A stretch of 42,732 bases of DNA from Acidobacteriota bacterium. GTDB taxonomy: Bacteria > Acidobacteriota > Terriglobia > Terriglobales > Acidobacteriaceae. Location: NCBI GenBank assembly GCA_003225075.1, contig QIAP01000048.1, positions 1 through 42,732 of the forward strand, given 5' to 3'. Shown here piece by piece: positions 1 to 42,732 of this stretch. The translations under genes and the position numbers were made by a program. Within the stretch, counting starts at the first letter, position 1. Each line of letters opens with the position of its first letter. Under the pieces are notes generated by a model. It was not told the DNA's origin. It did no database searches and saw only the letters and a list, made by a program, of their open reading frames with translations.

Positions 1-1341
1 TTGACTTACAGTCTTGTGGATGCCAAGACACGGCTCCAAGTATCTGCGGGCACCGTAGACGCCAATGTGACGGACGCCCTTGCAGTGGAAGACCGCGTCG
101 TAGCTGGTGTGGTGGGGATGCTGGGTCTCCAAATACAAAGCAACGATCGTGTAGTACTTGCAGCTCATGGGACCAGTGACGCGTCGGCCTACGATCAGTA
201 CTTGCGGGGCCGGGGATACTTGCTCGAGTATCACAAACCCGAGAACATCGATAACGCAATTGCCTACTTTAATCGTGCGCTTACTCTCGATCCCAAGTAC
301 GCGCAAGCGTACGCGGCGCTGGGGGAGGCCTACTGGCATGGGTACCAGGAGGGACAGCGAGGCGGTGAGTGGATGGAAAAGGCTAGGTCCGCTTGCGAGC
401 ATTCGGTTGCAGCAGCTCCTAACTTGTCGGACGGATACTCTTGTCTGGGCAGGGTCTATCGCGGAACTGGAGAGTACGAGAAGGCGGTAGCCCAATTCCA
501 GAGGGCAACTGCTCTTGATCCCACCAGCGACGACGCGTTTCGTGGCCTTGCGGACGCCTACCAAAAGCTCAACAAGCCCGCCGAGGCGGAAGCCACATAT
601 CGCCAAGCCATTCGTCTGCGGCCTCAATATTGGGCCGGATACAGTTGGTTAGGATTCTTCTACTCGCGCCAGGGACAATATGATGACGCCATCAAAATGT
701 TCCAAGAAGTGGTGAGCCTAGCGCCCGACAATTTCCGCGGTTACTCCAATCTGGGCGCAATGTACGTCGTTCGCGGCCGGTACCGGGAAGCTATTGCTGA
801 GCTTGAGAGGTCGGTGTCTATCCGTCCCACCAATGCAGCCTATGATAACTTAGGCGCCGCCAATTTTTCGATGCGGCGGTTCGACCAGGCTGCGCGCAAT
901 TTCGAAGAAAGTGTGAAGTTGAACAGGACAAGCTGGCTCGGCTGGGGCAACCTTGGGGACGCATACTACTGGGCTCCCGGGAGGCGGCAAGACGCTAGCA
1001 ATGCCTATCGCGAAGCAATTCGACTCTCAGATGAGAAGTTGCGAGTCAATCCGCGAGATGGATATACCCTGGCATATCGCGCCACTTATCTGGCAATGCT
1101 GGACGAGAAAGACAAAGCTTTGGACTCGTTGCAACAGGCTGCGTCATCATCACCTAAAGATCCTGACGTGCGATTCCGCGGCGCACTTGTATTCAATCAC
1201 TTTCGCGACATAGAACATACTTTGCAATGGCTGCAGGAGGCGCTAGCGTTCGGGGTTCCGGCAAGTTTAGTACGTGATACGCCAGATTTCGATTATTTAC
1301 ACTCTGACCCACGATTTCAGGCTATACTGCGCGGGCATTAA
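1..1341 (+). CDS. TPR-repeat protein, C-terminal part (5' end outside window)
   Basis: The reading frame is open from base 1, so the true start lies upstream. The first 45 or so residues (VDAKTRLQVSAGTV, then an AVEDRVV stretch) resemble the end of the FlgO/TolB-like domain that precedes TPR arrays in acidobacterial Ser/Thr kinases and transcriptional regulators. From about residue 65 to 410 there are roughly eight to nine tetratricopeptide repeats with the usual A..Y..AL..DP pattern. The array probably acts as a protein-protein scaffold. The missing N-terminus could hold a kinase domain or a winged-helix DNA-binding domain; I cannot decide which from this window. It ends with TAA at 1339-1341, 75 bases before the next gene. 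Confidence 0.85.
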   Translation: MTYSLVDAKTRLQVSAGTVDANVTDALAVEDRVVAGVVGMLGLQIQSNDRVVLAAHGTSDASAYDQYLRGRGYLLEYHKPENIDNAIAYFNRALTLDPKYAQAYAALGEAYWHGYQEGQRGGEWMEKARSACEHSVAAAPNLSDGYSCLGRVYRGTGEYEKAVAQFQRATALDPTSDDAFRGLADAYQKLNKPAEAEATYRQAIRLRPQYWAGYSWLGFFYSRQGQYDDAIKMFQEVVSLAPDNFRGYSNLGAMYVVRGRYREAIAELERSVSIRPTNAAYDNLGAANFSMRRFDQAARNFEESVKLNRTSWLGWGNLGDAYYWAPGRRQDASNAYREAIRLSDEKLRVNPRDGYTLAYRATYLAMLDEKDKALDSLQQAASSSPKDPDVRFRGALVFNHFRDIEHTLQWLQEALAFGVPASLVRDTPDFDYLHSDPRFQAILRGH

Positions 1342-1416
1342 TAATGTCGAAGTGCTGGTGCAGCAATTATCACTTCAATACTGGAATCGATTCGTAATAG
1401 TTTTGTAGGAGGCAAT

Positions 1417-1752
1417 ATGCACAAAGAAGAAGTCGAGACGTTCAAACACGACACCGATGTGAGGAAAGAGATCTTGAAAGTCCGCATCCGCAAGGACCTG
1501 ACGGTTGACTATGAAGTGGCAAATGTCAGATTCTCCGCCGGGGATGAGGTCGAATGGCATACGGAGGGTGGCGCTATCACGATCGACTTCGATCCAAATA
1601 ATCATCCATTCAAGGATCACACGTTTAAAGTGGAGCCGGGTGAGCCTACGAGGTCTGGTGTCCCCCATGGTGGGGTGGGATATTACGACTACTATATTCG
1701 CAGCGAAGCCATGCAAATGAGTGCGGATCCGGGCGTAAATGTGCAACCCTAG
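1417..1752 (+). CDS. Small cupredoxin-like hypothetical protein
   Basis: This 111-residue protein starts at an ATG preceded by a strong ribosome binding site, AGGAGG at 1407-1412. It has no signal peptide or membrane segment. A GDEVEWH strand, a HPFKDHTF strand and a GVPHGGVGYYDYYI stretch give the spacing of a cupredoxin-like beta sandwich. The Cys of a type-1 copper site is absent, so blue-copper electron transfer is not supported. Histidines are concentrated in the predicted loops and might bind another ligand. No operon partner is evident. The family assignment is an inference from strand pattern only; the function is unknown. Confidence 0.75.
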   Translation: MHKEEVETFKHDTDVRKEILKVRIRKDLTVDYEVANVRFSAGDEVEWHTEGGAITIDFDPNNHPFKDHTFKVEPGEPTRSGVPHGGVGYYDYYIRSEAMQMSADPGVNVQP

Positions 1753-1983
1753 GCGTTTCGAAGAGTAACGCCCCGCTCTCTCAAAATGGCGCCGTGGCAC
1801 GTTGCACTCTGGCTTGTAGTCCGCCGCTCTAACTGTGTTCCTGAAGGAGCACTGACACAGAGATCATTCGGATATGCCGGTGCAAAGAGTGCTCCGCAAA
1901 AATTTCAGCGGAAAGCCTAGAGCTCGCGGAAATTGGCGGATGTCAAGTGATATTGTTGGCTTCAAGAACTGACAACTGACTCT

Positions 1984-2397
1984 TCACTCGCCCATGACTT
2001 TTACAATCACGCCTTTGTCGCGCTGCCCATCAAACTCTGCGTAGAAGATTCGCTGCCAGGTTCCAAAGTCGAGTTTGCCCGCGGTGATCGGCGCAATTAC
2101 TTCGTGGTTGATAAGCAGCGCCTTGAGATGGGAGTCGCCATTGTCTTCTCCAGTATGGTGGTGCTTGTAATTCTTGCGGAATGGCGCAAGTTTCTCCAGC
2201 CACTCGTCGATATCTTCGATCAAGCCGGACTCATCATCGTTCACATATACTCCGGCCGTGATATGCATGGCTGAAACCAGCACCATGCCCTCCTTCACTC
2301 CGCTTTTCTTCACAATCGCTTCCACCTGCGGAGTGATATGGATATAGTCGCGGTGCGTCTTGGTGTGAAACTTGAGATATTCGGTGTGGCACTTCAT
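1984..2397 (-). CDS. yjbQ: YjbQ/UPF0047 family protein
   Basis: The 137-residue product matches the single-domain YjbQ (UPF0047) family along its full length. Visible family marks are [15 protein letters not shown] (about residues 43-57), the [15 protein letters not shown] block (about 79-93) and [13 protein letters not shown] near the C-terminus. Members are small cytosolic proteins, and some have weak thiamine-phosphate synthase activity; the physiological role is unsettled. The conserved His and Asp/Glu residues of the presumed active site are all present. An AGGGGGGA ribosome binding site precedes the ATG. The gene is divergent from the DUF2339 gene, with an 82-base shared upstream region. 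Confidence 0.92.
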
Positions 2398-2479
2398 GAG
2401 TCCCCCCTGGCATTAATGTGGGAATTGTCGTGAACGAGAGACCAGTTTCGCAGATAATGCCCTAGAAATCAGCTTTGGG

Positions 2480-4354
2480 GTGCTTTTGGATACTGACCGC
2501 AGCCAACTGCAGGAACTCCAACAACTGGTCCGCGAGCTGACCAGTCGCATCTACCGGATTGAACGCGCCATGGGCCTCGAACCTGCGCCGGCAGATGTCC
2601 AGCCGCAATCTTCAGTTCAACCTCCACCGCCCGCACCAGATCAAGGACAGCCGCAACGGTTGTCGGAAGTGAAGCCGATCCCGCATATTCCGCCTCCGTC
2701 CAAGGGTTTGGTGGAAGCAATCCCCGAAACCGGTCTGGAATCTCGCATAGGCTCGCATTGGCTGAATCGCATTGGCATTGCGGCGGTGCTGATCGGCGTC
2801 TCTTACTTCCTGAAATTCGCCTTCGACAATGACTGGATCGGACCGGCAGGCCGGGTCAGCATTGGGCTGCTGGCCGGAATTGCGGTCGTGATCTGGAGCG
2901 AGCGATTCCGCCGCCGCGGCTACAGGGCCTTTTCTTATTCGCTGAAAGCGGTGGGCATCGGTGTTCTCTACCTATCGTTATGGGCCGCGTTTCATGTTTA
3001 CGGTTTGATCCCGAGCGGAGTCGCCTTTGTGGCCATGTTGGCGGTAACCTCGGCTACGGCGATCATGGCGCTGAGCCAGGATGCCGAAATTCTCGCCTTC
3101 TTCGCGCTAGCTGGAGGGTTCAGCACGCCGGTGCTGCTTTCAACCGGCCAAAATAGAGAGGTACAGCTTTTTTCGTATCTGGTGATACTTAACTTTGCCA
3201 CGCTGGTGCTGGTCGCGATCAAGCCCTGGCGACGTTTACTGATGCTCAGCTATGTCGCGACGGTACTGCTGTACATCGGCTGGTATTCCAGTTTTTATGA
3301 TCGCGGCCAACTTCGTCTGACCCTGGGCTTCGCCACCTTGTTCTTTGCGATCTTTGCCATCGCTCCCCTCATCGCGGGCCAACCGGAAAACGAAATTGCA
3401 GCCTTTTCGGCGGTGCCTCTTTTCCTTGCCTTGGTTAACGCGGGCGTGTACTTCCTCCAGATTTATGCGATGTATGAGGAGATTGATAAAAATGTGACTG
3501 CCTGGTTCGCACTGGCTCTGGCTGCGGTCTACATCTTTCTCAGTAGACAAATGAGGCGCCAGTCCCCGGGCGGTGGCGTAGCCGGCTTACAGCTCCTTCA
3601 TCTCGCATTGGCGATTGGATTCATCACCATCGCAATTCCTATCCGCCTGGATGCGCACTGGATCACCATCGGATGGTTTGTAGAAGCAGGAATGCTACTC
3701 TGGGTCGCCAATCGAATTAGATCCGAGTTTCTCAATGGCTTTGCGGCCGGGGTGCTGGTGCTAGGCATTGCACGCTTGCTGTTATTCGATAATTTTTATT
3801 CGACTCGTCTCATCTTCAATTCCAGAATGGCGACCCATGCCGTGGCAATCGCGGTTCTGGCAGTGGTGGCGCGGTACGGGTCGAAGCGCAACGACGAGCG
3901 CGGACAAATCGCTGCCGCGTCAGCGATCGTAGCTTTGAATGTCTTGGCTTTGGTGGCTCTAAGCCGGGAGGTCTCGGACTATTACGCGCAAAAGATGTCC
4001 GCGGTGAGACCGCGGCTGGGGCAATGGAACCGCTCGGATCGGCCAAGCTTCCGCGAGATGGAGATCGAACGAGACTTTACTTACTCGGCGCTGTGGATGG
4101 GCTACGGCGCAATTCTTATGGTCATGGGTTTCTGGCGCCGATCAGCGTTCGTTCGCTGGCAGGGGCTGCTGCTGATTGCCGCCACTATAGTTAAAGTCTT
4201 CGTTTATGACGTGTCCCAACTCGACCGAGGTTATCGCATCCTGAGTTTCATTGTGCTGGGTGTCTTGCTGCTGGCCATATCTTTTGTCTATCAGCGTGAC
4301 TGGTTACAGCTTGGTGGCGCAAAACGCGCTGGCAGAGAAGCGGGCGACGCCTGA
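2480..4354 (+). CDS. DUF2339 domain multi-pass membrane protein
   Basis: This 624-residue protein has an N-terminal coiled-coil-like stretch (about residues 5-27, QELQQLVRELTSRIYRIE), a proline/glutamine-rich linker (about 30-75) and then some 14 or more hydrophobic segments to the C-terminus. The order coiled coil, Pro-rich linker, ESRIGSHWLNRIGIAAVLIG and a long polytopic region is the DUF2339 (COG5373) architecture. Family members are predicted inner-membrane proteins without an established function. The GTG start at 2480 has no convincing ribosome binding site and the frame is open a little further upstream, so the start is uncertain. The gene stands alone on this strand. Confidence 0.85.
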   Translation: MLLDTDRSQLQELQQLVRELTSRIYRIERAMGLEPAPADVQPQSSVQPPPPAPDQGQPQRLSEVKPIPHIPPPSKGLVEAIPETGLESRIGSHWLNRIGIAAVLIGVSYFLKFAFDNDWIGPAGRVSIGLLAGIAVVIWSERFRRRGYRAFSYSLKAVGIGVLYLSLWAAFHVYGLIPSGVAFVAMLAVTSATAIMALSQDAEILAFFALAGGFSTPVLLSTGQNREVQLFSYLVILNFATLVLVAIKPWRRLLMLSYVATVLLYIGWYSSFYDRGQLRLTLGFATLFFAIFAIAPLIAGQPENEIAAFSAVPLFLALVNAGVYFLQIYAMYEEIDKNVTAWFALALAAVYIFLSRQMRRQSPGGGVAGLQLLHLALAIGFITIAIPIRLDAHWITIGWFVEAGMLLWVANRIRSEFLNGFAAGVLVLGIARLLLFDNFYSTRLIFNSRMATHAVAIAVLAVVARYGSKRNDERGQIAAASAIVALNVLALVALSREVSDYYAQKMSAVRPRLGQWNRSDRPSFREMEIERDFTYSALWMGYGAILMVMGFWRRSAFVRWQGLLLIAATIVKVFVYDVSQLDRGYRILSFIVLGVLLLAISFVYQRDWLQLGGAKRAGREAGDA

Positions 4355-4420
4355 AGTCTTTTCCTTGTATAACCGCTACTAATCCCATTACTACACAATT
4401 CCCAGTATGGCCCCACTCCC

Positions 4421-4434
4421 GTTACTAAAGTGAC
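4421..4434. promoter_or_regulatory. Imperfect palindrome upstream of outer-membrane protein gene
   Basis: GTTACT and AGTGAC form an inverted repeat (five of six arm positions complementary) around a central AA, about 180 bases before the start of the outer-membrane protein gene. It lies in the 261-base gap 4355-4615 that otherwise shows no coding capacity. The symmetry would suit a dimeric repressor, but no regulator is identified and chance is a real alternative. Confidence 0.2.
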
Positions 4435-4615
4435 AAAATCTACTCTGGTCTTCGGTTACCTTTTCGATAAATTCGTTTCGGGTTTCAATATACCCGCACC
4501 TCAATGTGCCGAGTCGTCCTCCACGCAAGGCCGGTCGGAGACCTCCCCAGGTAGGGGCGACGTTCCGTCCCACACGCGATTGAAGGTGTCAACTTTAATC
4601 AAGGAGTAGGATGAA

Positions 4616-5101
4616 ATGAGAAAATTCGTAGTTGTTGCCCTGTTTGTTTGCCTGGTTGCGTTAGCTGGTGTTGCCCAAGAAACTCCCAAACCGGAGGTCT
4701 TTGGCGGCTATCAGTTCACGACTCTGGACCATACACCCAACGCGAATGGTTGGAACGGCGCGGCCAGCATGTACGTTACTCGCTGGCTCGGCGTTACCGG
4801 CGATTTCAGCGGTGCGTATACCTCGGGTCTTCACTTTATGACCTATACGGCGGGACCAGTGGTCTCCACTCACAAAGGTAACTTTTCCCCGTTCGCTCAT
4901 GCCCTCTTCGGCGGCGCGCATGCCTCTGTTAGCAGCGTGAGCACGAACGGAATCGCGATGCTCTTCGGCGGCGGCGTCGATATGGGACACAAGCAAGTCG
5001 CCCTGCGTCTCGTCCAGTTCGACTGGATGATTACGCGCTTCAACGGTTTTAGCGACAACAATAACGCTCGTCTTTCGACGGGAGTTCTGTTCCGCTTCTA
5101 A
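4616..5101 (+). CDS. Small outer-membrane beta-barrel protein (OmpA-like porin domain)
   Basis: The 161-residue product begins with a classic signal peptide (MRKFVVVALFVCLVALAGVA, cleavage expected near residue 20). The mature part is made of alternating amphipathic strands typical of 8-stranded OMP_b-brl barrels: PEVFGGYQF, WLGVTGDFSGAY, FSPFAHALFGGAH, IAMLFGGGVDM and VALRLVQFDWM. It ends in Phe after STGVLFRF, the usual signal for insertion by the Bam complex. It lacks the C-terminal peptidoglycan-binding OmpA domain, so it is a bare barrel. An AAGGAG site precedes the ATG. An out-of-phase ATGAAATGA mini-frame overlaps the start at 4611. A terminator follows directly. Confidence 0.85.
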   Translation: MRKFVVVALFVCLVALAGVAQETPKPEVFGGYQFTTLDHTPNANGWNGAASMYVTRWLGVTGDFSGAYTSGLHFMTYTAGPVVSTHKGNFSPFAHALFGGAHASVSSVSTNGIAMLFGGGVDMGHKQVALRLVQFDWMITRFNGFSDNNNARLSTGVLFRF

Positions 5102-5127
5102 CGGCAGCCGTGGATAACAACAATTAA

Positions 5128-5155
5128 AGGCGACCGAAAGGTCGCCTCTTTTTTT
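5128..5155 (+). terminator. Rho-independent terminator
   Basis: An 8-bp perfect stem (AGGCGACC at 5128-5135 paired with GGTCGCCT at 5140-5147) closed by a GAAA tetraloop is followed by a run of seven T at 5149-5155. It ends the outer-membrane protein transcript 26 bases after its stop codon. It also lies downstream of the convergent ftsK gene; the minus-strand T-tract is weaker, so bidirectional use is possible but less certain. Confidence 0.9.
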
Positions 5156-5177
5156 GACTGCGACTTGTCGGGAGCAC

Positions 5178-7547
5178 TTAACGCATCGACTGCTCCACTT
5201 CGGAGAGCCACCCTGGACGCTTCAGTACCTCGCGTGGCTTCGGACCGTCGGCTGCCCCCACGATACCGTCGTGCTCCATGAGGTCGATAAGATGCGCGGC
5301 GCGCCCGTATCCGATACGCAGACGGCGTTGCAGCAGGGAAGTGGACGCCTTGCCAAACTCCACCACTAGCCTGACGGCATCCTGATAAAGCGGATCATGT
5401 TCGCCTTCCTCTCCGCCATCCTCACCCGATTCACCGCCCCCTCGTTCTTCTATCGGCGCCTCCAGGAAAGCTTGCTGGTATTCTGCGGTGCCCTGCGAGC
5501 GCCAGAATTCAACCACGCCGGCGATTTCCTTCTCCGTGACGAACGGTGCGTGTAACCGGTGCACACGCGCTGACCCCGATGGCAGATACAGCATGTCGCC
5601 ACGTCCCAACAGGGCTTCGGCACCGTTGGCATCGAGAATAGTGCGTGAGTCTACTTTTGTTGCGACGCGGAATGAGATGCGAGCAGGAAAGTTCGCCTTG
5701 ATAAGACCAGTGATCACATCCACGGAGGGGCGCTGCGTAGCTAGCACAAGGTGGATTCCCACGGCCCGCGCCATCTGTGCTAACCGCGTGACCGATTCCT
5801 CGACGTTCCCGGAGTCGAGCATCATCAGGTCGGCGAGCTCGTCGATGATGATGACGATGTAGGGCAAGGGACGTTCTTCGGAGTTTTCTCCAAAGAGATT
5901 CAAAGAAGCATCTTCGTCAAACAGGCGGTTGTACTGGTCAATATTGCGCACGCCTTTTTCCGCCAATAGCTTCAGTCGCCGCTCCATTTCACGCACCGCA
6001 TTGCGCAAAGCATTCGCCGCCAGCTTTGGTTCAGTGATGATAGGCGTGTACAGATGCGGCACTCCCTCGTAGTTACCCAGTTCGAGCCGCTTGGGATCGA
6101 CCAGGATCAGCCGAACCTGATCGGGTGTCGATTTATAAAGAATCGACATGATCATGGCGTTGATGGCGACGCTCTTACCGGCGCCGGTCGAGCCGGCGAT
6201 CAACAAATGTGGCATGCCGGCGAGGTCGGCCACTACGATACGTCCGTTGATGTCTTTGCCCAGAGCCAGCGTGAGCTTTGACTTCGAGCCGATGAATTCC
6301 TGCGATTCAAGGTTCTCGCGTAGCCAGATGATCTCGCGCTCGCGGTTCGGTACTTGAATGCCTACCGTCGACTTGCCCGCCATGCGTTCAATCAGAATGC
6401 TTTCGGCTTTCAATGCGAGGCAGAGATCATCGGTCAGATTCGTGATGCGGCTGTATTTGATGCCTGCTTCCGGCTTGAATTCGAATGTTGTAACCACCGG
6501 GCCGGGATTGATCTGGGTCACTTGCCCGTGCACTTCAAATTCGGCGTATTTCTCGGTCAGCACGTGCGCCAGCAGCTTGAGTTCTTCTGCGTCAATCGCC
6601 TGTTGTCCATCGGGACGGTGCAGCAGGCTGCTGGGAGGAAGCTTGTAGCTGCCGGCGATGCGCGGCATGGTGGTCTTCGCCTTTAGCCCGCTGTCGGCGC
6701 GTTCCGTAACTTCGGGGGTAGTTGTCGCTAGCCCGGGACCCATGGCTGGTGCTGGTGCGGGCAATAATTCTTCGTCGATTTCCTCGTGGTCCACGGCCAT
6801 GCGCTCGATGCCGGTGCGCACGGGCGCTCGCGGCTGTGAACTGAAGGGAACTCTCTCGTATTGTGGTTGCGCACTGACGACGGGCCGGGCAGCGCGCCGC
6901 CTCTCCAGTTCCTTCTGCATCTTCTTCTTTGCCCGAACTTGCTGCCAGTCTTTCCATTTGTCCCAGAGCGCGATGGCGAAGGCGAACCTGGTGGGAACCC
7001 ACACCTGCAACGAAGAGAAAGAGAAGGCGGTCGATAGATACAGCGCAACTGCCAGCACGGTTGCGCAGACAATGTATGCACCCGCGGCATTGAAATAATG
7101 GATGAGAGCGTCGCCTACGACTCGCCCCAGCAATCCCTCGACTGGAATCAGGTCGTACCAGCGAAGATGTCCCGGCACGAGCGCGAGTAGCGCCGGAACG
7201 AAGATTATCAACCAGATTCCTCCCAGGGTCTTAGCAACCGGGGATTGAACTCTACGCGAGCGGAACCAGCGCGAACCGAGGAGTAGAGAAAAAACCGGTA
7301 ACAGAAATGCACCAACACCGAAGAATTGCAGCAGCAAGTCAGAAAGGACGGCTCCGACAATGCCAATCCAATTGCGTGCTGCGTGCGAGCCGGTTAGTAC
7401 CGAGGCACTGTTCAGCGAAGGGTCGAGAGGAGAATATGAGGCTAGCGCCAGGAAAAGAAGGAGCGCGGAAACGCACAACAGAAATCCGACCAGCTCATTG
7501 AGCCGGCGGTTGTTGGTGGGGACGAAAATGCGCGCAAAAAACGTCAT
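5178..7547 (-). CDS. ftsK: DNA translocase FtsK/SpoIIIE
   Basis: This is a membrane-anchored ATP-driven DNA pump that clears chromosome termini from the division septum. From the ATG at 7547 it has 789 residues: about four membrane segments in the first 180, a charged linker, the alpha/beta motor and a winged-helix gamma domain at the C-terminus (YGRAAHLIDLMEHDGIVG) that would read KOPS-type sites. Walker A is GSTGAGKS near residue 450, Walker B is IVIIIDELADLM, and LATQRPSVDVITG is the family signature. The frame extends to a GTG at 7610, but those 21 extra residues are not family-like, so the internal ATG is preferred despite weak ribosome binding signals. It lacks the very long linker of E. 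coli FtsK. Confidence 0.96.
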   Translation of the reverse strand: MTFFARIFVPTNNRRLNELVGFLLCVSALLLFLALASYSPLDPSLNSASVLTGSHAARNWIGIVGAVLSDLLLQFFGVGAFLLPVFSLLLGSRWFRSRRVQSPVAKTLGGIWLIIFVPALLALVPGHLRWYDLIPVEGLLGRVVGDALIHYFNAAGAYIVCATVLAVALYLSTAFSFSSLQVWVPTRFAFAIALWDKWKDWQQVRAKKKMQKELERRRAARPVVSAQPQYERVPFSSQPRAPVRTGIERMAVDHEEIDEELLPAPAPAMGPGLATTTPEVTERADSGLKAKTTMPRIAGSYKLPPSSLLHRPDGQQAIDAEELKLLAHVLTEKYAEFEVHGQVTQINPGPVVTTFEFKPEAGIKYSRITNLTDDLCLALKAESILIERMAGKSTVGIQVPNREREIIWLRENLESQEFIGSKSKLTLALGKDINGRIVVADLAGMPHLLIAGSTGAGKSVAINAMIMSILYKSTPDQVRLILVDPKRLELGNYEGVPHLYTPIITEPKLAANALRNAVREMERRLKLLAEKGVRNIDQYNRLFDEDASLNLFGENSEERPLPYIVIIIDELADLMMLDSGNVEESVTRLAQMARAVGIHLVLATQRPSVDVITGLIKANFPARISFRVATKVDSRTILDANGAEALLGRGDMLYLPSGSARVHRLHAPFVTEKEIAGVVEFWRSQGTAEYQQAFLEAPIEERGGGESGEDGGEEGEHDPLYQDAVRLVVEFGKASTSLLQRRLRIGYGRAAHLIDLMEHDGIVGAADGPKPREVLKRPGWLSEVEQSMR

Positions 7548-7751
7548 GTGGGCGTCTTCAGTATCATCACTGGCACCAAACGACACCCGTACCCGCGATG
7601 CCCGAAGCACACCAGAGCCAGTCGATTATGCCAAGAACAACGCGGCGCGACAATCGAGGATTTCGGCGGCGGGTATCGAGTTGGTTTCCGGGCGAATGAT
7701 GAGCAAAGGTTGCAGCCTGCCGATGAGCGCCTGGTCCGTACGAAATGTCCG

Positions 7752-8642
7752 CTATCCGGCCCTGGACATCCACATTAGGACGGCGGTTCCTAAAATAATC
7801 CGATACACCGCAAAGGGTGCGAATCCGCGCCGTCGTACCCACGCCATAAACCACGCGACCGAGGCGTAGGCGATGATGAATGAGACTACAAAGCCGATGG
7901 CTAGCAGTGTCCAGCCATGAGTATCGATGCTGGATGTTCCGATCGGGTTCGCGGCTCCATGACGGAGGGACTTCAGCAGATCGTAACAAGTTGCTACTAC
8001 CATGGTGGGGATTGAGAGGAAAAAGGAAAATTCCAATGCCGAGGCGCGTGACATGCCTGCCAATTGCCCTGCTACGATGGTTGACATCGAACGGGAAGTA
8101 CCGGGAAAAACGGCTGAAAGAATCTGGCAAGCTCCAATCCAGACGGCCTGAGTGAGGCTCATATCCTCCATTCTCCAGGTATGGATGCGGCTCTGAGGCG
8201 CTTCCGGTCCTGCTTTTTCCCATCTAGCGTTCATGGCATCCACCACCCACATCACGATTCCGCCGATGAAAAGTGAACTTCCAATGATGTAGAGGCTTTC
8301 GAGATGTTTGCCAATTACCTTGGTGAGCAGGAACGCGGGGACGGCTGTCACTACAAAGGCGACGAGAGTGAGACCCAAGGGGTGTGTTAGTACAGTGCGG
8401 TCTCCGTGCTCTCCTCCAGGAAAGGTGGAGAGAAATTTTGCGATCCTTGCGCGGAAGTAAACCGGTAGACATAGAATCGCTCCCAACTGGATGACGATGG
8501 TGTACATCTTCCAATAGCCGCTGGTAAGGCTGATGTTCAGCAGTGCTTCGGCAATGCGCAGGTGCGCCGTGGAACTGACCGGAAGGAACTCAGTCAGTCC
8601 TTCGATAATCCCCAGCAGCAGGGAAAGCAGGTATTCGTTCAA
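7752..8642 (-). CDS. uppP: Undecaprenyl-diphosphatase UppP (BacA)
   Basis: UppP removes a phosphate from undecaprenyl pyrophosphate at the membrane, recycling the lipid carrier for peptidoglycan and surface polysaccharides. The 296-residue polytopic protein carries both active-site motifs: EGLTEFLPVSSTAH (residues 14-27, with the ExxxE pair and His) and FPGTSRSMST (about 178-187, with the essential Arg). The start is a TTG at 8642 with a GGAGG ribosome binding site at 8647-8651, four bases away. It ends 204 bases before the ftsK start on the same strand. Its proximity to two polysaccharide clusters is consistent with its job, although the gene is usually housekeeping. Confidence 0.96.
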   Translation of the reverse strand: MNEYLLSLLLGIIEGLTEFLPVSSTAHLRIAEALLNISLTSGYWKMYTIVIQLGAILCLPVYFRARIAKFLSTFPGGEHGDRTVLTHPLGLTLVAFVVTAVPAFLLTKVIGKHLESLYIIGSSLFIGGIVMWVVDAMNARWEKAGPEAPQSRIHTWRMEDMSLTQAVWIGACQILSAVFPGTSRSMSTIVAGQLAGMSRASALEFSFFLSIPTMVVATCYDLLKSLRHGAANPIGTSSIDTHGWTLLAIGFVVSFIIAYASVAWFMAWVRRRGFAPFAVYRIILGTAVLMWMSRAG

Positions 8643-8826
8643 GCTTCCTCCATAAGGTAAGTGGAGTGAGTATCGCAGAAATTACGAGTGGGACTGCTTG
8701 TGAAGTTGGTTCGAGTAGCCGGACCTAGCTCGCGGCGCAGCGTTTTATTGTTGTTTGCAAACGCTTCCTTGTGGCACAGAATTTCCCCGGAGTTCTTCGA
8801 TCTTGCTCTAAAGCCATGAAACTTAC

Positions 8827-9654
8827 CTACGCAACCTCCGCCGCTCTCGGCACCGCCTGCTGCATGTCGAGTGGCATGACGGTTTCCATCAGCGAGGCGC
8901 CACCGTCCACGGCGAGGGTCTGGCCTGTAATCCAACTTGCTTCGTCCGAGCAAAGCAGTGCAACGGCATTCCCAATGTCCGCCGGTGTACCCAGGTGTCC
9001 CATCGGTATCCATCCCCCTTCATGCCAGTCCCGAATTTTCTGTTGGGCTTCTTTGGGTAGAGTATTTAAAACGCTATCCTCGATCCAGCCCGGACTAATG
9101 GCGTTCACCGTGATTCGCCGTCTTGCGAGAGCTACCGCGAAGTAGCGGCACAGCGACTCCATGGCGGCTTTCGCCGACCCCATAGCCACCCAGGGCTGCC
9201 AGCTCCCAAATCTGCCACCCGGAGCATAAGTGATGCCGATAATTCTGCCTCCGTCCCGCATCAACTGGCTCGCCTCCCGGGCCCCGACCAAGAAGGCCTT
9301 GGCCTGGGAATTGAGGGCGGTGTCCCATTGCTCGAGCGTGATGTTCATGGGCCCTGTATAGAAGCCGGGGAGATCAGGACGCGCGTTGTGGACAAAAATA
9401 TCGAGTTTCCCAAACTCCGCTTTCACGCGCCCAAACATTCGGCCGACATCTTCATGACGACACACATCAGCCTGAACCAGAAAGCCATCGGATCCGCACT
9501 CGCGGACCTTTGACAAGGTGACTTTGGCCGCATCTTCATTCTGGTAGTAGTGGACCGCCACGCGGGCTCCCTTTCCAGCCAGCTTTATTGCGATGCCCCT
9601 GCCGATGCCCCGCGAGCTGCCAGTGACGAGCGCATATTTTCCTGCCGTCGACAT
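8827..9654 (-). CDS. SDR-family oxidoreductase, enoyl-ACP-reductase-like, no catalytic Tyr
   Basis: The 275-residue protein is a Rossmann-fold short-chain dehydrogenase: TGSSRGIGRG near the N-terminus binds NAD(P), VHNARPD replaces the usual NNAG, and the C-terminus has ITGQTLAVDGG. The active-site helix reads WQPWVAMGSAKAAMESL. The Lys is present, but the classical YxxxK position is Met, and the FabI/FabL-type Tyr-x6-Lys position is Trp. A Tyr in GITYAPGG, where the second FabI tyrosine would lie, remains. The start is set at ATG 9654 because GGGAGG lies just before it; the GTG two codons upstream overlaps that site. The substrate is unknown; fatty-acid enoyl reduction is a possibility. Confidence 0.85.
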   Translation of the reverse strand: MSTAGKYALVTGSSRGIGRGIAIKLAGKGARVAVHYYQNEDAAKVTLSKVRECGSDGFLVQADVCRHEDVGRMFGRVKAEFGKLDIFVHNARPDLPGFYTGPMNITLEQWDTALNSQAKAFLVGAREASQLMRDGGRIIGITYAPGGRFGSWQPWVAMGSAKAAMESLCRYFAVALARRRITVNAISPGWIEDSVLNTLPKEAQQKIRDWHEGGWIPMGHLGTPADIGNAVALLCSDEASWITGQTLAVDGGASLMETVMPLDMQQAVPRAAEVA

Positions 9655-9811
9655 AAACACCTCCCAGACCTACGGGCGCATATTAGAGCCGCTTCAGAGC
9701 GTCATGTCAATTGGAGAACCAACTAGGGGTTGTTGGCGAAATAGCCTGTGAGAACTTGCGATCTCTCGCAGGGTCACAACCCATGAATGTAGATGTGGAA
9801 AGATGAAAGTC

Positions 9812-10807
9812 TCAATCGACTGAATTGCCATAAGTGGGCACATTTTGCTGGATTAAAAAAACCAAGCGCCGGGCTCGCAATGCCCAGTCACTTTGCGGAT
9901 ATTGCGCCGTCACCTGCTGGGCCAGCGCTAATGCTCGGTTTTTGGATTCTTCTGATTTCTTGGCTTGCTCTTCGGTCTTGTAGATTTCAATCAAGGCTGA
10001 GCGTCGCCATGCCGCGTCGTAGAGGGCCTGGGGCGCTGCCGGGGACTGTGGGTGTTCCTTGGCATATTTCTCGTAAAGGTCCGCTTCCTTGTCGGGACAC
10101 TTGGGAGAACCCTGCCAATCGCCACACAGTTTGTTATCGATAAGATGAAACGCAGCGAGATCGGCCCATTTCGTGCCGGGAAACTTCTTCATCACGAGCT
10201 TCATCCACTGCTCGTCCATGCCCTGGCGCAAGTAGGATTCCTTCTCACGCGACGAAGGACGCGTCGAGACGTCGGCTTTTTCTATCTGCCAACGAATATC
10301 ACCTGCCCGGTACAATGCTTCTCCAGCGAGCTGAGAGGTTGGAAAAAAATCATAGATACGGTAGTAGAGGCGCATAGCATCTTGCGCTGCTCCCTTACGT
10401 CCATTTCGCTGGCTGGCTTGATCTTCGGAATCGGCTGCTTCGCCGAATAGAATCTTATCGCCATCAGCGGTGGAGGATCGCACCATTCCTTTGCCCAACA
10501 GCCACCCGGTAATGGTCTTTGCTGGAACATCTTCTTCATCCATAGCCTCGTCCCGCCGCGTGTCCCCGAGCATGGCCTCGACGTGCACCCAATCGCGACT
10601 CGTTTCCAGGATTATCAGTTCGCGTCCGCGCTCAACCGCACTGAGCTTTGCCGAATTCGTATCCGGCGACAAGTAAAGGCTCGCGGCGCGGACGAGAGTG
10701 GCATGCTCAGCCACAGCAAAAGCCGCGGCACTGTACAAAGCGATTAGGGAGCAAAGGATAATCCCACGATAATTGTTGATCACGCTCTTCCTCAAATGAA
10801 TTTCCAT
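9812..10807 (-). CDS. Exported SH3-domain and TPR-like protein
   Basis: The protein has a hydrophobic export signal (IILCSLIALYSAAAFA) after a basic N-terminus, then a bacterial SH3 fold (about VRAASLYLSPDTNSAKL to SRDWVHV), a short GWLLGKGMV end-strand and an alpha-helical region with TPR/BamD-like repeats (LYYRIYDFFPTSQLAGEALYRAGD; YAKEHPQSPAAPQALYDAAWR; VTAQYPQSDWALRARR). It is expected in the periplasm, probably binding cell wall or assembly partners. ATG 10807 gives a normal-length signal peptide; an in-frame ATG at 10855 would add 16 basic residues. There is no lipobox Cys, so it is soluble or signal-anchored rather than a lipoprotein. Function unknown. Confidence 0.8.
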   Translation of the reverse strand: MEIHLRKSVINNYRGIILCSLIALYSAAAFAVAEHATLVRAASLYLSPDTNSAKLSAVERGRELIILETSRDWVHVEAMLGDTRRDEAMDEEDVPAKTITGWLLGKGMVRSSTADGDKILFGEAADSEDQASQRNGRKGAAQDAMRLYYRIYDFFPTSQLAGEALYRAGDIRWQIEKADVSTRPSSREKESYLRQGMDEQWMKLVMKKFPGTKWADLAAFHLIDNKLCGDWQGSPKCPDKEADLYEKYAKEHPQSPAAPQALYDAAWRRSALIEIYKTEEQAKKSEESKNRALALAQQVTAQYPQSDWALRARRLVFLIQQNVPTYGNSVD

Positions 10808-10921
10808 GTAGCGAAGCGCATGCCTCGCACTGCGAAAACGGACTTGTTGAAGCATCTGTGCCTATTGTAATAGTTGTGCCGGCGGGGACAGTCTAACTCT
10901 AGGAACTTTGTGGGATTTCAG

Positions 10922-11920
10922 TCAGCGTGCGACGAAATTAGTAGCGGAATTCCCGGTGATCTTCTGTAGCAGTTTCGGCTCAATATTCCCACCGCTGATC
11001 ACAGCCACATTCAACTTGGTGCTTGGTAACTGATCGCGATGAAACAGAAATGCCGCGACGGCCACGGCGCCGCTCGGTTCAGCGATAGTCTTCGGATCAA
11101 GGGCCAGCCTTCGGACGGACTCTCGAATCTCATCTTCTGTGACGGTGACAATATCGTCCACATACTTGCGAATGTGTTCAAAATTAATCGCACCTATGCT
11201 CTGGGTACGTAGCCCGTCGGCAATAGTGCGGGTGACTTTCTCAGCATCGAAGTGGACAAGTTTTCCAGATCGCAGAGTTGCTTGGGCGTCTCCCGCTAGT
11301 TCGGGCTCGACACCTAGTACCTTGGTACCGGGGCTACTCAGTTTGATTGCGCTCGCGATCCCGCTAATCATGCCGCCGCCACCGACCGGCACTAACACCA
11401 TTTCCACCTCGGGCAGGTCCTCAAGAATTTCTAAACCAATCGTACCCTGGCCGGCTATGATCTTTTCATCGTTATAGGGGGGCACTATGACATAACCGTG
11501 AGTCTCCGCGAGTTCCTCCGCCTTGGCCTGACGCTCCGCGCTGCCCGGACCCACGATAACAATCTCGGCACCCAAGGAAGCCGTCGCTTGCCGCTTGATT
11601 GCCGGAGCGTTGTTCGGCATCACTATTATTGCTTTTACGCCCAGCGTCCTTGCCGCATAAGCAACGCCTTGCGCATGATTGCCGCTGGAGTAGGTGATTA
11701 CTCCGCGGCCCCGCTCCTCTTCTGAAAGTGATGCGATCTTGTTGTAAGCTCCCCGAAGTTTGAAGGAACCGATAGGCTGCTGATTTTCCAATTTCAGAAA
11801 CAGGCGACGCTCGTCTTGAGCCGCAACTGCTTGGGGAATGCTGGATTCAAGCAACTGCGTGCGTGCGGCTATCCCGCGAAGACGCCCTTGCGCCTGTTTA
11901 ACGTCATCGAGCGTGACTAT
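10922..11920 (-). CDS. ilvA: Threonine/serine dehydratase (PLP-dependent), apparent ATA start
   Basis: This enzyme deaminates L-threonine (or serine) to a 2-oxo acid using pyridoxal phosphate. Family motifs are PIGSFKLRGAYNK (Schiff-base Lys about residue 54 if the protein starts at 11920), SSGNHAQGVAYA and the phosphate-binding VGGGGMISG. There is no C-terminal ACT domain, so it resembles the short catabolic/TdcB type rather than the isoleucine-inhibited enzyme. The family N-terminus (VTLDDVKQAQGRLRGIAART) is present in frame, but no ATG, GTG or TTG precedes it. An ATA at 11920-11918, seven bases after GGAG (11931-11928), is the best start. The first canonical start is TTG at 11854, inside the domain. 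It sits 28 bases after rnj. Confidence 0.9.
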   Translation of the reverse strand: MVTLDDVKQAQGRLRGIAARTQLLESSIPQAVAAQDERRLFLKLENQQPIGSFKLRGAYNKIASLSEEERGRGVITYSSGNHAQGVAYAARTLGVKAIIVMPNNAPAIKRQATASLGAEIVIVGPGSAERQAKAEELAETHGYVIVPPYNDEKIIAGQGTIGLEILEDLPEVEMVLVPVGGGGMISGIASAIKLSSPGTKVLGVEPELAGDAQATLRSGKLVHFDAEKVTRTIADGLRTQSIGAINFEHIRKYVDDIVTVTEDEIRESVRRLALDPKTIAEPSGAVAVAAFLFHRDQLPSTKLNVAVISGGNIEPKLLQKITGNSATNFVAR

Positions 11921-11948
11921 TAGAGTTCTCCAAGAATATCTGTGAAGT

Positions 11949-13625
11949 TTATATTTCCAGGATCACGGGCATGATCAGTGGTCTCTTTTGCGTTTGTTTT
12001 GAAATATAGCGCTTCAAATCGGAACGGATTTTTTCTTTGATCACGCCGTAATCGGCCTTCTCTTCGGCGCTGGATAGCTCGAGAGTTTGCAACACGATCT
12101 GGCGCGCTCCCGCCATAAAACCGTCTTCACCTGGGGCAAAGCCGCGAGTAACAATTTCCGGACTGGTACTTTCCACGCGGCCGGTTAACTTATTGATAGC
12201 GATGATAGGGAGAACAATCCCATCTTCGCTCAGGTGCCGGCGATCCTTGATAATCAAATCTTCAACCACGTCGGTGCGCGAGCCGGAATCGATACAAACT
12301 CGCCCAACGTTTACTCGTCCCGTTTTCCGCGCGCCCAGTTCATCAAACTCCAGAACATCCCCACTCTCGAGGAGAACCACTTTGCCGACTGACCCATGCA
12401 TGGCAGCCGCCAACTCGGCGTGCAGCTTCAATTGTCGATATTCACCGTGGATTGGGATGAAATAGCGGGGCTTTACCAGATTGATAATCAGCTTTAGCTC
12501 TTCCTGGCTGGCGTGCCCGCTGACGTGTACGGGCGGGGAGGAGCCATCTTCGTAAATCACATGGGCTTCTCGCCTGAACAGGTGATCGATCATGCGGTAA
12601 ATCGCTTTCTCATTTCCTGGGATGATGCGCGAAGAAAGCATCACCGTATCACCCTTCTCGATCTTGGCGTGCTTATGAGTATCCACAGCGGCGCGGGAAA
12701 GCGCCGACATCGGCTCACCTTGCGTCCCGCTGATCAGCACGCATACTTTTTCGGGTGCGAAATTCTTCATCTCTCCGGGATGAATCAACACACCGTCGGG
12801 AATCTCGATGTAGCCTAGATCCTCTGCGATCTCGGCCGAACTGTTCATGGAACGTCCAATAAATGCCACCTTGCGACCGTGCTGCCATGCCAATTCAATG
12901 GCCAACTTGATGCGGTGTATGGAGGACGAGAAACAGGAAATGAACAGTCGCCGTTGAGTACGCGCAAATACCTCATCGAACTTACGGCGCACAGCTCGCT
13001 CGCTCGGGGTGTAGCCCTTGCGCTCCACGTTCGTCGAATCTTGGAAGAGCGCCAGCACACCCTCTTTGCCGTATTCAGCAAATGAATGGAGATCAAAAAG
13101 CTTGTTATCTGTCGGGGTAGGGTCAACCTTAAAGTCACCTGTGTGCATGACGACCCCGAGAGGAGTGTGGATCGCCAGCGACACACAATCGACAAGACTA
13201 TGGGTTACCTGAATCGGGTGAATGGCAAAGGGTCCAATGCGGAAGCGCTCCCCCGGCTTGATTTCGCGCAACTCGGCGTTGTCCAGAAGCCCGTGTTCTT
13301 CCAACTTGTCTTCCACATAGGCGAGCGTGAACTCCGTGCCCCACACCGGCACGTTCAGCTCGAACAGGATCCAAGGCAACGCTCCAATGTGATCTTCGTG
13401 TCCATGGGTCAATACAATTGCGCGCACCCGCTGCCGATTTTCAATCAGGTAGGAGATATCTGGAACAACTATATCTACGCCCAGGAGCTCCGCTTCGGGA
13501 AACATCAGGCCGGCGTCGATGACGATAATGTCGTCGCCCCAGCGCAAGGCCATGCAGTTCATACCGAACTCGCCAAGCCCGCCGAGGGGCACAACGTGAA
13601 GTTTTCCAGATGCCATTGGGTTCAC
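11949..13625 (-). CDS. rnj: Ribonuclease J
   Basis: RNase J is a beta-CASP metallo-beta-lactamase ribonuclease with 5'-3' exo- and endonuclease activity, used in RNA decay and rRNA maturation. The 558-residue length is normal. Visible motifs are THGHEDHIG (residues 73-81) for the two zinc ions, MHTGDFKVDPTP, the beta-CASP FISCFSSSIHRI block, SGTQGEPMSALSR and the C-terminal VSGHASQEEL and IPIHGEYR metal/phosphate motifs. The GTG at 13625 and an ATG three codons later are both possible starts; neither has a strong ribosome binding site. It is the first gene after a 114-base gap and is probably co-transcribed with the threonine dehydratase. Confidence 0.96.
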   Translation of the reverse strand: MNPMASGKLHVVPLGGLGEFGMNCMALRWGDDIIVIDAGLMFPEAELLGVDIVVPDISYLIENRQRVRAIVLTHGHEDHIGALPWILFELNVPVWGTEFTLAYVEDKLEEHGLLDNAELREIKPGERFRIGPFAIHPIQVTHSLVDCVSLAIHTPLGVVMHTGDFKVDPTPTDNKLFDLHSFAEYGKEGVLALFQDSTNVERKGYTPSERAVRRKFDEVFARTQRRLFISCFSSSIHRIKLAIELAWQHGRKVAFIGRSMNSSAEIAEDLGYIEIPDGVLIHPGEMKNFAPEKVCVLISGTQGEPMSALSRAAVDTHKHAKIEKGDTVMLSSRIIPGNEKAIYRMIDHLFRREAHVIYEDGSSPPVHVSGHASQEELKLIINLVKPRYFIPIHGEYRQLKLHAELAAAMHGSVGKVVLLESGDVLEFDELGARKTGRVNVGRVCIDSGSRTDVVEDLIIKDRRHLSEDGIVLPIIAINKLTGRVESTSPEIVTRGFAPGEDGFMAGARQIVLQTLELSSAEEKADYGVIKEKIRSDLKRYISKQTQKRPLIMPVILEI

Positions 13626-13739
13626 TTGATGCTAGCACAGAGATGAGCCGCAGTCGGTGGACGTATCACCCTGAAAATGGAAATCGCAGACCCTCAGAGC
13701 AGAATGGAGGTTTCAAAAGCTGGTTGTCCAGGTCATTCT

Positions 13740-15107
13740 TTAGCTCGTTGGCTGGGGAGCTTCGTCACTCGTCCAAGGTTCTCTCGAATGGGAGCGTCGG
13801 CGGGGAGTTGATTGAAGCAGAGGCTCGGAGGCCGCCACGATACAAAGGACGTAAAAGAGAGCAGCGTTACCCGGAACATGTAAATTGAAATCCACGAAGC
13901 TGTGGACCAGTATTCCGGTACAGCCGAGCAATGCGGCCAGTGTCACCGCGCCGTTGATGTTGACTGCCCAATCGTGGAGTTTCTTAAGGCCGGTGCGCCA
14001 TAGCACTACCAGGAACCACAGCATGGTTGCGAATCCGAGCGCACCCATTTCGACCAGCAACTGCAGGTAATCATTGTGGGCTTCATTGACGAAGAAATTC
14101 GTGTAAAAGCTGCGGAATTGTGGGTAAACGACGGGAAAAGCTCCTAGCCCCCAACCCAGCACTGGCTTTTGCATGAACATGTGCAGGCTATCTCGATCAA
14201 TGGCCAGCCGCATTCCTCCCGACATCTCCGCTTTTGCCTCAGTTCGGATACTTGCCATGCGATTCGCCAGTTCGCCACCGCCAACCCAAGTGAGGAGCCC
14301 AAAGACGACCAGGAGAAAAATTCCGCCCACAATGACAGCTTTGGGACGTTTACGTCCAGTCATCACCACAGCGGCAAAGAATGTCATCTCAATCGCCAGG
14401 GCGGACATTCCGCCTCGCGAACTGGAAAGAAAAATTGTGCTTGCCATTACCGCAGCCGCAACTCCGGCGATGGTTCTCTTTACTCCATGGGCGTAGCGCG
14501 TGAAACAGAACACCAATGGAATAGGCGCCAGCATTTCCATGAGCCCGGCGAAGTGGTTGTGATTAACGTACGGACCATAAATCCAACCACCCAGATGAGC
14601 TTCGCGGAGCCAGTAGATTTTTCCATTCGGGGCAAGGCTTTGGATTAGCGCGAACAACGCCACCGAGGATCCGTAGATCGACAGAATCAGGGCGAGTTTC
14701 TTCGCCTGCGATGCTCTTCGCAGACATTGCACCGCAAGGAAACAAAGCATTCCGTACGCGAAGTACAACAGTGCCTTGGAGGAAGTTTCATATTTATAGG
14801 CGCTTCGACCCGTGGCTAGCTGGACAAGAATCAAGCTCGCGAAAACGAACATCGGCAAGAATAGCGGATTTCGCGTGACTCTGAGCGCACTCGATCTGAT
14901 CTGCTGAATCATCCAAACAAGGAAGAGCAGCGATGCGCCGAATTCCAGAATGAAGATTGACCAGGGCTCAACAGCTCCAAAGGCCAAAGGACCGAAAAGA
15001 AGAAGGCCAATGATTCCGTAGAAAACAACGGAGTCGACGCGAGAGGGTTTAAAAGTCCTTCGCGATACTAATGTCGGTTCCGCAGCTACAAGAATCGGAG
15101 ATGTCAC
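13740..15107 (-). CDS. O-antigen ligase/polymerase-like membrane protein
   Basis: The 455-residue protein has about ten to twelve hydrophobic segments and one large periplasmic loop, the Wzy_C/WaaL architecture. The loop region contains LGWGLGAFPVVYPQFR and FVNEAHNDYLQLLVEMG, where the NxAHNxYL-type His is typical of O-antigen ligases and polymerases. It would join or polymerise lipid-linked glycan in the outer leaflet of the inner membrane. It is the last gene of a three-gene unit with the BY-kinase and TPR/jelly-roll genes, 45 bases after the latter. The GTG start has only a partial ribosome binding site (AAGAG). Whether it ligates or polymerises cannot be told from sequence. Confidence 0.88.
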   Translation of the reverse strand: MTSPILVAAEPTLVSRRTFKPSRVDSVVFYGIIGLLLFGPLAFGAVEPWSIFILEFGASLLFLVWMIQQIRSSALRVTRNPLFLPMFVFASLILVQLATGRSAYKYETSSKALLYFAYGMLCFLAVQCLRRASQAKKLALILSIYGSSVALFALIQSLAPNGKIYWLREAHLGGWIYGPYVNHNHFAGLMEMLAPIPLVFCFTRYAHGVKRTIAGVAAAVMASTIFLSSSRGGMSALAIEMTFFAAVVMTGRKRPKAVIVGGIFLLVVFGLLTWVGGGELANRMASIRTEAKAEMSGGMRLAIDRDSLHMFMQKPVLGWGLGAFPVVYPQFRSFYTNFFVNEAHNDYLQLLVEMGALGFATMLWFLVVLWRTGLKKLHDWAVNINGAVTLAALLGCTGILVHSFVDFNLHVPGNAALFYVLCIVAASEPLLQSTPRRRSHSREPWTSDEAPQPTS

Positions 15108-15151
15108 GAACAGCTCTTGTTATCGACGATTTTTGAACGCCATTTCACGAT

Positions 15152-16417
15152 CTACTTTGAACCAGACTGCTTCTGAACAAGTTGGAAGTCATCGATCCAA
15201 AGCTTACCGCGGATGGGGCTGCCAGCAGGGACGCGCGCCACCCGCAGCACGAGCAATTTTGTTTCGGGTCCAGTCGTAAAATCTGCATTCACCGGTTTCC
15301 AGAACTCCGCGTCTTTCAGATCGTCACTCTCGAAATAGGTTTTCGTTGAATACACGTCGTGAATGGCGAAGCGCGGGCCGCCCGCGCCCTCGATCTCCCC
15401 GGCTTTAAAATAGCCTGAAAACTCGTATTCCGTATTGGGCTGAACCGCGATGAATTGATAGATTCCCGCATCAGTCACTCCCGGACCGTCAAAGGTAATA
15501 GAAAGCGATCTGTACCCTCCATGAAAGGCGCTGGGATCAAGAGCTAGCGAAACACCGGGTTGCTTGAGGTACTGCCAATCGAACCCACCATTCAGGATGT
15601 CAAGGCCGAAGGTGCCGTTCACAATGAGATTATTGGGGGACGCCAGATAAGACGATAGTCCCAGAATTCCCGATGCTTGTTGCCAGACCAAACGTGCCTG
15701 CTCCGCCTCGCCTTGTAGGACGAGGTACTTGACGTAGCGGAAAAGGTAAACTGGTTCGAAGCGCTGGGTTGATTTCATTAGGGCCGACCATACTTTCGCC
15801 GCTCCTACAGTCTCCTTCCTGTCAATCAGAAGATCAAGGAATGCGAGGTATGCCTCGACCCGCGGTGGGACCACTTTCCGAAGAAGCGCATCTACATCGG
15901 GATTAGCCCTCCAGCAGAGCTGCAACGCGGCGTACGGGAGATACGGATCGTTCTGCAGCACCACACGGAACTCTCGAAGCGCGCTCTCTGTGTCACCTTG
16001 CACAAGGTAAAAATTGGCCGCCTCCCATGCGACCCCCGGCGTTACTGGATCGGCCCGAATGGCGTGTTCGACGGCATCTTTCTCCTCATTTGTGTAGCTC
16101 ATCAAGCGAAGTACCGCCGAAAGATCAAACCAGTAGCGGGCGACATATGGATTGAGTTGTACGGAGAGCCTGTATTGCTCAAGGGCGGCTGAAGGATTCC
16201 GTGCTATCAGTTCGAGATACCGCCCCAGTTCGTGACGATATTCGGCATTGCCAGCCTCAAGCTTGGCGGCGATTTGCAGACTGCTCAACTGGGCACGGCT
16301 TGCGAGATGGGCCGCCACATACTCTCGAGTCACAAGAGTCATGTACGTGCTGGTGATTAGAAGAGAAAGCGTAATTAGCCAAAATCTTTGGTTACGCGAG
16401 CCGAGGACGACTTTCAT
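15152..16417 (-). CDS. Membrane-anchored TPR protein with C-terminal jelly-roll (CBM-like) domain
   Basis: A single N-terminal membrane segment (FWLITLSLLITSTYMTLV) is followed by TPR-like helical repeats (AALEQYRLSVQLNPYVARYW; ALREFRVVLQNDP and others, about residues 45-250). From about 260 to the end there is a beta sandwich that starts NLIVNGTFG and ends GKLWIDDFQL, the pattern of CBM4/9-type carbohydrate-binding modules. The soluble part should face the periplasm. It lies between a Wzz/BY-kinase and an O-antigen ligase-like gene, so a role in holding or guiding nascent polysaccharide is inferred. The frame also opens at TTG 16459, overlapping the upstream gene; ATG 16417 gives a better membrane anchor. 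No specific named family recognised. Confidence 0.8.
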   Translation of the reverse strand: MKVVLGSRNQRFWLITLSLLITSTYMTLVTREYVAAHLASRAQLSSLQIAAKLEAGNAEYRHELGRYLELIARNPSAALEQYRLSVQLNPYVARYWFDLSAVLRLMSYTNEEKDAVEHAIRADPVTPGVAWEAANFYLVQGDTESALREFRVVLQNDPYLPYAALQLCWRANPDVDALLRKVVPPRVEAYLAFLDLLIDRKETVGAAKVWSALMKSTQRFEPVYLFRYVKYLVLQGEAEQARLVWQQASGILGLSSYLASPNNLIVNGTFGLDILNGGFDWQYLKQPGVSLALDPSAFHGGYRSLSITFDGPGVTDAGIYQFIAVQPNTEYEFSGYFKAGEIEGAGGPRFAIHDVYSTKTYFESDDLKDAEFWKPVNADFTTGPETKLLVLRVARVPAGSPIRGKLWIDDFQLVQKQSGSK

Positions 16418-16455
16418 TGTTATGTTGCCACTATCGTAGAGACAGAACCTTGACT

Positions 16456-18804
16456 TCAAGCATTTGTAGAAGAGGCTTTTGGCTCGTCGCTATCATCCAA
16501 TTCCTCTTCCTGGTAGTACTTGCTACCGTACTTTCCTTGATATTCGTAATAGTAGTAGTAGTCAGGAGAGCTCAAATCGACGGCATTGAGTAGCACTCCC
16601 GCCACCTTCGCATTAACCTGCATCAAAATGTCGCGCGAACGCCGCAGCGCTCCTTTGGTAGTTTGACCGGAGCGGATGACGAGCACAACGGCGTCAGCTT
16701 TGGTTGAGAGCACGACGGCATCTGTGACCGACAAGGTAGGCGGCGTGTCGATAATGATGTGGTCGTATTGATCCCGAAGTTGCGCTAGTAGGTCTCGCAT
16801 GTCGGACGACGCGAGGAGTTCTGCCGGGTTTGGAGGGGGCGTCCCGGCAGGCAGCACGAACAAATTTGGAAGTAGCGGCGACCGGGTGATAGCTTGCTGC
16901 AAAGTTGCGCTACCGGTCAGTATGTTGCTCAGACCACTGCGTGGACCCATGCCGAGAGCCTTATGGACGCCAGGTCGCCGCAAATCTGCATCAATCAAGA
17001 GAACTTTCACACCTTTTTGTGCGAGTACGATCGAACAGTTAATACTGGTCGTAGTCTTTCCCTCTTGTGGCAGCGCGCTAGTAATGAGAATAATTTTTGG
17101 CGGTGCTCCCAGCGAGGAGAGCAAAAGGGAAGTTCGCAGTGCCCGGTACGACTCCGCCATTTGGGACTGTGGTCGCGATTTCGTAACCAACTCGACCGAT
17201 TCTTTCGAGGACGCAACGATCAGCCGGTTTTCGTTCTTGCCTTCTACGCCAGTCCTAGAGCCTTGAGGGATCATGCCAAGTGAAGGGAGTGATGAAATGA
17301 TTTGGGCCTGCTCTGGTGTCCTCACCGTGTTATCGAGGTTCTCCAGCAAGAACGCCAGTCCGATTCCAGAGGTCAGTCCAAGGAGCAGCCCAAACGCGAG
17401 GTTTCGAGGGATATTTGGCTCGGATGGAGCCATAGGGACGCGAGCGGCGTTCACGATTTTTACGTTGCTTGAGTGCAAGCCTGCGGTAACACCAGCTTCT
17501 TTCAGTTTCTCAAGAAGTCCTTCATAAAGCTGACGATTAGTTTCTACATCACGTTTCAGAAGGCTGTATTCGATAGCGCTTTCATTTAGCTTGTTGGCTT
17601 GCTGCTTCTGCTTCTCCAGGGCATCCCGCAGCAAACCCTCCCGGTGCAGACTTGCCATATACTGGCCGCGCACCCGGCCGCTCATTTTTTTCATCTCGCC
17701 TTGAATTTGAATATCAATTTCTTTGAGCTGGTTGTTAAGCTGAGCCACTTTCGGATAGGATGCCCCGAATTGAGTACTCAGTTCCGCGACGAGGATCTTA
17801 AGGTCGGCCTGCTTGCCTCTAAGGCTGTCCAGCAGAGGAGATCCGGAGTTCGGATTATTTCCGCTATTGGAATCGCCACCGACCGGGGCAGAAGCAACTA
17901 CATCGGGATCGCCCGATTGAATCAGCCGGTACACCGATTCCTTTTCCATGCGTCCGGACTCAGCCGCTGTAAGTTCCTTGTTTAATTCGTCAAGTTTGGC
18001 GGTCGTAATATTTTGCTTTTCGTCAATCCCAAGAATCTCATGCTGTTTCTGGTACTTCACTAATTTTTCCTGGGAGGTCTCGACCTTCATCTGGAGATCG
18101 ACAAGCTGTTTTGAAAGCCAGTCGGCAGCTTGCATGGTCGATTCAAATTTCGTCTTAAAGTTCTGCTCGACGTAGGTAGTTGCCAGAGTATTTACGACTG
18201 TGGCGGCGAGTTCCTTATTTGGACTGCGGTAATGGAGCTCGATGATCCGCGAATTGGGTACGAGCGACACTCGCAGGCTTCCTTTAACCGCACTAAGTAA
18301 CGCGGAGGTTCTCGTTGAATCTGTCTGCAGGGGATCCGGGGCGAGGTTCAAGGAAGACGCGCTGTCGGGTTTTCCGCCAAACTCGGTCCGCTTGTCTAAA
18401 TTCAATTGTTTAATTACTTGTAGTGCCAGCAGATCGCTCTGCAGAATCTTTACTTCAGTGTCGAGATCGGCGGGATCGTAGTAATCGATGCTCATTGAGC
18501 CGGAGTCCTTGAAATTGACCAACCCGGGATCGGCTTTATTAACCGCGATGCTGCCTGATGCTTCGTAGACGGGAGTCATTTTCAGACTGGAGATCGCAAC
18601 CATGATGAAGATCCCAGCAAGGCAAAAGAGGATTGTCCACTTGCGCTTTATCAATACCCGCAAATACTCGCGCAGCACAGAATCCTGGGCCGGTGCGTTT
18701 GGGTAAATACCGGTGAGCAACTGGCGGCTAAATTCGACTGGATACGGCGCTTGTACCTCGCGAATCATCTGACCGTTCGTATGTACCAAAGGTCCTGAAT
18801 CCAT
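16456..18804 (-). CDS. Polysaccharide chain-length regulator/BY-kinase (Wzz-CpsD fusion)
   Basis: A 782-residue Wzc-type protein: cytosolic N-terminus, first membrane segment near residue 60 (ILFCLAGIFIMVAI), Wzz domain, a long periplasmic coiled-coil region, a second membrane segment (NLAFGLLLGLTSGIGLAFLL) and a cytosolic bacterial tyrosine kinase. Walker A is ALPQEGKTTT near residue 575, Walker A' is LLIDADLRRPG and the Walker B-like motif is HIIIDTPP. The C-terminus holds nine tyrosines between residues 749 and 764 for autophosphorylation. It controls chain length and export in Wzx/Wzy systems. Start ATG 18804 follows AGGAG; the frame continues 22 codons upstream without family character. 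First gene of its operon. There is no obvious partner phosphatase in the window. Confidence 0.95.
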   Translation of the reverse strand: MDSGPLVHTNGQMIREVQAPYPVEFSRQLLTGIYPNAPAQDSVLREYLRVLIKRKWTILFCLAGIFIMVAISSLKMTPVYEASGSIAVNKADPGLVNFKDSGSMSIDYYDPADLDTEVKILQSDLLALQVIKQLNLDKRTEFGGKPDSASSLNLAPDPLQTDSTRTSALLSAVKGSLRVSLVPNSRIIELHYRSPNKELAATVVNTLATTYVEQNFKTKFESTMQAADWLSKQLVDLQMKVETSQEKLVKYQKQHEILGIDEKQNITTAKLDELNKELTAAESGRMEKESVYRLIQSGDPDVVASAPVGGDSNSGNNPNSGSPLLDSLRGKQADLKILVAELSTQFGASYPKVAQLNNQLKEIDIQIQGEMKKMSGRVRGQYMASLHREGLLRDALEKQKQQANKLNESAIEYSLLKRDVETNRQLYEGLLEKLKEAGVTAGLHSSNVKIVNAARVPMAPSEPNIPRNLAFGLLLGLTSGIGLAFLLENLDNTVRTPEQAQIISSLPSLGMIPQGSRTGVEGKNENRLIVASSKESVELVTKSRPQSQMAESYRALRTSLLLSSLGAPPKIILITSALPQEGKTTTSINCSIVLAQKGVKVLLIDADLRRPGVHKALGMGPRSGLSNILTGSATLQQAITRSPLLPNLFVLPAGTPPPNPAELLASSDMRDLLAQLRDQYDHIIIDTPPTLSVTDAVVLSTKADAVVLVIRSGQTTKGALRRSRDILMQVNAKVAGVLLNAVDLSSPDYYYYYEYQGKYGSKYYQEEELDDSDEPKASSTNA
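16546..16560. repeat. Tyrosine-codon tract in BY-kinase C-terminus
   Basis: On the minus strand the codons TAC TAC TAC TAT TAC encode residues 749-753, giving a short trinucleotide tract inside the autophosphorylation tail. Slippage by whole codons would change the number of phospho-acceptor tyrosines without breaking the frame. Confidence 0.6.
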
Positions 18805-19175
18805 TCCCACTCCTGCACAACAATCTTGCGTGCGATTCCGCCCTAGTAAAGCGCTCCAGCATGCCCACAATGACCAAAGTCGGCGTCGAGGATGCTCACT
18901 CGCACTAAGAAAATTTATTCGTTATGAATGTTTGCCGCATTCTAGCACTGCACATAAAGCAATTTGTGATGATTTCCACAATAAATGCGGGGCGTTACCA
19001 AGCTACTTAACATCGTCGCAATAGTTATCTCGCTATACTACGCAGCATTGGTAAGAATTCAGAAAGTTGATGCCACGATTTTGTTTTCCCGATCGATGCG
19101 AAACTCAGTCATGATTGGATTGGAAATGCAGTGCATAGTTTGCAATATGACTTTCACAATCTCGAGGTTAGCTAG
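18805..19175. promoter_or_regulatory. Divergent intergenic control region of the two glycan operons
   Basis: This 371-base gap separates the start of the minus-strand BY-kinase operon from the start of the plus-strand pse operon and must carry promoters for both. It is AT-richer than the flanks. A TATACT hexamer at 19034-19039 could be a -10 element for pseB, but no good -35 box stands at 16-18 bases from it. I see no convincing gene here; a 64-codon frame reaching into pseB is considered an artefact. A CRP-like palindrome is listed separately. Confidence 0.5.
18965..18980. promoter_or_regulatory. CRP/FNR-family-like operator
   Basis: TGTGA at 18965-18969, six spacer bases and CCACA at 18976-18980 match the CRP half-site arrangement TGTGA-N6-TCACA at nine of ten defined positions. 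Its position is 161 bases from the BY-kinase start and 196 bases from pseB. No regulator is encoded in the window, so binding is inferred only from the pattern. Confidence 0.35.
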
Positions 19176-20198
19176 ATGAACTGGTCGGAGCAGGTTGTTC
19201 TTGTCACCGGAGGTACGGGTTCATTCGGCAAGAAATTTGTCGAGATCATGCTGCGGGACTATCACCCCAAGAAACTTGTCATCTTCAGTCGCGATGAATT
19301 GAAGCAGCACGACATGCGGGCGTCCGGTTTCAACCATCCGAGCCTGCGCTATTTCATCGGCGATGTTCGGGACCAATCGAGGCTGGAGCGTGCCTTCGCG
19401 GGCGTAACGGTGGTGATTCACGCAGCTGCCCTCAAGCAGGTCCCGGCCTGTGAATACAATCCCTTCGAAGCGATCCAAACCAACATCATGGGCGGTCGCA
19501 ACGTGATCGACGCCGCGATCAATCAAGGCGTACGGCGGATCTTTGCCCTTAGCACGGACAAGGCGGTAAATCCGATCAATCTTTATGGTGCGACCAAACT
19601 CTGCGCTGAAAAGATGTTCGTACAAGCCAACGCGTATGCCGGTGCGCAAGACACCCGTTTCAGTTGTGCGCGCTACGGGAACGTTGTCGGTAGCAGAGGC
19701 AGTGTTATTCCTGTTTTTCTGGAGCAACGCAAAAAAGGCAAAATCACTATCACGGACCCACGGATGACTCGATTTTGGATTACCCTCGATCACGGCGTGA
19801 AGTTCGTGATCCATTGCATCGAGAACATGCACGGCGGAGAGATCTTTGTTCCTAAGATTCCCAGCATGACGCTTTTGGAAATGGCGAAGAGTGTTGCCCC
19901 AAGTTGCGAGGTTGATTACATCGGCATACGTGCTGGAGAAAAGCTGCACGAGGTTCTTCTTTCCGAAGACGAAGCACGGAACGCACTAGAAGTGGACGAG
20001 ATGTACATAATCCAGCCTTCCCACCCATGGTGGAAACGAGAGAACTGGGTAGACGCAACTCCGCTGCCTGAAGGCTTTCGCTATACCAGTGACACTAATT
20101 CGCGTTGGCTTAGCGGAGACGAATTGCAAGACCTCATTGCGCCTGATATGCGGGTGCTGGCACATACGGGAAGGCAGCGCCAAGCCGCGGTTGTGTAG
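19176..20198 (+). CDS. pseB: UDP-GlcNAc 4,6-dehydratase (inverting), PseB
   Basis: PseB converts UDP-GlcNAc to the 4-keto-6-deoxy-L-arabino sugar, the first step of pseudaminic acid synthesis. The 340-residue cytosolic protein shows the NADP-binding TGGTGSFG (residues 11-18), the family-typical FSRDELKQ (37-44), AALKQVPACEYNP (84-96), STDKAVNP (126-133) and the catalytic Y137-x3-K141. The FSRDE and STDKA motifs favour PseB over the larger membrane-bound PglF/CapD dehydratases. GAGG lies eight bases before the ATG. It leads a run of genes with very short gaps (pseC starts 12 bases after it), so one transcript is likely. Confidence 0.95.
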   Translation: MNWSEQVVLVTGGTGSFGKKFVEIMLRDYHPKKLVIFSRDELKQHDMRASGFNHPSLRYFIGDVRDQSRLERAFAGVTVVIHAAALKQVPACEYNPFEAIQTNIMGGRNVIDAAINQGVRRIFALSTDKAVNPINLYGATKLCAEKMFVQANAYAGAQDTRFSCARYGNVVGSRGSVIPVFLEQRKKGKITITDPRMTRFWITLDHGVKFVIHCIENMHGGEIFVPKIPSMTLLEMAKSVAPSCEVDYIGIRAGEKLHEVLLSEDEARNALEVDEMYIIQPSHPWWKRENWVDATPLPEGFRYTSDTNSRWLSGDELQDLIAPDMRVLAHTGRQRQAAVV

Positions 20199-20209
20199 AG
20201 AAATTCAAA

Positions 20210-21421
20210 ATGAGCGTGACGCCAGTCAGCAGCGAAATACTCGCCATCAACGGCGGATCTCCCGTTCGCAAGACGCTGCTTCCTTATGGTCGGCAAACAC
20301 TGGACGATGACGATATTCACGCGATCGTGAACGTGTTGCGATCGGGCTGGCTGACTACCGGGCCGAAAGTCGAGGAATTCGAAGAAGCGTTTGCCGCACG
20401 GGTAGGGGCCAAGTACGCAGTGAGTTTCAGTTCAGGTACGGCGGCACTACATGGCGCCGCGTTCGCGGCTGGGCTTAAGGCCGGAGATGAAGCCATCACA
20501 ACGCCCATGACCTTCTGCGCCACGGCCAATTGCGCGTTGTACCAGGGAGCAAGACCTGTATTCGCCGATGTTTGTCGCGATACGCTGAATCTTGACCCTG
20601 AGCAAGCGATTACTAAGATTACGTCCAAAACCCGAGCAATCCTTCCCGTCGACTATGCCGGCCATCCTGCCGATCTTGACGCAATTCTTCAAATCGCTGA
20701 ACGCAACGGGTTAATTGTCATTGAAGACGCTTGCCACGCGCTCGGCGCGGAATACCGGGGCAGGTTGGTGGGCAGCATCGCGCATATGACCGTCTTCAGC
20801 TTTCACCCGGTTAAACATCTGACCACCGGTGAAGGTGGAATGGTGACCACCGAGCGGCCCGATCTTGCCAAAACTCTACGTCGATTCCGCAATCATGGAA
20901 TTGACAGTGATGCGCGCCAGCGGCAAACGGCCGGACAATGGCATTACGAAATGGTTCTGCTTGGTTTCAACTATCGTCTGACCGATATCGGTTGCGCTTT
21001 AGGTCTGAGCCAGATGGAAAAGCTTGAATCAAATCTGTCCCGTCGTCGTGAGGTTGCAGACCGCTACACTGAAGCTTTCCGGTATATTCCTGGCGTAGTG
21101 CCTCCGAGCGTTCGATCCGATGTCCTTCCAGCTTGGCATCTTTATCCTATTCGTCTCGATCTAGCACACCTTTGCGCGGATCGAGGGCAAGTGTTTCGCG
21201 CGCTGAGGGCGGAAAACATCGGTGTAAATGTCCACTACATTCCCGTGCATCAGCATCCGTTCTATCGCGAACGCTTCGGATACAAGGGCGGGGAGTATCC
21301 CGTGGCAGAGGACGCATATCAACACCTCATTAGTTTGCCTATGTTCCACGGTATCAGCGACGAGGATTTAGCCGACGTAATCCATGCTGTCATCAAGACA
21401 GTTGGACATTTCGCGAAGTGA
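20210..21421 (+). CDS. pseC: UDP-4-amino-4,6-dideoxy-AltNAc transaminase, PseC
   Basis: This DegT/DnrJ/EryC1-family PLP aminotransferase uses glutamate to aminate the PseB product at C4. The 403 residues start with the typical INGGSPVRK and contain SFSSGTAALHGA (substrate/PLP phosphate), the D173 region in IEDACHALGA and the Schiff-base Lys202 in SFHPVKHLTTGEGG. RNHGIDSD and NYRLTDIGCALGLSQ are characteristic of PseC. It follows pseB by 12 bases with an AGAGA site before the ATG. Together with pseG and pseI downstream this points to the pseudaminic rather than the legionaminic route. Confidence 0.94.
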   Translation: MSVTPVSSEILAINGGSPVRKTLLPYGRQTLDDDDIHAIVNVLRSGWLTTGPKVEEFEEAFAARVGAKYAVSFSSGTAALHGAAFAAGLKAGDEAITTPMTFCATANCALYQGARPVFADVCRDTLNLDPEQAITKITSKTRAILPVDYAGHPADLDAILQIAERNGLIVIEDACHALGAEYRGRLVGSIAHMTVFSFHPVKHLTTGEGGMVTTERPDLAKTLRRFRNHGIDSDARQRQTAGQWHYEMVLLGFNYRLTDIGCALGLSQMEKLESNLSRRREVADRYTEAFRYIPGVVPPSVRSDVLPAWHLYPIRLDLAHLCADRGQVFRALRAENIGVNVHYIPVHQHPFYRERFGYKGGEYPVAEDAYQHLISLPMFHGISDEDLADVIHAVIKTVGHFAK

Positions 21422-21445
21422 ACGAGCAACACCAGAGGTTGTTCA

Positions 21446-22141
21446 ATGGTAAAAGCACTTCCGGAAACCGCCCAGATACGCGAATGGACGAGCGACTTCG
21501 GTCGCGAGTACACCGACCGCAACACGTTTACGCCTCTTGAACTGGACGGTCTCTACCAGCGGAACTATGGGGTTACGAGGACAGAGTTGAATCGGCGCTT
21601 TCTAGAAGGTGTTCCCAAAGATGCGCAGATCCTCGAAATAGGATGCAACATGGGAAACCAACTGTTGCTATTGCAGGAGATGGGATTCACTAACCTGCAA
21701 GCCATTGAAATTCAGAGCTATGCTTTGGAGCGGGCCAAGAACCGTCTCCCTAACGCTAATTTCAAGCGGGCGTCTGCGCTGGCGCTTCCTTATGCAGATA
21801 GGCGTTTCGATTTAGTATTCACGTCCGGAGTGTTAATCCACATTGGGCCCCCTGACCTGCCGGTTGTTCTTGATGAGATTCATCGCTGCGCAAAACGTTG
21901 GATTTGGGGATTGGAATACTATTCGCCCGGCATGACTGAAGTGCCTTATCGCGGTCACCATGATTTGTTGTGGAAGGCGGATTATTCCAGTCTTTACCTC
22001 CAACGGTTTGCAGATCTAGAACTGGCCTGCGAACGCCGGCTACCTTATCTCGAGAACGAAAACGTCGATACGATGTTCCTTTTGCTGCGTAAGGCTAGCG
22101 GGACAGAAACCATTCTTGGAGCTCGCCAAGGAGAAGGGTGA
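21446..22141 (+). CDS. Pse-cluster-associated SAM methyltransferase
   Basis: A 231-residue class I methyltransferase with the SAM loop ILEIGCNMGNQ at about residues 62-72 and a post-I acidic Glu (AIEIQ). It resembles the methylase family that co-occurs with pseudaminic acid genes (known as pseudaminic acid biosynthesis-associated methylase): the start TDRNTFTPLELDGLYQ, FTSGVLIHIGPPDL and EYYSPGMTEVPYRGHHDLLWKAD are typical. The acceptor is not established for the family; methylation of the nonulosonate or its precursor is inferred. AGAGG precedes the ATG. Its stop overlaps the start of the cytidylyltransferase (GTGA, four bases), indicating translational coupling. Confidence 0.88.
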   Translation: MVKALPETAQIREWTSDFGREYTDRNTFTPLELDGLYQRNYGVTRTELNRRFLEGVPKDAQILEIGCNMGNQLLLLQEMGFTNLQAIEIQSYALERAKNRLPNANFKRASALALPYADRRFDLVFTSGVLIHIGPPDLPVVLDEIHRCAKRWIWGLEYYSPGMTEVPYRGHHDLLWKADYSSLYLQRFADLELACERRLPYLENENVDTMFLLLRKASGTETILGARQGEG

Positions 22142-22869
22142 GAGTAGTCGCGATCATTCAGGCGCGCATGGGGAGTACTCGTTTGCCCGGCAAGGTGCTG
22201 GCTGATTTGGGCGGCGCCACCGTCTTGGCGCGGGTAGTGAATCGTACCCGCGGTGCCACAACGGTGGACGAAGTTGAAGTCGCGACCTCGATCCAGACTG
22301 CCGATGACGCAATCGTAAAGGAATGCATGCGTCTTTCTGTGGGCTGTTTTCGAGGTGATGAGACTGATGTTCTTGATCGGTACTATCGCGCTGCGCAGAA
22401 TTGCGGAGCCGAAGCAATTGTGCGCATCACGGCAGATTGCCCTTTGATCGAGCCTGAGTTGATTGACAAGACTGTCAATGCTTTCCTCGACCATCAGTCC
22501 GACTACGCCACCAACTCTCTTATTGTGACTTACCCGCGTGGTTTGGATGTCGAGGTGTTCACTTGGGCGGCATTGGTACGCGCCTGGCATGAGGCAAAGG
22601 AATTTTATCAGCGAGTGCACGTCACGCCGTATATTTACCAGAATCCACAACTCTTTCGACTGTTTTCTTTGACAAGTGAATCGGACGACAGCCAGTATCG
22701 GTGGACTCTAGACACAGCCGAGGACCTAGAGATAATCCGCGCGATTTATGTGCACTTCGGCAATCGCGTTGACTTTCACTGGCGCGACGTAACGGCACTG
22801 ATGGACCGTGAGCCAGATTTGGCGGAGCTCAACGCGCACATACGGCAGAAAACACTGCACGAAGGATAA
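22138..22869 (+). CDS. pseF: SpsF/PseF-type cytidylyltransferase
   Basis: The 243-residue protein is a nucleotidyltransferase with the N-terminal signature IIQARMGSTRLPGK (residues 6-19) and ITADCPLIEPELID, as in the SpsF (COG1861) cytidylyltransferases. In this operon it should activate the finished nonulosonate as the CMP-sugar, the role of PseF. SpsF-type enzymes differ from the NeuA-like PseF of Campylobacter, so the symbol is assigned by context. The GTG start at 22138 overlaps the preceding stop by four bases and has AGGAGA upstream. RWTLDTAEDLEIIRAIY near the C-terminus is also characteristic. Confidence 0.88.
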   Translation: MRVVAIIQARMGSTRLPGKVLADLGGATVLARVVNRTRGATTVDEVEVATSIQTADDAIVKECMRLSVGCFRGDETDVLDRYYRAAQNCGAEAIVRITADCPLIEPELIDKTVNAFLDHQSDYATNSLIVTYPRGLDVEVFTWAALVRAWHEAKEFYQRVHVTPYIYQNPQLFRLFSLTSESDDSQYRWTLDTAEDLEIIRAIYVHFGNRVDFHWRDVTALMDREPDLAELNAHIRQKTLHEG

Positions 22870-22875
22870 CAACAG

Positions 22876-23646
22876 ATGCCCATCGTACGATTAACCAACT
22901 ATGTCGAGGCCTACAGGGTTAGGGCGCTATCACCAGATATTCATCGAATGGCGGGACGAGATGACAAAAACGCTCTAACGGAATTCGTGAATTCTCGAAT
23001 CTTGGAAGGAATGAAGTTCGGCCTGGGTGACGTTTTGGTGGACATCGGGTGTGGTGACGGGTGTCTCCTGCGAATGGCGGCTGGAAAGGTTTCCCGCCGG
23101 ATTGGCGTCATACCGACGAGGGAGGAGAAAGAAAGACTTGAGACGATTCTTCCGGACGTCACTTTTCTAACCGCGCTGGTACAAAAACTACCGTTAGAAT
23201 CTGAATCTGTTTCGCATATCGTTTGCAACAGTGTTTTGTTGTTGCTGGATTCCGAAAGTGATGTGACAGCTGCGTTGCAAGAGATGGCCCGGGTTGCACG
23301 TAGGCATGCCAAGATTTGGATCGGAGAAATCCCTGATGCGGACGAATACGAAGAACTTCATATGTACCGCGGAACCTCCGAATGGGATTTGCTCAGGCAC
23401 CTGCGGAAAAACGCAGGATGGAGACCCGCTCTTGGCATGGGACGAAGGCTGGTGAGGGGTTTTCTAGGTCGAGAAAGCCTAGTCTTGAATTCTGCTCGGA
23501 TGTTTCACGCCACCCCTGAGCGGCTGATTCGAATGGCTACGCAATGCGGCCTGAAGCTAGAGACTTACTTTAGACATCAAGAGTTGGACTTGCGAGGTGA
23601 CATCGTAGACTCGGCTCACCGATTCGATTACGTCTTCCGCAAGTGA
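22876..23646 (+). CDS. Class I SAM-dependent methyltransferase
   Basis: A 256-residue protein with the SAM-binding loop VLVDIGCGDG at residues 53-62 and a Methyltransf_11-like middle region (PLESESVSHIVCNSVLLLLD, then LQEMARVARRHAKIWIGEIPD). It has no membrane segment. It sits inside the pse operon six bases after the cytidylyltransferase and 15 before pseG, with AAGGA nine bases before its ATG. This is the second methyltransferase of the operon, and it is unlike the first in sequence. Its target is unknown; the location argues for modification of the nonulosonate, such as O- or N-methylation, but this is inference. Confidence 0.85.
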   Translation: MPIVRLTNYVEAYRVRALSPDIHRMAGRDDKNALTEFVNSRILEGMKFGLGDVLVDIGCGDGCLLRMAAGKVSRRIGVIPTREEKERLETILPDVTFLTALVQKLPLESESVSHIVCNSVLLLLDSESDVTAALQEMARVARRHAKIWIGEIPDADEYEELHMYRGTSEWDLLRHLRKNAGWRPALGMGRRLVRGFLGRESLVLNSARMFHATPERLIRMATQCGLKLETYFRHQELDLRGDIVDSAHRFDYVFRK

Positions 23647-23661
23647 GGGAATAAAAGCCTC

Positions 23662-24792
23662 GTGTTTGTTGCTGCAATTGAGTGTCTGAGTATGGTCATA
23701 ATTCGGTCGTGGCCTCGAATGCAAGCGCAGGGTCTGATAATCCGTGCTGATGCCAGCGCCGAAATTGGCGTGGGACATGTTATGCGTTGCCTGGCTCTTG
23801 CTCAGGCTTGGCAAAACGCGGGTGGACGTGTGACGTTTGCCTTGCATGAGTCTCCCCAATCTTTGGGTGAGCGCCTGTGCAATGAAAGTTGCGAAGTAGT
23901 TCGACTGGGCGCCCATCCAGGTTCGGTGCTGGATGCCGATCAGACCATTGCGCTAGCTCACCGCTGTGCATCCCAGACCTTGGTCCTCGATGGAAGCCGG
24001 TTCGATGCCGACTACCAGAAACGGATAAAGAAAGCTGGGTTAAGGCTCTTGTTATTGGATGACTATGCTACGGCCGCGCACTACTACGCTGATTGGGTCT
24101 GGAATGCCGATCTGCCGATTCGCGACGAGATGTACTCTGGCCGCGAACCATGGACGCAGCTAATGCTTGGGCCTAAGTACGCCCTCCTGGGCGACGAGTT
24201 TCTGCATAGTCACCCGGAAGAACGGATTGTGCCCGAAGTCGCATCGCGGCTGCTCATCACAATGGGGGGTAGCGATCCCCAAAACATGACAGTCACCGCT
24301 ATGCATGGTTTGCGGCACTTGAAGAAATCGACTTTACAGGTACGTGTTGTAATCGGATCCGCTAATCCCAAGCTAGATTTAGTCACGCAGGAGGTTAAGG
24401 AAAATATCCAAGAAGTGGAGATATTATGCGATGTCAAGGATATGGCTGCACAGATGGCATGGGCGGATATAGCTATTGCAGCCGTGGGCGTTACCCTTTG
24501 GGAATTGCTTTACATGGGGCCGGCAATCGTTTGTTGGCCACGCTACCCGGCCGACGTTGAAACAGTTTCAAGGTTATGCAAAATGGGCGCAGCCTTGTCG
24601 TTGGAACCCGACGCCTCCGCCGTCGCCGTCACCTCCGCCGTCGCTGGTCTCATGTCGAATGCAGGTCGCAGGCAGCGTATGTGCGCGGAGGGGCGGAGAA
24701 TTGTTGATGGGCTTGGGGCAAAGAGGGTAGTTCAGGCCCTGTGCGCCGGATCCTCCTGCGAAGAAGAAAGCTCCCGCGAGATGCGAGTGTAA
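23662..24792 (+). CDS. pseG: UDP-sugar hydrolase PseG
   Basis: PseG removes UDP from UDP-2,4-diacetamido-2,4,6-trideoxy-altropyranose to free the sugar for condensation with PEP. The GT-B-like fold shows RADASAEIGVGHVMRCLALA, in which the GxGH His is the catalytic base, TLVLDGSRFDADYQ, LLLDDYA, MLGPKYALLGDEF and the nucleotide-binding LITMGGSDPQN. From GTG 23662 it has 376 residues, but family homology begins only around residue 24; ATG 23692 or 23719 are equally possible starts. Near the C-terminus an 18-bp near-duplication encodes SAVAVT/SAVAGL. The TAA stop shares one base with the ATG of the next gene. Confidence 0.92.
   Translation: MFVAAIECLSMVIIRSWPRMQAQGLIIRADASAEIGVGHVMRCLALAQAWQNAGGRVTFALHESPQSLGERLCNESCEVVRLGAHPGSVLDADQTIALAHRCASQTLVLDGSRFDADYQKRIKKAGLRLLLLDDYATAAHYYADWVWNADLPIRDEMYSGREPWTQLMLGPKYALLGDEFLHSHPEERIVPEVASRLLITMGGSDPQNMTVTAMHGLRHLKKSTLQVRVVIGSANPKLDLVTQEVKENIQEVEILCDVKDMAAQMAWADIAIAAVGVTLWELLYMGPAIVCWPRYPADVETVSRLCKMGAALSLEPDASAVAVTSAVAGLMSNAGRRQRMCAEGRRIVDGLGAKRVVQALCAGSSCEEESSREMRV
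24614..24649. repeat. 18-bp tandem near-repeat inside pseG
   Basis: The 13-base unit CCTCCGCCGTCGC at 24614-24626 recurs at 24632-24644, an 18-base period that keeps the frame and encodes two SAVA blocks in a C-terminal helix of PseG. It is probably a small replication-slippage duplication without known function. Confidence 0.5.
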
Positions 24793-25541
24793 TGAAAGTT
24801 GCCATTTCACAGCCTACGTATCTGCCGTGGCTCGGCTACTTCGACCTTATCGACCAAGTGGACACGTTCGTACTTTTGGACACGGTGCAGTTCGAAAAGC
24901 AGTCCTGGCAGCAGCGCAACCGTATCAAGACACCCATGGGGTTGCAGTGGCTCACCGTGCCTGTAAGTTTTCGCGGCCACTTTGGGCAAAAGATCCAGGA
25001 TGTTGAGATTCGCGAACCAGAGTTCCGCCGCAACCACCTGCGTGCAGTGGCACTGAACTACAGCCGCGCGCCCTTCTTCAACAATTACTTTCCGAGACTA
25101 TCCGCGATTCTCGAGGAATGTAGCGCGGGACGCCTGGTGGATTTGAATGTGCACCTATTGAAGTGGTTGCTGCAAGAGCTCGGAGTTGGTACGCCTCTGG
25201 TCCTGGCATCCTCCTTAGGGCTAGAAGGGAAAAGAACAGAGTTGCTCGCCAAAATTTGCCAGGAGTTGAACGCGAGACAGTACCTCTCTCCCATCGGTTC
25301 GGCAGGGTATCTTCTAGAAGAGATGGATGTTCTTACAGATCGCGGTCTGCACCTGCTTTTCCAGAACTACACACACCCAGAATACAGACAGTCATTCCCG
25401 CCTTTTGTTGCCTACGCCTGTGTTCTGGATCTCATCTTTAATGAAGGTGACCGTTCGATGGAGATAATCCGGAGCGGCCGCGGGATGCCCTTTTTGCTGC
25501 AAGACGTTGCGGCTAAAGTTCCCGAGGCGAAGGAGGCGTGA
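24792..25541 (+). CDS. WbqC-family protein
   Basis: The 249-residue protein matches the WbqC family: AISQPTYLPWLGYFDLI at residues 4-20, DTVQFEKQSWQQRNRIKT (30-47), HLLKWLLQELGVGTP, YLSPIGSAGYLLEEM and FPPFVAYACVLDLIFNEG. WbqC proteins occur in O-antigen and nonulosonate clusters, and their activity is not firmly established. Here it sits between pseG and pseI, overlapping the first by one base and the second by four, so it is co-translated with pathway enzymes. Because no PseH acetyltransferase is present, a role in N-acylation is a reasonable guess. The start is set by the conserved N-terminus and the TAATG junction. Confidence 0.9.
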   Translation: MKVAISQPTYLPWLGYFDLIDQVDTFVLLDTVQFEKQSWQQRNRIKTPMGLQWLTVPVSFRGHFGQKIQDVEIREPEFRRNHLRAVALNYSRAPFFNNYFPRLSAILEECSAGRLVDLNVHLLKWLLQELGVGTPLVLASSLGLEGKRTELLAKICQELNARQYLSPIGSAGYLLEEMDVLTDRGLHLLFQNYTHPEYRQSFPPFVAYACVLDLIFNEGDRSMEIIRSGRGMPFLLQDVAAKVPEAKEA

Positions 25542-26626
25542 TCGCGCCAGCTATTCAGATCGGCCGACGACGGATAGCAGAGGGGCAATCCGTGTATGTG
25601 ATTGCCGAGCTCTCTGCTAACCATCATCAGGATTTCGAGCAGGCTGTGCGTATCGTGCGTGCTGCCAAAGAAGCAGGCGCAGACGCGGTAAAGCTACAAA
25701 CCTACACGCCGGATACGATTACGATCCGTTCCGAACTGGAATGTTTCCGAATCGCAGGCGGAACTATATGGGACGGCCGCACGCTCCACGACCTTTACAG
25801 CGAGGCCCACACCCCGTGGGAGTGGCAGCCGAAGCTGAAGGCAATTGCAAATCAATTGGGACTCGATCTATTCTCCAGCGCCTTTGACCCGTCTGCCGTG
25901 GATTTTCTGGAGCAGATGGAGGTGCCCGCACATAAGATCGCGTCCCCGGAACTAGTTGACATTCCGCTGATAGAGAAGATGGCGGGAACAGGAAAGCCAC
26001 TAATTCTTTCCACGGGTATGGCTACATTGGCAGAGATTGAAGAAGCAATTGAAGCGGCACGCGCAGCGGGAGGAACCCAGATCGCGTTGCTGCGCTGTAC
26101 GAGCGCTTACCCGGCGCCTGCAGAGGAGATGAACCTTCGTGCGATCCCCGACTTGATCCGCCGTTTTGGGTTGCCTGTCGGCCTCTCAGATCACACTTTG
26201 GGCATTGCCGTACCAGTTGCCGCGGTATCTTTAGGTGCGTGTCTCATTGAAAAACACTTGACCCTTGCTCGTGCCGATGGCGGCCCAGACAGCGCCTTTT
26301 CACTCGAACCTCATGAGTTCAGAGAGATGGTAACTGCGATAAGGATTGCGCAGAAGGCTCTTGGAAATGTTCAGTTTAGAGTCACTCGTCAGGAGGAGAG
26401 CACGGTTAGGTACCGGCGATCGCTCTTTGTCGTCGACGAGGTGAAAGAAGGCCAGTTATTCACAGTCGACAACGTTCGATCCATTCGACCTGCCCAAGGC
26501 CTGCATCCCCGTTATCTCCCCTTTGTTCTCGGCCGGCGAGCGACACGCAAACTGGAAAAAGGTACGCCGCTTGCCTGGAACATGGTGGAAGGCGCCGCAT
26601 CCCGTGCAAGAGCTTCGGGAGAGTGA
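25538..26626 (+). CDS. pseI: Pseudaminic acid synthase PseI
   Basis: PseI condenses the freed 6-deoxy-altrose derivative with phosphoenolpyruvate to make the nine-carbon acid. The 362-residue enzyme has the NeuB TIM barrel (AELSANHHQDFEQA, DAVKLQTYTPDT, VPAHKIASPELVDIPLI, LSTGMATLAEIEEA, GLSDHTLGIAVPVAAVSLGA, EKHLTL) and a C-terminal SAF antifreeze-like domain from about residue 295. The DGGPDSAFSLEPHEF motif favours PseI over NeuB or LegI. The GTG start overlaps the WbqC stop by four bases. It is the last gene of the compact pse block; 297 bases without a clear gene follow. Confidence 0.94.
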   Translation: MIAPAIQIGRRRIAEGQSVYVIAELSANHHQDFEQAVRIVRAAKEAGADAVKLQTYTPDTITIRSELECFRIAGGTIWDGRTLHDLYSEAHTPWEWQPKLKAIANQLGLDLFSSAFDPSAVDFLEQMEVPAHKIASPELVDIPLIEKMAGTGKPLILSTGMATLAEIEEAIEAARAAGGTQIALLRCTSAYPAPAEEMNLRAIPDLIRRFGLPVGLSDHTLGIAVPVAAVSLGACLIEKHLTLARADGGPDSAFSLEPHEFREMVTAIRIAQKALGNVQFRVTRQEESTVRYRRSLFVVDEVKEGQLFTVDNVRSIRPAQGLHPRYLPFVLGRRATRKLEKGTPLAWNMVEGAASRARASGE

Positions 26627-26923
26627 TTCCTGCCGCTAGGGAATCCCTGTTCCCTACGTTCGGTAATGGTCGGTGCTCAAATCGATCCCTGCACCCCCCT
26701 CTCTACTTCCCAAATCTCAATTCAACGCCCGAACAATTCCGCGGAAGTGATCTCCGTGCAATCGTAATAACGTCGCGAAAATCGCATCACTTTTCTCACC
26801 TCGCCTCAGGTGCTCAACGGTTTGTATGTCGCCGACTCTAGCGGGTCCAAGAGAACCACATCTGGCAATCTCTTGTCTCAATCGAATCGTGTAATTTGGA
26901 GGCGGGCGATTAATCGGAGAACC
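26627..26923. other. Non-coding gap after pseI, with a hairpin at 26637-26656
   Basis: A perfect 7-bp inverted repeat (TAGGGAA at 26637-26643, TTCCCTA at 26650-26656) with a six-base loop lies just after the pseI stop. No T-tract follows, so it is not a standard intrinsic terminator; it could be an RNA-stabilising or processing structure. The remaining bases show no convincing gene; short open frames there lack family features. A promoter for the downstream genes may lie here, but I cannot point to one. Confidence 0.4.
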
Positions 26924-29773
26924 GTGAAAGTCTTATTGCTCAATCCCGAAGACACACCTTATTCGGGAGAATGGCAAGAACATCTATGGGATCTCATCGT
27001 CGACCTGGGCTGGGCTGGCCCCGACTGTCATCGTCGCTGGGGGCAGCAACTGGGAACTCAGGTCATTAGTCTTTACGATTTTCAGGAACCCATCGAGGTA
27101 TTCCGCAAAGTTAACGAAATCATCGATGTGGGCCGGAATCAGCTCCTCGACTCACAAGGAATCGACTGGTGGGAGCTCATCGCAGCCGTTCAATATGAGA
27201 AATTACAGTTTCTTTGTCTCCTTAATCGGTTGAAGGAATATTTGGGAACTTCCGCCGATCTGACAGCAAGCCGCCCGCCTACTAATTTGTTCGAGCAAGT
27301 CTGGGATCGGAGAATTCCCTGTTTTCACTCTCGGCCGAGTCGCAGGATGAACTGGGAGGGTCGGGCCGGACGCGTCTGGAATCTAACTCCCGCTCAGATT
27401 GTTGAGGTCGCATTTGACAAGTGGGACGCCGACTACAAACTCCGCCGATACGCCAACTTGCAACTGCGGTTGCGTAATAATGATCCACTGGTTTTGTTGC
27501 CCTCTCCTTATGTGAATGTCTCACGTGTGGTTCTGGCTTACGCAAGTCTACTGCCGGAGAGAAAGTTTTTGCTGGTGTCAACACGCCATAGTGGGAAGTG
27601 GAAGTCGGGACACCCAAATGTCCTACGAACGTCATTGGCCGCCTACGCGCGATCCTCACGGAGATCTCGGCGCGAGGCGGAATCTCTCGTCAAAGGGTGG
27701 GATGAGTTGAAAAGAGTTCTTTTGACGGGATTGCCCGAACTACGATGGGCCACCCAAGCAGGATATTTCAACGACTTTGCCGAAAGATTAGCCGCCGGAG
27801 TATGCGCGCGTGACGCTTGGTGGAACCTACTTAGGAATGAACCAATCGAAAGCGTGCTCTGCGGTGACGACCTCAATATCTACACGCGCATTCCGCTGAT
27901 TTTGGCTAAACAGATGGGTTTACGCTCTATTTACTGTGCGCATGGAGCATTGGACGCGACCCTTCTATTCAAGCAGCGGTATGCCGATATCTACCTGGCA
28001 AAAGGTGAGATGGAAGCGGATTACATGGCTAGGATCTGCCGAGTCCCGCAGGAACGAATCGAGATCGGAGCACCCAACGCTCGAGCCAATCATGGGGGTC
28101 GCAAAGAATTCTCGTGCGCTAGCCGCTCAATTGTTTTCTTCTCTCAACCTTACGAGGTATACAAGGGCCGTCCGGAAGAGGCTTATCGGGAAATTTTGCC
28201 GCGCTTGTGCAATATCGCGCGTACCCATGATTGTAAGGTAATCGTAAAGTTGCATCCGTTCGAGAGCCGGCGCGAGCGGAAGAGGCTGATTGAGAGGGTC
28301 TTACCGCCATCAAAACGATCGCTCATTGAAATATCCGCTTGTCGCTTCGCTTCAGAGCTGTTTGATAAAGCCTGGTTTGGTATAAGCGTGAGTTCGAGCG
28401 TTGCTCTTGAGTGCGCTCAGCAAGGGATTCCCTTTTTCAACTGTGGATGGCTAGAGCCAAAAGACACCGGCTATGTCCAGCAATTTACGAAGTTCGGCGC
28501 GGGCCAGCTTCTGACATGCCCTGAAGAAATCGATAGCATTCCTAAGTTGATAAGAGAAACTAATTTGCGAGATCCGTCTTCCCTACTTTGTGAAACGATC
28601 AATTCCAAGAGCTTGGAACGATTCATGTTTGGCGATCTTCCTAGCGAGGTGCAAAAAGCCGTCCCCACTTTCGCATCGAAGGTGGCCGGCCGTCTTCTAA
28701 GACGGGTTTTCTATCCCTCATTATCCAAGGCCGGGTACCTATTCACGCGTGCGAACCGGTTTCAAAGCCTGGCCGTTATCACTTATCACGGCGTGCTTCC
28801 ATCCTCTTATCAAGAAGAAGATAGGTTTATTGACGGTGGCATGGTGCGCACGGATGCGTTTCGCCGGCAGCTCCGATGGCTCAAATCTCATTATTGCGTG
28901 ATCGATCCCGAGGCTTGTCATCGATGGCTCATGGGACGGGGCGATCTGCCTTCTCGAGCCGTGCTGCTGACGTGTGACGACGGCCTGCTTAGCACGGCGA
29001 CAGAGATGTTGCCGGTTCTGCACGAGGAGCAGGTTAAGTGCTTATTCTTTGTGACTGGCAGCTCACTTTGCGAGCATCCCGTGAGGCCATGGTATTTGCA
29101 GTTATATCTCCTGCTCCTCTGCGCACCGAGGGGCAGGACCGTTGTCCAGGTCGACTCATTGCGTCTGCATTTCAATCTTGGTAGCCGGCAGGAGCGGTGC
29201 GCAGTTTGGTGGCGGCTAGTAAAAGAGCTCTCAAAATACCCTGCCGATAAACGGCAAATGATTGTGAACCAGTTCCTGGATGTTCTTCGGTTGCCGCGAG
29301 AATGGGACTTGTCATATCGCCAAGAGCCGTCGCTGCGCGAGCGCTATACGACACTTTCTCGTTCCAACTTGCAGCAACTTGTGGACGCTGGAATGGCGAT
29401 AGGTAACCACACGCTGTCACATCCGCTATTGTCACAGTCTTCCGATGAAGTCTCCTGGAAGGAGATTGCAGGGACACAGGCTGAGCTCCAATCTGTGATT
29501 GGCACACCTGTATGGGCGCTTGCCTATCCATTTGGCGATCGAGGATCGATCACTCCCCGCGAAATCAGTCTAGCTGAACAAGCTGGTTATGATTGCGCAT
29601 TTCTAAATTTTGGAGGGTGCGTTCATCGTCAGTCCTTAAAACAGCGTTTTGCGCTGCCTCGACTGCACATCTCAGCCCGCATGGGAATCGCAGAAATCGA
29701 AGCCTTGGTTTCCGGGCTCGACTGGTCCCTGCGCGAACAATTTGCCAGGTATCGCTTTGCTGCCGCCAGTTAG
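26924..29773 (+). CDS. Fusion: GT-B-like surface-glycan enzyme plus NodB polysaccharide deacetylase
   Basis: The 949-residue product joins two modules. The first (about 1-620) resembles GT-B-fold capsule/CDP-glycerol or polysialyl-type transferases: IYCAHGALDAT, CKVIVKLHPFES, FGISVSSSVALECAQQGIPFF. The second (about 640-940) is a carbohydrate esterase 4 domain: AVITYHGVLP, the metal-binding/catalytic TCDDG (683-687), HTLSH (829-833) and WALAYPFGD. It should make or modify a glycan and remove N- or O-acetyl groups in the cytosol, as no signal peptide is seen. GTG 26924 is chosen because GGAGA precedes it and the natural Rossmann start (VKVLLLNPEDTPYSG) begins there; the frame opens at 26810. 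Acceptors are unknown. Confidence 0.85.
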   Translation: MKVLLLNPEDTPYSGEWQEHLWDLIVDLGWAGPDCHRRWGQQLGTQVISLYDFQEPIEVFRKVNEIIDVGRNQLLDSQGIDWWELIAAVQYEKLQFLCLLNRLKEYLGTSADLTASRPPTNLFEQVWDRRIPCFHSRPSRRMNWEGRAGRVWNLTPAQIVEVAFDKWDADYKLRRYANLQLRLRNNDPLVLLPSPYVNVSRVVLAYASLLPERKFLLVSTRHSGKWKSGHPNVLRTSLAAYARSSRRSRREAESLVKGWDELKRVLLTGLPELRWATQAGYFNDFAERLAAGVCARDAWWNLLRNEPIESVLCGDDLNIYTRIPLILAKQMGLRSIYCAHGALDATLLFKQRYADIYLAKGEMEADYMARICRVPQERIEIGAPNARANHGGRKEFSCASRSIVFFSQPYEVYKGRPEEAYREILPRLCNIARTHDCKVIVKLHPFESRRERKRLIERVLPPSKRSLIEISACRFASELFDKAWFGISVSSSVALECAQQGIPFFNCGWLEPKDTGYVQQFTKFGAGQLLTCPEEIDSIPKLIRETNLRDPSSLLCETINSKSLERFMFGDLPSEVQKAVPTFASKVAGRLLRRVFYPSLSKAGYLFTRANRFQSLAVITYHGVLPSSYQEEDRFIDGGMVRTDAFRRQLRWLKSHYCVIDPEACHRWLMGRGDLPSRAVLLTCDDGLLSTATEMLPVLHEEQVKCLFFVTGSSLCEHPVRPWYLQLYLLLLCAPRGRTVVQVDSLRLHFNLGSRQERCAVWWRLVKELSKYPADKRQMIVNQFLDVLRLPREWDLSYRQEPSLRERYTTLSRSNLQQLVDAGMAIGNHTLSHPLLSQSSDEVSWKEIAGTQAELQSVIGTPVWALAYPFGDRGSITPREISLAEQAGYDCAFLNFGGCVHRQSLKQRFALPRLHISARMGIAEIEALVSGLDWSLREQFARYRFAAAS

Positions 29774-29783
29774 CAGTTTCTTA

Positions 29784-30566
29784 ATGGGGTGGGATCAAGA
29801 CTTCAAAGCAAGCGCGGAGGGGATCGTGGATACGGTTCGTGCTGTGGTACAGGGATTGACGAACAATTATCGACGTGTACGGTACTTAGCATCCGTGGCT
29901 CGTAGTCGATGGTTCACCGACCCCGAAGATACCTTCGAACAAATCAGCCTCAGCCGCGCGTGGGACTACGAGTCTGAACTGGAACGCCAGAGGCACAGAA
30001 GAGTGCTAGAAGAGGTGGCGTGTTTACGGGGCACCGCGAACTGGGGTAACGCTTTAGAGCTCGGTTGTCATGACGGCGTTTTCACGCTGGATTTGGCTTC
30101 ACGGTGCACGCACGTAATGGCTTGCGACATTTCATCCGACGCCTGTGCCCGCGCTCGATTGCGATGCTCCGCTTTGTCTCAAGTGGAAGTGGCGAGGCTA
30201 AACGTAGAGATCGATACATTTCATGGTAAGTATGACCTCATATTTGCGATGGACATTCTTAATTACATTTATGGCCGGGACCGAATGCTAGGACTCTGCT
30301 CGAAAATCAGCGCAGCTCTCGAGCGGGATGGATTGTTAGTAATCACTGAATGTCGTCTTGCTCACTACATACAGGACGGCTGGTTTCGTTCTTGGGTGCC
30401 GGCGGGGGGTGACATTATCGTGGATCTCTTCGCGTCTCAGCCCGCTCTTCGGTTAGTGCACCGTGAGTTTCATCCTGATGCCGGGCAGGATGTGGGTCCT
30501 CATTACATGGCTCATGTAATCGCTATGTATGAAAAGAACGAGGAAGGGGGGACCATTGGACGTTGA
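29784..30566 (+). CDS. SAM-dependent methyltransferase, NodS-like layout
   Basis: From ATG 29784, ten bases after the deacetylase stop, the product has 260 residues. An amphipathic N-terminal region is followed by the NodS/Methyltransf core: RAWDYESELERQRHRRVLEE, the SAM loop ALELGCHDGVFTLDLA, ACDISSDACARAR, YDLIFAMDILNYI and GLLVITECR. The WD-x-ESELERQRH...ALELGCHDG order is typical of SAM enzymes related to nodulation NodS and some polyketide methylases. Placed directly after a NodB domain, it may methylate the amine exposed by deacetylation, but that is inference from order. The frame opens further upstream inside the preceding gene; that extension is not family-like. Confidence 0.85.
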   Translation: MGWDQDFKASAEGIVDTVRAVVQGLTNNYRRVRYLASVARSRWFTDPEDTFEQISLSRAWDYESELERQRHRRVLEEVACLRGTANWGNALELGCHDGVFTLDLASRCTHVMACDISSDACARARLRCSALSQVEVARLNVEIDTFHGKYDLIFAMDILNYIYGRDRMLGLCSKISAALERDGLLVITECRLAHYIQDGWFRSWVPAGGDIIVDLFASQPALRLVHREFHPDAGQDVGPHYMAHVIAMYEKNEEGGTIGR

Positions 30567-32157
30567 GAGTGCTTTGGAAATAGCCGGACAACCTGGCAAC
30601 CTGGAGCCCAGCGCTGTTCAACGTCTCGAATTCAGGCGCAATTTCCGGGAGATTACGAAACACTCCGCTGTTTTCTTCTCAGGAACGATCTTCACTTTAT
30701 TGGCCGGTTATTTCGTCAAGATTTACGTCGCCAGAGTACTGGGCCCACAACGGTTGGGTTTGTATGCGCTCGGCATGACCGTAGTCAGTTTTGTCCAACT
30801 GTTTGGACTCATGGGATTACCTGGAACCGCGGCTCGATATGTTGCCGTCTATAACCGCACTGGAAACATGGACGGGCTGCGCGCTTTGTTGTCGCGAAGC
30901 ACCACGCTGATCCTATGCCTTAACGCGGTTCTTGGGGGAGCGATGGTGCTCAGCCGACACTGGGTGGCAGATCACATTTATCATGCACCAGAACTCGCCC
31001 GCTATATGACGCTATTTGCGTTACTCATGTTCTTGGGCGCTCTGCAGGTGTTCTATTCCCACGTAATTGCTGGGTTCAAGGATATTGCCAAACGAACGCT
31101 GATAACAAATTTCATTGGAACTCCATTTGTTCTCTTACTCACGGTTTTGCTATTGGCGCTCGGTATGGGGCTTCGTGGTTACATCGTGGCGCAGATCGTC
31201 AACGCAATTGTCATAGTTTTGCTCCTGGCTCGTTTGACCTGGAGACTTACGCCCACGCCTGCCCACTTCTCCCTGGCACCACTGGCCCCTCTTCCCCCGG
31301 AGATCCTCTCCTTTTCTGGAGCTACTTTTGGAATGAGCGCACTGGACTTCCTAGTCTCGCAGGCTGACAAGATTCTGCTTGGCTTTTATCTCGATGCTCG
31401 CCAACTTGGTATCTACGTTCTTGCGTCCACCCTAGTCGCATTTATGCCAGTTATTCTCCAGTCCATAAACGAGATGTTCGCTCCCGCCATTGCCGAACTG
31501 CACGCGCAAGCACAGCATGAAGTCTTGGGTAAACTGTTTCGAACTTTGACAAAGTGGGTACTGGGAGCGACGCTTCCCGCGGCTCTTGTCGCCATTGTCT
31601 TTGCGCCACCACTGATGCGCATCTTTGGCGCGGACTTCGAACCAGGATGGCCCGTGTTGGTCATTGGTGTTCTGGGGCAGATTGTGAACTGTGGGGTCGG
31701 TTCAGTCGGATACTTGCTGCTTATGTCAGGAAATCAGAACCGGCTCATGAGGATTCAGTTCATCTCCGCCGCTTTGTCAATCGCTTTGAGTCTCATGCTC
31801 ATTCCTTTATTTGGGATGGTGGGGGCAGCGCTTTCCGCAGCGGCTATTAATATTGGTAGTAACGTTTGGAATCTTGTCGAGGTGAATAAATGCCTGAGGC
31901 TCTCGCCGGGTAAACAAGGCTACTTCGCACTCCTCTTACCCACTGCTCTGGCGGTTGGCTTTCTCTGGGCACTTCGCGTAATGACGACATCCCTGGAGCA
32001 TCAATGGATCGCCATTCTATCGGGTTTGGTACTCAGCTACGCTGTATTTGGAGCTGCGGCAATGTGCGTGGCATTGGATGCTGACGATCGCATCATGGCT
32101 CACAGCGCTTGGATACACATGCGAAACGGTTTCGAGAAATTAGCCGTGAGGGTCTGA
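30529..32157 (+). CDS. Wzx-type oligosaccharide flippase
   Basis: The 542-residue polytopic protein has about fourteen membrane segments and the MOP/MATE-superfamily features of O-antigen flippases: SAVFFSGTIFTLLAGYFVKIYVA at the start split across helix 1, ARVLGPQRLGLYALGMTVV, LDFLVSQADKILLGFYLD and QLGIYVLASTLVAFMP, the last characteristic of Wzx_2/RfbX-like proteins. It moves lipid-linked repeat units to the periplasmic face. ATG 30529 lies inside the preceding gene with a 38-base overlap and no strong ribosome binding site; TTG 30556, after the purine-rich AGGAAGGGGGGA, is a good alternative. It precedes the small RHH-like gene by two bases. Confidence 0.93.
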   Translation: MKRTRKGGPLDVESALEIAGQPGNLEPSAVQRLEFRRNFREITKHSAVFFSGTIFTLLAGYFVKIYVARVLGPQRLGLYALGMTVVSFVQLFGLMGLPGTAARYVAVYNRTGNMDGLRALLSRSTTLILCLNAVLGGAMVLSRHWVADHIYHAPELARYMTLFALLMFLGALQVFYSHVIAGFKDIAKRTLITNFIGTPFVLLLTVLLLALGMGLRGYIVAQIVNAIVIVLLLARLTWRLTPTPAHFSLAPLAPLPPEILSFSGATFGMSALDFLVSQADKILLGFYLDARQLGIYVLASTLVAFMPVILQSINEMFAPAIAELHAQAQHEVLGKLFRTLTKWVLGATLPAALVAIVFAPPLMRIFGADFEPGWPVLVIGVLGQIVNCGVGSVGYLLLMSGNQNRLMRIQFISAALSIALSLMLIPLFGMVGAALSAAAINIGSNVWNLVEVNKCLRLSPGKQGYFALLLPTALAVGFLWALRVMTTSLEHQWIAILSGLVLSYAVFGAAAMCVALDADDRIMAHSAWIHMRNGFEKLAVRV

Positions 32158-32159
32158 AT

Positions 32160-32357
32160 ATGACGGAATTCTGCAACGTTCGCTTAACGGCAGAATTGTG
32201 TGCTAAGGCGGAGCAGCGCTTTGGAATGCATTTTGATTCGATAAGCGATCTGCTTACCTGCTTATTAGAGGAGCTACTCCGGGATGATATCGGTCATTTC
32301 CAGCAAGCTGAACAGAAGATTGTCGAGGAACGCCTACGTGATTTGGGGTATATCTAG
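32160..32357 (+). CDS. Small ribbon-helix-helix-like protein with LGY tail
   Basis: A 65-residue protein starting at ATG 32160, two bases after the flippase stop, with GAGGG upstream. The first 42 residues follow a strand-helix-helix pattern (CNVRLTAELCAKAEQRFG, then SISDLLTCLLEELLRDD) like CopG/RHH or related small folds. The tail VEERLRDLGYI is striking because C-terminal LRxLGY motifs are common at the ends of sulfatase/alkaline-phosphatase-superfamily proteins, and the next gene encodes such an enzyme, which itself lacks that tail. It might be a partner subunit or a regulator of the enzyme. No named family recognised; too short for firm assignment. Confidence 0.7.
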   Translation: MTEFCNVRLTAELCAKAEQRFGMHFDSISDLLTCLLEELLRDDIGHFQQAEQKIVEERLRDLGYI

Positions 32358-32396
32358 GACCTGTCGACCTTGGCGGCAGGCCCGGTTTGCTTGTCA

Positions 32397-33911
32397 ATGA
32401 CAAGGCAACGATCACTGGTGCTGGTCACAGTGGACTGTCTGCGGGCCGATCACGTCGGCTTCTTAGGATATCCTCGTCCGACAACTCCCTTCCTGGACAC
32501 TCTAGCCTTGCACAGCTATGTGTTTCCCAGTGCTATAGTCGCAGGCGCACCCACGTATTTTTCTTTTCCGGCGATTCTGGCATCTCGCTTTCCACTGGCT
32601 CTAGGCAGGGATGTTCTCGGGATCGCTCCCACAGAACCGACGCTTGCATCCGCCTTGCAAGCTTGCGGGTGGACGACAGCGGCATTCCTCGCGGGAAATC
32701 CTTACCTCAGCCAACGTTGTGGCTATGACGAAGGGTTTGACACCTTCCGGGACATCCTTGCGGAGGACCTGCCCTGTGACAGCACTTCTTCGGAAGGCGA
32801 GATGGATACGCATTTCACACGTCTCAACCGCTTTCTCGAAAGAAATGCCAGACGAAACGAGCGGACGGCGGCGGGATATGAAGAACTCTATTTCTTGTAT
32901 TGCCAGTGGTTGGCTAGTCGACGGCAAGAAACAATGGAAGGTCTTCGTCCCTATCCGGCAGCCGATACTATCGTCGATCAGGCTAGTTCCTGGATTAGCA
33001 GTCAGGGAGATCAGCCCTTCTTTTTGTGGTTGCATCTGATGGATCCGCATCATCCTTATTACCCACCGGAGGAAGCTCTAGCCGCGATTGGCCGGGCCGA
33101 CATCAGCCCAAGTCGCGCCAGGTTTTGGAATGCCTCGTGGAGCCGCGGCCATATTAACTGCAAACGGCTCCAGCGATATCGAGACGAGATCGTGACCTTG
33201 TACGACGCTGGCATCCAGTGGGCAGATACACAGATCTCACGTTTGATCAGGACCCTACAGCATTCGTGCCGCTGGGATGACACTGTCTTCGCCGTTACCG
33301 GAGATCATGGTGAGGAATTTCTGGAACACGGCCGCCGCTTTCATGCGCCTGAGGATCTGGCGGATGAGTTGATTCACGTCCCTTTGTTGTTGCGTGTTCC
33401 AGGAATGAATGGCACTATCCTGCCAAATGAGCCGTTCAGCCTTATTCATCTCGCGCCTACTCTGTTGGATGTGCTAGACGTTCCTAGTCCAACCACATTT
33501 CGGGGTGCGAGTTATTGGCCGGATATTTCAAAAGGACAATTGCCAAAACTGACTGCTGTGACGGAGTGCATTGAAGGTTGCAACAATCCGTTACAGCGTT
33601 CTAATCGTTTGGGGCAACGACTGCTGAGCGTTCGCGACGCCTCTTATAAGGTGCTCGTTCGATTTGGCAACTCGACCGACATCATGTTTGATCTAAAAAA
33701 CGATCCTGGAGAATATTGTCCGCTCCCACGAGATGCCAAGCCAGCCGAAAGAGCACAACTGCTTCGAGTGGCACGGGAGCATGTCACATCCCCACCCCAA
33801 GCCTCGGATCCCGAGTTTCGTTTGCGCGCCTGTCTTCGGGAGTTTTGCCAACAGCTATCCTTCCGTCGGAACGCAGCCGAGCCGTTGCTGGGGGAGATAC
33901 AGGTCCATTAA
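32397..33911 (+). CDS. Sulfatase/alkaline-phosphatase-superfamily hydrolase or transferase
   Basis: The 504-residue protein has the superfamily metal sites: LVLVTVDCLRADHVGFLGY (D13 near the N-terminus), VTGDHGEEFLEHG (D303-H304) and the later HVPLLLRVPG block. The nucleophile region is GAPTYFSFPAIL (about 59-70) instead of the CxPxR of true sulfatases, so there is no formylglycine-type sulfatase site; hydrolysis or transfer of phosphate-type groups is as likely. There is no signal peptide, unlike exported sulfatases. ATG 32397 is chosen for the family N-terminus; a TTG at 32370 also opens the frame. It probably modifies glycan or lipid groups, inferred from the cluster. Confidence 0.85.
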   Translation: MTRQRSLVLVTVDCLRADHVGFLGYPRPTTPFLDTLALHSYVFPSAIVAGAPTYFSFPAILASRFPLALGRDVLGIAPTEPTLASALQACGWTTAAFLAGNPYLSQRCGYDEGFDTFRDILAEDLPCDSTSSEGEMDTHFTRLNRFLERNARRNERTAAGYEELYFLYCQWLASRRQETMEGLRPYPAADTIVDQASSWISSQGDQPFFLWLHLMDPHHPYYPPEEALAAIGRADISPSRARFWNASWSRGHINCKRLQRYRDEIVTLYDAGIQWADTQISRLIRTLQHSCRWDDTVFAVTGDHGEEFLEHGRRFHAPEDLADELIHVPLLLRVPGMNGTILPNEPFSLIHLAPTLLDVLDVPSPTTFRGASYWPDISKGQLPKLTAVTECIEGCNNPLQRSNRLGQRLLSVRDASYKVLVRFGNSTDIMFDLKNDPGEYCPLPRDAKPAERAQLLRVAREHVTSPPQASDPEFRLRACLREFCQQLSFRRNAAEPLLGEIQVH

Positions 33912-33958
33912 GTGATTGTAGGCGTACTGATATCTAAGATAATTGAGATGAGCGGCTG

Positions 33959-35032
33959 ATGGACAGGAATAAAATTCGCATTCTCTTTCTACCACCGGTG
34001 GACAAGGCAAACACGAACGCCCAGAGCTTAAACACCCGTGAAGTTGCGCTAAGGCTAGATCCCGAACGGTTTGAGGTGACACTCTTCTATGAGGAGGAGC
34101 CTGATCCCCGCCTGCGAAATTGTCGCAATATTCGTCTGCTCGCGCTGCCACATCGCGTAAAAACCATTCGAATTCTGAAGGAGCAACTCTCAGATTACGA
34201 CATCGTAAGCTACATGGACTACAGTCCCGCCAGCTACATCTTTGTCCATCTTCCGCGCCTGATGCGGAAAGGTACCACTACCGTCTTGCACGCAGAGGCC
34301 CCTCGTGCGCAATTGGTGAACCCATCAATCCTGCTTCGAGTTTTATACGATGGGGTTTTCTCGCGCTGTGACGCTCACGTAGGAATTACGGATTTTGTGG
34401 CGCGAGACTTGGCTCACAACGGAGATCGCGAAGCGCGATTTATTCTTCCGGTAGGGGTGGACTGCCGTTTTTTTTCTCCTCCCGCCAAGAGGGAGCATGC
34501 CGTGCCAACGGTGTTGTTCGTCGGAACCTTGGTAGAGCGCAAGGGGCCGCAATTCGTTGTGCTAGCCGCCAAACATTTCCCAGGCGCCAACTTCCGATTG
34601 GTGGGTGCCGGCCGCAACAATTTTGAACGTGTACTACAAAAACAAATCTCGGATCTCAACCTTCCTAATGTGACATTGGAAGGTCCGCGTTCACAATACG
34701 AGCTTCTTGAGATCATGCGAGAGAGCGAGGTCTTACTGCTGCCTTCTCGATTGGAGGGACTGCCCAAAGTTTCTCTAGAAGCGGCAGCGACAGGGCTGCC
34801 ATGTATCGTTTTTCGCGATTACGAAACTCCTTCGGTTGTGGATGGCGTTACGGGGTTTCAGGTCAGTACTTTCGAGGAAATGTTGCACCGTTTAGAACAG
34901 CTTATTCAGGGTTCTGGCTTACGAACCAGAATGGGTTCCGCTGCGCGACATCATGCAAAGAAGTTTGATTGGGACATCGTGAGCAAACAGTGGAACTCTG
35001 CCTTTATCGAGATCGCAGGCAGCAGCAGATAG
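33959..35032 (+). CDS. GT4-family glycosyltransferase
   Basis: A 357-residue GT-B-fold enzyme. The N-terminal Rossmann domain starts IRILFLPPVDKANTNAQSL; the C-terminal GT4 domain has VLFVGTLVERKGPQFVV (about 180-196), LPNVTLEGP and the nucleotide-sugar E-x7-E element EGLPKVSLE followed by AAATGLPCIVF. It would transfer a sugar from a nucleotide donor to a growing lipid-linked repeat. There are no membrane spans. It follows a 47-base gap after the phosphatase-superfamily gene and precedes the next GT4 gene by 12 bases. The donor and acceptor cannot be predicted. Confidence 0.92.
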   Translation: MDRNKIRILFLPPVDKANTNAQSLNTREVALRLDPERFEVTLFYEEEPDPRLRNCRNIRLLALPHRVKTIRILKEQLSDYDIVSYMDYSPASYIFVHLPRLMRKGTTTVLHAEAPRAQLVNPSILLRVLYDGVFSRCDAHVGITDFVARDLAHNGDREARFILPVGVDCRFFSPPAKREHAVPTVLFVGTLVERKGPQFVVLAAKHFPGANFRLVGAGRNNFERVLQKQISDLNLPNVTLEGPRSQYELLEIMRESEVLLLPSRLEGLPKVSLEAAATGLPCIVFRDYETPSVVDGVTGFQVSTFEEMLHRLEQLIQGSGLRTRMGSAARHHAKKFDWDIVSKQWNSAFIEIAGSSR

Positions 35033-35044
35033 GAGAGCAACTCT

Positions 35045-36226
35045 GTGCAACCGCAAGCAGTAGCCCTCGAGTCACGCCACAAGCTGCACGTGTTGACTCT
35101 TACGCCCTTCTATCCGCGAAATGAAGATGACACATGTGGCTGTTTCATCTCGGAGCCATTGCGGCTAATGCCTGAGCTGGGCGTCAGCTCAACGGTAATC
35201 TCTGTCCATCCGGTTTATAGACAGGATGAATACATCGCACGCCGAGGCTTGCGGGACGGGGGATACTTACCAATTCCCGGCAATCTCGGACTCTCCTCGG
35301 CGGGGTTGTTTCTCTATGCCGGCCTTCGTGCACGCTTACATCGGCTTCATCGGGCACGCCCTTTTGATGTTATTCACGCACACGCAGCTTTACCATGCGG
35401 CCAAGCTGCCAGGATTCTGTCGCGTGACCTCAGAATACCGTTTGTTGTCTCGGTGCACGGATTAGATGCATTTGCCACGCAGCAGGTTCGGGGCCTGCCT
35501 GGCCGCTGGTGTGAAACCGCGTCACGCAAAGTCTATGTTTCGGCGCGGTCGGTGATTTGTGTCAGCGAACACGTAAAGCAGTGCGTGCTAGCCGGTATGA
35601 AGGGAACTCCTGTGGCGTGTCGGGTCGCTTATAACGGCGTTGACCCCATGAGGTTTTCTCCCGGCCAGGGGGGAGACAATTCTGAGCCCGTGATTCTGAG
35701 TGTTGGCAATCTTCATCCCATTAAGGGCCACGAATTGGTAGTGCGTGCAGTTGCTGCTCTGAAGGACACTTATTCAGACCTGCGTTATGAAATCATCGGT
35801 ATGGGGCCAGAGGCGCACCGTTTGAGAGCGCTCGCGGAGAAGCTAGACATCAAGAGCCGGGTGATTTTCCTGGGTTGCTGCAGTCGCCAAGAAGTAGCAG
35901 ACAAGATGCGGCAGTGCAGCGTATTCGTTCTCCCAAGCCGCTATGAAGCTCTAGGCTGTGTGTACCTGGAAGCTATGGCCTGCGGCAAGGCGACAATCGG
36001 CTGCCATGGCCAAGGGATCTCTGAAATTATTCGACACGGGGAGAACGGCTGGTTGATTAAACCGGAAAGCCTGGCGGAACTGGTTGACGGGCTCTTCCAC
36101 CTTTTGGGTAATCCTTCTTTGTCCGAGCGGTTGGGACGGGAGGGACGCCGCACAACGGCAGAGCAGTTTACCCTGCATCATCAAGCCGAGCATTGGCTAC
36201 GGATTTATCGGGAATGCATAGCGTAG
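35045..36226 (+). CDS. GT4-family glycosyltransferase
   Basis: A 393-residue GT-B enzyme: HVLTLTPFYPRNEDD at the N-terminus with CFISEPLRLM, DVIHAHAALPCGQAA, VVSVHGLDAFAT, ILSVGNLHPIKGHELVV (donor-binding domain start), YNGVDPMRFSPG and the E-x7-E element EALGCVYLE followed by AMACGKATIG. The overall pattern resembles the family of glycosyltransferases found in capsule clusters. The GTG start at 35045 follows AGGAGA. The next gene begins 13 bases before its stop. A cytosolic role in repeat-unit assembly is expected; the specific sugar is unknown. Confidence 0.92.
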   Translation: MQPQAVALESRHKLHVLTLTPFYPRNEDDTCGCFISEPLRLMPELGVSSTVISVHPVYRQDEYIARRGLRDGGYLPIPGNLGLSSAGLFLYAGLRARLHRLHRARPFDVIHAHAALPCGQAARILSRDLRIPFVVSVHGLDAFATQQVRGLPGRWCETASRKVYVSARSVICVSEHVKQCVLAGMKGTPVACRVAYNGVDPMRFSPGQGGDNSEPVILSVGNLHPIKGHELVVRAVAALKDTYSDLRYEIIGMGPEAHRLRALAEKLDIKSRVIFLGCCSRQEVADKMRQCSVFVLPSRYEALGCVYLEAMACGKATIGCHGQGISEIIRHGENGWLIKPESLAELVDGLFHLLGNPSLSERLGREGRRTTAEQFTLHHQAEHWLRIYRECIA

Positions 36227-37362
36227 ATTGTCGGCTTGTTATCATTACGGAGATCATCGCACCGTATCGTATTCCGGTCTTCAACGCACTAGCGTCCTCG
36301 AGTGGAATCAACCTCCACGTGATCTTTTTGGCGGAGACCGATCCAACACAGCGACAATGGAAGGTATATGCAGACGAGATTCGGTTCTCTTACGAGGTCC
36401 TCCCAAACTGGCGCCGCCGCTTTGAAAGATTGCACGTCTTGCTAAATGTCGGCATTTTTTCGTCCCTCCGGCGTTGTGTGCCTGATTTGATCATCTGCGG
36501 AGGTTATAACTATCCAGCGGTTTGGCAGTCACTGCTTTGGGCCAAGGCACATGGGGTACCGGTTGTGCTGTGGTGCGAAAGCACTTTGAACGACCAGCGG
36601 AACAAGCGCAAAGTTTTTGAGATTGCAAAGCGTATTTTTTTTCAGGCATGCGCTGGGTTTCTAGTGCCCGGTACCGCCTCCCGCGAATACGTAAGCAGCT
36701 TTGGCGTTGGCCCGACGGAAATCATTACGGCGCCGAACGCGGTAGACATCAGCTTCTTCACGCAACGAGCGGATGACGCTCTGCGTGAGCGCTCGCGATT
36801 TTTGCACGAGCTAAATTTACCTGCACACTATTTTCTATATGTTGGCCGACTGGTGGAACAAAAAGGGATATTTCATCTGCTTGAAGCCTATGAGAAGATG
36901 ACCTCACAAATTCGTGGACAAGTTGGTTTAGTTTTCGTAGGCGACGGTCCAGATCGCAGCAGGTTGCTGCAGAGGGCGGCTGCGATTGCGCCTGGAAGGG
37001 TGTGTTGGGCGGGATTCGTGCATCGAGAGCAGCTTCCTGCTTACTACGCGCTCTCTGACGCCTTGGTGCTTCCCACTCTGAGCGACCCTTGGGGACTAGT
37101 GGTTAACGAAGCCATGGCCGCGGGTGCGCCTGTGATTGTTACCGATGTGGCTGGCTGCACTGTCGATTTGGTCACACACATGTGGAACGGATATGTAATT
37201 GAAGTGGGGCATTTGGATGAGCTATCGTCAGCGTTAGAGTCCCTAGCGGGGAGTTCTCGTCTCAGGAGCACCATGGGCGCAAGGAGTCGTGAAAGGATTC
37301 TTAAGTTTTCTCCACAGCGCTGTGCTGAGGGCTTCGCTATGGCAGCAGGACTCTGGAAATGA
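36214..37362 (+). CDS. GT4-family glycosyltransferase
   Basis: The product has 382 residues from ATG 36214, which overlaps the previous gene by 13 bases. Visible features are LVIITEIIAPYRIPVFNAL (typical N-terminal segment), LIICGGYNYPAVWQ, VPVVLWCEST, APNAVDISFF, FLYVGRLVEQKGIFHLLEAY and the D-x7-E element DPWGLVVNE followed by AMAAGAPVIVTD, in which Asp replaces the usual first Glu, as in a subset of GT4 enzymes. An alternative start at 36193 adds seven residues and lacks a binding site. Its stop overlaps the polymerase-like gene by four bases, so translation is coupled. Confidence 0.92.
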   Translation: MHSVDCRLVIITEIIAPYRIPVFNALASSSGINLHVIFLAETDPTQRQWKVYADEIRFSYEVLPNWRRRFERLHVLLNVGIFSSLRRCVPDLIICGGYNYPAVWQSLLWAKAHGVPVVLWCESTLNDQRNKRKVFEIAKRIFFQACAGFLVPGTASREYVSSFGVGPTEIITAPNAVDISFFTQRADDALRERSRFLHELNLPAHYFLYVGRLVEQKGIFHLLEAYEKMTSQIRGQVGLVFVGDGPDRSRLLQRAAAIAPGRVCWAGFVHREQLPAYYALSDALVLPTLSDPWGLVVNEAMAAGAPVIVTDVAGCTVDLVTHMWNGYVIEVGHLDELSSALESLAGSSRLRSTMGARSRERILKFSPQRCAEGFAMAAGLWK

Positions 37363-38744
37363 GGGATCCTTCGACGCCGAACGTCGGCATTCTGCTGGGA
37401 ACTGGGTTTGGGTTGTTCACTCTTGTCCTCGCCTGCGGCCTCGTCACAATGCAGACGACCTTTATTACCTTGCTTATTCTCTCTGTGGTTGCCCTTGCAG
37501 TGGTCGAATACAGGGCGATGCTTCCGTTACTGCTAGTAGTTTTCTTCTCAGCGGGTGCGGACGTACCTTTTCAGGAAAGCGCTTACGCCGCACGGTGGGT
37601 CATGTTAGCGATCGCGGCCCTGCTGGGGTTAGCGGCGTGGTCACGCAGCCCTTATAAATTGGATTTCGGCGTCATCCACCTGTTGTCATTGTTCACCATC
37701 GTTGCCGCGCTGTTTTCGGCGATAGGCGCAGTGAATCGGCAGGTTGCCCTGTTGAAGTGTATTAGTTTGTTCTTGCTCTTCTTATACCTCTCCACCGGCG
37801 CAAGAGTTCCGCTCCAGGGTAGGGAAATCTTGACAGTTCGCAGATTGGTCCTCGTTTTTCAGATTGGCGTCATGGTGTGCGGCGTTTTGTACGTGCTGGA
37901 CCTACCCTATTGGTACAACCCCAATTCCCTTGGCGCTCTCATGGGCATCTTTGCGTGGCCTGTCCTTCTCTGGGGGTATCTCATTGCCACCACTGGTCCC
38001 GAGCGTAGGAGGGCGTTGTTTTTTCTGTGCGTTTGCGGGGTTCTTTTGATTCTTAGTCGGGCTCGTGCGGGGATGTTGGCCGCTAGCATCCCGAGTATCG
38101 TGCTCCTGTGCTCCTTGCGACGGATAAGGATTGCGGCTTTCGCATGTCTTGGCCTGGGAATATTCTTTCTTTCGTTTTTCCTGATCGCACCAGAGAATTT
38201 TCATGATTACACAGAGGCTGTTATTTATAAGCCTACGGAAACCAACCACGAACTCTCGGTGTTGGGTTCGCGGCGTGATCCCTGGCAGGCGACGATTAAA
38301 ACCATCAACGAACACCCCTGGTTTGGTACCGGTCTGGGGACACCGGACAAAGTGGTAGAAGGGATCTTTACCACCGGAAGTTATCGCGAGACCGGTAATA
38401 GCTACCTGACGGTCCTGCAAGGTTTGGGGCTACTGGGTGTTTGCCCCTTCATTCTTCTGGTTATCCTGCTGGTGCATCGTATTTTTCGCATGTGTTTGTG
38501 GATGAGGAGGACGGGCAATCCCGCTCACTGCGCTATCCCGCTTGTAGGTGTCATGCTTGCCGGTTTGATTCATGCTGGTTTCGAAGACTGGCTGCTTTCC
38601 GTGGGCTCGTACCTGTGTCTAATCTTTTGGGTGATCACGTTCTGGGCGCTCGACCTTAGCGACTGTCTTTCGCAGAATGCGGTTGTCGAACCCGTCCCAG
38701 TTCAGCCCAATTATCACGCCGTAAGTGCCGTTGCCGGGACGTAG
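37359..38744 (+). CDS. O-antigen polymerase/ligase-like membrane protein (Wzy candidate)
   Basis: A 461-residue protein with about eleven hydrophobic segments. The large periplasmic loop contains HPWFGTGLGTPDKVVEG and TGNSYLTVLQGLGLLG, matching the loop of O-antigen ligase/polymerase proteins. It starts at ATG 37359, overlapping the previous stop by four bases, and lies between glycosyltransferases and an acyltransferase. As the flippase is in the same operon, Wzy-type polymerisation of the repeat unit is the likely role. The first polymerase/ligase-like protein (13740-15107) could then be the ligase or serve another polymer; sequence alone does not say. Confidence 0.86.
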   Translation: MRDPSTPNVGILLGTGFGLFTLVLACGLVTMQTTFITLLILSVVALAVVEYRAMLPLLLVVFFSAGADVPFQESAYAARWVMLAIAALLGLAAWSRSPYKLDFGVIHLLSLFTIVAALFSAIGAVNRQVALLKCISLFLLFLYLSTGARVPLQGREILTVRRLVLVFQIGVMVCGVLYVLDLPYWYNPNSLGALMGIFAWPVLLWGYLIATTGPERRRALFFLCVCGVLLILSRARAGMLAASIPSIVLLCSLRRIRIAAFACLGLGIFFLSFFLIAPENFHDYTEAVIYKPTETNHELSVLGSRRDPWQATIKTINEHPWFGTGLGTPDKVVEGIFTTGSYRETGNSYLTVLQGLGLLGVCPFILLVILLVHRIFRMCLWMRRTGNPAHCAIPLVGVMLAGLIHAGFEDWLLSVGSYLCLIFWVITFWALDLSDCLSQNAVVEPVPVQPNYHAVSAVAGT

Positions 38745-38753
38745 TCGGAGTAA

Positions 38754-40214
38754 ATGGATAGGACTATCCTGGGGGTTCGGGGTATGGGGCCTACAAAATG
38801 GAATCTCAAGCCGGACGGAATCACGCCTTCGATTCTTTGCCCTGTCGTATCTCAAGCCTCGGTTTCCGTCATAGACCGACCCCTGGCGACACCAAGTGGC
38901 CTCACGACTGCTTTGCGATCTAAGCCTTCGTCAAGGCCTCATATCTCCCACAAGATTCTCACGCTGATCTCTCGCGAAACCACCTCGGGCCGCTTCATAC
39001 CTGAGATGGATGGATTGCGCTTCGTGGCCATTAGTATGGTCATTCTTTTTCACCTGAACGGCTATCTGACTGCGAAATCTCCGTTGCACTATGTTGCTCC
39101 CCCGGACACGGATTGGCTTGCCAGGCTAGCCCTAGTGGGCTTCCACGGCGTCGAGCTGTTTTTTGTGATCAGCGGGTTCATGCTGGGTCTTCCTTTCGCT
39201 TCCCATTACATTGGAGGTGGACCGAAGGTTAGCCTCGAGAGATACTACCTGCGGCGTCTCACCCGTTTGGAACCGCCGTATTTCGTGACGCTTTTGGCAT
39301 TGTTCGCACTAGCAATCTGGATACAAGGCAAGAACACCATCAATCTTTTTCCGCATTTGGCAGCAAGTTGCTTTTACCTCCACAACCTCATCTACGGCTC
39401 TTCTAGTCCTGTGATTGGAGTCGCATGGTCCCTAGAGATCGAGGTGCAGTTTTATCTCTTAGTTCCTGTTCTCACGCTCTTGTTCGCAATTCGAAGAGTA
39501 AGACTACGGCGTTTCGTTATCAGTCTGCTTACCGTATCCGCATTGTCTTTACAGACGGTGTTCTTGCCGAGTCATAATCGCCTTTCTCTCTCGATCCTAG
39601 CTTACATTCAATTTTTCTTTATCGGTTTTCTTCTTGCAGATGTATATGTGAACGATTGGAAGGAGGCTCCAAGGCTGCGTTTGTACTGGGACGTAGCTGC
39701 GGCAGCAGGTTGGCCTCTACTTTTCATCGTGTTGCGATCAGACACGCTTACCCACTGGATCCTTCCCTACCTTGTATTCCTGCTTTACTACGCCACGTTT
39801 CGTGGTCTTCTCTTTAATCGTTTTTTCACAAACTCTTGGGTTACGGCCGTTGGAGGAATGTGTTATTCCATCTACCTCATTCATTATGAGGTTATCTCCG
39901 CCCTCGGGCGTGTAACTAAAAAGATCACTTTAGGCGGTTCATATTGGGTGCATCTGCTGATTCAGCTTGTCCTCGTCGGCCCTGTCATCGTACTGATCTG
40001 TGGTTTGTATTTCATTGTGCTCGAAAGGCCGTGCATGCGGCGTGATTGGCCAAAGCGGCTACGAAATCGCGCGGCGGAATTTATTTTAACCAAGCGACTT
40101 TTTCTTCGCAGCAGCAGAGTAGGTCGTGAGAGAAATGCGGAAAACTTCACGCGTCAAACCAGATATGCTGATCCTGTTACTGAGGATAAATGCACCTATT
40201 CCTCAATGCCATAG
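38754..40214 (+). CDS. Acyltransferase-3 (OafA/YrhL-like) membrane protein
   Basis: The 486-residue protein contains the family start RFIPEMDGLRFVAISMVILFH near residue 80, followed by about ten membrane helices, FFVISGFMLG, YYLRRLTRLEPPY, GVAWSLEIEVQFYLLVP and, at the end, IHYEVISAL. The histidine in VILFH is the catalytic residue of this class. It would transfer acetyl or another acyl group to a glycan across the membrane. Residues 1-78 form an unusual Ser/Thr/Pro-rich extension; GGAG before ATG 38754 supports that start, though an internal one is possible. The last 25 bases overlap the next gene. Confidence 0.9.
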   Translation: MDRTILGVRGMGPTKWNLKPDGITPSILCPVVSQASVSVIDRPLATPSGLTTALRSKPSSRPHISHKILTLISRETTSGRFIPEMDGLRFVAISMVILFHLNGYLTAKSPLHYVAPPDTDWLARLALVGFHGVELFFVISGFMLGLPFASHYIGGGPKVSLERYYLRRLTRLEPPYFVTLLALFALAIWIQGKNTINLFPHLAASCFYLHNLIYGSSSPVIGVAWSLEIEVQFYLLVPVLTLLFAIRRVRLRRFVISLLTVSALSLQTVFLPSHNRLSLSILAYIQFFFIGFLLADVYVNDWKEAPRLRLYWDVAAAAGWPLLFIVLRSDTLTHWILPYLVFLLYYATFRGLLFNRFFTNSWVTAVGGMCYSIYLIHYEVISALGRVTKKITLGGSYWVHLLIQLVLVGPVIVLICGLYFIVLERPCMRRDWPKRLRNRAAEFILTKRLFLRSSRVGRERNAENFTRQTRYADPVTEDKCTYSSMP

Positions 40215-41425
40215 CCGCTAGCGCTGCCTCTGGCTTTACGTACGTTCGCAACGTAGTGCCTCACTTAATGCGACGTCCAGACGTGAAATCCACCGTCTTG
40301 ACTTCTGAGCTCCTTCGCGACGAATTTTCAGATACTTCCAATTTGAAATTCCTGGTAGCCGGCGAGGGTTGGTCAGCCGCGCGCCGTTCATGGTTTGAGC
40401 AGCGAGAATTGCCAAAACTACTGCACAGTTCAAGGGCTGATATTTTGATCTCGGCTGGCAATTTTGCTCTTCGAGGTTCGCCCGTGCCGCAAATCCTCCT
40501 CAGCGGCAATGCGCTCTATTTTTGCGACGATTTTTCCCACGATCTCATTCGACGCCATGCCTATCGTGCCTGGGTAGATTTGAAAATCAGGGCGTGGTTA
40601 GCCAAGCGCTCTGTTCACTGGTCTGATTGCACCGTTGCTCCCAGCCAGGCATTTGCCGATAAGTTGCGGAATCGGTCATCGGCCGAGGTAGTCGCGGTGC
40701 ATCACGGCTTCGACGAGGATTTGTTCAAGGCTGACAACGGTCCGCTTCCCGCAACTCTTGAAAGCAAACTGGCTGGAGGGACCGGTACGTTGCGCCTCTT
40801 CTGCGTGAGCCATTACAACTACTTTCGAAACTTTGAAACCACATTTCGGGCGCTGTCGCTCGCACAGAAACAATTGCCCACAAAGAAAGTACAGTTGCTT
40901 ATCACCTGCGAATTGAAACCTAGTGCGGAGACTGGATCGTATGATCCGCGCAGAGCTGCTGTGCTCGTGCGACAGCTCGGCATCGAGGAGAATGTGTTGC
41001 AATTGGGAGTGGTGCCGTACCGTTTCCTTCATCATGTTTACAAAGCTTGCGATGTTTATGTTACGGCCTCTTATGCCGAAACGTTTGCCCATCCGACCCT
41101 GGAAGCGATGTCATGTGAACTGCCGATCGTAGCCTCCGATTTGCCGGTGCACCAAGAAATCTGTAGTAACGCCGCACTCTACTTCCCGCGATTCTCTCCT
41201 GAGTTGCTAGCGCAAAGGATTGTGGAGATCGCGACTACACCGGCCCTGAGAACGAGGATGACAAAAGCTGGACAAGACCGAATTCGCGACTTCTCTTGGA
41301 AAGCTCATGTGGATCGCCTGATAACTATTGGCACTGAAATGGTTGCGAGAACGAGGCCAACTCTTCGCACTATCCAGAACGGATCTCCCGTAGAGAGACA
41401 GTCTGACCACTTGTACACAGGCTAA
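40190..41425 (+). CDS. GT4-family glycosyltransferase
   Basis: A 411-residue GT-B enzyme: LFLNAIAASAASGFTYVRNVVPHL at the start resembles the N-terminal domain of several O-antigen glycosyltransferases, with VVAVHHGFDEDLF, LRLFCVSHYNYFRNFETTFRAL (start of the donor domain), NVLQLGVVPYRFLHHVYKACDVYVTASY and the E-x7-E element ETFAHPTLE followed by AMSCELPIVASD. It overlaps the acyltransferase by 25 bases, so the ATG at 40190 is only moderately sure. It would add one residue of the repeat unit; the specificity is unknown. A 53-base gap separates it from the methyltransferase. Confidence 0.9.
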   Translation: MHLFLNAIAASAASGFTYVRNVVPHLMRRPDVKSTVLTSELLRDEFSDTSNLKFLVAGEGWSAARRSWFEQRELPKLLHSSRADILISAGNFALRGSPVPQILLSGNALYFCDDFSHDLIRRHAYRAWVDLKIRAWLAKRSVHWSDCTVAPSQAFADKLRNRSSAEVVAVHHGFDEDLFKADNGPLPATLESKLAGGTGTLRLFCVSHYNYFRNFETTFRALSLAQKQLPTKKVQLLITCELKPSAETGSYDPRRAAVLVRQLGIEENVLQLGVVPYRFLHHVYKACDVYVTASYAETFAHPTLEAMSCELPIVASDLPVHQEICSNAALYFPRFSPELLAQRIVEIATTPALRTRMTKAGQDRIRDFSWKAHVDRLITIGTEMVARTRPTLRTIQNGSPVERQSDHLYTG

Positions 41426-41478
41426 GTTTTTGCTTGGCTGGTTGCTACGAAATTGACTTTGCGATTGTTGGATAGGTA

Positions 41479-42462
41479 ATGAGCGCTCTACTATACCCAC
41501 ATCTGCTTGAAATTCTCGCATGCCCCCGTGACGGGAAGGCTTTGCGGGAAATTCCAGGATTCTTGGTTTGCCCCGAAGACCATCGGTATGCAATTGTCGA
41601 GGGCGTTCCCATCATGCTTCGCTCTGACGTGCCTCAAACCCACATTGAGGCCGAGCGTGCTTTGGCTATTGCGGAGCAGGGGGACAAGGCCGTGCTCCCG
41701 CGTATCGTAGTAAAGGCGAACGAGGTGGACCCATTTGTACAAAATACGATCGCGGCGACAAACGGTGGCATGTACATTCCGCTCATTGGCAAGCTGAAAG
41801 AGTATCCGATTCCCAAATTGCGGATGGCTCAAGGAAATGGCGCTTTGTTCCTTGATGTCGGCTGCAATTGGGGGCGTTGGTGTATTGCCGCGAGCCGCCG
41901 AGGATACCGTCCCGTAGGAATTGACCCTTCACTCAAGTCAATTCGCTCAGCCTACCGAGTGACACGCCAGTTAGGGCTTCAAATTCCGTTCGTCGTCGGG
42001 GACGGACGATATCTCCCGTTTGCCGATCTCATCTTCGATAGAGTTTTCTCTTACAGCGTCTTGCAGCACCTTTCGAAGGAGAACTGTCTGGCTGTACTGC
42101 GCGAAGTGAGGCGAGTGCTCAAGATCGAGGGTCAGGGTATGGTTCAAATGCCAAACGTGTTCGGCATTCGCAGTTTTTACAATCAGCTGCGGCGTGGCTT
42201 CCGGCCCCCGGAAGGCTTCGATGTCAGGTACTGGACGCGGAAGGCGCTACTGGAAGCATTCAGCAGCGCGATAGGTCCTTCGCAGCTTTCGGTGGACGGC
42301 TATTTCTCTTTGGATGCTCAGATAAGCGACATCCACTTATTGCCGCGCCGATATCGACCGATCGTGTACGCATCAGAAGGCTTGCGCAAGCTAAGCGCGA
42401 AGCTACCATGGATGGGCTTCTTCGCCGATAGCCTGTATGTTACCGCAGCCAGGTGCGATTGA
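41479..42462 (+). CDS. Methyltransferase with N-terminal Trm112-like domain
   Basis: The 327-residue protein joins a Trm112-like head (residues 1-50: LEILACPRDGKAL, FLVCPEDHRYAIVEGVPIML) to a class I methyltransferase (FLDVGCNWGRW, VGIDPSLKSIRSAYR, FPFADLIFDRVFSYSVLQHL and LREVRRVLKIEGQG). The head normally has four zinc cysteines; here only C15 and C31 remain and Asp replaces the other two. It is probably cytosolic and methylates a sugar or lipid-linked intermediate of the nearby pathway, inferred from neighbourhood. AGG lies two bases before the ATG. No gene is supported in the remaining 270 bases. Confidence 0.88.
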   Translation: MSALLYPHLLEILACPRDGKALREIPGFLVCPEDHRYAIVEGVPIMLRSDVPQTHIEAERALAIAEQGDKAVLPRIVVKANEVDPFVQNTIAATNGGMYIPLIGKLKEYPIPKLRMAQGNGALFLDVGCNWGRWCIAASRRGYRPVGIDPSLKSIRSAYRVTRQLGLQIPFVVGDGRYLPFADLIFDRVFSYSVLQHLSKENCLAVLREVRRVLKIEGQGMVQMPNVFGIRSFYNQLRRGFRPPEGFDVRYWTRKALLEAFSSAIGPSQLSVDGYFSLDAQISDIHLLPRRYRPIVYASEGLRKLSAKLPWMGFFADSLYVTAARCD

Positions 42463-42732
42463 TTCTGCGGTTGCGGAGTCGTCCAATGCGAAACCGCTCA
42501 CGGCCAGAACAGCGATAGCCCCCATCCATCAGCGTTGGCAGGTAGCCTTGCTTGAACCTACCCCTAGCGCGACGTAAAACCCGCGGGCTTTCTGCCACAA
42601 ACCAGAAGGAACAATCCGAGGTGTCTGCCAACTCGGCGGACCAGTATCCTTGGAAAGAATCGCCATATCAATCGATAGAAAGTGGATTGAAAGCGAGACG
42701 AAGGTTTGTTCAGCAATAGATCGCCGGGACTA
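42463..42732. other. Window tail with no supported gene
   Basis: The last 270 bases contain only short frames. A minus-strand frame of about 75 codons (42440-42660) contains a GYWSAELADTSD segment but has no recognisable family, start signal or partner. The region may be the edge of a further intergenic stretch or a decayed gene. Confidence 0.4.

What the first reader, a model, noticed from the sequence alone, without database searches (positions are those of the whole stretch)
19176..26626. Pseudaminic-type operon without a PseH, with WbqC and two methyltransferases inserted
Seen: pseB, pseC, methylase, SpsF-like cytidylyltransferase, a second methyltransferase, pseG, WbqC-family and pseI in one coupled run with overlaps of 1-4 bases or gaps of 24 bases or less. 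Known: the pathway needs PseH to N-acetylate the PseC product before PseG. No GNAT-like PseH is seen in the operon or elsewhere in the window. Inference: WbqC, embedded between pseG and pseI, could supply a different acyl group, and the methyltransferases could decorate it, yielding a non-standard nonulosonic acid.
Basis: partly seen in the sequence, partly recalled or inferred. Interest (0 to 1): 0.78.

Follow-up and report, generated by a model that had tools for sequence, protein, structure and literature searches.

The report
Pseudaminic operon with amino-acid-adding WbqC
A probably acidobacterial genome carries a pseudaminic acid (bacterial sialic-acid-like sugar) operon that lacks the usual acetylating enzyme and instead holds WbqC, a protein of unknown function whose predicted fold and gene company suggest that it attaches an amino acid to the sugar's nitrogen.

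Summary
In detail: pseB, pseC, a Pse-type methylase, an SpsF-like cytidylyltransferase, a second methyltransferase, pseG, WbqC and pseI form one coupled run, and no PseH is found in operon, window or genome. Of 37 WbqC loci from many phyla, 36 hold a PseI/NeuB-type or PseG gene. Relatives carry PseH, a formyltransferase or WbqC beside PseG. But WbqC is no simple PseH substitute: a GNAT stands just upstream in 8 of 16 acidobacterial loci.

The new lead is WbqC itself. Its model (pLDDT 94) matches BshC, which adds cysteine to an amino sugar (recalled): VIA Z 14.8 over 225 of 249 residues, next family 8.1; 13.8 with a distant member. E. coli O121 and O123/O186 loci carry WbqC right after the 4-amino-sugar aminotransferase; O121 and O123 sugars bear N-acetylglycyl and N-hydroxybutyryl-D-alanyl. 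O7 and O116 have acyltransferases there; O116's sugar is N-acetyl.

Best reading, inferred: WbqC is a BshC-like amino-acid:amino-sugar ligase, giving pseudaminic acid an N-7 amino acid.

The parts
19176..20198 (+). pseB, UDP-GlcNAc 4,6-dehydratase (inverting)
   Evidence: TIGR03589 491 bits
20210..21421 (+). pseC, UDP-4-amino-sugar transaminase, makes the amine that has to be acylated
   Evidence: TIGR03588 465 bits
21446..22141 (+). pseudaminic-acid-associated methylase
   Evidence: TIGR03587 178 bits, cut-off 112
22138..22869 (+). SpsF-like cytidylyltransferase, probably takes the PseF step
   Evidence: PF02348 131 bits; TIGR03584 PseF only 20 bits
22876..23646 (+). second SAM methyltransferase, target unknown
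   Evidence: PF08241 39.9 bits; relatives in L071 and L092
23662..24792 (+). pseG, UDP-sugar hydrolase; no GNAT domain at its C-terminus
   Evidence: TIGR03590 189 bits; no GNAT match at E 5
24792..25541 (+). WbqC-family protein, 249 aa, predicted BshC-like ligase
   Evidence: PF08889 229 bits; model pLDDT 94; BshC 4wbd Z 14.8, 225 aligned
25538..26626 (+). pseI, pseudaminic acid synthase
   Evidence: TIGR03586 475 bits
26810..29773 (+). 987-aa protein with a polysaccharide deacetylase C-terminus and a weak polysialyltransferase-like middle; possible transferase of the sugar
   Evidence: PF01522 70 bits; PF07388 20.4 bits, below its 23.3 cut-off; relatives in 13 of 16 acidobacterial WbqC loci

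Best explanation
The operon makes a CMP-pseudaminic acid in which the PseH acetylation is replaced, at least in part, by WbqC. PseB and PseC make UDP-4-amino-4,6-dideoxy-N-acetyl-altrosamine. WbqC, a protein with the predicted fold of BshC and of class I aminoacyl-tRNA synthetases, joins the carboxyl of a small amino acid to the new amine, probably with ATP. PseG then frees the sugar, PseI adds pyruvate and the SpsF-like enzyme activates it. The amino acid would end up on N-7 of the nine-carbon sugar, as D-alanine does on legionaminic acid in E. coli O161. Shown: gene content, absence of PseH, conserved gene company, predicted fold. Inferred: that WbqC is the ligase, the amino acid, use of ATP, the step at which it acts, and any methylation of the product.
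For: (1) No PseH in the MAG. (2) Slot swap: G014 has PseH and no WbqC; G058 has a formyltransferase between PseG and PseI; the window, L065 and L069 have WbqC and no GNAT. (3) Complete clusters with neither GNAT nor formyltransferase: 10 of 17 with WbqC, 4 of 28 without; Fisher p 0.003. Adding the one complete gammaproteobacterial cluster with both (L206) gives 10 of 18, p 0.007. (4) In Gammaproteobacteria WbqC is next to a DegT-type aminotransferase in 10 of 29 loci, against 41 of 374 other genes, p 0.001. (5) E. coli: WbqC follows the sugar aminotransferase in O121 (chemistry N-acetylglycyl) and in loci with an O123/O186 flippase (O123 chemistry N-3-hydroxybutyryl-D-alanyl), each with a GNAT downstream; VioB or an acyltransferase takes this place in O7, O39, O116 and strain Z142-3, and O116 carries plain acetyl. 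(6) BshC fold match, Z 14.8 and 13.8 for two members, then TyrRS, PPAT and pantothenate synthetase.
Against: A GNAT sits just upstream of WbqC in 8 of 16 acidobacterial loci, twice fused to PseG, and a PseH-like GNAT is beside WbqC in L087, L096 and L206; there the GNAT could do the PseH step and WbqC something else. Foldseek alone gave no hit at E 0.001 or better, sequence searches of the PDB gave none, and Pfam gives no BshC match at E 5. A shared fold does not prove a shared reaction. The chemistry-gene link rests on two E. coli types with WbqC against few without; only 9 E. coli regions carrying vioA or a DegT gene were read, one of them (strain S3) has neither WbqC nor an acyltransferase behind vioA, and O123 is told from O186 only by the flippase name. 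Substrate, donor and product are untested. The comparison in (3) sets mixed phyla against one class, with a GNAT profile trained partly on the same loci.
Confidence: 0.57

Rival explanations
1. WbqC is a ligase, but for a carboxylic acid that is not an amino acid (hydroxy acid, glycerate or the like), placed on the same amine.
For: The fold family includes pantothenate synthetase, which activates a hydroxy acid (mechanism recalled).
Against: Both E. coli types with WbqC for which I found a structure carry an amino acid next to the sugar nitrogen, and BshC uses cysteine (recalled).
Confidence: 0.13
2. An unlinked general GNAT acetylates the PseC product, and WbqC modifies another group or a later intermediate.
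For: GNAT and WbqC occur together in 8 of 16 acidobacterial loci and in L087, L096, L206. The MAG has generic GNATs.
Against: The MAG's GNATs score 40 bits or less against PseH, and the one inspected (C179) is not in a sugar locus. In E. coli O121 and O123/O186 loci a GNAT also stands downstream of WbqC and can be read as capping the amino acid.
Confidence: 0.17
3. WbqC is a nucleotidyltransferase or binding protein of the sugar pathway with no acylation role.
For: The fold also resembles phosphopantetheine adenylyltransferase and glycerol-3-phosphate cytidylyltransferase.
Against: BshC is far ahead of these (Z 14.8 and 13.8 against 7.9 or less) and covers nearly the whole model; a cytidylyltransferase is already in the operon.
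Confidence: 0.08
4. The product keeps a free amine at C-7, or the PseH gene lies in the missing 2 to 3 percent of the MAG.
For: The MAG is 97.6% complete. The review PMC3210612 reports free Qui4N in Idiomarina.
Against: In 24 of 28 complete gammaproteobacterial clusters without WbqC the acylating gene is within 7 kb of PseI, and the closest WbqC relatives L065 and L069 also lack a GNAT there.
Confidence: 0.05

Closest known systems
Canonical pseudaminic acid pathway PseB-C-H-G-I-F (as in Campylobacter and Helicobacter, recalled)
   Same: PseB, PseC, PseG and PseI all over NCBIfam cut-offs and in one operon
   Different: No PseH; an SpsF-like enzyme in place of PseF; WbqC and two methyltransferases added
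BshC, bacillithiol synthase step that adds cysteine to GlcN-malate (function recalled; PDB 4wbd)
   Same: Predicted fold over nearly the whole length, Z 14.8 and 13.8; both thought to act on the amine of an amino sugar
   Different: WbqC is 249 aa against 540, 10-11% identity in the fold alignments, no BshC profile match, different gene company
WbqC of E. coli O121 and O123/O186 O-antigen loci
   Same: Same Pfam family (216.6 and 221.7 bits), 28% identity to the window protein; downstream of a sugar aminotransferase
   Different: There on a dTDP-sugar pathway with a GNAT further down; here in a pse operon without GNAT
Legionaminic acid with amino acids on N-7 (E. coli O161 D-alanyl; Vibrio vulnificus CMCP6 acetylalanyl)
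   Same: Predicted kind of product: nine-carbon sugar with an N-7 amino acid
   Different: Legionaminic, not pseudaminic; whether those clusters hold WbqC was not established here
VimA of Porphyromonas and Tannerella, proposed to transfer Ser or Gly to an amino sugar (PMC7468200, passages read)
   Same: Proposed function: amino acid onto a sugar amine
   Different: VimA is there a putative N-acetyltransferase with a FemAB-like match, not WbqC

Membership tests
Pseudaminic acid pathway | PseB, PseC, PseG and PseI present | tested here: met
   All over NCBIfam cut-offs
Pseudaminic acid pathway | PseH N-acetyltransferase present | tested here: not met
   TIGR03585 best 40 bits, cut-off 93, whole MAG; local profiles find none in the window
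Pseudaminic acid pathway | PseF cytidylyltransferase present | tested here: not met
   In the operon: TIGR03584 20 bits; CTP_transf_3 instead. Not sought in the rest of the genome
Pseudaminic acid pathway | Product is Pse5Ac7Ac | not testable with these tools
   Needs glycan chemistry
WbqC family PF08889 | Pfam profile over gathering score, full length | tested here: met
   228.9 bits, profile 1-217 of 218
BshC | Sequence profile match | tested here: not met
   Only WbqC is listed at E up to 5 in Pfam-A; profile-profile comparison not run
BshC | Same fold | tested here: met
   VIA Z 14.8, rmsd 3.3, 225 aligned; replicate Z 13.8, rmsd 3.0, 208 aligned; predicted models, and Foldseek alone not significant
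BshC | Adds cysteine to GlcN-malate | not testable with these tools
   Enzyme assay needed
GNAT / PseH | WbqC carries a GNAT domain | tested here: not met
   No GNAT family listed for WbqC at E 5
Formyltransferase route (Pse5Ac7Fm) | Formyl_trans_N gene in the operon | tested here: not met
   No such match for the eight operon genes; present in G058

The most novel reading that the evidence does not exclude
WbqC (PF08889) is an unrecognised family of compact, class I synthetase-like amino-acid:amino-sugar ligases, used across phyla to hang amino acids on 4-amino-6-deoxy sugars and nonulosonic acids. In the window it replaces PseH altogether and yields a pseudaminic acid with an uncapped, perhaps methylated, amino acid on N-7; in sister lineages a GNAT added or fused to PseG caps it.
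Probability: 0.4. Interest if true: 0.85.

Novelty: new variant of a known kind. Interest (0 to 1): 0.7.

Why it matters
Many bacterial surface sugars carry amino acids on their nitrogens (glycine, alanine, serine, aspartate and others are listed in PMC10609480, passages read). For WbqC, a family found beside such pathways, I found no function in print in the held library: of the 12 papers with the word I opened passages in two, and they call it uncharacterised or only list it. If WbqC is the ligase, a gene search would predict which O-antigens, capsules and nonulosonic acids are aminoacylated, and would explain how some pse and leg clusters without PseH work. It would also add a sugar-modifying branch to the fold family of BshC and class I aminoacyl-tRNA synthetases.

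Tried and rejected
Simple exclusion (WbqC instead of PseH, never both) was my first reading after and was given up when a local profile showed GNATs upstream of WbqC in half of the acidobacterial loci. TIGR03585 over its cut-off is a poor test of absence: it reaches the cut-off in only 9 of 37 PseI-bearing gammaproteobacterial genomes, so (0 of 37 WbqC genomes over the cut-off, though 30 of 37 have some match at E 0.001) is weak evidence alone.

The methyltransferases as substitutes for the GNAT cap: relatives of the first occur with GNAT in L186, L198, L201 and L209, so this was not pursued. A hexapeptide acetyltransferase was sought by regular expression only; plausible repeats were seen in L097 and L047, two shorter matches in L071 and L096 look like chance.

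Finding the O161, O114 or V. vulnificus clusters in the held collections: DNA queries from unnamed WbqC loci led to neuB of other types, to vioA, to rfbE, or to nothing. In the fold lists no GNAT and no formyltransferase appeared in the 50 rows shown; this is no evidence against them.

Four complete gammaproteobacterial clusters without GNAT, formyltransferase or WbqC (L190, L210, L212, L222) were not explained. Rows dropped: of the 31 gammaproteobacterial WbqC loci given, L251 and L220 showed no WbqC under the local gene choice, leaving 29. In one search L101 was dropped from the WbqC set (WbqC cut by the contig end), 19 of 37 WbqC loci and 10 of 39 PseI loci were partial and stand outside the comparison of complete clusters, and L206 was left out of the first test (included).
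Full report
WHAT IS THERE. The eight genes lie at the stated coordinates on the + strand in one run, with gaps of 24 bases or less and overlaps of 1 to 4 bases. PseB, PseC, the Pse-associated methylase, PseG and PseI all pass NCBIfam cut-offs. The seventh gene is WbqC, PF08889, at 228 bits. WbqC most likely starts at the ATG at 24792, which shares a base with the pseG stop. Five family hits over curated cut-offs in one run are not chance. The window is a whole contig of a 4.79 Mb, 97.6% complete MAG. WbqC relatives of 59-69% identity come from MAGs named Acidobacteriaceae, Terriglobia, Terriglobales or Candidatus Sulfotelmatobacter; Terriglobia is a class of Acidobacteriota and I recall Sulfotelmatobacter as one too. 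The source is very probably an acidobacterium; below, the 16 loci L065-L077, L089, L092 and L101 are called acidobacterial on this ground.

NO PseH. TIGR03585 gives no match over its cut-off in the genome; the best, 40 bits, is a generic GNAT beside a gene that I read as metH-like. Stop-to-stop frames of 70 aa or more in the window match neither a local PseH profile nor a profile of the acidobacterial GNAT described below. That GNAT's profile finds only matches of 28 bits or less in the MAG. The genome holds one WbqC and one PseI over cut-off.

WHAT RELATIVES SHOW. Among 61 genomes (the window's own included) WbqC occurs in 6, and among 200 genomes of the class PseI passes its cut-off in 5, the window's included. 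G007 (the same contig as L065), G022 (L069) and G006 (L075, cut by the contig end) repeat PseG-WbqC-PseI or its visible part. G014 has PseH at 156 bits in its pse locus and no WbqC. G058 has a formyltransferase between PseG and PseI and neither of the others. G088 has PseI on a 3.8-kb contig with a GNAT of 31 bits beside it; it was not searched for WbqC. A scan of genome contigs with four aligned WbqC proteins brought 37 loci from Acidobacteriota, Chloroflexi, a methanogen, Omnitrophica, WOR-1, Myxococcales, Verrucomicrobia, Bacteroidetes, Gammaproteobacteria and others. A PseI/NeuB-type gene lies in 33 of the 37 stretches, PseG in 33, one or the other in 36, and PseI starts within 200 bases behind WbqC in 19. 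The scan favours near relatives, so it says little of WbqC at large.

A RESULT AGAINST THE SIMPLE STORY. None of the 37 genomes has TIGR03585 over its cut-off, but a local profile found a GNAT of about 150 aa just upstream of WbqC in seven acidobacterial loci: separate in L068, L070, L089 and L101, fused to PseG in L067 and L071, and fused to another domain in L066. The end of an eighth is at the contig start of L075. So 8 of 16 acidobacterial loci have it, 7 do not (L065, L069, L072, L073, L074, L077, L092) and one is cut there (L076). Pfam confirms GNAT for the three tested, L089, L067 and L066. PseH-like GNATs also stand beside WbqC in L087, L096 and L206. On a WbqC tree the window groups with L065 and L069 (support 0.90), all three without GNAT; presence is patchy. 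Hence WbqC is not a mere stand-in for PseH.

COUNTS. In 369 gammaproteobacterial genomes PseI passes its cut-off in 37 (39 loci), PseH in 9, and WbqC is found in 29. Of the 39 PseI loci 29 were complete. Of the 28 complete ones without WbqC, 24 have a GNAT or formyltransferase within 7 kb and 4 have neither; of 17 complete clusters with WbqC from the other scan, 7 have a GNAT and 10 have neither (Fisher p 0.003). The 29th, L206, has both a GNAT and WbqC; counted with the WbqC clusters it gives 10 of 18, p 0.007. The two sets differ in phylogeny and the GNAT profile was trained partly on them, so this is supporting evidence only. In gammaproteobacterial WbqC loci the neighbour is a DegT-type aminotransferase in 10 of 29, against 41 of 374 other genes in the same stretches (p 0.001).

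THE FOLD. AlphaFold2 on 36 aligned WbqC proteins gave a model of pLDDT 94 and pTM 0.91. VIA-align against the PDB puts BshC of Bacillus subtilis (4wbd, with citrate and ADP) first, Z 14.8, rmsd 3.3, 225 residues over model 1-242. Next come tyrosyl-tRNA synthetase 8.1, phosphopantetheine adenylyltransferase 7.5 and pantothenate synthetase 6.3. A second model, led by an Elusimicrobia protein 38% identical to the window's, again gives BshC first, Z 13.8, 208 of 218 residues, then tyrosyl-tRNA synthetase 8.6. The two models share most of their alignment, so they are not independent. Foldseek alone was not significant, and no solved structure matches by sequence. From general knowledge, BshC joins cysteine to the amine of GlcN-malate, and the other folds listed activate carboxylates or phosphates with nucleotides through an HxGH-type motif at the start of the first helix. 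The near-invariant QPxYLPWxGY of WbqC lies at that place in the model; this is my reading by eye, not an overlay.

CHEMISTRY THAT IS KNOWN. In E. coli O121 the order is rfbB, rfbA, DegT aminotransferase, WbqC, GNAT. The review PMC3210612 (passages read) gives N-acetylglycyl on Qui4N, citing the O121 structure. In two E. coli loci with an O123/O186 family flippase it is DegT, WbqC, a hypothetical protein, GNAT, MaoC, and PMC10609480 (passages read) gives N-[(S)-3-hydroxybutyryl]-D-alanyl on Qui4N for O123; which of O123 and O186 these strains are was not settled. In O7 the gene after vioA is the acetyltransferase VioB, and in O39, O116 and strain Z142-3 an acyltransferase; O116 is cited for acetyl. 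Strain S3 has vioA with no acyl gene after it. These 9 E. coli regions are a small part of the 147 and 171 genomes with aminotransferase matches. The pattern fits WbqC adding the amino acid and the GNAT capping it. The same table lists D-alanyl on N-7 of legionaminic acid in E. coli O161, and PMC7371886 (passages and one section read) names an acetylalanyl legionaminic acid in V. vulnificus. So nonulosonic acids with N-7 amino acids are in print; I could not check those clusters for WbqC.

MECHANISM AND LIMITS. The likeliest course is PseB, PseC, then WbqC with an amino acid (and ATP) on the 4-amine, then PseG, PseI and the cytidylyltransferase. The window lacks the cap, so the amino acid may stay free. 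What the two methyltransferases do is open: the first is a known companion of pse genes by its family name, the second has relatives in only L071 and L092 among the acidobacterial loci. Every step at WbqC is inferred. It may be another acid, or another position, and in GNAT-bearing sisters the division of labour could be different.

VERDICT. I rate it a new variant of a known kind, with a testable proposal for a protein family whose function I did not find in the held papers.

Noticed in passing
26810-29773: A 987-aa protein joins a polysaccharide deacetylase end to a weakly polysialyltransferase-like middle; relatives lie in 13 of 16 acidobacterial WbqC loci and in G014.
   Followed up: partly
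L065 and L092, just behind PseI: A second, divergent WbqC stands after PseI (152 and 143 bits to the window's), so some clusters carry two; perhaps one for each sugar amine.
   Followed up: no
L067 8515-9990, L071 3903-5417, L066 8403-10001: A GNAT is fused to the PseG C-terminus in two loci, and in a third to a roughly 400-aa domain with a hint (E 0.09) of DegT-type aminotransferase.
   Followed up: partly
L052 10458-11228: A sugar N-formyltransferase lies between PseG and PseI in G058, with a class III aminotransferase, a Gfo/Idh/MocA oxidoreductase and a TylF-type methyltransferase nearby.
   Followed up: partly
L190, L210, L212, L222: Four complete gammaproteobacterial pse clusters show no GNAT, formyltransferase or WbqC by the local profiles; their acylating enzyme is unknown.
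   Followed up: no
L261 6008-7250 (E. coli S3): vioA with no acyltransferase gene annotated behind it, although the flippase is named O116 family; the Qui4N amine may be free or modified by another locus.
   Followed up: no
window 38754-40214: A membrane Acyl_transf_3 protein lies in the downstream glycan genes and could O-acylate the polymer.
   Followed up: no
G313:C1:1394149-1394764 and L089 8276-9050: WbqC matches fall in two frames in each, possibly broken genes or assembly errors.
   Followed up: no
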